NCBI GenBank assembly: GCA_037042185.1
Contig: JAXQJY010000024.1
Span: 310,001-374,000 of the forward strand
Reading direction: 5' to 3'
DNA length: 64,000 bases
DNA from: Sordariomycetes sp. S80-01Y
Taxonomy: Eukaryota > Ascomycota > Sordariomycetes
Shown: positions 1-64,000 of the stretch, piece by piece
How positions within the stretch are numbered: the stretch's first letter is position 1
How the letters are laid out: every line of letters begins with the position of its first letter
Position numbers and translations under genes: made by a program
The notes under the pieces: generated by a model
Seen by the model: only the letters and a program-made list of their open reading frames with translations
What the model was told of the DNA's origin: nothing
Databases searched by the model: none

Positions 1-13
1 GACCCCCTCGACG

Positions 14-2454
14 ATGGCGGTTAATCGCATTAAAGGTGCCTTTCAGGTGCCTCGAAAGGGCGAAACATTCGAGCTGCGAGCGGGTCTGGTCTCGCAGTAT
101 GCCTACGAGCGCAAAGAATCAATCCAGAAGACCATCATGGCGATGACGCTGGGCAAGGACGTCTCGGCCCTGTTTCCAGATGTGTTGAAGAACATTGCGA
201 CGGGCGATTTAGACCAGAAGAAGCTGGTGTATTTATATCTCATGTATGCCTCCTGTGCCTGGGCGGTGCTGGGAGCACCGCAAGCTCGGGAGGAGCTCAT
301 ACTGACTGTACCAGGAACTATGCAAAGTCGCATCCCGACCTCTGCATTCTTGCCGTCAACACCTTTGTCCAGGACTCAGAAGACCCGAACCCACTGATAC
401 GAGCGCTCGCGATACGGACGATGGGATGCATTAGGGTGGATAAGATGGTGGATTACATGGAAGAGCCCCTAAGGAAGACGTTACGAGACGAATCGCCGTA
501 CGTCCGAAAGACTGCCGCCATCTGTGTCGCGAAACTCTTCGACCTGAGTCCAGCCATGTGCATCGAGAATGGCTTCTTGGAATCCCTGCAAGAGCTCATA
601 GCGGACCCCAACCCGATGGTCGTTGCCAACTCTGTCCAAGCTCTGTCCGAAATCAGCGAAACGGCGCCCGAAACGAGAGCGTTGATTATCACTCCCGCAA
701 CATTGAAGAAGCTCTTAATGGCACTGAATGAGTGTACGGAGTGGGGCCGTGTCACAATCCTGTCGACAATTGCCGACTACACAGCGGCAGACGTGAAAGA
801 GGCCGAGCACATCTGCGAGCGCGTTGCTCCTCAATTCCAGCACGTCAACCCCAGTGTGGTGTTGGCTGCTGTTAAAGTCGTCTTCACACACATGAGGTCT
901 GTCAACCCTCAGGTCGTTGCGGCGTACCTGAGGAAGATGGCGCCCCCCTTAGGTAAGTTTAAAGCGTGAGTAAAAAGGTAGCACGGGTCTAACGAGTGCA
1001 GTCACGCTTGTGGCATCCCAGCCCGAGGTTCAATACGTCGCACTACGCAACATTGATCTGTTGTTGCAAGCCAAGCCAGATATTCTCAGCAAGGAGATGC
1101 GGGTGTTCTTCTGCAAGTACAACGACCCTCCGTACGTCAAGTTGCAGAAGCTCGAAATCATGGTACGGATAGCGAACGAGAAGAATTACGAACAGCTCCT
1201 CGCCGAATTGACGGAGTATGCTCTCGAAGTCGACATGGACTTTGTGCGAAGAGCGGTGAAGGCGATTGGCCAAGTTGCGATCAAGATTGAGAGCGCCAGC
1301 GCCAAGTGTGTCCAGGCTCTCGAAGAATTGCTAGCCACCAAGGTCAACTACGTAGTTCAAGAGGTCGTGGTTGTGGTAAAGGACATCTTGAGAAAGTACC
1401 CTGGCTTCGAGGGCGTCATTCCAACGCTGTGCCAGCATATCGATGAGCTTGACGAGCCAGATGCGCGAGCATCTCTGATCTGGATCGTTGGCGAATACGC
1501 CGAGAAGATCAGCAATGCTGATGAGATTCTGGAGAGCTTCGTAGAGGGCTTCATGGAGGAGTTTGCTCAGGTATATCTCCCAGAACCAACCGACAAGACA
1601 TCTGCTAACAACACTAGACCCAGCTGCAAATATTGACAGCCGTGGTCAAGCTCTTCCTCAAGAAGCCCAGTAACACTCAGGGGTTGGTGCAGAAGGTTCT
1701 GCAATCAGCCACGGCGGAGAACGACAACCCTGACATCAGAGACAGGGCATACGTTTACTGGCGTCTTCTCTCTGGCGATCTCGACGTGGCCAAGAACATT
1801 GTCCTCACTCAGAAACCCACCATTTCCACAACCATGACCAGCCTTCCCCCTACCTTGTTGGAGCAGCTCCTTTCAGAGCTGTCGACCCTGGCCTCGGTAT
1901 ATCACAAGCCTCCGGAGTCATTCGTTGGCAAGGGGCGCTTCGGTGCCGACGAGATCCAGCGCGCTGCTATCCAGGAGCAACGGCAGAATGCGGCCGAGAA
2001 CCCCATCGCCGCCTCCGTGGCCCGTGCCAATGGCCAAGCCGCCAATGGCACCTCTGGCGGCCAGCAACAGAACAACGTCGAGAACCTTCTCGACATTGAC
2101 TTCGATGGCGCCGCCCCAGCTTCGCAAGAACAGAACAGCGCTAGCAACACACCCAGCCGGACAGCCAGCCCTGCCGTCGGTACGCCTTCGGGCGGCATGG
2201 CGGACATGATGAGCATGTTCGATGCGCCTCCGCCACAGTCCAGCGGCACACCTGCTCAAGCTCCACAGCAAAGCTCAAGCAATGGTATGAACGACTTGAT
2301 GGGCGGTTTCGACGGGTTGAACTTCGGCAGCGGTAGCCAGCAATCAGGAGAACCGCTGCCGGCAGCAATGCAGCTGCAGAACGCTCAAGGGGGCGCGCAG
2401 CCGCCGGCGCAGGGACAGAAGAAGGATAGCGATGACCTCTTAGGCTTGTTTTAG
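14..2454 (+). CDS. apl2: AP-1 complex subunit beta (beta-adaptin)
   Basis: Large subunit of the clathrin adaptor AP-1, which sorts cargo at the trans-Golgi and endosomes. Exons 14-243, 315-952, 1002-1570 and 1618-2454 join to 757 aa. Introns of 71, 49 and 47 nt are GT-AG with CTGAC/CTAAC branch sites, and each junction restores the conserved trunk ([34 protein letters not shown]). The N-terminus (MAVNRI..GAF..PRKGE) and HEAT-like trunk repeats fill about residues 1-580. A clathrin-box-like LLDIDFD lies in the hinge near 635, then a Gln/Ser/Gly-rich tail ending DDLLGLF. As in other fungal AP-1 beta chains there is no large C-terminal ear. The start fits the family; only 13 bases of upstream sequence are present. 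It is convergent with the BolA gene. Confidence 0.95.
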
Positions 2455-2703
2455 ATGGAACGTTTGGAGTACGGGGAGGCATGATGGGGCGGGCAAATAG
2501 TTGATAAAAAGCCACCGTAGGCGTATTGATATGACGATACATCTTTACTGCCTCATATCTCGGAGTCGCAATCTTCCAAACGAAGTTTCCAAGTTTATGG
2601 ATATGTTCGACGTATCCGTAAATGCCATCCTACCTGCAAACCCGTGGCTAGTGCGTGAACCAGAACGCCGAACCCAGCCTCACGTCGAAGTCAATGCTCC
2701 CGC

Positions 2704-3124
2704 CTATTCTTTCACGCCCTCGACTTGGCCGCCGACTGTCCCATCCATCGGAGGTTTGTCCGCCCCTTGGTCCTTCTCGTACTCGGTGGGGGTCTTGCAC
2801 TTGGCCGTCCAAGCATGTATCGCCGCAATCTCCTCCTTTAGCGCACTGTTGACCAACCGATGGCGCTTCAAGGAGTTGAGGCCCTGGAACTCGGGAGAGA
2901 CGATCAGAGTAGTGAATGCTTGGCCGCAGCCCCCTATACATATCGTAAGCACAGCTTCGTCTTCAGAGCTCGGTCTTTCGCTTCGCGCCGTCGGATGTGG
3001 TGGGGGAAGTTTGCAGTGCCGTATAGGGAGATGACATACCCGACATGTCAGTGACCTCGACGTGAGTCGCCTTAAGGCGCTCGATTATCGTCTCTCGGAG
3101 AGACGCGTCTGTTATTTGCGACAT
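2704..3124 (-). CDS. FRA2: BolA family protein (BolA2/Fra2 type)
   Basis: Small BolA-fold protein. Relatives of this type pair with cytosolic monothiol glutaredoxins to bind a [2Fe-2S] cluster and signal iron status. Exons 3040-3124 and 2704-2933 on the minus strand join to 104 aa. The 106-nt intron removes a frame break and rebuilds DMSGGCGQAF. Visible are the loop Cys (GCGQ, residues 30-33) typical of the BolA2/Fra2 branch, the RHRLVN helix with the invariant His, and the C-terminal EIAAIHAWT..C motif. The tail after about residue 80 is acidic and looks disordered. No mitochondrial presequence is seen, which favours Fra2 over the mitochondrial Bol1/Bol3 types. It shares a 186-bp divergent promoter with the NIF3 gene. 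Confidence 0.9.
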
Positions 3125-3310
3125 TGGGAATGGTAGGCTGTTGTTTGGAGGTTGCAGTTTGGGAGGGAAAGATGAGATTGATTAGATGTGCGGGGACAGT
3201 GCGCCTAAGCCTGAGCTGGTACCGTATGAGCTCATGGCTCGCGTTGCGGCCGAGACCCTGAAGCTTTCGGCCCCAGATCTGCGACGACGAATATCATCCA
3301 GCGCTCAGCG
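3125..3310. promoter_or_regulatory. Divergent promoter, BolA / NIF3
   Basis: 186 bp lie between the BolA start codon (minus strand) and the first NIF3 start (plus strand), so both genes must share control DNA or have overlapping promoters. No clear TATA box or known factor site was identified. Confidence 0.5.
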
Positions 3311-4492
3311 ATGAAGACTTTGACCCATTTTTGCAGGTCAGCAGCCATTTATCAAACCTTTAGACCCAGAACGACAACGTTCGCTCCGTCTGCAACGAGA
3401 AAGTCTGCGGTCCTACAGTCTGGCAGGGCTTGCTCATCTCATCACAACCAGCCGAACTTCTCAAGCCTACCCTCCAAGATGGCTGAGATAGGAGCTTGGG
3501 GTGCCTGGCAGGTTGAGCCTGCCGGGTTTACGAAACATGTCGTCAACTCCATGAAGAAGCTGTAAGCTGTCTTTCACCTGTCTATAAAGGTTACATCTGG
3601 CTCAATCTTTAGATACCCCGAGGAACTGGCAGACCGAAGCTGGGACAACGTCGGCCTCCTGCTCGGCAACTCGGAGACAGACGCGAAGAAGAGGAAGCCC
3701 ATGGTCATGGTCACGAACGATCTTACTTTCCAGGTCGCTGTCGATGCCATTGGACAGGGCGTCAGCGTCATCGTCAGCTATCGTGCGCGCTCCATCTTCG
3801 CTTGCATGTGGCTACGCTGACTTTTCTCAGACCCCTTCATCTTTTCTGGCCTCAAATCTATCACGCACAATGATCCGCAGCAGACGACTCTCATTCACCT
3901 GGCACGCGCCGGCATTGCGGTCTATTGCCCTCACACAGCTGTCGACGCCGCGCCCTCGGGGTTGAACACGTGGCTCGCAGACGTCGTTTCCGGACCTCAC
4001 GAGAGCAAACGCTCGGTCGCTATTCCTTGCTCAACCGCGCCTGAATCGCATTCCCCCGCGGGCTACGGAGCTATCGGTCATTTTGAGGGTGACCAGGAAG
4101 GAATCCCTCTAGTTGACGTCCTGCGCCGTCTGTCAGAGAAGCTCGGTGGTTTGAGGCATCTCATGATTGCCCAGCCCATCGGCGCGAGCGTCAAGACAAC
4201 CAAAGTCAAGAGCTTTGGCGTTTGCGCGGGCAGCGGCTACGACGTCCTCAAGAAGGCAGACGTCGACCTCCTCGTCACTGGCGAGACCAGCCACCACTCC
4301 GCCCTCAGGGCGATACAGCAGGGCAAAACACTCGTTCAAGTCTTCCACAGCAACTCGGAGCGCGCATATCTGCAGCAGGTCCTGAGACCCCAGCTGGAGG
4401 CGGACCTGAAGAAGAGTGTCCCCGAAACAGAGGTCGTGGTGAGTGAGTACGACAAGGATCCCTTCACAATCCTTGATGTAAATGAGCTGTAG
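3311..4492 (+). CDS. NIF3-like protein (DUF34 / NIF3 family)
   Basis: NIF3-family metal-binding protein. The family is conserved from bacteria to man but its reaction is unsettled. Exons 3311-3561, 3613-3782 and 3831-4492 join to 360 aa. Introns of 51 and 48 nt restore KKLYPEELADRSWDNVGLLLG and SYHPFIFSGLKSI. Family hallmarks are the N-terminal WDNVGLLLG, a Pro/His-rich YHP metal region, and GETSHHSAL near the C-terminus. The first 56 residues contain no Asp or Glu and many Arg, Ser and Thr, so they look like a mitochondrial presequence. A second in-frame ATG at 3479 would give the family-length protein without it. The stop is 58 bp from the convergent VPS51 stop. Confidence 0.9.
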
Positions 4493-4550
4493 TACGTGGC
4501 TGGCGGTAGATGTACAAATAGAACCAAGGGTATCATACGCCTCGCTGAAA

Positions 4551-5454
4551 TCATTGTCTATCCTCCGACGCTCTCGCAGAGCTGGGGAGGCTCTCACTTT
4601 TTGGTCGCAAAGCGGCATCCCCCTCTTCTAGGCATGCCTGGACCTCGTCACCTCCCAATCCCCTCTCCTGCCACGATACCAGCAAATTTCGGGGCATCTC
4701 CCAATGTTGCCTCGCCTGCTCCATCTTGCCCTCCTCGACTAACATCCGTAACCGCTCTGGCGCGCCGAGAGCCTCGGCGGCAAGTTCTTTTGTCCGCCGT
4801 CGTCTTCGTTCGGCTTCCCGCTTTTTACCCTCCTCCGACTCAGGCGATGGGATGGACTCGCGGAGCGACTCTCGTATCGAGGAAGCCTGGCTGTATATTT
4901 GAGCGATCGCAGGATCAAGCGTCGAAGCCATTGGATTTAAAGGATCCATGTTGGCCCTCATCTAGTCCACATGTTAGTCTTTATATCACGACAAATTACG
5001 AGCCTTAATATACCTTGCGAATGGTCTCCGTCGCTGTGATCAGCTTGCTGTAGTTATCGTACACCAGCGCCTTCTTCTCTGCATCCAACGCCCTGACCTC
5101 CCCCAAAACCCTGGTGTACAGCCTCAGCAGCTCCTCCAGGCTACTCTCCTTGGCGACCCGCGCAACATATTCGTCGGTGTCGAAGTCTTCCGCATCGAGG
5201 TCGCTGCTGGGTACTTCGGAGTCGGGGAGCTCGATCCGAGGGGGTGCGGCGGCGCGGAGGTTGTAGTACTCGCGGAGAGCGGCGCGATGGGAGCGCTTGT
5301 TTGTGGTTGCGGATGAGGACTGCGAGGGAGGAGGATGGGCAGTGGTGTTGACTGGCGAGGTTACGCTCGAGCGGACGGTGTCAAGGGAGGGACGGTTGCT
5401 TGATGTTGGGGTGCGACGCAGGGAGTGATCGCGGGGAGAGGCGATTGTTGACAT
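4551..5454 (-). CDS. vps51: Vps51-like GARP/EARP tethering subunit
   Basis: Small subunit of the GARP complex, which tethers endosome-derived vesicles at the trans-Golgi. Exons 5014-5454 and 4551-4961 join to 283 aa. The intron is 52 nt (GTATAT...CTAG) and phase 0. The Ser/Pro-rich N-terminus leads to the family signature RAALREYYNLR near residue 60. Next come an acidic Asp-rich link, the helical LEELLRLYTRVLGEVRALDAEKKALVYDNY segment (about 105-135), and TATETIRK-MRANMDP across the junction. The rest is Lys/Arg/Glu-rich coiled-coil-like sequence. Length matches fungal Vps51 rather than the long animal form. Confidence 0.9.
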
Positions 5455-5919
5455 TATAAGCGAATTGACAAGAGGGACTGCGGTCTCAGTGTGATAGCCG
5501 ATGTTGTATTCCTGAAGATGGAGCAGCCGACGTGGAGCTATCGTACATGATGCTGACAGAATACAACGGGCAGGCTTTGAGTCAGCTCGTCTGCCGCCTC
5601 TCTCCCGTTTCCAGCAGACGCTTGAGTCATGTAGAGAACCTCGAATATGCGAAGCCCTGTTGACTTAGCACACGTCGCATCGTGTTCGGCTGACGTAGTC
5701 CCAGATGCCACCAAGTAGATGTTGTCAGGCGTCATTACCGAGTCCGGGGGTGTTAACAGGATTGTGCGGAAATCGACTAGTTGTTTGCTAGTGTAGCCGA
5801 ACCCCGAGCACTTACTCGTGGCTTCCCTGACCTCAGCTTTTCGACCTCATTCCTCCACAGTCAAACATCTGGGTCGAATTGACTGAAAACCAACGGCATG
5901 ATAAGGGGGAACTGAGACC
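5455..5919. other. Intergenic, divergent upstream regions
   Basis: 465 bp between the Vps51 start and the start of the first Zn2Cys6 regulator. It must hold both promoters. No RNA gene, repeat or credible ORF was seen. Confidence 0.6.
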
Positions 5920-8433
5920 ATGTCTACAAGAGAAAGCCTGGGAAGAACTGAGAGTCGCTCCCCCGCGCACTCTACTTCGGCACGAAAACGTGCCGCGCCT
6001 GGCACCGCAACCTCCTCAGCAAGCTCAAGCCTAGCATGTAAGAAATGCCGGGCGCGCAAAGTCAAGGCTAGTCTCCGATCAATACCCCCTGGCCTTCAGA
6101 CATTGACACAAAATTGCAGTGTGATGCCGCTTTCCCGGTTTGTTCTTGCTGCGCTAAGGCTGGCGTGCCATGTGTTGTGGCAGATTATACCACATCCAGA
6201 GACTACACTCGAAGTGAAGTCAGCGCCTTGGAGGAGCGTCTGCGTCAACTCGAGTCTGCCCTTGGTCATCCAAAAGACGCAGCGCCTGAGCGTCCGATGC
6301 GCCGGAGACGGCAGCGCACGTCTTTCTTCTCCCGAGATGGAGACGCGCTGAGCAACGGGCCGTCTCCAGCTCGTTATGTTGGCCGTGAGGCAGGAGTCGA
6401 GCAAGTTCGTGGTCCTAAGTCTGAGAAACATGCTAACATCTAATCTGCAGCTTCTTTCAGCCCCTTTTGGAGGCAATCCGAAAACAGTCGCCAGCCTCTC
6501 CCAATCTCGGGGGCATGTCTGCTGCTCAGCTTCAAGCTTCGTCCATAGTATACCATGAGCCACATGCTCTGCCTAGCCGAGAAGAAGGCCTCCGTATCGC
6601 AGCTTCCTAGTGAGTCATTGCATTGAAATAGCTGAGCAACAAGATTGACGTTCTTAGTCTGCGAGAATTCCATGTCGCTCATCAATTCCTGGATGCGGCT
6701 GACATAGCTTCGTTGTTTTCGCGGATCTGGAGTGCGGACACAGCGCCTTCGACAGGCCAGCTCAAGCGAGAGAAATCCCAAGATATTTTCACCGCCAACA
6801 TGATCATGGCAATCGGCGCAGTCGGAATGTTTCGAGCTGGCCGGACCTCTTTCCACCCCTTTGGTTTCTTCACCGCGGCTCTCCTAGCCAGTCCACCATC
6901 GGAGTTCAGCTTTGGAGCGATTCAAGACGTGGAGAATCTGCTGCTGATTGCATACTTTGGCATTTTTTTCAATATTGGTAATCCGGCCTCTTCACGCTGA
7001 AGGGTCGAAATGCTGACGTCAATGTAGGGTGCTCGATCTGGGAGCTTTCGCGACTTTGCACCAGAATCTGCGTCGAGCTGCAGCTGCACAAGGCGGATTC
7101 AGAGCCTTCAATGTCGAGTGGTCAAATTGATAGAAGACGAAGGGTGTTTTCAGAGGTTTATTGCCTGGATAGGTTTTCGTCCATGACACTCGGCCGGCCC
7201 TTCGCCATCGATGATACTGTCATCACTACCGAGGAGGCTCAAACGCCGCTTCTCGGAGATCGCCTGGATCCTCTTCACGTGGATGTTTCCTTCATACAAG
7301 CCGGCTGGCCAAGCTATGATGAGGCGAATGACAGGAGGCTCAGCAATCACCTCTTAGCTTTGTCGCGCATTACCTCAGCGCTACACCGGTCACAACAGAC
7401 GAGTGGATCGAGAGCGCGGGAGTCTGACACGCCAGATATGCCACGCGGTACGAATTTCACGACCCATAACAGCTACCGCTTGCTGTTTAAGTTGAGAGAA
7501 GATCTAGAACACTGGCACAACACGGCCCCCCGCTTCGACAGACCTCATTGCCTGTATCAGTGTCCAGAGTACTTCGATCTATGCTTTCAGAAGGAAAAGC
7601 TGTACCTCATCAGGGTTGCTATCGACAGGAATCCGGTGCGAGGGGGCCTTCCTCCGCCATATCTCCTCGCGCCTTGCCTAGATACGGCTCACAGAGTAAT
7701 CAGGCTTTTTGACAACTTGCGGCGTAAGAATCTAGCGACGTGCACACGCTCGAACACCCACCTCGTTTTTACCACCAGCTTGATCATTCTCTTTCTGGCA
7801 TTTGCTCAGGTTCACCCCCAATACCGAAGACGGGAACCGGAGCTCAAGAGCACATCACGGGTCGACGTGGGCACCTGGTGGGCTGGACTATTAGAAGAAG
7901 AAACAACACCCACCCAAGCAGAATCTTTAGAGGTTCTGGGCATGGCCAGCACTACGCTCGATTGGTTGGCGGACAACATGCCCGACATGACGCCATACGC
8001 ACAATTTCTGGACATACTACGCCAAGAACTTTCTAAAGAGATATACAAGAACTCTTCTACCCAGATCGCGCAAGCCGACGGCGCCCAGCCAACAGTCCCG
8101 CTGCAGCCGGTGACAACGGACCATCGGCTATTGACAGATCAGGCGGCATATCCTTTGGACGAAGAGATACCAAGCCAGACATTCCTGCATCCCAGGGAAG
8201 CTCAGAGCGCCAGCCAACTCAACGGACACGAGAACCTCGCCATGCCACCTCAAGGACAAGGTATAAGTCCCGAGGGCTTCCTTTTTGATCTCTTTCCGGT
8301 GGAGGACTTCACTCAGGATGGGACCGGCATGCAGCCAATGATGGCGTCATGGCCTTTCTCACAGATGCCTTGGATGGAATCATTCAACACAGAGTTGTCA
8401 GGATATGATGCAGACTTTTCGCAATTTCCATGA
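5920..8433 (+). CDS. Zn2Cys6 fungal transcription factor (cluster regulator 1)
   Basis: Zinc-cluster regulator. Five exons (5920-6066, 6120-6404, 6461-6609, 6658-6977, 7028-8433) join to 768 aa. The zinc cluster has Cys at 40, 43, 50, 57, 60 and 67, so the CX2CX6CX6CX2CX6C spacing is correct only if intron 1 (6067-6119) is removed. That intron starts with GC rather than GT. A short coiled-coil linker (EVSALEERLRQLES) follows. The middle-homology domain runs from about 150, including FHVAHQFLDAADIASLF and FNIGCSIWELSRLC, each rebuilt across a splice junction. Intron 2 has an earlier AG at 6450, but only the AG at 6460 keeps frame. The gene converges on the dehydrogenase (31 bp between stops), which suggests but does not prove a cluster role. 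The target is unknown. Confidence 0.88.
6067..6119 (+). other. Probable GC-AG spliceosomal intron
   Basis: 53 nt, GCTAGT at the donor and TTGCAG at the acceptor. It splits the zinc-cluster codons between KVK and CDAAF. No GT donor nearby keeps both the frame and the required six-residue gap between the second and third Cys. Confidence 0.7.
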
Positions 8434-8464
8434 AATTGTCAGGCCTATGTAAACCATGTGCTTC

Positions 8465-9539
8465 CTATAAGACAGAACCTTTGCTCCACCCGCTGAGACC
8501 TTCTTTAATCATAAAGTCATATACTTGATCGGTGGCACCATTCGTGGTGGCAATCTGTGTTTCGTCGGTTGCGGCAGCAATATGCGGCGTTCCGACGAAG
8601 CCCTTGCAGTTCCAAAGGCGCTCGTAGCGAGAGCGCGGTGGCGGCTCTTGGGCATGGCAGTCGAACCCTGCGCCCGCGATAATGCGCTCCTCGAGGGCAA
8701 CAGTCAGGTCGTCCTCGTTGACGATGCCGCCTCTGGCAGTGTTCAGTACGATGGCGGTTGACTTCATCTGCTTCATCTGAGGCAGAGAGATCAGCCCATC
8801 CGTGGCTGTTGTCAAGGGCACATGGACCGTAACGACATCCGCTGCGACTAGAAGCTCGCTGAGGTCATGCACCCGCTTGTGAGGGATCTCATCCCAGCCG
8901 GGACTCTCTGGCGGGAAGTAGGGATCATATGTTATCAAAGGGGTGCGCAAGCCGTTGTGGAACATGCGAGCCGTCTCCCGACCAATATTTCCCATCCCGC
9001 TATTCTCCATCAGTTAAGAAGGTTCACATGATTACACCTACTTACATGACGCCAAGTGTCTTGCCCATCAACAGCATGCCCGATACCGTTTCCTTGCGGA
9101 TGACCTCGCCTTGGACCTTCTGCCTGATCACCATCTGGGGAATGTCACGCGCCACGCTGAAGGCAAGGGACAAGGCCATCTCAGCCACGGCGGTGGCGTT
9201 GACGCCGGGAGTGTTGAAGACTTTGACGCCGCGCTTCTTGCAGGCCTCGACGTCGACCTTCTCGAGACCAACACCCTGTTTGCCGATGGCGCGCAGCTGC
9301 GGCGCGGCAGCCAAATCCTCATCTTTAATGTAGTAGTCCTTGATGAGGATGGCGCTGGCGTGCTTGCGCCATTCCAGCGCCAAGGGGTCAGTGTGCAGGA
9401 CGCAATCAAACAGAGACTGAGCGTGCTCGACGGCCTTGGGGTGGAACTCGCTGAGGATGAAGAGACGAGGCTTCCGCTGGGAGGTAAATGGCCCCGGTGA
9501 GGAGACAGGGGACGTGTCCTCGGTATTGTGAGGTGCCAT
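8465..9539 (-). CDS. D-2-hydroxyacid dehydrogenase (SerA-like)
   Basis: NAD(P)-dependent D-isomer 2-hydroxyacid dehydrogenase, interconverting a 2-oxo acid and a D-2-hydroxy acid. Exons 9046-9539 and 8465-8999 join to 342 aa; the 46-nt intron falls inside the nucleotide-binding loop (LGVI-GMGNIG). GxGxxG is at 166-171. The catalytic triad is visible as Arg254 (NTARGG), Glu283 (HAQEPP) and His304 (GTPHIAAAT). There is no C-terminal ACT domain, so a serine-pathway phosphoglycerate dehydrogenase role is less likely than hydroxypyruvate/glyoxylate-type or other hydroxyacid metabolism. I chose the ATG at 9539 (MAPHNTED); the open frame runs about 32 codons further up without another ATG that I can confirm. 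It sits next to the divergent HpcH/HpaI aldolase, which suggests a shared catabolic path. Confidence 0.88.
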
Positions 9540-10257
9540 CTCGACGCGTCCGTTTGAATGACTGGGGTTGAGCCTATCTCGAGCCAGGCGGATGGAAGTT
9601 ATAAGAAGACTTTGATGACACCCTTCTTCAAGCACATGAATGAGATGGGCGGCTTTCGGTATCGGAAAAGTCGGACTGAGGATGGTCGAGTCGGCCAGTC
9701 AAGCCACGAAGCAACAATGCTATGTCAAGGCCGGGAACCATCAAGTGTCACCTCCAGAACACCTCTCGACTGCCACGATCCAGAGCCGATTTCCGCAGCT
9801 CTCGCGTCGGCCCCGGACTGCGGTGCTCGCGCTGCCGTCCGGTGTTGTGCTATTGGTCAGAAGCCGTCGCGACGGGGCCGATATGCCAGGCGGACGAAGG
9901 ACCGAGAGTCTCGTCCACCTTCTGGTCCCTCGAGAGGCATCACGCGACCCCGTAAAGACTGCCCAGAATCGGAAGTCTAGCTGCAGAGCATCATATTGGA
10001 TACTTTGACGCATTGGAAAATGGGGTTCTTCACGTTGTCGTGTTGGAGACTCGATCCACCCCGAGGTTCGGCGTCGCAATGGAACCGTGGCGTGGACAGC
10101 ATGAGCCTTTTCATCCAAGCATTAAAACCATCTTGAGCCTCGTGAACATGTGAGGGGTAGCCTTGATGAATTGCTCCTGATCGAATTGCGCTATCCGACA
10201 TATCACTATATCTGTCGTGGTCAATTGAAAGACTAACTATTCCTCATCGTCGGCACA
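9540..10257. promoter_or_regulatory. Divergent promoter, dehydrogenase / aldolase
   Basis: 718 bp with no credible gene, between the two enzyme starts. It contains a direct repeat TCGGA-N4-TCGGA at 9662-9675 and several other CGG triplets, the half-site bound by many Zn2Cys6 factors. Control by either neighbouring regulator is inference. Confidence 0.5.
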
Positions 10258-11165
10258 ATGTCCTGTCCAGCAAACAACCTGCAGGTGCAGGCGCAAAAGA
10301 AGGAGCTTTGCAAGGTAAAATCCACTATATCCCTGACCACAAGCTATTCAAAATACTCACAAGGCGGCAGCTCTTCGGTGTGCGTCTGGTCGCAAACACA
10401 GCCATCGTTCAACTCGCCGCCAACGCCGGCTTCGACGGCCTCTTCATCGAGCTGGAGCACTCTACCCTGTCCATCAACGAGGCGAGCAACCTCTGCACGG
10501 CTGCTTTGCTGGCGGGCATCACGCCCTTTGTGCGCGTGCCCTACCAGTGTGGCTATGGCTTCGTGCAGAGGATCCTGGACGGCGGCGCCATGGGCGTCAT
10601 CTTCCCTCACATCCACAACAAAGGTACGCCGCTCACATCACCTTGCGCAGCCAGAAGGCAATCCGCTGATCATGTGTTCCTAGATGATGCTGCAAGCGCC
10701 GTAAGGATCTCAAAATACCCTCCTCAGGGCTGCCGTTCGGCAACCGGCCAGCTTCCCGTCTTCGGGCTCCGTCCCACGCCCCTGGCGGACGTCATCGCCA
10801 CGAGCAACGCGCACGCCTCGACCGTCATGCTCATGATCGAGACCAAGGACAGCATCGACAACATCGACGAGATCGCCGCCGTTCCAGGGGCGGATGTCCT
10901 CCTCGTCGGGTCCAACGATCTGTCCATCGAGCTGGGCTGCCCCGGTCATCACAGGTCGGACGTCTTCAAGAAGGCCCTCGAGGCGATCAGCGCTGCGTGC
11001 AAGAAGCACGGTAAGGTCATGGGACTGGCGGGCATATATGATAACCCCGAGCTGCAGAGCTGGGCGGTCAAGGAGTTGGGTGTTGCGCTTATGCTTGGAC
11101 AGCAGGACTCGGGGCTGCTGGCTAATGCGGGCAAGCAGTGTGTTCAGGCGCTGGGGGCGCTATAG
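10258..11165 (+). CDS. HpcH/HpaI family aldolase
   Basis: Class II (divalent-metal, pyruvate-type) aldolase of the HpcH/HpaI family, which cleaves 4-hydroxy-2-oxo acids to pyruvate or a relative plus an aldehyde. Exons 10258-10314, 10371-10623 and 10684-11165 join to 263 aa, the usual family size. Seen are the FIELEHS active-site segment (44-50), FVRVPY, the metal-binding MIET segment, and DVLLVGSNDLS. Intron 2 (60 nt) is in frame with no stop, so its retention would add 20 residues. The exact substrate cannot be read from sequence. With the adjacent dehydrogenase, permease and two regulators it suggests uptake and breakdown of an organic or sugar acid. Confidence 0.88.
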
Positions 11166-11242
11166 AAGCAGAAATAGACCAGATCAGAGTAGACAGCTTC
11201 AAATAGCGAACACGGGACAGGTGGTTAACTCTCTGCACCCTG

Positions 11243-13129
11243 TCAGCCCATCTGCCCCTGGACGCGGGACTCTAAACAAGCCATCGTAGCCCGTGCCAAA
11301 CCCTTCAGATGCCCCGGTCCGACTGCCTCGACTAACGAGTCTAGCTCCACATCCGCCGTCGCCTCTCCCAGTCCAGCCGTGACAACCCTGCTCTGCAGCC
11401 GGGCGACCAGCTGTCTATATTCCCCCATCCGCGGGAACTGCCTCGCCACGGTATCTAATTTCCGCAGCGCGGACTCCAACATGCCCGATATGTCCACCCC
11501 GTCGGTCAGACAAGCATTGCAGTACACCATGGCCAGCCCGGCGGAGAAGGCCGAGTAGCCCGTCGTGACGGACAGGTATGGCCTCCCGATCATGGTGTGT
11601 CTGTCGAGCGACTGCATGACGGCCTGGCAGATGTCCGACAGCCGCATGTGACGGATTGCCCGGGCAGCCGAGGGTACGTCCGCGGGCGGACTCTGGACAA
11701 TCTCCTTGATGGCGCACCTCAGCATCAGGGTGTTGAAAAGACTTGTCTCGTGAGCGTGCGACCTCTCCAACGCGGGTGTCGACGTGGGTAACGAAGGCGT
11801 CAACGTGCGCCAGTGCAGGAGACGGCTGAGGTGGTAGTCAAAGTCACGGCCTGGCGTGCTCGGCTGCAGCGTCGAGGCCATGAGCCGCGCATACTGGAAG
11901 AGATGGACGTGGCGTCGCTCGGCGTCGCTCAGGGGGAAGCTGGTGTCGAGCTCCCCCGGCAGCGAGACGGTAACGTAGTCGTCGTCGATGCTCAGCGGGC
12001 GATCCAGGGCGCCGCAGATGAGCACGTCGAGCAGATAGCAGCCCCAGAAAGCCCATCGTCTCTGCTGGAGCTCGTCCTCGGCGCCGGCGTGGCTCTCGCG
12101 ATGGTAGCCCAATGCGATGCACTTGTTCATGGCGAAGCCGATGAGGTGCCACGAGGAGCCCGCCGCCGAGGAGTGTAGAGCGAAGACGACGAGGAGATGC
12201 AGGCACTGAATGACGTCCACCCCGTCCTCCTGGCGGAAGACCTGGTCCAGCACGCGCAGGCACTTGGCCATGACGTGGATGGACACGAAGCTGCCGTGGG
12301 AGACAGGATATCGGTCCGAGACGAGCGGCACGATGCCTACGACCATGTAGGCCATGAATATGTGCATTGGGTTGTTCCTCAGGGCGCTCTTGTAGACGGC
12401 GTCGTCGTCTGTCGTGATGGCCTCGATGCCGCTGCGCACCTTCTCGACCCGCAGCTTTGGGAAGCGGAAGTCCACCATCTCGAGGTAGGTCTCCAGAGAC
12501 TCCAATGCTTCCGCCCTGTCGAGTCGTAGACGGTGAGACTGGGCGTTGTCAGGGTGTCTGATGTCCCGGGCGATGGAATCCCAAAGACAGTCGAGGCGAG
12601 AGGTCGTCTCCGGGTTCCCGCCGTAGGTTTCTGTCATACCGGCGATGAGGCGAGGGATGGATAATTCCGAGAGGAATTCGCCTGCCCTCGTCCGCGGCTC
12701 TGCCATGGCGGATAGGGAGAGGCTGTCCATGTTCATGTTGGGACCCTGGATTGGCCATTGCACCGAGTCTGAATTCTCTCCTGTCTGGGTTCCATCACGG
12801 ACGTCTCTTCCAGCACCCCTCTGGCCGTCAGCTTCCAGTGGTCTCTCGCGGCTGGTGTCAACCGGCTGCCCCTGAGCGCGCCTGGCAAGTTCAATTTCCA
12901 GCTCACGCACTCTATCCTCCAAGACCCTCACGTAACCCTTCCTTACAACCCCCTTATCCTCCGTCTGCACCACGTTACGCTCCCTCTCGGCCTCAGTGCA
13001 TGTGGTGCCAGCCTTCTGACAGGGGGTGCACGTGGGGATGACCTTGTCACAGCGCTGCTTCCGACGGGCGCACTCGTCGCAGGCGAAGATGCGATTCCGG
13101 GGTCGGGGCGGGCTCCGAGGGGAGGACAT
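11243..13129 (-). CDS. Zn2Cys6 fungal transcription factor (cluster regulator 2)
   Basis: Intronless, 628 aa. The zinc cluster is near the N-terminus with Cys at 17, 20, 27, 34, 37 and 44, followed by a basic linker and a coiled-coil-like stretch (VLEDRVRELEIELARR, about 70-85). The fungal-specific regulatory domain is recognisable around 260-420 (GSSWHLIGFAMNKCIALGYHRE, RRWAFWGCYLLDVLICGALDRP). It converges with the aldolase gene (77 bp between stops) and shares a 737-bp divergent promoter with the ACS permease, so it is the best candidate for controlling that transporter. The target set is inference. Confidence 0.93.
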   Translation of the reverse strand: MSSPRSPPRPRNRIFACDECARRKQRCDKVIPTCTPCQKAGTTCTEAERERNVVQTEDKGVVRKGYVRVLEDRVRELEIELARRAQGQPVDTSRERPLEADGQRGAGRDVRDGTQTGENSDSVQWPIQGPNMNMDSLSLSAMAEPRTRAGEFLSELSIPRLIAGMTETYGGNPETTSRLDCLWDSIARDIRHPDNAQSHRLRLDRAEALESLETYLEMVDFRFPKLRVEKVRSGIEAITTDDDAVYKSALRNNPMHIFMAYMVVGIVPLVSDRYPVSHGSFVSIHVMAKCLRVLDQVFRQEDGVDVIQCLHLLVVFALHSSAAGSSWHLIGFAMNKCIALGYHRESHAGAEDELQQRRWAFWGCYLLDVLICGALDRPLSIDDDYVTVSLPGELDTSFPLSDAERRHVHLFQYARLMASTLQPSTPGRDFDYHLSRLLHWRTLTPSLPTSTPALERSHAHETSLFNTLMLRCAIKEIVQSPPADVPSAARAIRHMRLSDICQAVMQSLDRHTMIGRPYLSVTTGYSAFSAGLAMVYCNACLTDGVDISGMLESALRKLDTVARQFPRMGEYRQLVARLQSRVVTAGLGEATADVELDSLVEAVGPGHLKGLARATMACLESRVQGQMG

Positions 13130-13866
13130 GCGGAGATCAGCGAGGGGAGAATGGTGAAGAGGATGGGGTGGTCCGGGGTGCTCGGAAAGTGTCCGATATG
13201 GCGGTCAGGGACGACGGCTTGGGCAAGTGATAGCTAAAAAGAAGCTTTCTAGGGGTATCGGCCTTTTCAATGGCGACCTCGTCGGCTTCTGAGCGAACTC
13301 ATGGTCGGCTTCGAGTCCACGTCGATTATGCCGGCCGAGTCCAGGGCCGTCCCCGCACTCCACACCAGGATTAGTCCTAGGCTGGAGACTAGCTCAGGTC
13401 TTAGTGCGAGCCTCCTTTTCCCACGTTCGCTCGGCCGGCCGTCCGTCCGCGCAGGCGCACAACAGGGGTGTTAACTTCGACTAGTCGCACCTGACTCGCT
13501 CGTCTCGCGGACAAACAGCCTTGCAGAAAAATGATGGCCTCCAACTCATCCTCTCCTCTCCAAGCGGACGCGGATCCGGCACCGTCCTTTCGTCTTTGTT
13601 TTCCCCATGTTATGGATTCGCCTCGTGCTTCTCCGCACTCTCGACCTCGCGGGTGCTCCCCAGCTTTTGTAGTGACAACCGGAGGGCCCATCCGGGGACG
13701 CTCCCACCTCCATCCCGGGAGACTCCACGTCCAGCAGCTGTTTACGCTCCAACGCGAGGTATAAGAGATCCCTTACCTCGTCCCCGTTGCTGCTCCCTCC
13801 ATCTTCCCACACGATCCAAGCCAACTGCAACCTCTTGTCGGCAGTCGTTTCAGTATCGCATCGAAA
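13130..13866. promoter_or_regulatory. Divergent promoter, regulator 2 / permease
   Basis: 737 bp, GC-rich, no credible gene. An inverted repeat TCGGA-N5-TCCGA lies at 13182-13196, about 53 bp upstream of the regulator start. It reads as CGG-N7-CCG, a typical layout for a Zn2Cys6 dimer. Also present is a CGGCCGGCCG palindrome near 13431-13441. Confidence 0.5.
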
Positions 13867-15369
13867 ATGTCTTCCGAAAAAGACATCCAGGCCCATGATG
13901 AGGTGATCAGCTCCGCCCACGACAAGAGTCCCCATGACGGTCCCGTCATGGACGACCACTGGCACGCGGTTTCCAAGCGCGTCGTCCGCAAGCTAGACAT
14001 GACTCTGATGCCCATCATCTGGCTCCTCTACCTCTTCAACTACCTGGACCGCAACAGCATCGCAACGGCCAAGCTTAACGGCCTTGAGGAGCACCTCAAC
14101 CTGACGGGGCCTCAGTACAGCACAGCCGTCTCCATCCTCAACGCTGGATACATGGTGATGCAGATTCCGTCCAACATGATCCTCACGCGCGTCCGCCCCA
14201 GTCTGTATCTGCCCATCTGGGCTTGTGTCTGGTCCGTCGTCTCGGCTTCGACTGCCGCCGTGCACAGCTTTGGTGAGCTGGTTGCTGTAAGGATTCTGTT
14301 GGGTATCGCCGAAGCTCCCTTCTTCCCGGGTGTCTTCTATCTGCTGAGTTGCTGGTACACCAAGCATGAGCTTGGGCTGCGCATGGTAAGTTGACCGGCC
14401 TTTTTTCCCAAAGTGCGTCGCTGACCCGCGGAACAGGCAATTCTGTACTCCGGCTTGGTCGTCGCCACGGCCTTTTCGGGGCTCATCGCGGCCGGCGTCT
14501 TCTCCGAACTTCACCTGGCGCGGGGCCTAGAGGGCTGGCGATGGCTGTACATCATCATCGGAGCCATCAACTTCTGCCTCGCCCTCATCGCCCTGGGCCT
14601 CCTGCCTGACTTCCCGGAGTCGGCCACGGGCAGCCAGAAGTGGCTTCTCACCGAGGAGGAGCGCAGGGTCGCCAACGAACGCATCCAAGTCGACCGCGTC
14701 GCGCAGGAGAGCAACCGGTCCGTGTGGTACGGGTTCCGCCGCGCCGTGACCGACTACCGCACCTGGGCCTTCATCTTCATGCTCATCTGCAACCACGCCG
14801 CCTACGGCTTCAACTACTTCTACCCGGCCATCGTGCGCGGCTTCGGCTTCGGTTCCAACACCATCACCCTCCTGTGCACAGCCCCGCCCTTCCTCGTCGG
14901 CGCGGGTGTATCCTTCTTTATCTCGTGGTCTAGTGACCGTCGCAACGAGCGGTCTCTGCACATCGCCATCCCCATGTGCATCTCCATTGTCGGCTTCGCC
15001 ATCTCTGTCGGCACCCTCAACGGCCCGGCGCGCTACGTGGCCTCATTCCTCTACGTGACGGGCTGCTTCGCGGCCAACGGACTGGTGTACTCATGGGCGG
15101 CCGGCGTGCTGAACCAGACGCCTGAGAAGAAGGCCGTGGCGACGAGCATGATCAACGTGCTCGCGCAGCTGGGCAACATTATGAGCCCATACTTCTTCAG
15201 AGAGCAGGATGAGCCGCGCTACGTGCTGGCCATGATCCTGCTGATTGTGTTTGCGGCCCTGAGCGGCAGTACGTGTCTGTTCCTGAAGTGGGACCTCACC
15301 AGGGCGAATCGGAAGATTCGGGCTGAGGCGGATTCAGAGGGGACGGAGGCAAGGCCATTTACGACTTAA
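13867..15369 (+). CDS. MFS permease, anion:cation symporter (ACS/Dal5-like) family
   Basis: Twelve-helix plasma-membrane transporter of the family that carries allantoate, vitamins and organic or sugar acids with protons. Exons 13867-14385 and 14437-15369 join to 483 aa; intron 51 nt. Family marks: LYLFNYLDRNSIATAKLNGL in helix 1, VSILNAGYMVMQIPSNM in helix 2, LLGIAEAPFFPGV in helix 4, and TPEKKAVATSMINVLAQLGNI near helix 11. The hydrophilic N-tail is about 45 residues. Being beside the dehydrogenase/aldolase group, it is the likely substrate importer (inference). Confidence 0.92.
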
Positions 15370-15741
15370 GCTTCGAGAATGTTGAGGAATCTCCGATGTC
15401 GAGGAACTTAGTCTAGCAGTTGCCGGGGGTGAACAAGAGATCTGCCTCGAGGGGTAGCTCGCAGGGCATGACAGGGCTGTGATATGTTTCATACATTGTA
15501 ATTGGGAGACATGAATCGGCTTCGATCTTCAGGAGGGGTCTGTTCAGGTCGTCTAAATTGGCTGTCGTGGTGCTGTGAGGTCCAAGTTGTCGCCAGAAGA
15601 CGCGTTACGACGCGTCCACCGACGTCATGCTAACCCTAACCCTTGAAAATCGCGGGGCACCTCAGTCCTCCACCGCAACCCAACTCATTCAACCGACCCC
15701 ATTATCATTTCCTGCACTCTCACACCACTGATCACACACCG
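15370..15741 (+). promoter_or_regulatory. RMI1 promoter with two MCB boxes and a telomere-like motif
   Basis: Two ACGCGT boxes lie at 15600-15605 and 15610-15615, with TAACCCTAACCC at 15631-15642, within 142 bp of the RMI1 start. ACGCGT is the MluI cell-cycle box bound by MBF in yeasts, typical of G1/S DNA-replication and repair genes. The second motif is two units of the telomeric repeat and could be a telobox. The rest of this 372-bp gap shows nothing. Confidence 0.6.
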
Positions 15742-16455
15742 ATGGACCTCCAGTCCCAGCTTAGAGCCTCCATAATCAGCGCCAACCTCCCGGCCCCCTC
15801 CGGCCAGCTTCTGACGCTGCTCACAACGTCCCGCAACCCCCCACCACCGCTTCCCTCCCTGCTCGCCACCGCCAAAGCCCGTCTCCTCTCCGCCGATCTG
15901 ACCTCTTCCCCCCTGGTCGACGTCTCACTCGGCGCCCTGCCGCCAGAAATCTTCAACGCGAGCACGAAGCAGGCCTTCCTCCCGCGGGACGTGCACGTCC
16001 AGGTCGTCGACGTCGAGAACCTCAGCCTGTCGCGGTGGGAGCAGGTCGAGGAGCTGGAGAGCATCGAGCGCGGGGAGCGCACGCGGGGTAGGGAGGTGAT
16101 CAGGGTCGACGACGAGGACGAGGGCAACGAACCGAGGAGCCAGACGCAGCGGCCGCAGGGCGAGGGGGCGACCGTGGGGAAGAATGGTACCCATAGGCTG
16201 GTCCTGCAGGATCGGACGGGGAGGCAGGTGTTTGCGGTTGAGCTGGAACGGCTGCATAGGGTGGGCATAGGAAGGACTTTGATGGGGGAGAAGATTCTAC
16301 TCAAGGAGGGCCTGGTGGTGGCAAGGGGGTCCTTGCTGCTTTCGGCGGACAAGTGTGTGTTCTTGGGCGGGAAGGTCGAGGCGTGGCACAAGACATGGGT
16401 GGAGGGGAGGCTGATGAGACTGAAGGGGTCAGTTGCAAATGGAGAACAGAGGTGA
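15742..16455 (+). CDS. rmi1: RecQ-mediated genome instability protein 1 (Rmi1)
   Basis: OB-fold partner of the Sgs1/BLM helicase and Top3, which helps dissolve double Holliday junctions. Intronless, 237 aa from MDLQSQLRAS. The N-terminal helical part lies about 1-60. The OB fold holds the family motif LLKEGLVVARG (about 194-204) and LLLSADKCVFLGGKVEAWHK (about 206-225). An acidic, Glu/Arg-rich insertion lies in the middle (about 100-150). The frame is open upstream for 33 codons, but without an ATG. It converges with SKI3 (122 bp between stops). The promoter carries MCB boxes, which fits a cell-cycle repair gene. Confidence 0.88.
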   Translation: MDLQSQLRASIISANLPAPSGQLLTLLTTSRNPPPPLPSLLATAKARLLSADLTSSPLVDVSLGALPPEIFNASTKQAFLPRDVHVQVVDVENLSLSRWEQVEELESIERGERTRGREVIRVDDEDEGNEPRSQTQRPQGEGATVGKNGTHRLVLQDRTGRQVFAVELERLHRVGIGRTLMGEKILLKEGLVVARGSLLLSADKCVFLGGKVEAWHKTWVEGRLMRLKGSVANGEQR

Positions 16456-16577
16456 TTTGGTTGGAGTTGGCGTTGGAGGACATGATACCCTTTACTCTAT
16501 AGTTTTCATCAATTGGCACAGCTCTTCAGACCATAATGGATGACTCTGTGCGTTTTTCCTTCCACATGCTACACCGT

Positions 16578-19500
16578 TCAGACGCCCTGCGTAGCTACCT
16601 CTAATGCCGTCCAGTTTGACTTGTCCCACGGCGTCAAGACGACCGCCCTCTGCGCATCGCCCACCATTCCGGTTCCGGCATAGGCCTTGCTCAGATCCTG
16701 GCTTTCCAGCACTCCCCTGGGTGGGATGACCCTTCTGGCGACCCGCAGCGCCATCTGTGCCGCATGCTCATCGCCCTTTGTCTCGGCCAGACCCGACCAT
16801 CCATGTGGCAGGTGAGGATAGAGCATAATGTCATTCTGCACCTGATTCATCATGTCCTCTTCCGTCCTGCCTTCGCCTAGCGCTGCAATGGCTCGGAGCA
16901 CCTCGCCTATGTGTGACTGTTCGCTCGCGGTGACCTTGTCGTTGGTGCGCAGACCTTGCAACTCCTCCACGACGGCTTCTAAGCTGTCCTCGTCGTTGTC
17001 GAGAAGGGCGATGACTCCCAGGAGCAGCACGCTTTGGACATGGCCGGGATGGGATTCGATGACTTCGAAGAGAGCGGTACGAGCGCGATCTCGGGCTTCT
17101 TCTGTTCCCTGGGCCCAGAGCACCTGCGTCAGAAGACAGGTTGCGTCGGGGTTGTTGTTGGACTCTTCAAGAGCCGACTCAAAACACTTGAGTGCTTCCT
17201 CAAAGTTCTTGGCGAAGTAATGCGACAAGCCAACAGTTAGGTGAGCGGATAATCTCGCCTTCTTGCGTTGGTCGCTCGACAGCTCGCTGTCACCTTCCTC
17301 GCTGCTGAGACCCAGAGCCATCTCTCCACACTCCGTCGCCTTTTCGTACGAGCCGTCTGCTAGGTATGCCCTCGCGAGATCCGTCCGCCCGAGAGTGAAG
17401 CGCGCCAAACTCTCGCTTAACTCAGTCTTCTCATAGTCCGCTTCGATCTCAGAGCAGATGGACTCAAGAAGCTTGACAGCGCGGGAGCTCTCCCCCGTGC
17501 GCTCTTGAAGAAGAGTCGCCAAGTGGCTGAAAGCAAGATGCTGCGGTCGCAGACTCTGCACTTGATTGAGCGCGAAGAGTGGCTGGATAAGGTCGGACAC
17601 GGTGAAGCCAGGCGGGGCGAGGAGGATGTGGTCAAACATCGAGGCAGCGTAGTGTTGGCGGGTAGGCAGCGAAGATGCTTCTGCTATGCCCATGGCGTGG
17701 GTAAAGAGGCCGCGGGCCTCTTTGGCATCTCCGTACATCAGCGCCACAAAGCCTTGCCCGATCCATGCGTGCGCGTAGTCGGGGTCGGCAGACTGGGCCC
17801 GGGTGAACGACTCGTTGGCGAGCTTCATGTCGCCAGACAGCAATGCCAGAGTACCCAAATTCGTCCACCCCACCGGACTTCGCTCGTTGAGGTGAAGGCT
17901 GCGAACCAAGGCATGCTGTGACACAGCCGGGTTGACCTCGCTCGTGACCACGCCCAGTGCGTTCCAGAACTCGGAGTTTCCAGCCTCAAGCTCTATGGCG
18001 CGTTTGAAAGCGCGCACGGCGGCCTTGACATAGTTGCTGGGTTTCTTCCTCCACTCCTTGGGCAGGCAAGCATGGGCCTGTTGTTCCGCCCAGCCAAGGT
18101 TGAAGTAACCCACGGCCTGTGCGTGTCGGTCTTGAGAAGTGACGTGGATTGCCTGTTTGAAGAACATGATCATGCTGTGCAAAGCTTGCTTGAGATCAGG
18201 GCCGAGGCCATCTATCTCGGCCTCCGTACCGTTGACCCCTGTATCGACCTTGTCGATTGAACTGAACAGCCCAGCAGCATCTGGGGAGACCCTTTTGAGC
18301 AATGCCTGGATCTGATCCTGAGGAAATTCGTCAAGACGGCTCTGCACATGGACGAAGACAGAGGAAGCATCACCTAGAGTCTTCCAAAAGTTGAAAGTCT
18401 CGAGGACTGCGCTTGAGGTGGTTGAGGCAAGCTCAATCAACTCTAGGGCTAGATCAATTGCCTTGCCGTAGAGTCCTTTCTCTACCGAAGTGAGGGCGCT
18501 CTCAACCATAGTCTGGAGGAGAGCAATGATGACGCCTTCCTCATCCGGGCGTGAACTCATGACACTCTGGTACAGAGCAATGGATTCGTCGTACTCGCCA
18601 AGTTCCCGCTTGATGTTAGCGAGCATGTACTTGGTAAACCACGTGTCGGCCAGAACGTCTTCTCCAATTTCTTCCTCCAGTTTCTGAGCATTGAGGATAG
18701 CCTTGGTGCCTGCAACATAGCGGCCGGAGCTGTAGTAGCTCTCTCCCAACCCAACCCATGAGTGGTAGTCATTGGGCGCCAGACGTAAGGCGGATTGGAA
18801 GGATACAATTGCCTTGTGGAACTCCTGCTTGTTGAGCTCGGCAACGCCTAGCGCAGCAAAAGGCCAGCTGATGCCCTTTCGCTTCGAACCTGGCGGTGGC
18901 TTGACTTTGCCGGAGTCGACGATGCGCTGCGCGACGAGTTCGACGCGGTCCCAATCGCCATCATCTGCGAATGATCGTGCTAGTCGTTCGGCAGCAACCA
19001 CCTCCGCGGAGGAGAGCTCCAGCGCTTTCTGGAAACAGCGCCTGGCTCGCTTCTTATCTTTGGCGTAGTCGGAGTAGTAGACGCCGAGCTTTGTGTAAGT
19101 CGGAGCATGGTTCAGATTGTTGTTGAGAGCGGCTAGCCAATACGAATAGGCACACTCGCCCTTTCTTTGCTTGCGGGCTTGCCGGCTCGAGTCAATATTC
19201 CACAGGCAGCAGCCTAATCGGTACTGTGTGTCTGCGAGCAAGTCCTTCGGCGGGTCCTTCGTGCCGAGCAACTCGACGCAATGCTGTAGCTCGCTTTGGG
19301 CCGCGCTCCAGTCTCCCTTAAGCGCCTTGACCCAAGCAGCCTCGGATCGCACCCGGGTATTCGTCTCGTCACGCTCGAGAGCTTTGGTTAAGAATTCGAT
19401 GGCTTCATCGTACTCCTCTTCTTCTTCGTAGATGAGCCCCACACCTATCAGAGCTGGCGTTGAGGACTTGTCGTGGCTCAACACCTTGTCAAAGAGCGCC

Positions 19501-20887
19501 TTAGCTTCTGCGTGATGACGAGGTGACTGATAATAGACGAGAGCCGTACCCAGACTCAACAAGTACGAATCTTCGGTGTTCTGGAACGACATTCCTGCTT
19601 TTGCCCGCTCTTTTGTCAAGAAGTCTCGAGCCTTCCGCATGAACTCCACGGTGCTCTCGTATTCGCCGGCGTGCAGAAAGAGCTCACCAGCCAAGCGATA
19701 GCCGAAGGCTGAGTCAAGAGTCGCAACACCTTCAGTGAGCATGACCAGACGGTCTTCTTCGGTCAAAGGCACCACGTACGTAGGCACCCCGCCGTCGTCA
19801 TCATCGGAGCTCTCGTCTGAAGTGTTTTCCGACGGCTTTTGTGTGTTCTTTTTCTTTTCCTCCTCTTTAGGAAACGGCGAGATGCTGCTGGTGAGATACG
19901 CCGTGATAACCTTGTAAAGGTCACTGTCCGGGAAGTGCGCACAGTACTGGCGCAAAGTCTCAACACTCCAGCCCTTCACACTCTTGTGATCTTGCCAGTC
20001 AATGGCAAGGTCCCATGCAAGCTTGTAAGGGTGATTGATTGACACCATGTCGTTTGCCAGGCCTAGCACTTTGGCCTGCTCCTGGGTTTTGGTGTCCCCC
20101 GGTGCCGTTGCAAGAAGGCGCTCGTAGCAGTATCTGATCAACTTTTCCTCATAAGTTCTCCGCACGTCATCGTCGCTGGTCCAATTTATCAACTGTCGGT
20201 ATATGTGTTCCAGCTTACTCTGCGCATAGACTTCCCGCTTGACCTCGAGGGTTACTTCGCTTAGCTTTGCACCCAGTCTCGTTCGTCGTTCTCCGATCAA
20301 GTTGTTGATCTTCTTCTTTTCGAAGTCCTCGAGGATACCCGCTATCCTTTCGTATGTGTGGCTAGGCTGGGGAAATCGTCCGCCGAGGATGTCGTAGATT
20401 GGACTTTCCGGCAGCTGCAGCCACAGTGCGTCGGCGTACTCGAGCTTGTCTCCATTTGCGCGGGCGTGATCCATGAACTTATCCACCACGTCCTGTGCTT
20501 TGTACATCTCGTCTGCATCGTGCCAGATGCGCGCAAGGTTGACGACGACGCCTTGGTAAGGGCCGAGTTTCTTTGTGCCCTGCTTCTCGAACAGCTTGAT
20601 GAGCCCCTGCCATGCTTGAGGATCCTGGGGGCGCAGCGTTGTCGCAGCGTTGTAGAACTTTTCAGCTTCATCAAGATTACCCTTCTTGTCCTGCGCAAAG
20701 GCCAGGAAAATGTGCCTGCAAGTGAAATCAGTACATAATTTGACCAAAGAGGGGCACTGGCACCATACGCCTGGTAGTTCTTAGGCTCTTTCTTTAGGAA
20801 CAAGTCCGCCTTTTCTATGGCATCATCGAATTGTTGCTCGCGAATAGCGTCGCCGATTGCCTTGAGCTGGGCCTTGGAGCTCGACAT
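16578..20887 (-). CDS. ski3: Superkiller protein 3 (Ski3), TPR protein
   Basis: Scaffold of the cytoplasmic Ski complex (Ski2-Ski3-Ski8), which feeds mRNA to the exosome for 3'-5' decay. Exons 20769-20887 and 16578-20715 join to 1418 aa. The 53-nt intron uses GTATGG...TTGCAG and restores YQAHIFLAFA, the first TPR. Tetratricopeptide repeats run over nearly the whole length, for example YQAHIFLAF..KGNLDEAEKFYNAA near 40-65 and YHSWVGLGESYYSSGRY in the middle. Length is right for fungal Ski3. An in-frame ATG seven codons upstream is possible; MSSSKAQLK matches relatives better. A GATAAG-TT-CTTATC inverted repeat lies at 20987-21000, about 100 bp upstream. Confidence 0.93.
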
Positions 20888-21354
20888 GACGGGCGGTCGC
20901 CTCGTCACTCCCCGCGGGCGACGAGAAGAGGACTGGGGATGAGGTCAAGACTCTTATTTGAAGTCAAGGCCGATCCAGAATGACAAGATAAGTTCTTATC
21001 ATCTCAAACAAAATTTGAGAAGTTCTTTCGGCAACTGCGGGTTGAAGAGTCACCACTTTCAAGTGAGAAGAGGCTCAACCGTCACTGGTGGGGTTTAGCA
21101 GCAAGCCCGCGAGTGTCGATGTCATTGCTTGCTACCCGAGGATTTACCCCAAGCACGCAGAGTGCTGCTCCGTCGTATGCTCTGTAGCAACCGGGGACCC
21201 CAAGTCATGAATGTCTGCTGATGCAGTCGCTTCAGAGCTCAAAACAAGACAAAAATGAAGGGAAAAAATTACGTTATTTTGAGGAGCACCGCACGGCTTC
21301 CGGCGAATTGGCAGCTAAAAGGCCACCAACCCAAAACCAAAAACAAAAAAAAAA
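20888..21354. other. Intergenic between SKI3 and tRNA-Gln
   Basis: 467 bp holding the SKI3 promoter, with the paired GATA motif at 20987-21000, and A-rich DNA just 3' of the tRNA (21340-21354). On the minus strand the A-rich part reads as T-runs and can serve as the Pol III terminator. No other gene seen. Confidence 0.6.
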
Positions 21355-21439
21355 GGTCCATGCAGGATTCGAACCTGCGCTCTTCGGATGCCCACATTGG
21401 AATCAAAACCGAATGTCCTAACCACTAGACTAATGGACC
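21355..21439 (-). tRNA. tRNA-Gln(TTG) with a 14-nt intron
   Basis: The cloverleaf can be drawn by eye: acceptor GGTCCAT/ATGGACC, D-arm GTCT/GGAC, anticodon stem TTCGG/CCGAA, T-arm GCAGG/CCTGC around TTCGAAT. The anticodon TTG is at 21406-21404. A 14-nt intron (21402-21389) sits one base 3' of the anticodon, the standard place for tRNA-endonuclease introns. The mature length is 71 nt before CCA addition. A T-run on the minus strand (A-run at 21345-21354) follows the 3' end. Confidence 0.93.
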
Positions 21440-22903
21440 GTAATGTCAAGTATTACAGGCCGAAGGACAATGCTACGAGGATTATTTGACGTATATATAG
21501 TACGAACACCCGGCCATGATCATGATCGCAGTAGTTCCTCAGTTGTTAAGGGCACATACAGTATGTGGGCATCGTTATATAGGGACTTTGCTACAAGTGG
21601 TCGGTCCGCCTCAACTACCCGCATATTCTATTGAGCCCTCTAGGCTAGCATTTACGGACTACTGCTAGATATGGGCTTTTAGTACAGTTTGCGCCGGTTT
21701 CACTTGCCCAGTCGTTCCTTTGCCTCAACAAAGTGCTGGACCACCGTCGAAAGTCGGTTTCGGTAAAGACACAGAGAGACAACTCCCACGCTGGGCTTCT
21801 TGTCACCAACTGTGCGCCACCTAATGGAGTTGTTGACCAAGAACAGACCTCAGACTTTGATAATGGGTAGACACACCGCGACCAGCGTAAGGTGATGCGT
21901 CCAGCCTTGCGCCAGCGCGTTCCTGGCGGCAATATCGTACTGTTGTTGAAAGGAATTACCCGTCAACTAAGTGATAGTCAGCAACATTTGGAATGCGTGA
22001 ACTTAGGCAGGTATCGAGAGCAAGATTCGATTGCATGTCACCCTCAGTCGCTTCGGGTTGTTGCCTGGTGGGCCGCTTCAACCGCCTACGTTGTATGTGC
22101 AATTATGATTTTTAACATGCGACCATACCGAATAGTCTGATCTGATGTAGACATCTATTCTCTTTAGGTAGGTGTTTATACATGACTTTAGGAAGGTCAC
22201 GGAATGCTCGAGCCACTGGAGACAGGTGGGATCGAGTGCTGGCTTTGCTAAGCGTGCTCAGTCAGTACTGATCGATTCATTAAACCAAATTTGGTTGGGT
22301 GAAACCGCCTCGTCTTGTAAATGGTGCCGCAAGGGGCGAATGATCGCTGACTACATCGCCGCAGGACCCTAGTGGCTGCATGATCTTCCTTCGTCATCGC
22401 TTAGCGTCATGGGGGCATTCGCCTCCAACCCCAGGACCCGTCAAGTCCCCAGACTCTCTCCCCCAATGTGGGTTCAAGATCTTGTATGAGAAACTCTCAG
22501 CTCTTTTGACATTAAATGCGATTTGTGTCGGTAGCAACGCCTGTGATGATGAAGCGGTCGCTTGAATTGGCGCCTGGCCCACCGCCCCGCGGCGGCGGAA
22601 CTCACACGAGGCTCCCGTCGACAGCCGACTTACATACCTCACTACAGGGTCAGCTACTGCACCGCAAATCCCATGTGTTGCCCTGCAGGAGCCGCCCCCA
22701 TCCTCGATGATCCTTCACTGATCCACGGGGCGCCGTGTCATGGCTCTTACGGCTGTTGGGCTGTGCCCACATAAGGCAGTTGATCCCCAGATGGAGGCGG
22801 CGAATTTCGATTCTGACTTTGAATTGCTTCTGGCCGTCTGCATTTCACACGCTCGCATCTTCCATGATCGTGAGTCTTGGAAACAAGACGACGAACAGTC
22901 ACC
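21440..22903. other. Gene-empty stretch
   Basis: 1.46 kb with only short ORFs that show no family features. A 16-bp piece near 22117 resembles the 5' end of fungal 5S rRNA, but the rest does not follow. The last few hundred bases hold the promoter of the sugar-porter gene. Confidence 0.5.
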
Positions 22904-25169
22904 ATGTCGTTCCCTTTGAGGAAGATGTCCACGGCCGCTGGCGCGCCGATGAGGAAGATGTCTACGGCTGGACCGAACGAGTTGCTGGCGGCTCAGATTC
23001 ATAACAGACGTGCCAATGACCGAGCAATCATTGAAAATCCCCTTGGTGCGTGTGAAAGCGACCTACCACTGACAAAAGCAATTGTGCTGACTTCACATGA
23101 AAGCCTACTTCACTGACGCTGAGCTCGAACTCGATGTCCAGAACTTCACTCGGACATATCTCCCATCGGTCCCTTACGCCAAGGTCCTCCGCGCAGCGCG
23201 GGTCGCAAAGGACATTCGCCTCTACGACGAGGTCGCCCGCTCCTCGGATCCGAGCCTGGGCATGGGTCTCCCCGTAGAGTTGACGGACGAGGAAAGGGAG
23301 TGTCTGATGCGAGAGCGAGATCGTGTTTTCAGCGAAAGGGGCATGCGCAAGGTCATCCTTACGGTGTCGCTTGCTGCGCTTCTCCAAGGCTTTGTACAGT
23401 CCTCTTTCAACGGTGCTTCGTTCTACAGGAATCACTGGGGACTTGATGGGGATGATTCTGATGTCACTTGGCGATTGGGCGGTACGAACGCGGCGGCTTG
23501 GTTCGCTGCGGCCCTGCTAGGATGCCCTTTATCTCTACCGATCAATTACTACTTCGGAAGAAGAGGCGGCCTGATCGCGGCAGCGGTGTTGATTTTCGCC
23601 AGCTCAGTGGCTGCTGTATTTGCACATTCTTGGGGTGTTCTTCTGGGCATCCGAATTATCAACGGACTCGGCATGGGCATCAAAGCTGTGAGCACGCCCA
23701 TTCTGGCCTCCGAGACTGCAGTTGGCTTCTGGAGAGGAACCGCTATCCTGGCCTGGCAACTCTGGGTTGCCTTTGGCATTATGCTGGGCTTTGCTTTCAA
23801 CCTGCTCTCCACCACTGCATCGGACGACAGAACGACTTTGGGTCTCATCCAGGGTGCGCCACTCGTCCCTGCTCTGATGCTACTCACCATGGCCGTCTTC
23901 TTCTGTCCGGAATCACCACGCTACCATCTACAAAAGGGCCCGAATTATAACCCTGAGAAAGCCTTCTACATCCTCCGTCAGCTTCGCAACACTGAGCTGC
24001 AGGCCCTCCGCGACATGTACGCCGTCTACAAGTCCATTGAGCAGGAATCCATGGGTGCAATGAGCCAAGATCCTCGCGCGAACCTGTCTCCTGGTTTCTG
24101 GTGGACGATTTGGGACTTCTGTCTGGCCTTCAAGCAACTCTTCCAGCAAAGGCGTTTGTACAACGCGCTCATCTCGGCCGGTACCGTGAACCTTGCCCAG
24201 CAACTCTCCGGCGTCAACGTTTTTGCCTTCTACTCAACCGAACTTGTCGGGAGCGTGAGCGGTGGCAACTCGATGGAAAACAAGCTGCAGCCTATGGCTT
24301 ACAGCCTGGGGTTTGGCGCCATCAATTTTCTGTTTGCGCTCCCCGCCGTCCGAAGCATCGATACGCTCGGTAGAAGAAGGTGGCTGCTCATGACTTTGCC
24401 TTTCATGGCTTTGTTCATGCTTGGCGGAGCTCTGGCCTACGATATCCCGGATGCGAACATCAGAACTGGAATCGTCGCCTTGTTTCTTTACCGTAGGTAG
24501 ATAATGTTGTCCATTGGCGGCGATTTGCTAACATTTGCAGTGTTCGCAGTGGCTTACTCACCTGGCTTGGGGCCCATTCCCTTCACCCTCGCCTCCGAGA
24601 GTTTCCCCCTCTCCCATCGTGAAGCTGGAACAGCCTGGCCTATCTCCATTAATCTATTCTTCGCCGGTCTCCTCTCCATGCTTTATCCCTCCATCCGCGA
24701 CCATGAATCCGGCCTTGGCGACGGTGGCTCCCTCGGCCTCTTCGCCGGCCTCAACATCATCGCCTTCATCCTCGTGTTCTTCCTCGTCGAGGAGACCAAA
24801 GGCCGCTCTCTGGAAGACCTGGATCTTGTCTTCGCCGTCTCGAAGCGGCGCTTCATGTCCTTCCAGGTCCAAGAGTACCTGCCATGGTTCATCAGGCGGT
24901 ACATCCTGGGTAAAGATGAGCCCGCCCCTGAGCTGTATCGTGATTACATTTGGGGGCCGTGGAAAAGGGTGAGCAATGATGATAGCCCGAGGCAGGGGTA
25001 CGCACCCGCCGGCGTGGGTTTCGGGTACGGTATGGGCATGGAGACGGGCAGTTGTGAGAGAGTTGCCCCAGAAGCCCCCCCATTGAGCCCCCCGCCGCCG
25101 GCGCAGCACTGGGAGGGGCCGATTGAGATGCCTGCTACGTCACATATTGGGCCGCCTCGTTTTAGGTGA
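22904..25169 (+). CDS. MFS sugar/polyol porter
   Basis: Sugar-porter-family major facilitator. Exons 22904-23045, 23104-24492 and 24541-25169 join to 719 aa, long for the family because of extended tails. Introns are 58 and 48 nt; the junctions read NPL-AYFTDAEL and FLY-LFAVAYSPGLGPIP. Marks of the family: YYFGRRGG after helix 2, FFCPESPRYHLQKG at the end of helix 6, AQQLSGVNVFAFYS in helix 7, RSIDTLGRRRW after helix 8, and FFLVEETKGRSLEDLD after helix 12. The N-terminal RRAN-x-ENPL segment is shared with inositol-transporter-like fungal porters. The hydrophilic C-tail of about 110 residues is Pro/Gly-rich. The substrate is unknown. Confidence 0.9.
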
Positions 25170-26135
25170 GGCTTGTTTGGCGATTCGTTTGTAAGATTTG
25201 TCACGAGTTATGGAGTTGGGGACACGACAGCTTTGGATGGAGGAGACAAGGCAAACGGCACCACATAATGAGACTTAGTAATGATTCGAACCGTTGTCTT
25301 GAGGTTTTCTTTCCATATAATACAGTGCTAGTGCAATATCGCAACATCGTGGCAAGCCGATTTCCCTCGGCTCCCTCGAATGCAGGTCCAGCAACGCATA
25401 TTCGCAAGACGCGGCCATGCTACGAACAGCGCACCACTTCAAAGTCCGCAATGTGACAAAAGTCACATGTTTCAAGCTGAGGCCCGCTTCGACCCAGAAA
25501 GGTGTGAAAATTCTGGAACCTTGCAGACCTAATGCCGCCCCTTTCCCAGCTTCCATCTCCAGACGGAGCCCCGCCAATCCCATGTTTCACTGATAATTCC
25601 GGAAGCAGAGAGTGGCGAGGGTGGCTTCTTTAAGCTCGCATATTCACGTGGTCGCAAATTTTAAACCAGAGAAACGCGACAGCGTAGACCAGGCGTGTGT
25701 CTGTCCGGGCTGAGGAGCTCGAGTGGTTGGGGCTTGATTCGACCATCAGGATTGCAGCTCTGAGCGCCCCCCAAAGGTTCATCTTTCGCGCTGTTTGGCT
25801 ACACTGAATGTTTGTGTTCGGCGTTATCGTTAGTCAAAGAGGATTACAGTTTCCTACTTCCAGAGAATATCCCGAAGACTCCTCAACTAAATCAAGCCTG
25901 GACATCAGATTTGGCCGGCTTCTGATGGCGGAACACGTATGATGGCTTGAATAAGTCATTTTGGGAATTCCCGTTGAGATGGGGCTCGAATTGACCGTAT
26001 CCGTCGGGGCCTCTGTTCATGGACTCCTATTTGAGCACATCGGCAGATCGTACATCCTGGAAGTGCTCACGAACCCGCCAGGAGGCTCAATACCACTATT
26101 GTTCATGCTCTCCTGGATCAAAGACCACATCCTGC
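25170..26135. other. Intergenic, nothing recognised
   Basis: 966 bp between the sugar-porter stop and the GFA-protein stop. Convergent 3' flanks only; no RNA gene, repeat or credible ORF seen. Confidence 0.5.
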
Positions 26136-26786
26136 TCAGTACATGCCTCCATCATGAGGGCGTTCATAACTCGGCGCTTCACCCTTCTGGTCAGCCTTCA
26201 GAATCTGCAAATAACACACCCATTTCTTCTCACTCCACTCCCTCAAATCCAGCCCTTCCTGCTCCTGGTCCAGAGTACAGCCGTTCACACTCAGATAACA
26301 GCCATGCTCTCTCTTCCCCTCGTTCCAACCCTCCTTCTTCGGCCTCCAGGCTTTAATCTTGAAACCTCCATCGCTGCCTTTTACCCCAATCGTTCTCTTC
26401 TGGTCATCACTTAACCCAACGTCACTCAGATCCACTTCGATCTCCTCCCCCTTTCCCATAAAGATGAAGCACCGCACAGCACAGGTTTTGCAATACAGGA
26501 AGTGCAGCGCCTTGGAATCGCACTGGTAGTCGCCCATGTCCCTGTAAGGGTCAATGGCGTCGGCAGATCCTGCAGGTGTGAGCAGGAGGAAGTCGTCGGG
26601 CGAGGAATTAAGCCTCATATGGAAGAAGCCGATCTTGTGGCAGACAGTGCAGTTGCAGCGATAGAAGTTCTGCACGTAGGCTGGTTTAGTGGGCGGTGTG
26701 TGGGGGAGGGTGAGGTAGACGATGTAGCGGATGTTGCCGCAGTGGCATGAGCCAGTGAAGGGACGGCGTTGGGGTTGCACGGTCAT
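26136..26786 (-). CDS. GFA/CENP-V domain protein
   Basis: Single-exon, 216 aa. Zinc-binding fold named after glutathione-dependent formaldehyde-activating enzyme and CENP-V. The Cys motifs appear in order: GSCHCGN near 13-19, NCTVC near 50-54, and YCKTCAVRCF near 98-107. The third motif has VR in place of the more common G-x-H spacing. The C-terminal half lacks known motifs. Most fungal members have no tested substrate, so no reaction is assigned. A two-domain relative lies at 50940-51966. Confidence 0.85.
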   Translation of the reverse strand: MTVQPQRRPFTGSCHCGNIRYIVYLTLPHTPPTKPAYVQNFYRCNCTVCHKIGFFHMRLNSSPDDFLLLTPAGSADAIDPYRDMGDYQCDSKALHFLYCKTCAVRCFIFMGKGEEIEVDLSDVGLSDDQKRTIGVKGSDGGFKIKAWRPKKEGWNEGKREHGCYLSVNGCTLDQEQEGLDLREWSEKKWVCYLQILKADQKGEAPSYERPHDGGMY

Positions 26787-28354
26787 GATGGTGGTTGCGT
26801 AGACTATGGCGTGACTCAGGGGGGTAAAAGAGGTGTGTCAACATTTACGTAGGTTCAGAGTGTGATCTGGTCGTTGCTGAGGTGGGATGTAGAGTGAAGG
26901 GCGTGAGATGATGGATCAGTCTCGCAGCGGTCGCGGGCTCCGCTTCAAGTTGCACCTTGCACCTTTGCTTACGATGCTGCAGAGAACCCGGTAGTTTCAT
27001 GCGCTCTGCAATTTTCTCGCATCTGGGCCAATAGATAGAAACATGGAGGCCCGATAAGAAGACTAAAGCCGCTGCCAAACAAAGTGCCAGTGTCAGAAGA
27101 AGTTGTTTGGCAGCACAGCTTTGGCCAGCTGAGGTACCCCGCATTCGCACTGCAAGCTCAAAAAGGGGGCTGCTGGAAAAGGGGCTCGGACCAGAAACTC
27201 ATTGCTCGTTATGTATCCTCGCCTGCGATCCCATATGATCAATGCACGAAGCATGTAGAGGCTGGGTCAGATGACTTGGTAGAAGAAGCTAGGAGTGGAG
27301 CTTCAAACGGGCCCTCCCCTTTTCACTTCTTCTCTGGTGCACAACAGTATCTCAATCGACCGCACGACCGCAGCGTGCTGTTTAACCTGCGATCGCCTGA
27401 AAGCATGAAGTCCAAGCTACCACTTCCCTTTGGCGCATCCGTTTGCAGACCCATGCTTTGCCTGCGAAGGCATAATTCGCTGAAATTACCATCAGCAGCT
27501 TGTACCCCATCGGTCATACCTAACACCGCTACCTGTCTTGAATGTTCACCCCACAGTTATCCTAAGTATTCTATAGAAACTTGCTTCAGCTTGATACCTA
27601 CCTCTTCAGGGAGGATCGTCCATAAGAGTATTGTAGCTTGTATAGCCTATGTTTAGGCTACCGCAGTCATCACAATGCCTTGAATCGCGAGTAAGAGAGT
27701 TCTTAATTGCCTTGCATTTTCTGAGATTAAACTCGTGGATCAGATCTCAGGTGATCTCGCATGAGCAGAGTAGAGTGGGGTGATGACGCCTCGTGATTGC
27801 AGAGGCCGCCACAGCAACTCTCTGCTGAATCTTGAAAAGGCTTGGAACAGAGTTCGCAGCTGAGTTGAAAGAACCAAATTCACAAAATTTGGCCTTTATA
27901 AACTTGCACCATTTAAGCATGCAAGGCATAGTAGTCTGGGATCGAAGGCGTTCCAGTGGTGATGGCCAAGACGTCATCACCCGCCACTAGCAGACAGAAA
28001 AGCAGGATTCTCCTTGGCTGTTCACAGACTTGAGAACCATTCTTTGGCTGGCGTCTACGTGAGTAGGTAGGATGATACTTGAATGTTTTGGTGAAATCAA
28101 GTACTGAACGGAAGTCAACAAACGCAAGGGCCAAAGAATACGCTGTCGGCGGACATTTTAAGTTACAGCAACCTCAAGGCCAGCCGGAGCCTCGCCCCAG
28201 TTATTCTGTCTGCCCTTCATATCGGGGTCCGGTTGTGATCCGACAGTCCAAGACTCCAACCTCCATTTCCGACCCGGGGGGGTTGTCTCTCATTCTTCTC
28301 CTCCCATCATTTTCTCAATATCATCACCTGTCTTGATCGCAGTGGTATTTGACG
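26787..28354. other. Intergenic, nothing recognised
   Basis: 1.57 kb. The longest open frame (27084-27656, plus) starts at GTG and shows no domain, so I do not call it. The end holds the promoter and pyrimidine-rich leader of the GH5 gene. Confidence 0.5.
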
Positions 28355-30637
28355 ATGGCTTCCTTCCGCCTTACCATTGAAGACGCCGACTTCTGCGACT
28401 CCCACGGCCGTCAAGTTGTCCTGCGCGGCATCAACCTCGCCGGCGACGCCAAACTTCCCTCCACCCCCGACCAACCCTCCCACAACGGCGACCGTTTCTT
28501 CGACGGCGACAACGTCAAGTTTCACGCCAGACCCTTCACCACGGCCGATGCGCACACGCACTTCTCCCGCCTCCGTCGTTACGGCTTCAACACCATCCGC
28601 TATGTCTTCACATGGGAAGCCATCGAAGCTGCCGGGCCGGGCAAGTACGACGAGGACTTCATCCAGCACACGATTGAGATACTACGGATCGCTAAGCGAT
28701 ATGGCTTCTTTGTGTTCATGGACCCGCACCAGGATGTGTGGTCGCGCTTCACAGGAGGTTCCGGGGCGCCCATGTGGACGATTTATGCCTGTGGCCTGAA
28801 TCCTCAGAGCTTTGCCGCGACGGAGGCAGCGATCGTGCACAACACATACGAGAATCCGGCCGAGCTACCAAAGATGATTTGGTCGACAAATTACTGGCGC
28901 TTGGCGGCGGCCACCATCTTCACATTATTCTTCGCGGGCAAGGACTTCGCGCCAAAGTGCATTATCGACGGCATGAATATCCAGGATTATTTGCAGAAGC
29001 ACTTTATCAACGCCTGTGCGCATATGGCGCGCAGGATACACGAGGCGGGAGATCTCGAGAATGAGGTTGTCATGGGTTGGGAGAGCATGAATGAGCCAAA
29101 TCGGGGTCTGACGGGCTACGTCGACCTGAGTTCGATCCCAGCATCGCAACATTTGAAGAAGGGCACTTGCCCGACGATATGGCAGACCATTCTTACAGGA
29201 AGCGGTCGAGCATGCGAGATAGATACATTTGACATGGGAGGCCTGGGACCGTACAAGACAGGCACAAGGCTGGTAGATCCACAAGGCGAGATTGCTTGGC
29301 TACCAGACAACTATGACGACTCAAGATACGGATGGAAGCGTGACTCAGGTTGGAAGATGGGCGAGTGTCTCTGGGCGCAGCATGGCGTCTGGGATCCGTC
29401 GACTGATACTTTGTTGAACAAGAATTACTTTGCCAATAACCCTAGAACGGGGAAGGAGATCGACCATCCAGAGTTCACGAACACATACTTCATGGACTTC
29501 TGGCGAGCATTCAGCAAAGCATGCCGTGCCGAGCACAAGGACTGCATCATGCTCATGCAGTTCCCAACGCTTGAGATTCCGCCCAAGATTAAGGGCACTG
29601 AGGACGACGATCCAAGGATGGCCTTCACCCCTCACTATTACGACGGCATCACGCTCATGACGAAACACTGGAACAGTACGTGGAATGTAGATGTGGTCGG
29701 CGTGTTGCGTGGAAAGTACTGGCACCCTGCCTTCGCAATCAAAGTCGGGGAGACGGCAATTCGCAACTGCCTGCGAGATCAGCTCAAGTACCTAAAGGAT
29801 GAGGGTCGTGAGATGACGGGCAACCATCCGTGTATCCTCACGGAGTTCGGCGTTCCCTACGACATGGACGACAAGAAAGCATACAAGACTGGTGACTATT
29901 CCAGCCAATCCGCCGCCCTGGACGCCAATTACTTTGCTGTCGAAGGGTCACAGCTAGAAGGTCATTGCCTTTGGCTCTACACAACCAACAATGACCACCA
30001 ATGGGGTGATCAATGGAATGGCGAAGACCTCTCTATCTTTTCCGTCGATGATAAGGTCCCTCAGCTATCAGCTGTACCTAGGGACCAGTCAGATCAATCC
30101 TCCCTCAAGCCCAACTCCGAGAGAGACGTCCCGGAAGATGGCAACGTCACCCCTGCCAATCTTCAAAGGACACTCACAACCCCGTCCATCAGCTCTGATC
30201 CTTCAGGCAAGGACCCTTCCCTCACAAACGCCCCAGGCTATCGCGCAGCGGAAGCCTTCATCCGCCCCACGCCAACATTTGTCCACGGCCGCATAGCATC
30301 GTACGGCTTCGACCTCCGTAAATGCACCTTCACCCTTGAAGTCACCGCGTCGGCGACGGCAGCTGACGATACTCCAACGATTGTCTTCCTGCCTGAGTTC
30401 CACTTCCCCAAAGACATCTCCATGGTCGACGCCACAGCTGGCAAGTGGGAGATCAGCACGGACGAGGAAGATGGCACCGCGCTGCAGAAGCTGAGGTGGT
30501 GGAACACGAAGGGCAAGCAGAGCATGAAGATCGAAGGGCTTGTGAGGAAGCACAACGTCCCGGTCGGCAGCGAAGAGGAAGAGGGTTATCTGGAACAGTG
30601 TCGTGATGGCTACGGGTCGAACTGTAGCATGATGTAG
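28355..30637 (+). CDS. GH5 glucosidase, sterol-glucoside/ceramide type (EGCrP2/Egh1-like)
   Basis: Glycoside hydrolase family 5, probably the GH5_12-type intracellular enzyme that removes glucose from ergosteryl glucoside or glucosylceramide. Intronless, 760 aa, with no signal peptide. The TIM barrel begins with VLRGINLAGDAK. The proton donor is Glu247 (GWESMNEPN) and the nucleophile Glu497 (CILTEFGVPYD). DPHQDVWSRF, MAFTPHYYDG and CLWLYTTNNDHQWGDQWNGED are typical of this branch. A C-terminal beta domain follows about residue 640. The start is the first ATG (GACGATGGC). The substrate call rests on overall resemblance; the glycosidase call is firm. Confidence 0.88.
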   Translation: MASFRLTIEDADFCDSHGRQVVLRGINLAGDAKLPSTPDQPSHNGDRFFDGDNVKFHARPFTTADAHTHFSRLRRYGFNTIRYVFTWEAIEAAGPGKYDEDFIQHTIEILRIAKRYGFFVFMDPHQDVWSRFTGGSGAPMWTIYACGLNPQSFAATEAAIVHNTYENPAELPKMIWSTNYWRLAAATIFTLFFAGKDFAPKCIIDGMNIQDYLQKHFINACAHMARRIHEAGDLENEVVMGWESMNEPNRGLTGYVDLSSIPASQHLKKGTCPTIWQTILTGSGRACEIDTFDMGGLGPYKTGTRLVDPQGEIAWLPDNYDDSRYGWKRDSGWKMGECLWAQHGVWDPSTDTLLNKNYFANNPRTGKEIDHPEFTNTYFMDFWRAFSKACRAEHKDCIMLMQFPTLEIPPKIKGTEDDDPRMAFTPHYYDGITLMTKHWNSTWNVDVVGVLRGKYWHPAFAIKVGETAIRNCLRDQLKYLKDEGREMTGNHPCILTEFGVPYDMDDKKAYKTGDYSSQSAALDANYFAVEGSQLEGHCLWLYTTNNDHQWGDQWNGEDLSIFSVDDKVPQLSAVPRDQSDQSSLKPNSERDVPEDGNVTPANLQRTLTTPSISSDPSGKDPSLTNAPGYRAAEAFIRPTPTFVHGRIASYGFDLRKCTFTLEVTASATAADDTPTIVFLPEFHFPKDISMVDATAGKWEISTDEEDGTALQKLRWWNTKGKQSMKIEGLVRKHNVPVGSEEEEGYLEQCRDGYGSNCSMM

Positions 30638-31078
30638 GGTTCGGATGCTACGAAGATGTGGGTGTCGAGTTGGAACAAAGTGAACATCCAGGGGCCGGGC
30701 CCAAAATTTGAAGCGTTGGAACTATCATAACTTTCATTGGGATGGTGGGCATTTCGGATCGGTTGGCGTTGGGCTTGGACATACACGACAGACAGCGTGC
30801 CGCGCATCATTGCCTCAGCGTAAGCTTCAACAGAAATCAGGTACATACATCCGCACTTTCCAACTGGACCGACAGTGTCATAACATGAGGTTCGTAAGAA
30901 GCGAACTCTCAAAGTAGTAGCGCATGCGCAAACCACCGTCCCCCACACTCACCCCATGCCCAGATCAATAGTTGAACACAGAGGCCTACCGGGTGAGACC
31001 AAAAAAAGAAAAAAAAAACTAAGTGAAAGTTATTTCGAAACAAGGGTTATCCAGAGGTGCAAAATACAAAAAAGAAAT
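30638..31078. other. Intergenic, GH5 to tRNA-Leu
   Basis: 441 bp, ending in A-rich DNA. On the minus strand the AAAAAA at 31068-31073 is a T6 run 5 bases after the tRNA-Leu 3' end, a Pol III terminator. No gene seen. Confidence 0.6.
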
Positions 31079-31224
31079 GATGAGAGTGGGATTCGAACCC
31101 ACGAGGATTGCTCCACCAGGAATAGATATTAAGGTAACCTTAACCTGACGCCATAACCTGCGTTTGTTAGCGCGGGTTTCGTGGGGATTCGTTGGGAATT
31201 GCTTACCAACTCGGCCATCTCACC
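31079..31224 (-). tRNA. tRNA-Leu(AAG), copy A, with D-loop insertion and canonical intron
   Basis: The 5' part GGTGAGATGGCCGAGTTG (31224-31207) is followed by a 49-nt insertion (31206-31158), then the rest of the tRNA (31157-31079). With the insertion removed the D-arm reads GCCG-AGTTGGTTA-TGGC with G18G19 and A21 in place. The anticodon stem is TCAGG/CCTGG, the anticodon AAG at 31141-31139, and a 16-nt canonical intron lies at 31137-31122. The long variable arm has a GGA/TCC stem, and the T-arm is GTGGG/CCCAC around TTCGAAT. The acceptor is GGTGAGA/TCTCATC with one G-U pair. The A box (TGGCCGAGTTGG) and B box (GGTTCGAATCC) are intact. The exon bases match copy B exactly. Confidence 0.85.
31158..31206 (-). 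other. Spliceosomal-type intron in tRNA-Leu D-loop, copy A
   Basis: 49 nt: GTAAGC donor, GCTAAC branch motif about 9 nt before the CAG acceptor. Size and signals match the protein-gene introns of this window. It lies between D-loop bases TTG and GTTA, not at the anticodon-loop site used by tRNA endonuclease. Confidence 0.7.
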
Positions 31225-33506
31225 AGATGTGATCAACTGTCCGTAAAATATAACTATATTGTAATGATGGAGACGCCAACCCTGATGCCCCCTTGCTTTG
31301 TCCCGGCATATCACATCGAAGCCAGTGCTCTACAAATGCACTCTCTATACATATTCATATTTCTGTCCGCACGGCACAAATTTCGCTGGAATTTTGCACC
31401 TTCTGCATGGTTTCACTGTGGAACCCTTAACTTTCTACTGCGTACGAACTGGTGCGGTGTTGTGCAGGGCTACCATAACGTTGGAGGGCGCGGACCGAGG
31501 ATGTCAATTTCACCAGCGGGAGTCCCTGGGTCAGGACGCACATTAGCTCGGGGTGCGTCTCTCGATTGGCAGTCATGTGTGGAGATCCCGACATCACTCA
31601 CGAATGCACCAGAACTCTGCTAGTTATGAAGGTGAAACCATGACCGTTAAACGGTCGCTTATCTACCCCGTTCGGAAGCGCGACGAACTTGGACTCGTTC
31701 ATCGGCTGCACTTGGTAGTTGAATGACCGCAGAAATGAACCAAGAATTTAATTGAGATCCACTTTGCCATCGTGCTGGTCTCGGTATTAGACTACTGTGA
31801 ACCCATGTCAACTTACATGAACAGGACTTTAGCAGAGTCTCCTACCCTAGAGATGTGTATTACAAGCTTGTTTCCTCCTCGTTGTGAGACTTTCGCTCAC
31901 CGTTCACAGGTAACTTGATTTCTTGACGCTATGTTGAGCTTCTTGTCACTGCACACGAAGTTGATTTGATGTGTTTGTGTAGTCTAGAACGTTGTGAATC
32001 TTTGGATCCATCATGATACTCTCTCACTACTATCAGTACAATTGGATCATCCTATGTTGTGCAGAACCGAGCAAAAGCTACGAGACACATCTTTGTGACT
32101 AAGCTGTGAAGAAGTTGATTTATAGAACATTCTATGGAATCAAGAAATGATCCCAGCATGTGCTTGAGAATTTCATCAACTTACCCCGGGACGCTGTACA
32201 AAGCGAGGTTACAGCGAGCTCAGACCATTACGACAACGTCCACATGGGACCGAGACCGCGTTTTGGCACGACATACGCGTCAGTCTACCGAGTGGGTTCT
32301 TCTGGTGGGCTGATATCCACCATTGACCTGGCTGCTACTGGTCGTTCTGGGATATTGGTCTACACTGCCAGAAGTGTTCAGTGACGTGTTCCACAGCGAC
32401 AAGAGAGGCTGCGAGAAATCTTCAGAGGTAATTGAACGGTACCTTCATGGCTTTGTTGCGCATTTGTGCGATTTCTATCTTCATCCAAATCTGCTGGCGG
32501 ATTAGTCCACTATATGGGTCGGCTTCAAAGTTGCCTAGACTTCGAGGAAACACAGGGTTCGTTCTTTTGCCACTTCGCACAGCAGACTTCCATTGCTGTG
32601 TTGTGTCAGATCAAATCGGATTTCCGCAGCAATAGAAAGCTAGATTCGGGGACAGAACCACGATAGCCAGAGGACTCTGTAGTGAGAATCATGGCAAGCT
32701 CCAACGCTGGCTGAAGCCACGAGCGCCGCAAACGTCGACCTGGTTCAGAGGTAACTGCAACAAGTGTCCAATCGAATCCAGCCTGGAGCATAGTACAGAG
32801 GTCCCGTAAAGCTTTGTTGGCGGTACATTGGGAGCACGCGGTTTGAAGCTAAAGCTGGAGTGACAAGGTGGACTTCCATGCCAGCCGCTCCACGAACCAG
32901 ATACATGATGGAGCAGATATGTCCCTGGCTGCTCGGCATTGCACAGAACTGCGCAGAAGACTTGCTTTTCTATGTAGGGAAGCAGCTCGTCTTTAGTTCC
33001 GACAGACTGAGTGGTCAGTTTGCCCTAAATCAACAGCCAAGGAGGATCCTCGACCGCAATATCCCAATCAGCGCCCGCTTGAGAAAGGTCGAATAGAAAA
33101 GGAGTAGCTTTTAATGCAGAATTTAATAGAATTAATGAGCCCAAAAATTGAATTGGAAGCGTAATTACTTGCTGTGACTCCGCTGCACTTGTGGAAAGAA
33201 ACATCAAGGACTGGATGAGGTCTCCCCTGGGCGAACATGGTCGATGAGACTCAGATTGAGTGAGGGGTTAAAGCTTTGACGGTCCATTGCACATCGACGT
33301 GGCTGTTAGCCAATATTTCATCTACGCCAGTGAAGCAAGCAAGGAAAGGCCTCAAATATCCTAGATCCATCTTTGTCCAAGTCGGTGATACGTGCTACAT
33401 GGTGGGACATCAGAGGGCGTCCAGCCCTATTTGTCTGCGCGCGCGGCGTGCGCGATCAGCTGCGTACTCTCATATACACTATGACGCTGGCCAAAGCTCA
33501 ACATCC
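31225..33506. other. Spacer between inverted tRNA-Leu genes
   Basis: 2.28 kb flanked by the 5' ends of two inverted tRNA-Leu genes. Only short ORFs without family features are present, and it is more AT-rich by eye than the coding parts. No transposon ends or domains were recognised. The two tRNA 5' flanks are not alike, so the duplication covers the tRNA gene only. Confidence 0.5.
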
Positions 33507-33655
33507 GGTGAGATGGCCGAGTTGGTAAGAGACCCTTCCCAACGAGTCCCCACGAAACCCGCGCTAACAAACGCAGGTTATGGCGTCAGGTTAAGGTTAC
33601 CTTAATATCTATTCCTGGTGGAGCAATCCTCGTGGGTTCGAATCCCACTCTCATC
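33507..33655 (+). tRNA. tRNA-Leu(AAG), copy B, with D-loop insertion and canonical intron
   Basis: Same gene plan as copy A, opposite strand. The 5' part is 33507-33524, the 52-nt insertion 33525-33576, and the remainder 33577-33655. The anticodon AAG is at 33593-33595, with a 16-nt canonical intron at 33597-33612 whose CCTTA can pair with the anticodon region TAAGG. All 97 bases of tRNA plus canonical intron match copy A; only the D-loop insertion differs. T-runs follow at 33661-33665 and 33670-33675, so Pol III termination is well provided for. The anticodon AAG would be read as IAG and decode CUU/CUC. Confidence 0.87.
33525..33576 (+). other. Spliceosomal-type intron in tRNA-Leu D-loop, copy B
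   Basis: 52 nt: GTAAGA donor, CTAAC branch at 33564-33568 with the likely branch A at 33567, and CAG acceptor ending at 33576. It is 3 nt longer than in copy A, with all differences in the 5' half. The GTTGG spanning the donor can pair with CCAAC inside the intron in both copies. Confidence 0.72.
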
Positions 33656-34490
33656 ATTTCTTTTTGCACTTTTTTGCCTTGCGAGCACATAGTCTCTCTG
33701 AATTCCACCATCGGTTTCCCATGGCATTTCTGAGACACCGTTGTGTCCTTCGATGTCGTGGTGTGCGATGGCTACCGGTGTGACAAACGCGGCGATGCGC
33801 AGCGAGCAGCTCTGATTGGCCGCTACCCCTGCTAGGTGGCCAGAGCCTGGGCGACGATTCGTCCAGCCGCAGTGGTTAAGCGCCAACACGAGCTCTAGAG
33901 TCTGTCGATTTAGACAGCCACTGCAGGGCGATAAGCTCCGATAAGCTCCTCAAGACGGCCGAATGCTGCAAAGGGACCCTGTCAGCTCCACCTCGAGGCA
34001 CCCCAGTACTGCCATTGTCTCTCTCCGCGCGGCGCCTTAGTCGATTAAAGCTTCTATTGAACAGCCAAGCCACTGTCGACGAAGTTCAACGTTTTGTTTG
34101 ATCACGGAGCGTTAGATAGCGGCCCTTTTGTTGGCTGAGACTCGCGACCGACGGCACTAAGGCTGAATCGACGCGGCGGTCATCGCAGCCTCGCCGGTTT
34201 CAGTCGCTGTACCAAATGCGCCGGCACCCTTGGTTATCCAGACCTCAATACGAGCACTGGCGCGGAGTCGGTTCGTTGGACTCCCGAAACCCCTTTTTCG
34301 TTTTCGCGCGTTGTTAACTTGGCAGACTCAGGGAACACATGAGCTCAAACTTTGAATCGAATACATATTCCCGACACTCCTATCTCCCGGCGAAACCCCC
34401 CACCGAAACAACGTCGCCGAACCCTCGTAGCACTGGTGCCCAACCACGAGAAGGACGGAGGACGCCTCCTCCGTCGCGGACAAGGCTGTC
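33656..34490. other. Intergenic upstream of BCK1
   Basis: 835 bp. After the tRNA terminators it holds the BCK1 promoter and 5' leader. An in-leader open frame starts at the ATG at 34339, in a different frame from BCK1, and overlaps the BCK1 start. Whether this upstream ORF is translated is not known. Confidence 0.45.
33661..33675 (+). terminator. Pol III T-run terminators of tRNA-Leu copy B
   Basis: T5 (33661-33665) and T6 (33670-33675) begin 5 bases after the tRNA end. Confidence 0.75.
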
Positions 34491-37400
34491 ATGTATCCCA
34501 ACGGCCAGCGTCATGGCGTCCCGCCGCCACCGCCCCCGCCGATGTCTCCTCCGATGCAAGGTCCTAATGGAATGGGCAACATGATGGGTGGTGTTCCGCC
34601 GCCGCCTCCTCCGGGAGGACCGCCCCGATACGTACCTGGACAGACTGGTGTAAACATGTCGGGGATGCTGCCAGGACCTCCTCCCGTCAATCAACAAGCG
34701 CAGTGGCAATTCGGCGCCGCCTACAACAATCGTGGTGCCTACATCCCACCGCCGCCGCCGCCGAGCCAAGTCCAACCGTTCAATGGTTATCAAACCCATT
34801 ATGGAGGGCAGCAGATGCCGCCGCCGCCGCCTTCCTCTGGCGCGCACACGTACAATCCAGCCTCGATGGCTGGTGGAACAACGAACAACGCGTACAATCT
34901 AGGCGCGACCTACGTGCCGTCGGGTGATTCCTTCGGAGACATGCCGGGGATGCAGGGGCTTGGGAGCGAGCAGAGCTCTACAATGCCGAGTTCTCAAGGC
35001 TCGTGGTTGTTGCCAGGCTATCCTACCGAATCGAGCTCAACGACAGTCGACGACACAGCTTCTAAAGCAAAGAATGACGGGCCTCCGGCACCTGGCAGCT
35101 CGATCCCTCCTGAACTGGCGGCACAGTGGCCCTTGGACGCGGTCTTGCTTTGGATGGCAAGGAACCAGTTTTCGAAGGAGTGGCAGGTTACGTTCAAGGA
35201 TCTGAACATCCACGGTGGGCAGTTCCTGGAAATCGGCACAACGCAGGGAAGCAGAGGCACTGCATCATTGATGCACAAAGATGTGTATCCTCGCTTGAAA
35301 CAAGCGTGCATCGATCGTGGAACCACTTGGGATCAAAATGTAGAAAGAGAAGAAGGGAAGCGTCTACGTCGATTAGTAAGGGGCGTTGTATCCGGGCAGC
35401 CTGTCGACTACTCCAAACCCAAGCATGTCCGCAAGGAGTCAAACTCGCAGCAAGTCAACAGCGCCGGAACCGACCCAAACGAGTCGCCAAATGTGAGTTT
35501 CGCATGTAATGATGGTGTGACTCGTTCCGCTGACAGGCTGCAGACTCTCGTTCACCCCCCCGGATCGGGGTTCTCCAACCGGCGACACTCGAGCTCCACG
35601 AACTCGCGAACCGCCGCAGGGGGCAACAGCTCAATAACCTCTGAGCCCAATCATCGTGGCATGTTGAAGCAGCTTGAGTCCGGGGATGACAGCCGTCGAA
35701 GCCCTAGCACTAACGAGCAGGGTGACGGAGGCCACTTCCGCGGCACAGCCAAGACAGATAGTCCCAATGGCAGCCCACTACCACAATATGCCACTTACGC
35801 AGGGCAAGATACAACACCCATTTTGTCACCTTCGCCGAACGCAAGCAAATTCAAGCATACTTCGCGCATCAGCACCGACTCGGCTTCCTCGAACGCTGCG
35901 CGCGTAGGCTCTGTTGTAGCGGAGCGCGGCGCAATCAATTTCGAGGATATCATGCGCGAAGGGCGCTCCCCTCTTGAGCCTGGCGACAGGTCTGCAGGCA
36001 CTGAGCCGCCTCCCTCAGCTCGGGATCACAAAGGCATATTCGGCTTCCTGAGGCCCAAAGATAAGAAGCAGAGAGAGGACAAGCCCTACTACTCTCCCGA
36101 TGGCACCGAATCGCCAATCGGAGATAGTTCCCTGTCGTTCAAGAACCGCAAGAACCCTCCAAGCGCTGGCGGTGTCAGCGACACTTACGTTCCGAGCTCT
36201 AGCAAGGACATATTGACGAAGCATCTTCGATCGACTAGAATATACGTGCTGGCTACCATGGATTACTGGAATTATCGGATGTGTGATGTAACCGGGGCCA
36301 ATACGGCTGCAGAAATCCGACGCGACATCTGCACGAGCCTCGGCCTGAACGACTATCCTCATTCGGCCATCTATCGTACGGAGCTGGGAAGATTTGAGCA
36401 CACGGAAGTGCTGAATGACCAACAACTGCTGTCGACTAAGCGCACCCACGCCGACACCGTTGGCTCGCTGAAATTCTTCGTCGATCCTGTCCATACGGCA
36501 AGGGCAGCGATGAATGGACTGCAAGTCAACACAGGCGTGCCCCAGGCGCTATCTCCTGGAGGTTTCGTGCCTTCAGGCGAAAGTCTAGGCGACGTGGACG
36601 GACGGCCACGGTCGACATCGTCCCCACCAAGCTCGCGATCCAACACACTCAATGGGGAGAATGATCCCGAGCAGCTTGCCCAGAAGGGACGTGAATACAA
36701 GGCAGAAATGGAACGCAGACAACGAGAATACAGCGCGCGTAAGAAGCAAGCGTCCTGGAAAGACAGTCCCACGGCTCCTGAAGTGGCCACGAATTATGGG
36801 ATCGTTGGCCGCAGGCAGCCGGACTTTGATGCGCCTCGAGGATCCCCATTCCTAGAGAGGCCACCGGATGACTTCTTCAATCCTCAAAGGCGTCCTCCAG
36901 CACGTCCAGAAGAGCCGTCCCTTACTCTCATCAGAACTGATTCGTTCCGGCCGACCAGGCCAGGACATACTCGGTCAAACAGGAGTACAGAGAGTGGCTC
37001 GTCATTACGACACTCTTCCACCAACGATGAATATAAGAAGGCGAAGGGCCCTCCCTCGCCGGGCATTGGTGGCGCGTTGGCTGCCATGGGAAGAGGATTC
37101 GCTGCTGTTGGCCATGCGCCGAGGTCCACATCTCCTCACAAATCAATGACACACCCTGTAAATGGTAAGAAGATCCTACCCGCTGTCAGCTTCGGCTCAG
37201 CTCGCTCCGGATGGGATAGTCCAAAATCAGCAATGGGTACCCCTGGCTCCACGACCATGAGCAAAGGGAATCTGCCTTTCGTTGTACCGGACTACTCACC
37301 AGGCGGGACGCCCCTGTTGACGGCCCAACCGGCCTTGAAATTTGATATTGATGCTAAATTAAATCTAGCTGGTCGCGCTACGTCGCCATCGGAGCTTAGT

Positions 37401-39385
37401 CCAAACGGCATGCAATCGCGCTCGACTTTCCCCGGCGACAAAGCTACGAACAAGACCAGGGATGATGCGAACGACGACAATGTTAGCTTTAATAGGTCTC
37501 CCGCTCAACCATCTCACCAACAGCGACAGGCTTCGAAGCCTCAACCAGCCGACGATAGCGACGATGATTCGGACGACGGCCTGTTCGCCATTCCGTTAGC
37601 GAACCAGAAGAAGTCGGTGTCATCTCCTTCTCCTGGCAATGCGCAGAAACAGCCCCTGAGCTTGACCATACCAAAAAAGAAAACCACATCAGTATCATTC
37701 ATGCCAATGGACGCATCGCGCAGTCCGCTTACGGCGGAGAGTACCGACGATGGCAGCAGGGGCATTGGCAGTGCGCACAGGACCCCGGCGACACCGCGCT
37801 CCGAAGATGCAGAAGAGAGGAAAAACAAGCTTGATCGCAGAAAGTCGTTCATCGAGAAAGATGTGTGGGCCAACCGCCCTCCTACCGATGCCCTGTTGAA
37901 CAACCTCGACGACTTCTTCCCGAACTTGGATCTAGACCAGGAGATTCTGGATGAGGGTGGCGAGGGCGAAATGGCGCCGTCTCCGATCCCTGAAGGCGAG
38001 GAGAACGCAGACCAGCTGCCGTCTAGTAGCTCGGCGGCCGGACCTTCAGGAACAACCAATCCTCCCGCCACTGCGAGTCACTCGAGACAGCTTTCGCAAG
38101 GCACATATGGGGAGAGCGATACACTCGGTTCTGACGAGTCGACGCTCAAGGCCAACGAGCGGACGAACTCCATTGCGAACAGGAGCAGTGCGCGCCGTTC
38201 CGGTGCAAGTGGCCTTGGTCGCATGAAGTCCATCCGTGAAGTGGCCAACAAGCGATATACACGAACATCGCAGAACTTTGGCAAGCCCACGAGCAACCCA
38301 AGCAACCCGAACAATAACATCATGCGAAGGAAGAGCACCAAGATGTTCAACGCCAACATCGTGCAGATCCGGCCCGAGCGAGGCAGCATCGGCCTGCCAC
38401 CTATCCCGCAAGACAACTTGCCCAAGCGCCAAACGACATTCCGCTGGTTCAAGGGCCAGCTCATTGGCAAGGGCACGTACGGCCGTGTTTATCTCGGTAT
38501 GAATGCCACGACTGGTGAATTTTTGGCCGTCAAGGAAGTCGAAGTCAACCCCCGCGCGGCGGCAGGCGACAAGGCCAAGATGAAGGAGATGGTGACTGCG
38601 CTGGACCAGGAGATCGACACCATGCAGCATCTTGATCATGTCAACATTGTGCAGTACTTGGGTTGCGAGCGCAAGGAAAGCAGCATCAGTATCTTCCTCG
38701 AGTACATTTCTGGTGGCAGCATTGGTTCCTGTCTCAGGAAACACGGACGTTTCGAGGAATCGGTTGTCTCGTCCCTCACCCGCCAGGCGTTGTCAGGTCT
38801 AGCGTACCTTCACCGTGAGGGTATCCTCCATCGCGATCTCAAAGCCGACAATATCCTCCTCGATCTCGACGGGACGTGCAAGATCAGCGACTTTGGTATC
38901 TCCAAGAAGACAGACAACATCTACGGCAACGATAAGACCAACTCCATGCAGGGCTCCGTCTTCTGGATGGCACCCGAGGTCATCCGCTCTGAGGGTGAGG
39001 GATACTCCGCCAAGGTCGATATCTGGAGCCTTGGCTGCGTAGTCCTCGAGATGTTCGCAGGCCGTAGACCGTGGAGCAAGGAAGAGGCAGTGGGTGCCAT
39101 CTACAAGATTGCGAACGGAGAGCAGCCGCCCATTCCGGAGGACGTGCAGGACGAGCTCGGCCCGTATGCTGTCGCCTTCATGATGGACTGTTTCCAAGTG
39201 TAAGTCTTTTATTATTAGCGTCTACTGATAACCGGTGCTGACAATGCTCTAGTAATCCATATGACCGTCCAACAGCGGACGTCTTGCTCTCGCAACACCC
39301 CTTCTGCGAGTGGGACCCCAACTACAACTTCTTCGACACTACACTGTATGCAAAGATCAAGGGCACTTTTAAGAGCGATAAATAG
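34491..39385 (+). CDS. bck1: MAP kinase kinase kinase, Bck1 type (cell wall integrity)
   Basis: Ser/Thr kinase at the top of the cell-wall-integrity MAPK cascade (Pkc1-Bck1-Mkk-Slt2). Exons 34491-35492, 35544-39199 and 39253-39385 join to 1596 aa. The last intron (53 nt) is required: it turns FQV into FQVNPYDRPTADVLL and supplies the C-terminus. The first (51 nt, GTGAGT...CTGCAG) is in frame and inferred from its signals. Layout: poly-Pro/Gly N-tail, SAM-like helices (PLDAVLLWMARNQFSKEW, about 205-275), a long Ser-rich linker, an RA-like domain (RIYVLATMDYWNYRMCDVTG, about 565-650), more disordered linker, then the kinase. The Gly loop is 1309-1314 (GKGTYG), HRDLKADN starts at 1430 with Asp1432, then DFG and GSVFWMAPEV. 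Confidence 0.93.
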
Positions 39386-40143
39386 TCGCTCTTGGCAGGC
39401 AAGGACCTGCCTAATGTAAAACGGAGGAATGCGGGGTATGGTGAATATTGATTGAGCGAAATGGAGCGACGGCGTTTTCATGACTTGGATCGGGCTTGCA
39501 AGTAGGATGTCCATATCTGTGGTAAATGAACAGGTGGTTGTGGTTAAGGCTTGATTGCGAGCGCAGCATGTCCAACAAGAGCCCTCATGTTGTCAATTGA
39601 TGGATAGTGAGGTATCTCGTTACGTGACACTCGGGCTCGAAGCTCATGCATGCCTTGGCAAAGCAACCTGCGTCTAGACTTGGGTTGCATCCTATCGTAG
39701 GGGACAAAAAGGGGGATCGCGAACCTGAACAGGATCCTCGAGTGTTGATCACATGCTTTGACTAGTAGAAATGGAAAAAAATCAAGAGTATAGTGTAACA
39801 AATGTTTCCAAGAAACCATTGGCGTCTTGAACTCACCACAATTGATCAAGTTCGTCGTTCTTCCCCATGCCGCACTTCGGCTCGCGTGCTTCCGCGTATT
39901 ATTGTCCATCTCATCACTCGCGCCTCACGTGAGAGGTCCGTGCGTGGCAACATCTGGCACCTCCTGCCTCAACACCTCGGTAGCTTCTCATTTCTTCATC
40001 TACTGTTTACTTTCGCTCATTTCGCTGTTTGCTTCTTTCGTTCAATTGTGTGCCATCAGACGATACAGATGTAAAACTTTGCACCATCCAAGACCTCTTT
40101 CCCCGCGTCATCACCTGATGCCGTCCGAGGCGCGCCCTTCAAG
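39386..40143. other. Intergenic, nothing recognised
   Basis: 758 bp between BCK1 and the GH47 gene. Contains the BCK1 3' flank and the GH47 promoter, with a CT-rich leader just before 40144. No RNA gene seen; a 121-codon minus-strand frame (39544-39909) has no family features. Confidence 0.5.
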
Positions 40144-43100
40144 ATGATGCCCGTCCGGCGCAAGCGCTTCCTCGCAACCTTCTGTGCTGTCGTGATTGTT
40201 GTTCTGCTTTACCGCGTTTATCAGAATTCTTGGGTCGACAGCAGCTATGCGGGCTTGAGGAATGTGTATGAGAACCCGCTGCCACAGGATGGCGAGTCGG
40301 GGGATCCGGTGCAGGGGTCACATGCAGGGACCAGCGGAGAAGGCTACGAGAGCACGCAGCAAAAGTTGGCAGAGCAAGCTGTCGAGGATGCTGTGGCTGG
40401 TCAAGATGCTAAAGGGATGAAGTACGATGGAAGTTATGAGGAGGAGGATTTGGGTGTCAAGGTCCCTCCGGCATTGGATACTCAGTCGTCAGAGAGCAAG
40501 TTGGACCCCATCACGGGTGAGGACCTGGAGGGTGGACATCTGGGCTCGCACGGTTCCACTGACTCGGACGAGAGCTTGGGGAGCTCCTACGGGAAGGATT
40601 CGGGGAGCAAAGCTGTCGGGGATTCCTCCAAGGCGCTTGACTCCGCGTACAGCGATGACGACCGGACTGAGCCTCCTACCGGTACGGTGCCGGATGCCGA
40701 CCCAAGCAAGACCGAAGGCGACGGTGAAGTCAAATGGAAGAACCCCCCCAACACCGCAGACGACGATGAAGGCGAGGGAACAGCCGACAGGTGGACTGCG
40801 AAAAAGAAGAAGGTGCACTGGGAAAAGCAAATCGAGCACTTCCCCCTGCCCTCTGAGTCGATCACGCCTTTACCCAGCGGTGCCCCTAAGAAGGTACCAA
40901 AGATCCAAGCCAAATTCGAGGAGGAGAGCGAGAATCAGCGTATCTTCCGCATGCAACGGCAACAGCGTGTCAAGGACGAGATTGCGAGGAGCTGGGGTGC
41001 ATATGCAACGCATGCGTGGATGCACGACGAGCTCTTGCCTGTGACTGGCAAGTCCCGCGACCCGTTTTGCGGCTGGGCTGCCACCATGGTCGATTCCCTG
41101 GATACACTTTGGATTGCTGGCTTGAAGGACGAGTTCAATGATGCTGTCAAGGGTGTTGCTGAGATCGACTTTACCTACACTCACCGCAACGACATCCCGG
41201 TGTTTGAGACGACAATTCGTTACCTTGGTGGGTTGCTGGCCGCGTACGATGTCAGCGGTGGGCCTGACGGGGAGCACAAGATTCTGCTTGACAAAGCCGT
41301 CGAACTCGCTGAGGTGCTATTTGGCATATTTGATACGCCAAACCGCATGCCTTTGCTATACTACCAATGGAAGCCCGAGCAAGCCTCGCAACCTCATCGT
41401 GCTGGTAAGGTCGGCATTGCGGAGCTTGCGACGTTGTCTATGGAGTTCACGCGTCTTGCACAACTCACTGGGGAGGACAAGTACTACGACGCGATCAACC
41501 GCATCACTGACGGCTTGGTTCAGATGCAGGAAGATGGGACGAACATCCCCGGTCTGTTCCCTGAGGGAATTGACGTGTCAGGCTGCAACAAGACGGCTAC
41601 AACCATCCGCGACGACCTCAGCAAGGCTGCCCAACAACAGCTTGACGCTGAGACATCTTACGGTGAGCCAAAAGGCTACGTCCCCGCGAGCGGGAAGGGG
41701 TCGTCAGAATACTCTGGTCAAGAGTCGGTGAAAGACGATGACCGCACCATGAAGCGGGATGGCGGGTTGGAGAAAAGGATCGTCCTGGATGAAGTCGAGG
41801 ACAGAGTGCTCACAGAGAGCGAGATGAAGAGGAGCCGCCCACCCTTCTCAGCAAGCGGCAACGAGGCTGACTGGGACTGCGTGCCTCAAGGTCTTGCGCC
41901 CAGCGGTTACGGGTACCAATCGTTTCACATGGGCGGCGGCCAGGACTCGGCATACGAATACTTCCCCAAACAGTGGCTTCTACTTGGCGGACTAGAATCC
42001 AAATATCAGAAGCTATACGAGGATGCCGTCGATGGAATCAACAACTGGCTGCTCTTCAAGCCCATGTCCGACGATGACTGGGAGACGCTCTTCACTGCGA
42101 AGGTTTCGACGAACTCTAGAGAAAACGACGACCTTCAACCGCAATTTGAGATCACCCATCTTACGTGCTTCATCGGTGGCATGTATGCACTTGGTGGAAA
42201 GATCTTCGAGCGCGAGCTCGATGTCGAGTTGGCTAAGCAGCTGACCGACGGCTGTGTGTGGGCATACCAGAGCTTCCCTTCAGGCCTCATGCCCGAGTCC
42301 TCGCGAGTCGTGCCCTGCCCTACCTTAGAGAAATGCGACTTTAACGAGACCTTTTGGTGGGACGTTCTGGATACGTCGAGGGCGTACCGCGAGAAAGAGA
42401 CCGCAAGATGGCTGAAGGAGGAGGAGGAGTTGAACCGGGGCGCTCAGCCTGACACCTATGTTTCTGAGAAGGACGCCGAGGCAGAGAAGCTCGAGCAGAC
42501 TGCCCAAGATTATCACGACGACGAGTCGGACTACAGAGCCCGGAACAGCCCTCTGGACAAGAGGGGTGTGATACCAGTTGTCGATGAGAAAGTCTTGGAC
42601 GAGGCAGATTCGGAGCTGCCGGATTCTTTGAAGAAGAAGCTCGGTATTGAAGAAGAGGACAAGACTTCAGCGACCGCTGAGGACGATGCAACCCCTCCCT
42701 CACTACTTGAGACTGCCTCCGAAGAAGAGCTCAACATGCCCGTTCACGCCAACACCATCCCCAAGTACGCCGCTCCGGAACGCATGACGCCGAATCGCAA
42801 GAAGCCGCTCTCCCACGAGGAGTATGTACAGCACCGCATCAGGTTCGAACACCTTCCGCCAGGCTTCACTGACATAGCGTCCAGCAACTATATTTTGCGG
42901 TAAGTTCAGTCCATTGTGGCGCCGTCTCTCGCCTTTTGTCGAACCCTTTCTCGAAAACAAAACTAACAACGTCAAGCCCCGAAGCAATCGAGTCAGTATG
43001 GTACATGTACCGCATCACGGGTGACCCCATCTGGCAAGACAAGGGCTGGACAATGTTTGAAGCCACCCTCGCCGCCACGCGCACCAACATGGCCAACTCC

Positions 43101-43283
43101 GCCGTCGAAGGCGTGACGAGGGAAACGCCTGAGCTGAAGAACGAGATGGAGAGCTTCTGGATCGCTGAGACGTTGAAGTACTATTACCTGCTATTCTCGG
43201 AGCCCGACGTGGTTAGCTTGGACGAGTGGGTGCTGAACACGGAGGCTCATCCGTTCCGGAGACCTGATGCGCCTCGCGCCTGA
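40144..43283 (+). CDS. GH47 class I alpha-1,2-mannosidase
   Basis: Type II membrane enzyme of the ER or Golgi that trims alpha-1,2-mannose from N-glycans. Exons 40144-42899 and 42977-43283 join to 1020 aa; the 77-nt intron restores [19 protein letters not shown] short basic tail is followed by a signal anchor (about 9-24), then a 200-residue acidic, Ser-rich stem. The catalytic domain starts near 270 ([25 protein letters not shown]). It keeps [44 protein letters not shown] and [16 protein letters not shown]. Two low-complexity inserts (about 480-575 and 745-865) swell the domain, so it is twice the size of the compact secreted fungal mannosidases. ATG codons at 40144 and 40147 are both possible starts. 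Confidence 0.92.
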
Positions 43284-44161
43284 GAGGGATTACAGTCTGC
43301 GAGGCGAGGGAGACGTGCTAATTGAGGTTGGAAAAATGGGATTGAACCGTGGAGAGACAACAAATGTCGGCGGCACATGCATTGTTAGGCGTGGGATGGT
43401 GTGTATTCCTCCTTTTGCAAAAGCGTACACGGCTTGGCTTAATGGATTATTGTGGTTTTACTGTTGAACAAATTAATCACTGGTCTGAGAACGCCTTGTT
43501 AGCAACGTCACTTGAGTTTGTTATATGGTCATGCGCGGGTTCAAGAGTTTCCATTCTGCAGAAGCAATTCCCTGATTTCCCAATCCTATCCGTCCGTACT
43601 GATACACGATGTCTTCCATTCTCTAGTTCCCTTCTCCCTCGATACATGCTCGTCGTCACATCCCCGGTTAGGTGCACGTGGGTGCGTCCCAAAAAAGTAT
43701 TCACATTTCTCTCGTGTAAAAAATCAGAAAAATCATTTGCAAGAATTCGCATGCCCTTTCTTTCCCAAACTTTGCGTGGTCGTATCCATCAAATATCACA
43801 TACTGCACACGTGTTTGCCACGTAGATTCCCGTCCCTTCATGGTGCTATCGTCGCTTTCGTGTCTCCGTCTTCCCCTCCTAAGGAAGCACCCGGGTGAGC
43901 TCATCAATGGCTGCCGGTGTGACCTCCACGAGGATCGCCCTCGGGAGAAGAGGAATGTCGACGTGGGCGAGGACTGGCTGAAGTGGCCTCGCGGCGTACG
44001 TATGTGGGCGTATGTACTTGCGTTGGACAATATTCGTTGGCGTCTCGGCAAGAGGAAACGCTGGTCCCAAACTCCAGTGCTTATGCGACCGAAACCCAGC
44101 CATATACAAATTACCTCCGTCTATTTTCATGTCCCCGTCCTTTGTCTCGTCCATCATGAGA
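43284..44161. other. Intergenic, convergent 3' flanks
   Basis: 878 bp between the GH47 and Fig1-domain stops. Only short frames; no RNA gene or repeat recognised. Confidence 0.55.
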
Positions 44162-45104
44162 TCACGCGGCCATCTGGCGCAGCACGCTTATACTCAATAT
44201 CATGACGAGCAAACCGATCGTCACGATGATGAGCAAGGTGAAACTAAACCAGCCCATGACCATGGCACTGGTGCCGACACCGGACCTGACGGAGCCGTTT
44301 CCGAAATCTTGCGCGATGACGGAGGCGGCTACCGATGCGGTGTGTTGCCACAGAACAGAGACGAGGACGAAAATGGAGGCGATGAAGATGATGGCGAGAG
44401 CAATCTGGGAGACGGGGCGGGAGGGGAAGGGCTTGACGTCGCGTTCGGAACCTTCGCTGTCCTCCTCTTCGTGCCATCCGGGGAAGGTCGCGAGGAGGAT
44501 GAAGCAAATGAAGGCGAAGACGATGGCGATGATGCTGTGCCAGGTCAGCTACTGTAAAGCGGGAGCAGGGATGAAGGAACTCACATCAGATACGGGAACA
44601 CAATCATGTCCTTGAACTGCGCAGCCAGCCAGATCAGGTTCAAGGGGTCCTGATCAACGGCGACCTCGTTGGCTAGTGTCGTTGCATTGTTACTGCACAG
44701 CCAGGAGCCGCCATCAGGGTTGATGCAGATGCCGAAGTATCCTACTCGCGCCTGCAAATGGGCGTCGCCCGCAATGTTGGCAATAGCTGTGTGAACATTG
44801 TAATCAACCTGCGCGGTGTCGGGCACGGCCTCGTAGTCCTTGTAGTAGAGCGACAGCAGGAAGATGCCCGGGATGAGTGGCGAGGAGGAGGAGCATCCGG
44901 CGAGTAGAAGTGATAACAGGATAATGGCAACGGCGATGAGTATCATGAGCACATGATGGTATCCGAGGAACGGTATGTACCCTGAGATCGTTAGCATTCC
45001 AGTTCTCCAAGGACGCGGGGCGACTTACGGAACCATCCGAGCTGAAACCTCGGCATGCCGAAGCGTTTGTGTGAGCTCGAGCTGCTGCTGCTGCTACTGC
45101 CCAT
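44162..45104 (-). CDS. Fig1-domain membrane protein
   Basis: Four-helix plasma-membrane protein of the Fig1 family. In yeast and filamentous relatives Fig1 supports calcium influx and membrane fusion in mating or sexual development. Exons 45029-45104, 44585-44981 and 44162-44534 join to 281 aa; introns 47 and 50 nt. A nine-serine run encoded by AGC/TCG repeats follows the first two codons. Helix 1 is about 36-55 (VLMILIAVAIILLSLLLAGC). The extracellular loop holds the family signature ARVGYFGICINPDGGSWLC with paired Cys, then three more helices near 165-185, 210-230 and 250-270. The C-tail is very short. The second intron acceptor was chosen because earlier AGs give an immediate stop. Confidence 0.82.
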
Positions 45105-46896
45105 AACAGCGATTATGAACCAGTGCGCTCAGAGCGCCTGTCTTGCAGGTAAAAGTTGATTCTGGTGCAAGCCTACACCCAGGCTTCGGACAACTCGGAC
45201 AGCTCACTGGGAAGCGAGCGTGATCCGTTGCGTCGACAAAATCGTTGACTAGCGACGGACGAAGTTGAAAACGTGTCCAGACTGACGACTCGTTGGCGTC
45301 GAGTTACTTCGCTCGCTCTCGCTCAAAGACTTGTCGACGTCTCGCCGAAGTCGATTGCTGGGTACCGGCTGGAATGTTGCTCTCGCGTGGCTTGTCTAAT
45401 CGATTCGCAGGAGGATGTTGCTGGCGGAATCAAACGAGCGACGACCTGGAATGCTGCAAGGTGAGACTGAGACTGGCAGAAGGCGCCCTCAAGCTATTCT
45501 CGGTGCAGAGTTGTTGCAGTGACAGGAATGGGTGGTGTGGCGTGAGGTGGCTCTGGGAGGGGAGGAGGTTTGGTTGAACTTAGTCTTGGATTGCTCCAGT
45601 CAGAGGTGTGAAGTCTGAAAGCTGGACAAGATGGTTGAAGAGGAAGACGGAATTCGGAAGGTTGGGAGGAGGAGGCGCGATCTGGTGACGGGTTCGAGAT
45701 CACAGATCAGTGCTGCCCGACAGTCGCACGCAAAGGAGATACTGAGCTACGGGGTTGCCCAGCCACTCCTTTTCTATTTACTTGGTGGCTGGTTGGCACG
45801 GAGACGGGTGGGTGACGTTGCTTCAGCGCAGGCAGGTGCCCCACCGAAGCAGGGCGGGCCGCTCTTGCGGAATGGGCCTCGGTCCAATCAGACAGCCAGG
45901 AGCTTCATAGCTCCAGGGACTTCGGCTCCACTCTTAAGTGCCTGCGCAGGTGCGGTGCGTCCTCAAAGGTGGGAATTGACGAAGGCTTCGCACTCAACCT
46001 TATTTCCTAGCGAGTCTGCTATGTATCTATCACTACGACCAGAGGTTCACACGTTGACAATGATGAGCTCGCGGGGAAAGGCGAAGTGACTGAACCCTCG
46101 ATAAAGCAGAGCGACCTTCGTCAATGCCAAAGGCGCAAGTCAACCGAACGTCCGCGCCGTTGTCATGACGATGCCCCTCGGCGCCTGGGCGCTCAGGGCG
46201 GCTGAGCACCCTGCGAGATGAGCTGGCTCGGGATCCCTGGATGACGAGGCTCGAGTGCGAGTTGATCGTGTTTCGTCTCAGGCCAACGGGAGACTTGCCC
46301 GTCTTCTGGAACTTTTACCCAAGATCCACTGCGCGTGCTCCGTACCTTAGGCTATTATGGGGTGGTCTCGTGAGAAAGCTTGTTCAGCCACCGGCTTGTG
46401 GCGAGCTACCCGAGAGCAATAGCGAGGTTCCACGATATGGACCAACAACGTCGATCTCATTTCGTAATCCTAGGGTTGCATTTCATGCGCTCGTTCCTTG
46501 GGCTTTAGGCAGTCTGCGATATTGCTATCATTTTGATTAGACCAAGTTGACTGTGTATACATGACCAACGCGTGCGAACCTAGAACCGTTGCAGACTGTA
46601 GTTAGGTGGCTTGACATACGTCCAACTAGTAGCAAACGAGCCACAAACAGATTCTGCATTTCCTTTGCACTTAGAAATGTCCCTGCAACATCTTTTGGTC
46701 CACAGATGCTCGATTAAATGGAACACTGGTCGGTTCCGTTGATCTCAGCCGTGTCTCCAAGTGGTGCCCCTCCGGAACAGCTCGATACGTGCAAACCCCG
46801 CCTACAGCAATTCAAGATTCAACCCAACGACGTCAACACGTTGACAACTGCCAGTCAAGCTACGATGGCAGCTCAACCACCCAACGTGCCACAACC
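45105..46896. other. Long divergent intergenic region
   Basis: 1.8 kb between the Fig1-domain start and the Tip20 start. Both promoters lie here. The plus-strand frames near 45273-46540 are short and featureless; no RNA gene or repeat recognised. Confidence 0.5.
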
Positions 46897-49295
46897 ATGA
46901 CATCCACCTTCATCCAGGGCACCTCCCTCGACACCCGCGTCGAGGACTATCTTGACGACAAACTCCAATCAACAACCGACCTCGACTCCCTCACCGAGCT
47001 CCTCGCCAACGTCGAGCTCCAACGCAACCAACTCCAGTCCCAGCTCGACTCCGCGGTCAAGCAGCTCGACGAAGCGCGCCGCACCACGGAAGACCGGCAA
47101 AATGCCATACAAGCGCAGATAGAAGAGTTCCAGCAGCTCCAGGAGAGCATCGACAGGAGGGAGCAGATTGCCGCGCAGAGCGATGCGCCGGACCAGGCCA
47201 TCGAACGGCTCAAGGCGCCGATGATGAAGGTGCAGGCTGTGGGGCTGGCCAAGAAGTTCCTGGAGCTGGTGCAGGACGTTGAAAGTCTGCGAAAAGAGGC
47301 CAGGCTGTGTTTGCCCGATAGCCCCAAGGCTGCGCTCGAGCCGTATACCAAGTTGAAGCAGTTGGCTTCGCGGTTGAAGGCACTGCAAGGCGATGAGAAG
47401 CTACACCTCGTCGACTATGTGGAGGGCGTCACGGAATCCCTCTGGAGTGAGATGAAGACTATCATGTCCGTGGAATACGAGGGTGTGCTCAACGCGCGGG
47501 GCTGGCCCAGGGTCGACCCAGAGTCACAGATGGACGACGAGTGGATCGCCTCCTTTGAGAAGCTTATCGATCTTCAAATACCGGAGGTGGTGTACAGCAC
47601 AGAGCCGGTGTCGCTGCTGCCTCTCGAAGTCATGTCCAAGATATTCGTGTCAGAATTCCGCTTCCACTTCCTCAGCGACAAGCCCACGAGCGACCCGCAG
47701 GCTCTGGGGACGCACTGCTTCCCATGGGTCATCATGCGGATCGAGAAGTGGGAAGACTTCCTGCGCGACAACCTTGGACATTTGCTAGCCGAAAAGTTCA
47801 GTGACACTTCCGTCGCGAACAACCTGCTCTACGTGGACCCCGTTTGCGCCTTCATCACTTCGCTGCTGCCGGTGATCCGGGAGAAGGTCTTCGATGTCGC
47901 GGGCAAGGCCAAGGACAAGCCGGCGTTTTTGAGCAGCTTTGTCAGTCAAGTCATGAGCTTCGACGAGAGGCTCGCTTCCCGCTTCAGCTACGATGGGGGC
48001 ACACCCGAGCGCGGCTGGCGGGGTCTCACGACGGACGTATTGGACGAGTACTTTGATCCATGGTTCAAGGCAGAGCGGGAGTTTGCGATGGAGCGCTTCG
48101 AAAAGATATTGCAAGACAGCGACGGTCGCAACATCGATTACGAATATGCAGCAGACGGGCGTATGAAGCCCACATACGCCGCCGTCAGGATAACAGACCT
48201 GTTGCGGTCCGTGACCTCGCAATACAGCCGGCTGCGCAAGGTCCGACACAAGATCCAATTTTTGGTAAACATACAAATCGACATTTTGGAGGAGTACGAC
48301 GGCCGCTTGAGAGGGTCTCTAGAGGCTTACCAGTCCATCACGTCAACAATAGGCAGGACGCTGCACGGTGCGAGCAAGGAGCAACTTGCTGCTCTCGAGG
48401 GCACCGGCGGTCTCGAGAGCTTGTGCAAAGTCTTGGGGAGTGCTGACCATATTGTCAACACCCTCAAGGACTGGAGCAATGAAGAGGTGAGTCTTCAATC
48501 CTACTGGTGCTGCGCGCCTTGCTAACGAGCAAGTTTTTCCTTGAGCTCTGGGAGCAGCTTCAAAGCGGGCCTCAATCATCAACAGCAAAGTCCGGCAGCA
48601 TGAGCTTCGACGAGGTCAAAGATCGAACGTCCAGCGCCATGGGCGGGGGCGACGACGGTGGCGTCTTTGACGAGATGATCACCGCCTACAGCCACCGCCG
48701 CAGAGCCGCGCAGGACCTGCTCGTCTCCGCACTAGCAGAGTCCCACTCGAAGCCCTTTACCACGTACGGACGCCGGGCCCAGTTCACCACGGTCGGCGAC
48801 TCCTCTGTCCTCGACGACACCTACAGCGTCTCGCCCGAGCTTGACGAACCGCTGCACGTCCTGACCCGCAACCTAGACTTCCTGGCGAGAGCTCTCTCGA
48901 CAGCCTCTTACCGTCGCGTCTGGCGCGAAGCCCTCGGCAAGCTGCAGGACCAGCTGTGGAATGAGGTTCTCGTCCATAAGTCCTTCACCACCTTCGGCGC
49001 GGCGCAGTTCATGCGCGACGGCTCGTCGGTACTCGCTCTCGTCGACCGCTACATCCCCGGCGGCTCGTCGGCCATGTCCACGCTGTACGAGGGCATGCGG
49101 CTGCTCAGCCTTCCGGTGGAGGCCGAGGGCGAAGAGAAGACGCTGACGCTGAGGGAGGTGAGCGACCGCATCTTCCAGGACAACGACGAGGCGCGCAAGG
49201 TTCTGGAGGAGCTCCAGCTCGGGGAACTGTCACCTCCGCAAGCGCGGAGAATCTTGCAGCAGCGGGTCGAGAACAGCGATGATGTGGAATGGTAG
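46897..49295 (+). CDS. tip20: Tip20/RINT1 family vesicle-tethering protein
   Basis: Subunit of the Dsl1 complex, which tethers Golgi-derived COPI vesicles at the ER; the animal homologue is RINT1. Exons 46897-48486 and 48534-49295 join to 783 aa; the 47-nt intron (GTGAGT...GCTAAC...AAG) is phase 0. An N-terminal coiled coil covers about 25-90 (LTELLANVELQRNQLQSQLD). The RINT1/TIP20 helical region follows from about 215, with FPWVIMRIEKWEDFLRDN and RGLTTDVLDEYFDPWFKAERE. The C-terminal bundle ends LSPPQARRILQQRVENSDDVEW. The open frame extends upstream of the ATG without another ATG; MTSTFIQG is the first good start. Confidence 0.9.
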
Positions 49296-49459
49296 CCTTC
49301 TCCCCTCGTCTATATACAAAATCCACCATCTCATATAGATATATATCCAATCGAGTTGTTGAAAGATCAGATCCGGCCGGCGCTCTAAGTCTATCCCAAA
49401 TGCACAAGCCCAAGCTTTTCATCCGTCCAGAACCCTCCCCGCTCGGGAGCCAGGTTCGT

Positions 49460-50476
49460 CTAGTTGATCAACTTCATGACAAACTCCACCGTGGCAAACG
49501 TGCCAGCGCTGACAGGCATAGCCCTCAGCAGCGTCGGGCCGATGCCCTTCCAGAAGCCTCCCACACCCGCCTCCCTGAAGGTCTGCGCGAAGCAGTCCCT
49601 CATGCTCTTGTACCTCTGCTTCTCCCCGAAGCCATCCGTCTGCATCTTGCTCTTGATGACGTCGAAGGGGTAGCTCGACAGCCAGAGGGCCTCGCCCGCC
49701 AGGCCGCCGTACATGGCGATCTTCCAGCCGGGGATGTCCTTGCGCTCGATGCCGTTGCGCGCGGCGTCGGCGTTCATCATCCACTCGAAGGCGGTGAACC
49801 ACGAGCCGTAGGCGAAGGCCTCCCTGTAGATCGTGACGGCCTGGCCGCGGTAGACGCCGGCCAGGACGCCCCCGTGCGCGCCGAGCTTCTTCACGCAGTC
49901 GAGCGGGCCGCTGTACAGCTTCCCGGCGCCGTGGGGCTGGGATTGCAGCCGGATCCTGATGTGCTCGATGGGACCCGACAGGACGCTGTTGGCCACACCG
50001 GCGAAGGCTCCGGCGGCAGCGTACTCGGGGTAGGTCAGGCCGGCCGAGCCTGGAGGGTGGCGAGTCTCGAGGTAGCGCTTGGCGGCGTTGAAGGCGCCGA
50101 ACTGGACCGAGACACAGGCGCCGATGCCGATGAGGGGGGTGAGGGTGCCCTTGTAGAAGGCAAGAGGCCCTTCACGAGAGTAGATGGTGGTGGCGGCGTT
50201 GAGGGCAGAGGAGTACTGAGTGGTTGTCTGGAGGCGGACCTTGACAATATCGAAGGGCTGGCCTGGGCTTCGTCAGCAGGTGTGTCTTCTCACTGAAAGT
50301 TGTGAGGCCGGCGACGAGAGAGAGCGATCGCATCGCATCGTCTGCACAGGTGACGATACTGGGGGAGGGGCCATACCGATCAGGACCTGCGCGACACCGC
50401 CGACAGCTCCCGAGAAGAGGTCCTTGGCGATGTTGCCCTGCGGCGTGTCGACGAGCTCCTCAATGGGTTCGCCCAT
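49460..50476 (-). CDS. Mitochondrial carrier, Ymc1/Ymc2-like
   Basis: Inner-membrane solute carrier of the SLC25 type. Exons 50377-50476 and 49460-50262 join to 300 aa. The 114-nt intron is the longest in this window and restores LIGQPFDIVKVRLQ. Three tandem repeats each carry the carrier signature: QPFDIVKVRLQ near 35, GPIEHIRIRLQ near 130 and YPFDVIKSKMQ near 230. Glu instead of Asp in repeat 2 is usual in this branch. The N-terminus MGEPIEELVDTPQGN and the overall pattern are closest to the Ymc/carnitine-carrier-like fungal group. The transported substrate cannot be read from sequence. Confidence 0.9.
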
Positions 50477-50939
50477 CTTGACGACTGGCTTCGGCGATGA
50501 GCCGACGTTGACCGTCGCACAATCTCAACGGTGCACCGGGCCAAAATTGAGCCCTGCGGTGTGTTCGAAGTTGATGCAGCGCAGCTTGCGAGAAGAGGAG
50601 CAGACAATCGAACCCGTACAAGGAAAGTCAGGAAAAACAAACACGGCTGAGGAGGAACAATTCGCGATGGACTGCTCTGCGCTCTGGATTTCGATGGTCA
50701 AATCGCTTATCGTCCCACCATCGGCGACAGACCGAGACCGGATGACGTGCTAAGCTAGGTAAGCTGACAAAGAGCGGGACTCCATTGATGCATAACCTCC
50801 TACATTTTGCATACACTCTTCACTTTACACGCCAAATACGCTCGTCTGCACTCAAACTCCACGCTCACCATCTCATAGGTGCCAAACAACACCACTCGCG
50901 TCTGAATCATGTAATCCCCACCCGCAGACTAAGCAGTCT
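50477..50939. other. Intergenic, carrier promoter
   Basis: 463 bp between the carrier start and the tandem-GFA stop. No gene or repeat recognised. Confidence 0.55.
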
Positions 50940-51966
50940 TCACGGGTTCTTGTAAAAGGGCGGCCACTTCCCCCCCGTGCTCCTCTCCGCCTCGGGCAAC
51001 GCCTTCAGATCCACGCCATCGAGGACCCTGACATTCACGGCCTTCAATCGCTTCGCCATCGGGACCCACTCCTTGACGAAGTCCGGCCAGTCAGGGTCCT
51101 CGGTACCTTCGCTTTCGGGCCTGTACTGGTTGGTGATGCTCACGCCGCACTTCCTGCAGAAGGTCTTGTTGATCAGCCCGCGGCCGAAGTGGTACAGCAC
51201 CAGGTCCGCGGGGTCCTTGGCGTGGAGCGAGACTTGCGGGATGGGCGGGTAGATCCAGATGTAGGCGTTGCGCTCGCAGATGGAGCAGTTGCACTCGACG
51301 ATCTTTTCGGGGTAGGTCGAGTCAAGGGGAGGCACGTTTAGGGCGACGGTTACGGCGCCGCAGTGGCAGGACCCGGTCTGAAGGACGCCGTTCTCCACGG
51401 TGGTCTCGGGGAGGGGACCTGTGTGCGAGTGTGCTTTGAAAGGAGGGTCCATGGCTTTCCCGTCGAAGCTGAGTGGTGTTAGTAAGGATGATGGCCACGG
51501 CGACGGGGTACTCACGGCTTCTTCTCGAGGTCCCATGAGTTGAGACCCTGGATGGCATGGACCTGATCTCATTAGCTTACGCTGTTCCCAAAAAGCAGCG
51601 AGGAGGAATCTCACGTTGATGCCGATACTCATGCCGGCATCTGCTCCCTCCTCCGTGGCCATCGCCATGAGCCCTGTACCGCACTTCCCACAGAACTACA
51701 CCGGTTAGCACTGAGCGCCATGTTTCTGCCCGTGAAGAACTAACCTTGTGCTCCATCTTCTTCTGCCCGAAAGTGTAGCTCGTCAATTCGTCCAAGGACC
51801 CCTTGACAACTTGGAAGTTATCCTGGCCGGGGAACACCCAGAGGTAGCCCTTGCGGGAGCAGATGCTGCAGTTGCACTCAGCCGCGCTCTTGATCTCGGG
51901 GACCTGGATCTCGTAGACGAAGGCGGTGCAGTGGCAGTTTCCGCGGTAGTTCTTGAGTTCGGCCAT
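50940..51966 (-). CDS. Tandem GFA/CENP-V domain protein
   Basis: Two GFA folds in one 292-residue protein. Exons 51745-51966, 51615-51695, 51516-51562 and 50940-51468; introns of 49, 52 and 47 nt all fit GT-AG, and the junctions read MEHK-FCGKCGTG, GIN-VHAIQG and EKKP-FDGK. Domain 1 (about 8-110) has GNCHC, CNCSIC and FCGKCGTG. Domain 2 (about 140-290) has GSCHCGAV, ECNCSICERN and FCRKCGVSI. Thus each domain keeps the zinc-binding Cys set. The fold is named for formaldehyde activation, but the fungal double-domain proteins have no proven reaction that I can cite. The middle exons are tiny (81 and 47 nt). Confidence 0.88.
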
Positions 51967-52652
51967 CTTGTCTTGCGTATATGAATTGGTTGCTTAAAGA
52001 TTACTGGTTTCAGGTAGGAAATATGAGCTGCTGGATTCTCGAGTGGCAGGCTGACTCGGTTCGTCGGACACTCTGCGGGTACTTATAGATCTCGTCTTCC
52101 CCAGCCATCCTGTGACGAAACTGCAAAACAAGGAAAAGCCACGGCGCGACGCGAGCGAGAGGCCGCCTCGGACTTTTTTTTCTTGTTGAGGGGAGTATCC
52201 ATCGTGAACTTGCGCCGGTGTGAGCGCGCGGCCGATTGCACACCGTGACTCGCGGCACCTCGGACCGGGTGGGATGGTGCAGAGTGGGATTGCGCGCGCA
52301 GGATGGCTGAGAAGGCTGACAGGGGCTGAAGGACGGGAGGACGTTACGCCGCTCTGCTCTCGTCCAGACCCAAGATTCGGACACGTATTCTGGAAGCTGC
52401 CGAGAATCCGGGGTCTACGGAGGGTTTGTGGAGGTTTTTCCAACGGTCAAGATGTTGGGAGTGGGGACTAGAAAGGGGTCGATTAGTGATCTGTTGAGGT
52501 TATAGTTGAGCATGATGGAGGATCGTGAGAATACTGGAGACTATTTGTGAAGACCTCAAACTCAACAAGATGACATCAGCCTGTCTATTTGCAGTTGCTT
52601 CTACGACCTCATCTCATTGACGACATCCTGAATCTACCCGGACCAGGTCGGC
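51967..52652. other. Intergenic, GFA promoter and COG3 3' flank
   Basis: 686 bp. Contains the upstream region of the tandem-GFA gene. Short frames only; nothing recognised. Confidence 0.55.
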
Positions 52653-55070
52653 TCAGTAACGCCTAGCCCCTTTCTTCCCATCCTGAGCGTCGATCTGCGC
52701 CTGGGCGCTCAGCTGGATGGCCTCCTTCAACTTGCCAACCACCTCGGGCTGGTTGCTGAAGGCCGTCGTCAGCTTCTCCTCCAGCTCATTCTCGACCTTG
52801 GCTATGGGCTTGACCCCCGTCTTCCTCGCCGTGGCATCATTCACCAGCGTGCCCCACCGGTTCGCAAACTGCCCGATGCTCTGCCTCAGCATCTCGTCCA
52901 GCTGCTCGCTCATGTCCTCCACCGTCAGCGTCTTGGCCGTCACCGCCGGCTGTCCTCGCCCCCAGAGATAACCCCCGGACGCCCCGATGACGCTGCCGAA
53001 GAAGGACACCCAGTTCGCAGGGGACAGAGTGTCCCAGATCTGGGAGAAGTGCTGCATCGAGGCGGCCTGGCCGCGGATGTCGCCGATCTCGAGGGATACG
53101 AGCTCGTTCTTGATTATGAGGAGGTTTTTGATCATGAAGAGATCCGAATCTGTGCCGTTGCGGAGGGACTTGATCCGCGTTTCGGCTTTCTGGAGGACTT
53201 GAATCGTCTCGCGGACTATTTTGAAGACCACAGGGCTGTCCTTCGCCTAGATGGGTTAGCGTCTATATGTGTCCCTGCTTGGAAGAAACTTACCGAGCGC
53301 TCTTTTGGCATCGCTTGGTCGAACATGGCGAGGAGCTCTGTTGCGCGCTTCACCAAGGGATACGCATTCGACGCCGCCACGCCATCCTTGACTGGCTCTA
53401 TGGTAAGCGCAGCATCCTGCACCGTAGCCTTTGTGATGGACTTGGTGATCTCGGCCTCGAAGGCGCTGTCCGTGAAGGGCCAAAGATGCCAGACCAGCAG
53501 CTGCGCCGCGTATTCCTTGCTCTTCTTGAAGAAAGGCGACTCCTCCTCGTCCGGCTCGGACACGGCGTACTCGCCCGCCAGCCATCCCACTACGCTGCAG
53601 ACAACTTTAAGATCTGCAGTTTGCAAGTTCGACTGCAGCGCGGTCCCTAGCGGAGATAGATGACCCGGATGAACCATGGTCGTGTTGATCGCCTTGATAA
53701 TCTGCATCGCCGAATCCGGCGACGTGCTCCACGCTGGGTCGATGTCGAAGATCCGGCAGAAGAGGTTATCCTCGCTGTAAATCCTCTCAAAGCACTGCTT
53801 GATGAAGTTTCGCGATGCCGTCTCCACTGAGAGCTCCTTTACTTCCTTCTTATACAGATCCAGGTCATGCTGGGTCATGACTTTCAGATGTCTGTCTCGT
53901 GTCGTAAGGTACGTCTGGAACATGTTGCTCGCGGCGGTCGTGTGAGTCGACACATCCCGAGATGTCTCGACTGGTCGGCCCCATTGGTCGAATGCGCAGC
54001 GAACTACTTTTTGAATGTTCGGCACCAACGAGTACGAGTCCAGAATCATCTCCTCAAAGCGACCATAGGCCAAGGCATGACGAGCCGAGTCCGATTGCGT
54101 CGCAGCGATTTGTCGTCCAATATCCGCCATCATCTTTTCTAACCTTGTCGTGAAGCCATGATCCAGGAGATGGAGTGCCTTGGTGAGCAAGGCTTCGTAC
54201 CGAGCAAGGTACGTGTCTCGGTCGCGGTAGTCCTCATGCTCGGACATGAAGACAATGCACGAGTCGATGTCCTCCACCATGTCGCCGAACGTGTCGTCAT
54301 CCACCATGCGACTAGCAACGGGCGCATTCAGCCGTCTCGTGGCCGTGTCTAGGTACTGGTAGTAGTGTAGATCGGTACCGACATCGTGCGCTAGCTTCTC
54401 GAGTCGTTTCTGCTCGTTGAGGAGATCTTCGCATTGCGATTGGAACGTCGAAGTTTGTGCTTCGACGGATTTGAAGGAGTTCGAAAGGGTTGTAAGAAGC
54501 TTCAACGTGGAGTTTGCGTCGTCGATGAGGCCGTCGAGGTGGCGCTCAGTCAGCGTGAGCTGATCGCGGTATAGCGAGTAGTCCTCCTGACTTGCCTCGA
54601 GTAGGTGCCCGTCCAGTGTCTTGTCTACCGAGTAGTGGCGCTCCTCGTGTCGTCTCTGTTGCCCAGCCTGCCCCTCAGAAAGATCCAGACCCTCCCACTG
54701 CCTTTCCTTTCGGGCTATCCTCTTCCTTTCCAGAGCCTCATCCTTGTCAATCTGCGCCTTGACTACGTGGTAGAAATCCGAATAAGAAGCCGCTCGCCGG
54801 ACAACCGTAGGTTCGGGAGGTGTGTTGGTATTCTCGATGTCTTCGTAGACGTTCTCCAGCGCCTCAGGCACTTCTACCGGAACATGGTTCGCTCCCTGCG
54901 TCGCCCCTCGTTAGCCCTGGTTCTGCCCCACGGTAGCAAAGACGGAAAGGACATACGTTTGGCTGCTGGAGCAGAGACTCCGAGCGCCGATGACCAGGCC
55001 CATGCGCGCTGGCCGAGGCTCGTTTGTTGTTGGAGAGGTCGACAAAGCTGTACCATGAGTCCTCGTACAT
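52653..55070 (-). CDS. cog3: Conserved oligomeric Golgi complex subunit 3 (Cog3/Sec34)
   Basis: Lobe-A subunit of the COG tether for retrograde intra-Golgi vesicles. Exons 54957-55070, 53294-54895 and 52653-53246 join to 769 aa; introns 61 and 47 nt, both phase 0. The N-terminus MYEDSWYSFVDLS leads to a Ser-rich link, then the Sec34 domain from about 150. That domain contains LTTLSNSFKSVEAQTSTFQSQ, CEDLLNEQKRLEKLA and LHYYQYLDTATRRLN, the family core. The C-terminal helical part holds LFMIKNLLIIKNELVSLEI across the last exon. It shares a 350-bp divergent promoter with FMP25. The start is the first ATG in frame; the frame upstream is open only from a non-ATG codon. Confidence 0.92.
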
Positions 55071-55420
55071 GGCGCCGACTTCCGCGGTTGGGGTGGGATG
55101 CTCGCTTTCTAGCACCAGCAGCGGAATATGGAGGTTTGGACTTCAGGCGGGATGGGATTGTTCCGGACACCGATGGCCTCGGTGTGGGGAGCTGAGGTGG
55201 ATCCGGCGCCGGCGTGGAGCCGTACGGCGTGGGCGACCAATCTGGAGCTCTGAGATTTCGGATGACCTCACGAACCCTTCTTCAAGTGAGCTTCTCCTCT
55301 CGAGAGAACCAGGTGTGAGCTGGTATAACCAAACCTGCTTATCTCGGCTATACTGGAGGCGTGTCTCTTGTAACCTACTCCTTCTTGTTGCAGTTACCCT
55401 CTAAGGGCCCTCACACCACC
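55071..55420. promoter_or_regulatory. Divergent promoter, COG3 / FMP25
   Basis: 350 bp between two start codons facing away from each other. No specific factor site was identified. Confidence 0.5.
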
Positions 55421-57229
55421 ATGAACGCCTCACAAGCAGCCCTCAGGAGGGCATCAGCTCTCAAGTCCCCGGCGACTCAAACCCTCCGCGCCGGGTCACG
55501 ACACTGGGCCCGAAACGCCTCATCCTCCCGTCAGCAGGCACCGAAGCGTCGAGGGGGCGCAGTCATCGGCGCGGCTACGGTCTTCGGTGCCGCGGCGGCG
55601 GGTGTCTACTTCTTCCCCCAACTCAAGTATCTCTTCATCGAGGAGGAGGAGAACGTGGCCAAGGGGCCCCAGAAGGCGGAGATTGAGTTCGAGAAGCCCA
55701 GGAAGCAGGCCAAGAGCAAGGAGGAGCACCGCGAGCTGCTGAGCTCGCAGCACCTGCAGGTCCAGAAGAGCTGGGAGCACCCGGGCGTGTATGCCTGGGG
55801 TTCCAACGTCGGGAAGGTCATCGATCCCGATTCGCAGGACAAGTATATCAAGCTGCCACGGCGGTTGAAGTACTTTGACGACCAGCTTCTGCGGGATCTG
55901 AAGCTCACGCAGAACTTCGGTGCTGCCATCACGGAAAAGGGGGATTTGGTGCAATGGGGTCTGGGCTTCTCGAGTACGGACCCTAAGCCCTCGGTGACCG
56001 TCAAGGGGAAGGATCTCGTCAAGATTGATGTTTCATCGGATCGCATCATCGCTCTGGCTAGCAACGGATCTGTATTTGCCGTGCCCTCGTCTCGCGATGA
56101 TCTCGGGAGCTTGACCAAGGAGCAGCCGAGCAGCTCATGGTCCTTGTGGAGTTCGGGGAAGCAGGCCCTGAGCTTGCGTGAACTCACGCCTAAGGGACTC
56201 AGCTGGGGCGAAAAGGTCACCGACATTAGCAGTGGGCTCGACCACGCCCTGCTCCTGACTTCCAGCGGCCGTGTCTTCTCAACTGCATCAAGCAGCTCCG
56301 ACTTCCCCGCGAAGGGACAGATGGGCATCCCGGGACTGACTTGGGAGACGAGGCCGGCGGGACCCTACGACCAGCCCCACGAAATCGAGGCTCTGAAGGG
56401 ATTCAAGATCGCCAAGATCGCCACGGGAGACTACCACTCCGCGGTCCTCGACAAGGCCGGTCGCGTCTTCACCTTTGGCGACAACCTCTACGGCCAGCTC
56501 GGCTTCGAAGTCGACCCCTCCGAGCCGTGGACCTCCTCACCATCTCTACTCCCCTCCAATAAGCTCTACAAGGGAACCGGCATGGTGCCCACATTCACGT
56601 CCATCATGGCCGGCGGGAACAACACCTACTTCACCGTCGACGCCGACGCCGCACCCCCCGATGAGTTCGGCAGGAAGGCCGCTCCGGCGAAGCGCATGCC
56701 CCGGACCACGACCGACGTCTGGTCCGCCGGCCAGGGCGTCTACGGAAGCCTAGGCAACGGCAAGTGGACGCACGTTTCCAAGGGCCCGACCAAGATCAAG
56801 GCCCTCTCCTCCCTCTTCGAGTTCGACGAGTCCTCTAACAAGCTCATGCCCATTAAGCTCAGCGCGCTCAGCGTGGGCACGACGCACGCCGCCGCCGTCA
56901 TGGACAACGTGACCGAGACCACCATCGCCCGCCGGGCCAAGAACGACAACGACGTCAACTGGGGCGCCGACGTCGTCTTCTGGGGCGGCAACGAGCACTA
57001 CCAGCTCGGCACCGGCAAGAGGAACAACCAGAACGCGCCCGTCTACATCGGGCCGCTGGACGGCGGCGCGGGCGACGACGAGAAGGGCCGCAAGGGCGAG
57101 ATGCACCGACTGTGCCTCACCCCGAGGCAAACGGCCCGCTTGGGCGAGGGTGGAAAGGGGAGGAAGGTCACGTTGGAGCAGAAGGTGGAGTGCGGGCGAT
57201 ACGTGACTGGTGTCTACTCGGCTGTATAG
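55421..57229 (+). CDS. fmp25: Fmp25-like mitochondrial RCC1-repeat protein
   Basis: Inner-membrane protein with RCC1/BLIP-II-type beta-propeller repeats; the yeast homologue is linked to respiratory complex III assembly. Intronless, 602 aa. The N-terminus is rich in Arg, Ala and Ser without acidic residues for about 50 positions (presequence), followed by one membrane segment near 47-65 (GGAVIGAATVFGAAAAGVYF). Propeller blades show as GVYAWGSN (about 125), KGDLVQWGLG, ISSGLDHALLLTSSGRVFS, IATGDYHSAVLDKAGRVFTFG, GQGVYGSLGNG and DVVFWGGNEHYQLGTG. The ATG (CCACCATGA) is in good context; the upstream open frame lacks an ATG. Confidence 0.9.
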   Translation: MNASQAALRRASALKSPATQTLRAGSRHWARNASSSRQQAPKRRGGAVIGAATVFGAAAAGVYFFPQLKYLFIEEEENVAKGPQKAEIEFEKPRKQAKSKEEHRELLSSQHLQVQKSWEHPGVYAWGSNVGKVIDPDSQDKYIKLPRRLKYFDDQLLRDLKLTQNFGAAITEKGDLVQWGLGFSSTDPKPSVTVKGKDLVKIDVSSDRIIALASNGSVFAVPSSRDDLGSLTKEQPSSSWSLWSSGKQALSLRELTPKGLSWGEKVTDISSGLDHALLLTSSGRVFSTASSSSDFPAKGQMGIPGLTWETRPAGPYDQPHEIEALKGFKIAKIATGDYHSAVLDKAGRVFTFGDNLYGQLGFEVDPSEPWTSSPSLLPSNKLYKGTGMVPTFTSIMAGGNNTYFTVDADAAPPDEFGRKAAPAKRMPRTTTDVWSAGQGVYGSLGNGKWTHVSKGPTKIKALSSLFEFDESSNKLMPIKLSALSVGTTHAAAVMDNVTETTIARRAKNDNDVNWGADVVFWGGNEHYQLGTGKRNNQNAPVYIGPLDGGAGDDEKGRKGEMHRLCLTPRQTARLGEGGKGRKVTLEQKVECGRYVTGVYSAV

Positions 57230-57463
57230 CAGCAGATGGGGGTGGAGACGACGGGACGTGTTGTAAGATGAGTGTACGATATACGCTGGGTTTGAGCCAA
57301 GCTTGTACACTACCGATGCGAACGCTGGCGTTTTGAAACGGCTTTTTGCTTAAACATTATCCATACCATGCATGTAATCCTATTCAGAACAAGACTCCGA
57401 CCTTTTCTATTTGAAAGATGCAAGACCAAAACGCCGACCTGACCGCGTGAATGAACCTAGACC

Positions 57464-58898
57464 CTAAATGTTCCTTTTCGTCGGCACCTGCAGCTTCACG
57501 CCGCCTTCATCATCGTCATTGTCCGGCACCGCGAAGGGGTCGCTCCCCTCGTTGGGCGTCTGGCACGGACTCGGTGTCGGGCGGAGGCTGTGTAGCTGGG
57601 CCCCGCCGTCGGTCTTGTCGTCGTCGTCGTCGCTGGGCTCGTAGCGCTCCCTCCACAGCCTCTGGAGGGTGTTGTACAGGAAGCGGTATTGCTGCTCTGT
57701 CTGCACCATGCCCTTTCGCTGCTTGCGCAGCTCCTGGACGACGTCGTACACAACGTCGGGCTTGGCCTCGGGCTTCGACTCCGTCTTCCCCTTTCCGTTG
57801 GACGTGGGAGGCGGGCTGGGCGGGTCGCAGAGGGCGCCCACGTCGAGCTCGCGTAGCAGGTGTTCCAGGGCGATGAATGTGCCGGTGCGTCCGACCCCTG
57901 CGCTGCAGTGTATGACGCGCGGGCCCTTGGGGGAGCTGTGCTCCCGTGACAGCCGCATAAGCTCCAGGAACGTTTCCAGGTCCTCCTCCGCGGGGACGCC
58001 AAAGTCGGGCCATCCACGATACCAGAAGTGCCAGACGGTCCGCGCCTTGTTCTCGCCGTGGACATGCAATGACAGCTTCCGTCGCTCGATGGCATCGTCG
58101 CACAGCAGCTCCTTGGACTCGAATTTCAAAGTCGCCTGCCATCCATCACCCCAGGCATCCGAGTCGTTGAGAAGCCACTCCTTCTCCTCCTCCGTATCGT
58201 CCGGAAAGTACTGCGAGCACTTCACGGTGCCACCCTCAAAGTTGCTCGTCAGCTGCACTATCACGGCCGGGTCCTCAGTGGCCTCGGCAATCATCCGCCA
58301 GACGAACCCCAAGCTGGGATCTGTCGGACCCTGCATGGCTATGTATCGAAGCGGCGGCCTCGATGTGTCGCTCGGGCTGTCGAGGCTGATGAGCGATGCG
58401 TTGACGTAGTTCAGGCTGCTAGCCGGAACGTTGAGCTTGACCCGGTTGTGATTCCACGGCTTGATGTTGACGTAGCGGTCCATCATGCCCCGCTCTTGTG
58501 TGTCTGTTTGCTTAAACATGGACCACTTCCAGTCGAAGTTTGGATTCGAAGGCTGGCCCTTGGTGAGGCGGATCCGTTCGTCCCAGTTGAGGTCGTCGAA
58601 CTTGGCGTCCATCTCTGTGCCCATCATTAGTAAACAATCGTCCACGGGCACAGGAGCAGGCTCCGGAGCGCAACATACCCTCACGCGTGAGGCTCAGGAA
58701 AGACGGCATGATAGGCCCCATATCCATGGTCACGTCGCCGTCCCCCATTACCGGCACACCATTACCCTCGGGAGAGGTCCTTCCAGAGGTTGTCTTGGAC
58801 TCGGGCTTGGACTCGACGTCGTTGGCGGTCTTGCGCCGCTTGGCTTCGCATCGTTTGTCGTGGAGGCGCGGACTGAGGAACCGTGGAACTGGCACCAT
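57464..58898 (-). CDS. Protein tyrosine phosphatase, classical non-receptor type
   Basis: Cysteine-based phosphotyrosine phosphatase. Exons 58679-58898 and 57464-58614 join to 456 aa; the 64-nt intron (GTATGT...TACTAAT...CACAG) restores LTREEMDAKFDDLNWDERIR. The P-loop HCSAGVGRTG places the nucleophile at Cys310 and the phosphate-binding Arg at 316. The WPDFGVP loop (catalytic Asp) is about 265-271, the substrate loop NRVKLNVPASSLNYVNASL about 130-148, and the Q-loop QTEQQYRF about 375. The N-terminal 70 residues and the Asp/Pro-rich C-tail look disordered. The nearest yeast type is Ptp1-like; pathway unknown. Confidence 0.9.
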
Positions 58899-59447
58899 CG
58901 CCGTGTAGTCGAGTCTTCAAAGGAGGCCGCAGCGTTGATCGGGCTCCAGGGTCGCGAGTCGCAGCTGCGGCGGGCGGGCTGCGATGGTGGGTGGGTGGTG
59001 CTATAGGTGCGGCACGTTGGGCGGCAAGCGCCACTGGATGTGTCATTGTGGCGTGGCGGTGGCGGACCGGTGTGGCTCAGATCCTCGCTTAACCACCCAA
59101 CCCCTTTTCTGACGAGACGGCGGTGACCGGCTTGGGTGAACCGTCGGTGTAATGGTTGTTCAATCTCAAGAGCAAGTTCTCTTTCTTTTTGGAGACTACT
59201 AGTTGCATCTATTTTCAAGCACACTGTCCGAGCGCCACGCAGCATACCTGCTATTACAACCTTAACCCCCTTTTCGAGCCCCTTTTCTGCGCCAGAGGTA
59301 AAGTAAGTGACAAACATAAGGTTTCCAAGACATAAATCCGTTCGGACATACACACACACAAACAAGCATTACATACACACACGATTTTTGTTTTGTTTTT
59401 CTCACTCTTCAGCCCGCCGGGCTGCGCTACACGGGGAGCCCTGTAGA
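58899..59447. other. Intergenic, PTP promoter
   Basis: 549 bp. A CA-rich microsatellite-like stretch (59349-59382) is present near the stop of the neighbouring secreted-protein gene. No gene recognised. Confidence 0.55.
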
Positions 59448-61801
59448 TTAACCCTCCCAAGGCTGCAAGATCATCGTCGCCGTTGTCGTCACCGTCTCCT
59501 TTTCCGTCGCTGTTTCCGTCACGGTGAAGTAGTATTCAACCGTTGGCGTGCCGCCCACGAAGATTGTGGTCGCAAAGTCCGCGTCCTCCTTCTTACCCTG
59601 GGGGGCCTTTGCCTCGGAAGAAGGCGTGGGGATGCCCTCAGTCACGGTTAGAGAGGCTTCAGGGAGCTCACTGCCGTCCTTGCCGTCGCCTTTGTCTTCA
59701 CTCTTCCCTGTGGAGTCGTCATCTTTGTTGACGGGGGGCGAGGATGCCTCAGGCGGTGCGGCAGTGGGCTCCAGATCGAAGAAGGAGGAAAAGTCAGGTA
59801 AGCGACCGCCCCAGATGTCGTTGTAGGTTGGCGCCGCGGTGGGGGTGGCATCATTCTCAATTGGAGAAGCTCCGGGGTCCTCCGCATCCTGCGGAGGCGA
59901 CGAAGCCTCGGGAGATGGCTCGGGCGAGGACTGGATGATGGACTCGACAACCGTGTTTGTAGGCTCAGGTTGCTCTGGCTCCAACTCTTCAGCTGGGGGG
60001 CGGGTCGCAGTCTTCGTCACAAAGGTGGTGCTCGTCCTGGTCGTGGTCGTGATCAACTCTGGCTCATCCGAGGTTGCAGGCGTTGGCTCTTCAGGTGTTG
60101 GTTCGGGGGACGGAGACGGAGACGGATCCTGAGGCGGCAAGGTAGTGGTTGGCTCTGGCTGAAGAGGTTCCTCAACCTCGCTGGTATTCTTACCGCCATT
60201 AGTGCCATCTTTAGGCTGCTCAGGTGTCGTACTATCGTCGTTGCCGTTGCCGAGGCGATGATCAGCCACGTCCTGAGAAAAGCAAGCAACCTCAACCTCA
60301 GTCTCGCTGTGGGGAAGCGCAAAGCAGCTCGTCCCATCCGGACAGGCCTCCTTTGCCCTCCAGGTGCCCTCGTTGCAGGTGAATGGATTTCCGTCTATGC
60401 ACGAGTCCTCGCCCGTAGCCGTACATGGCGAGTCGGGCGTCAAGGTCGACCACTCCTTGTTGAGCTTCTTGGCAAACTCCCGGGCCGATGTAAACACCGG
60501 GGCTTCAGGGCTAGCTGTCGTCGCCGGGTCCGCCGGGGGGGTTGGCTCAGGGGACGGCGTGATTGTTAATGATGTCGGCGTGGTGGTGAGAGCGGGCTCA
60601 TCCAGAGTTGGGCTGGCATCGCCCTCAGGGCCACTGGCAGTTGTAGGAGCCTCGCTTTCCTCGGGGATGGGGACGGTGGGCTTGGTGTCAGGCGGAGTGA
60701 TGATCTTGGTCGGGACTTCCACTCCAGCGCTTGTCGAACTCTGCTGAGGCGGGCTGAGATCGTCTGTGGGGGATCCTGCGCCAGGAGTTGGCGCGAGAGA
60801 TGTAGGGGTCTCGGGGGGTTGAACGCTAGGGCTTATGGCGGGAGGCGTCAGAGTCGTGAAGTCACTTGAAGGCGACGTGCCAGGCGTGGTCGGGACAGGC
60901 GGGGATGTCGATCGACTGGTCGGCGTGACAGCTGTCGGAGGAGTGAAGCCCCCGCTCGGGGAAGTGGTAGGGCTAGTCGCAGTAGGAGACACCGTCGCTG
61001 AGGCTGAGGTATCTGGCTGGCCTCCGGGGGTTGTCGGAAGGGTTCCCGGGGAAGTTCCTGGAGCACCAGTACCAGGCGTTGGAGACAGCGTTGGGGGAGA
61101 AGATGAGGGCGTCGTTGTAACAGAAGTAGGAACTTCCGGCTCGTCTGGAGTCTCAGAGGGAGGTGTAACTGTCGAGGCTGGTTCGTCTCCAACGTCGCTG
61201 CCAGGGCTCGATGGGGGAGAAGTCGGGGTCTCTACGGACGGGCTCGACGTTTCGCTGGTCAAGATGGAAGTGGGAGGCGTAGCGGTCGTCGAGACATCGC
61301 TCTCGGGCACATCCGGTGTCTGAGCTGGGGGAGTGGTGGCGATGGTTGTCTCGAGCGTGGGACTCGCCGTGGGCGGCGTGACGATGATGTTGGTGCCCTC
61401 AGCAGGCGGAGTTGAATCAACACTCGTCGGGCTTTCCAAGCCACCAGTGCTAGTAGGCCCAGGAGTTTCTGTGATATCAGGAAAGCTGAAAGAAGGCGGC
61501 AGGACACCCGTCGTGTCCGGCGAGTCACCCTCGTCGTACCCAGCGACCAGGGAGCTTGGGAAGCCGCCGTCCGTAGAGAGCTCCGTGAGGTCAGGCTCAG
61601 GAGTGGTGGCGGCATCTTGGACCCTGCATGCCGCGTAAGAAATAAGAAAACGAGGGGTGCAGAAGACGGTACTTACATGTCGTTTTGGGATTCAGGCTCG
61701 GCGTTGCGCGCTCTGCCAGCCCAGTTGAGAGGTCCGGCACTCACGGGCTGGGCAGCTAGAAGGCCACAGGCCAGCGCCGATACCAAAGCGGAGCACCGCA
61801 T
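59448..61801 (-). CDS. Secreted mucin-like protein with CBM19-type chitin-binding domain
   Basis: Exons 61677-61801 and 59448-61623 join to 766 aa; intron 53 nt. The signal peptide MRCSALVSALACGLLAAQPVSA has a likely cut after residue 22. More than 350 residues of Pro/Thr/Ser-rich, probably O-glycosylated sequence follow. A six-Cys module at about 435-492 (CTATGEDSCIDG, FTCNEGTW, CPDGTSCF, VACFS) fits the CBM19-like domain of fungal wall proteins. A second P/S/T/E-rich region with an Asp/Lys-rich patch near 690 completes the protein. The C-terminus is not hydrophobic, so there is no GPI signal: it is secreted or wall-trapped. Chitin binding is inferred from the module; no catalytic domain is present. 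Confidence 0.85.
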
Positions 61802-63147
61802 ATTGCAGAAGTAATGAGGGAAGAAGAATGAGTATCTCGTCGAAGGTTCGTAGCGAGTGTAGTTGCGGAGTGTTCGTACTCGTTGAAGTCGTGCACAGTA
61901 GAGAGCGTGAGGTCGAAATCAGAAAAAGATCAACAAGCCCTGCGTAACCGAAAAAGATCGTAGTCGATATAAGAAAACAGCCTTTCAGACAGAAAATTCC
62001 TGCGAACAACGGGAGAAATCTGTGCAAAAGCAGTCCCAGACAAAGAGAGGAAAGCGGCGTGGCGTCGATATACACAAAGCCGGGGCCCAAAGAACAAGAA
62101 ACCACCAAGAAGACTGTTTGTTCGTTTTAATTTTTGGTCTTCCCCCGTAATCGAGACAGCGAGAATGAAACACGAATCGAGAGACCGGAGAAAGAGAGAG
62201 AAAAAGAAAGACAGCTAGGAAAGACGTAGGAGAGTGACAGTAGGAAAAAACGCAAGACTGTTTGATGGCGAGAAGAATGACGGAGGACTGGGCCGGGCAG
62301 CTCGAGGAGGCACGCAGGCCTATGTATCGACGCAGGACCGACGCAGGACAGACGGCTGCATGGAGTCTGTCCCTCGCGAGCCGCCGAGCACCAGACAAGG
62401 CCCGTCGCAGAGGAGATTGCGCGACCGTGGCAGCGGCCTGGACAGCCGTCTGTTTGGCCTCGAGAGCGTTTGCAGCGCGGCGCTTCGATATAATTGGCGG
62501 CGAGGCGTGTAAGTGTCGGATGTGGGAGGGCGTCTCGGCCAACCAACGGGGACCCACCGCCATGACCTGCAGCCGCCCGGGATGCAGGTACCGACGTCTC
62601 TCAGCCTCTTCGGCCTCTTCGTTGGCGCACCTGAAAGTAACAGTGCCAACTTACCTCAACTACAGGTCCGGTACTATGCTACATTCCTGATACCTGAGCA
62701 TCTGCTAATTTGAGGCTGGCTCCCTGCTCCCTGCTCGCTGTTCGTACGTTCTAGACCGCCCTAGCTCAGTTGGCCCTCGTCCTCTGTTGCAGGCGTTGCC
62801 TCTCCGCGCACCCGGTACTTGCATGCAGCCGCCTGTAGCCGCCCGTTTTCTCCGACACAAGCGCTGTCCCAACCACGATTAGCCGCGCCGGTATATCCAT
62901 TCTCTATGTGGTCGTTGTACCTTGGAATAAACATTCCTCATTGCTGGTAGCTACAGTAATGTACAGTTTTATGCTCATGTACGCCGTCTATGCAAGCTGC
63001 CTCTGGGTATATCTCGTCCAGATCTGACGCTCCTCGACGTACGGGCCGTTCTATCAAATGCGACCCTGACGACCGGCCATCCTCATGAATTATTTTGTAC
63101 AGGTGAATAATCCGCTTTTCGATGTGTTTCCATGCACGCTGCTGCGC
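61802..63147. other. Intergenic, secreted-protein promoter
   Basis: 1.35 kb. The A/G-rich minus-strand leader upstream of 61801 suggests a long 5' UTR. Short frames only; nothing else recognised. Confidence 0.5.
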
Positions 63148-64000
63148 TCAGAAACGCGCGTACAGATGGTCTGTCGGGCTTTGCTTTTCCCTTGCATCCT
63201 CTGAATCGTACCACGGCCGCCTCACGGTGCCGTACTCCTCCCAGCGCTTAGGACGCATGATGTTACTCATCTCCTCATTTCGCTGCTTCGCCTGCCAGTA
63301 CCGCGTCCATTGCTGTGCGTGCAGCAGCCTCGTGTAGTGGAGCTTGGAGTATCCGAGCTCTGCGTCGATTGTATCCGCGCCTGGCCACTCCCACGCCAGC
63401 TCTGCGTCCTCCATCCTTCGCCGAAGCGCGTCCACCCGTTCTGTTGGCAGCATCGGCTCTGCATATCGGCGGAAGATGCACAGCATCTTGGTGAAATTGG
63501 CATGAGCGGGTACGTATGTGTGCTGAAGGAGCTCATCGCGAATCGTGGAGCTGTCCCACTGCGCCACTAGCCACTCGATGTACCGTGCCATTTCCTCGTA
63601 CTCGCCCAGGAAGGCCCAGGTCCACGTCAGGGCTTGGGCTGCACCGCCCTGCACCGGGTCGCCGCGTCCTTTCATTCCGTCCAAGGAGTCGGTCCAATGC
63701 CCGTCCAGCGCTTTTCGGACCTCATGTTCCCGCTCAATGAGTTCGGCCACCATGTCCTTGAGCCGCTCGCCCATGTGGTGCACGGACCGCAGCATCGGGA
63801 TGTGTTCACTGGCAACACCATCCATCCGTGTTTCCAAAGAGTTTCGATGGTCCTCGTGCCCATACAAGCCTCTGAGTGGGCTGCTCTCCCAAGTATTCTC
63901 GTCCTCGACAGACATGTGGAAGACGGACAGTATACGCCTTGCCGCCTTCTGCGCGCACGTCGCGAATGTCAGTACCTGTGGCTGCCGCAAATACCCAGCC
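63148..64000 (-). CDS. Unrecognised protein, C-terminal part (runs off the window)
   Basis: The frame is open from the window end (64000) to a stop at 63148, about 283 codons. No ATG lies before the internal Met of HMSVEDEN, so the real start is probably outside or upstream of an intron. The sequence is hydrophilic and mostly helical, with many Trp and Arg (YWQAKQRNEEMSNI, WEWPGADTIDAELGYSK). There is no membrane segment, Cys motif or family signature I can name. Coding is supported by length and composition only. Confidence 0.6.
   Translation of the reverse strand, partial: AGYLRQPQVLTFATCAQKAARRILSVFHMSVEDENTWESSPLRGLYGHEDHRNSLETRMDGVASEHIPMLRSVHHMGERLKDMVAELIEREHEVRKALDGHWTDSLDGMKGRGDPVQGGAAQALTWTWAFLGEYEEMARYIEWLVAQWDSSTIRDELLQHTYVPAHANFTKMLCIFRRYAEPMLPTERVDALRRRMEDAELAWEWPGADTIDAELGYSKLHYTRLLHAQQWTRYWQAKQRNEEMSNIMRPKRWEEYGTVRRPWYDSEDAREKQSPTDHLYARF

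Follow-up and report, generated by a model that had tools for sequence, protein, structure and literature searches.

The window, as we call the whole stretch of DNA analysed (64,000 nucleotides on contig C7 of a 30.9-Mb genome in 16 contigs), carries two tRNA-Leu(AAG) genes about 2.3 kb apart on opposite strands. Gene 1 (33507..33656, plus strand, with the discriminator A included) is interrupted twice. A 52-nt insert of spliceosomal type (33525..33576), flanked by TTG and GTTATGGCG, separates positions 18 and 19 of the tRNA, and ARAGORN places a separate 16-nt intron (33597..33612) at the usual 37/38 site. The insert begins with the 5' splice site GTAAGA (33525..33530), contains the branch-site motif CTAAC (33564..33568), whose A at 33567 is the predicted branch point and lies 9 nt from the end, and closes with the 3' splice site CAG (33574..33576). 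This anatomy, including the second intron, had been claimed in the original prediction and is right; the gene start given there also stands, but its end at 33655 has to be moved to the discriminator A at 33656. The insert's first G takes the place of G19 in the Leu genes and leaves box A unbroken, so that box A of gene 1 (TGGCCGAGTTGG, 33514..33525) is completed by the G at 33525 and spans the splice junction. Box B (GTTCGAATC, 33636..33644) lies in the T arm, and a T run resembling a Pol III terminator follows at 33661..33665, all on the plus strand. When the exons are joined, at a predicted junction of GCCGAGTTG to GTTATGGCG, ARAGORN reports Leu(AAG) with the 16-nt 37/38 intron, and pairing is complete in the acceptor, D, anticodon and T stems, which bears out the claim that removing the insert restores the D-stem. 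The unspliced gene with its flanks is called a false Arg(CCT).

Gene 2 (31078..31224, minus strand) contains a 49-nt insert of the same type (31158..31206) and a 16-nt 37/38 intron (31122..31137, a position computed from the exon lengths), both on the minus strand. Its tRNA exons and 37/38 intron are identical to those of gene 1, the flanks are largely unlike, and the two inserts differ mostly near their start. The search with the Leu gene returned three matches in total, the third being a gene on contig C10 (Leu3) with a diverged 53-nt insert at the identical site that keeps GTAAGA, CTAAC and TTAG. Leu3 shows 11 exon differences, all in the acceptor and T stems, and since these stems still pair completely, the changes speak for a working tRNA under selection. 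A query made of the joined exons returned no uninterrupted Leu(AAG) copy from the genome; it matched only pieces of the two window genes and itself missed the C10 gene. Intact Leu(AAG) genes elsewhere, which the original prediction had named as evidence against itself, thus did not turn up in these non-exhaustive searches, and 3 of 3 genes found carry the insert.

The organism is probably a member of the Hypocreales close to Emericellopsis, as judged from a GH5 protein encoded in the window, whose best named match is from Emericellopsis cladophorae (81% identity), followed by other Hypocreales; three proteins rank above this match, with 98, 91 and 85% identity. The tRNA genes of the genome were surveyed in part, using the Rfam tRNA profile (62 and 63 matches) and patterns combining box B with a T run, which later added further ordinary tRNAs. 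One pattern set gave 36 and 68 listed matches, against 32 and 21, about half, in a backward control. The other sets gave 14 and 24 against 15 and 8, 3 and 2 against 3 and 4, 3 and 15 against 7 and 4, and 19 and 46 against 2 and 2. The loci L110, L111, L122, L123 and L125-L133 gave no tRNA and were left out of the gene count, as was L142; L140 was judged by eye only. In this way 84 distinct tRNA-like genes were read, namely 81 genes, including six interrupted non-Leu genes, and the three Leu(AAG) genes. Inserts of spliceosomal type are present in 9 of them, a count that applies to the 84 genes read, since only part of the pattern matches was read.

The interrupted set comprises three Leu(AAG), three Ile(AAT), two initiator Met (iMet) and one Gln(TTG) gene, with insert sites, numbered by hand, at 18/19 in Leu, 26/27 in Ile, 34/35 in Gln and 46/47 in iMet. 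The two iMet genes have identical exons, and in each the insert follows an AGG of the variable loop, with CCCGGAGG predicted to be joined to TCCTAGG. Each of the three Ile(AAT) genes on contig C11 would have GTTAGAGCG joined to TTGTACTAA; they lie within about 4 kb (C11:2156900-2161070), one of them on the opposite strand to the other two. In the Gln(TTG) gene on C11 the insert lies inside the anticodon, between T34 and T35, with a predicted junction of GGGTTT to TGA, and a separate 15-nt intron is present at 37/38. A tRNA-Gln(TTG) gene without such an insert is located in the window (21354..21439, minus strand) and served for comparison. In the window, Rfam at its gathering cut-off found only a Gln tRNA.

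Several families were examined for uninterrupted members. Neither an uninterrupted Leu(AAG) nor an uninterrupted Ile(AAT) gene was recognised among the 84 genes read. The only uninterrupted Ile(AAT) call by ARAGORN, L050, is by eye an Ala(AGC) gene, because outside its intron the sequence matches L051, an Ala(AGC) gene. Ile(AAT) was absent from the Rfam tRNA list and proved interrupted; Asn, Pro(CGG), Pro(AGG), Val(CAC), Arg(TCT) and Ile(TAT), also absent from the list and suspected to be interrupted, proved ordinary. No Val(AAC), Pro(TGG), Ser(TGA) or Gly(TCC) gene was recognised among the 84, and L063, Gly(TCC) according to ARAGORN, resembles a Leu gene by eye. An uninterrupted initiator-Met-like gene (L062/L068, C6:475296-475367, minus strand) is 78% identical to the joined iMet genes and has 2 of its 5 T-stem pairs broken; this relative could still be a source of initiator tRNA. 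A set of seven canonical tRNAs, too distant as a query, gave no match in the genome, and exact-pattern scans of viral contigs and prokaryote genomes found no relatives, as expected for a fungus.

All nine tRNA inserts are 49-53 nt long, start with GTAAG, GTACG, GTATG or GTGCG (GTRNG) and end in CAG or TAG (YAG). Together with an insert in a U6 gene described below, 10 of 10 combine a GT start within the fungal donor consensus with an AG end, and each of the ten contains CTAAC or CTAAT, whose A stands 9-12 nt ahead of the end. Among 639,400 placements of a segment of 49-53 nt in the window, 4 show this whole signature, and the two window Leu inserts are among the four because both carry it. In shuffles of five of the nine inserts it appeared 0, 0, 1, 3 and 0 times per 400,000 each. 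The introns that ARAGORN places in ordinary tRNA genes show a different picture, with GT...AG borders in none of 26 and CTAAY in one; these 26 are the 32 ARAGORN entries minus six misread interrupted genes, with the introns of L006-L035 and L144 standing outside this list. With the exons joined, ARAGORN recovered the expected tRNA in 9/9 cases with fully paired stems. From the unspliced genes it misread eight, as Arg, Gly, Thr or selenocysteine tRNAs, and missed one. The selenocysteine calls concern an interrupted iMet gene (L112) and an interrupted Ile gene (L118).

We next compared the inserts with introns of protein genes. A census of the open frames of the window yielded 46 groups on one strand and 44 on the other, with most candidates resembling noise; eight well-scored candidates were translated and six of these were tested with Pfam. 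The Pfam matches cross the junction in all six, among them a 49-nt intron in an adaptin-like protein gene (GTAAGT...TCTAAC...CAG; 953..1001, plus strand) and a 48-nt intron in a sugar-transporter gene (GTAGGT...GCTAAC...CAG; 24493..24540, plus strand). Five of the six are 46-51 nt long and one measures 77 nt. All six have a GTRNGT donor, and the acceptor is YAG except in one intron with AAG. Three introns carry CTAAC as branch motif, two CTGAC and one CTGAT, in each case at a distance of 9-12 nt from the end. The tRNA inserts are therefore similar in size and signals to the protein introns of the same genome, as the original prediction had stated for the Leu insert.

A search for U6 returned six matches in the genome, two of them above the cut-off. 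In one of these two, the U6 gene L135 (C8:978300-978455, minus strand), the ACAGAGA region is split by a 51-nt insert, GTAAGT...CACTAAC...CAG; judged by eye, its removal restores the conserved core ATACAGAGAAGATTAGC. The insert carries the box B sequence GGTTCGAAC; since another GTTCGA core lies just downstream of the T run of this gene, the box B within the intron is perhaps not the sole one. The other match above the cut-off, a diverged U6-like gene without an insert (L134, C8:546034-546133, plus strand), has a TATA-like sequence upstream and a T run.

In all nine tRNA genes the insert sits downstream of box A and upstream of the exon box B, and a T run occurs within 30 nt downstream of the gene, so that the elements of a Pol III type 2 gene are present in 9/9. 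Both boxes are intact in Leu, Ile and Gln; in the Leu genes they stand far apart, with a gap of 107-113 nt. The T arm of iMet has the variant box B GATCGAAAC, and a GTTCGA box B core is present in 3 of 3 inserts of the two iMet genes and U6 and in 0 of 7 inserts of Leu, Ile and Gln. The two iMet inserts share the stretch AGTTCGAATC in full, one base away from their common branch region CGTCTAACAA. The fission yeast U6 intron likewise holds box B. The GTTCGA cores in this genome suggest that some introns also act as promoter parts, on the basis of three inserts of which two are copies. The iMet and U6 introns would then possibly be hard to lose, because the genes' own exons are without a consensus box B and the insert has GTTCGA.

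Between copies, the inserts preserve their splice signals and drift over much of their remaining length. The iMet pair differs at 0/72 exon positions versus 14/53 insert columns (p about 1e-6). The Ile pairs differ at 0/74 exon positions, with 9/51 insert columns in two pairs (p 2e-4 each) and 2/51 in the third, Ile1-Ile3 (p 0.16). For Leu1-Leu2 the exons show 0/82 substitutions and the insert 3/52 plus 3 gap columns (p 0.05), and for Leu1-Leu3 the values are 11/82 versus 19/57 plus 9 gap columns (p 0.001). Pairs within one tRNA family are not independent, and taken alone the contrast is weak for both Leu1-Leu2 and Ile1-Ile3. The 5' flanks also differ among the iMet and Ile copies despite their identical exons.

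Taken together, we regard the inserts as spliceosomal introns of the GT-AG, mRNA type in nuclear tRNA genes transcribed by Pol III, a reading to which we assign a probability of roughly 0.9 on the strength of the sequence. In a Leu pre-tRNA, recognition of GTAAGA and CTAAC of the U1/U2 type would be followed by the formation of a lariat on the adenosine of CTAAC and by exon joining at YAG, which would free the spliceosomal-type insert, and the tRNA endonuclease would take out the separate 37/38 intron. We infer Pol III transcription, the removal itself, the lariat chemistry, the order of the two splicing events and the reliance of the cell on the product from the features of the genes. Points against the reading are the weak contrast in two of the six copy pairs, the insert-free Gln(TTG) gene, the uninterrupted initiator-like gene on C6 and the wide spacing of the two promoter boxes in the Leu genes. 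The recurrence in four tRNA families and at four sites, together with U6, makes this a feature of the genome and not a single oddity. It also lends support to the mechanism put forward in the original prediction, in which a Pol III pre-tRNA is acted on by the spliceosome or by something that relies on the same signals, and this mechanism is probably correct.

The interrupted genes could instead be dead or selfish copies that remain unspliced while uninterrupted genes supply the tRNAs. In eukaryotes, a tRNA gene with an insertion in the D or T arm is mostly one among many synonymous genes and is supposed to be a pseudogene (PMC4090602), and in our partial survey Gln(TTG) does have an insert-free gene and iMet an uninterrupted, diverged relative. 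However, 3/3 Leu(AAG) and 3/3 Ile(AAT) genes found are interrupted, and since their codons are common (in eight window frames, CTY accounts for 267 of 597 Leu codons and ATY for 225 of 257 Ile codons), pseudogenes are unlikely. The exons of iMet and Ile are identical across copies while the inserts and 5' flanks differ, Leu3 keeps all pairs despite its acceptor- and T-stem changes, and T runs follow all nine genes. We consider this explanation quite improbable.

Alternatively, the inserts could be non-canonical introns that the tRNA splicing endonuclease recognises by bulge-helix-bulge motifs. Non-canonical introns occur in the D arm, the anticodon stem and the variable region of tRNA genes of some archaea, Cyanidioschyzon merolae and nucleomorphs (PMC4090602), and normal 37/38 introns are present in this genome as well. 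In a simple test for the motif (a 4-bp central helix with 3-nt bulges), however, none of the nine inserts had four central and at least two inner pairs; iMet1 had four central pairs and one inner pair, and Gln three and two. The scores were ordinary in comparison with 2000 shuffles each, the fewest shuffles, 136 of 2000, being counted for iMet1. This test covers the classical motif, next to which relaxed half-motifs are mentioned for archaea (PMC4090602). Moreover, GTRNG, CTAAY and YAG are not predicted by an endonuclease mechanism, and the GT...AG borders are absent from the 26 ordinary introns. Endonuclease cleavage of the inserts therefore appears very improbable.

A comparably slim chance is given to Pol II transcripts that are spliced like non-coding RNAs and from which the tRNA is then cut out, a route that is compatible with removal by the spliceosome. 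It would account for the splice signals without requiring the spliceosome to act on an uncapped transcript. Yet the two promoter boxes are intact in Leu, Ile and Gln, the inserts lie between them in 9/9 genes, and the T runs follow within 30 nt. Furthermore, U6 of this genome carries the same type of insert, and U6 is a Pol III RNA in other eukaryotes. Self-splicing group I or II introns were rejected, as a catalytic core of this kind needs some hundreds of nucleotides and the inserts measure only 49-53 nt.

Nuclear tRNA splicing and mRNA splicing are regarded as separate systems. In agreement with the original prediction, which knew of no established description, no spliceosomal intron in a nuclear tRNA was described in open-licence PubMed Central titles and abstract beginnings among the matches listed. 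One match to "spliceosomal splicing of tRNA" (PMC13247085) stems, in the excerpt returned, from the words "non-spliceosomal splicing of tRNAs", and another paper concerns, as far as its excerpt goes, non-canonical introns of archaea (PMC8450103). The closest known systems are the mRNA-type introns in U6 snRNA genes of fungi, first described in fission yeast (cited in PMC5832005). These are likewise spliceosomal-type introns in a Pol III RNA gene, whereas the host RNA here is a tRNA, with four families and four sites, one of them inside the anticodon. Spliceosomal introns are also found in fungal U3 snoRNA genes, where a GTRWGT-like donor, an RCTRAY branch site and a YAG acceptor are described (PMC5832005). 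The tRNA inserts resemble them in all three signals and in having a small structured host RNA, but the U3 introns have a mean length of 92 nt (PMC5832005), as compared with 49-53 nt here. According to an excerpt of the same paper, frequent interruption is known for no small structured RNAs other than U3 and U6 (PMC5832005).

The tRNA introns of archaea, C. merolae and nucleomorphs share with the inserts their location away from 37/38 and, sometimes, the company of a 37/38 intron (PMC4090602). Those of archaea and C. merolae are ascribed to bulge-helix-bulge signals and the endonuclease, and the insertions in Guillardia theta tRNA genes, 3-24 nt in length, are removed in a way that is said to be unknown in the portion of this source consulted (PMC4090602); its main text contains no instance of "spliceosom". 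Ordinary 37/38 nuclear tRNA introns exist in this genome too, even in the same Leu and Gln genes, and differ from the inserts in their fixed site and, in the 26 looked at, in their borders.

One genome seems to apply tRNA splicing and mRNA splicing to the same precursor and to hold spliceosomal signals at four sites within tRNAs, one of them in the middle of an anticodon. Further cases may lie unseen in annotated genomes, because tRNA finders misread such genes, as ARAGORN did when it took them for Arg, Gly, Thr or selenocysteine tRNAs. In fungi, a spurious tRNA-SeC call may even flag a spliceosomal-type intron in a tRNA gene. The genes described here make it testable whether the spliceosome can act on short, uncapped and highly structured Pol III transcripts at the output levels of tRNAs, how tRNA genes gain introns, and whether splicing stress directly limits translation. 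The production of these essential tRNAs probably depends on the spliceosome, as judged from the genes themselves. We think it rather likely, with less confidence than in the nature of the introns, that initiation by iMet and the decoding of CUY and AUY pass through the spliceosome in this fungus and that the iMet and U6 introns may be hard to lose as they bring box B. If true, the supply of translation would be tied to the splicing capacity of the cell.
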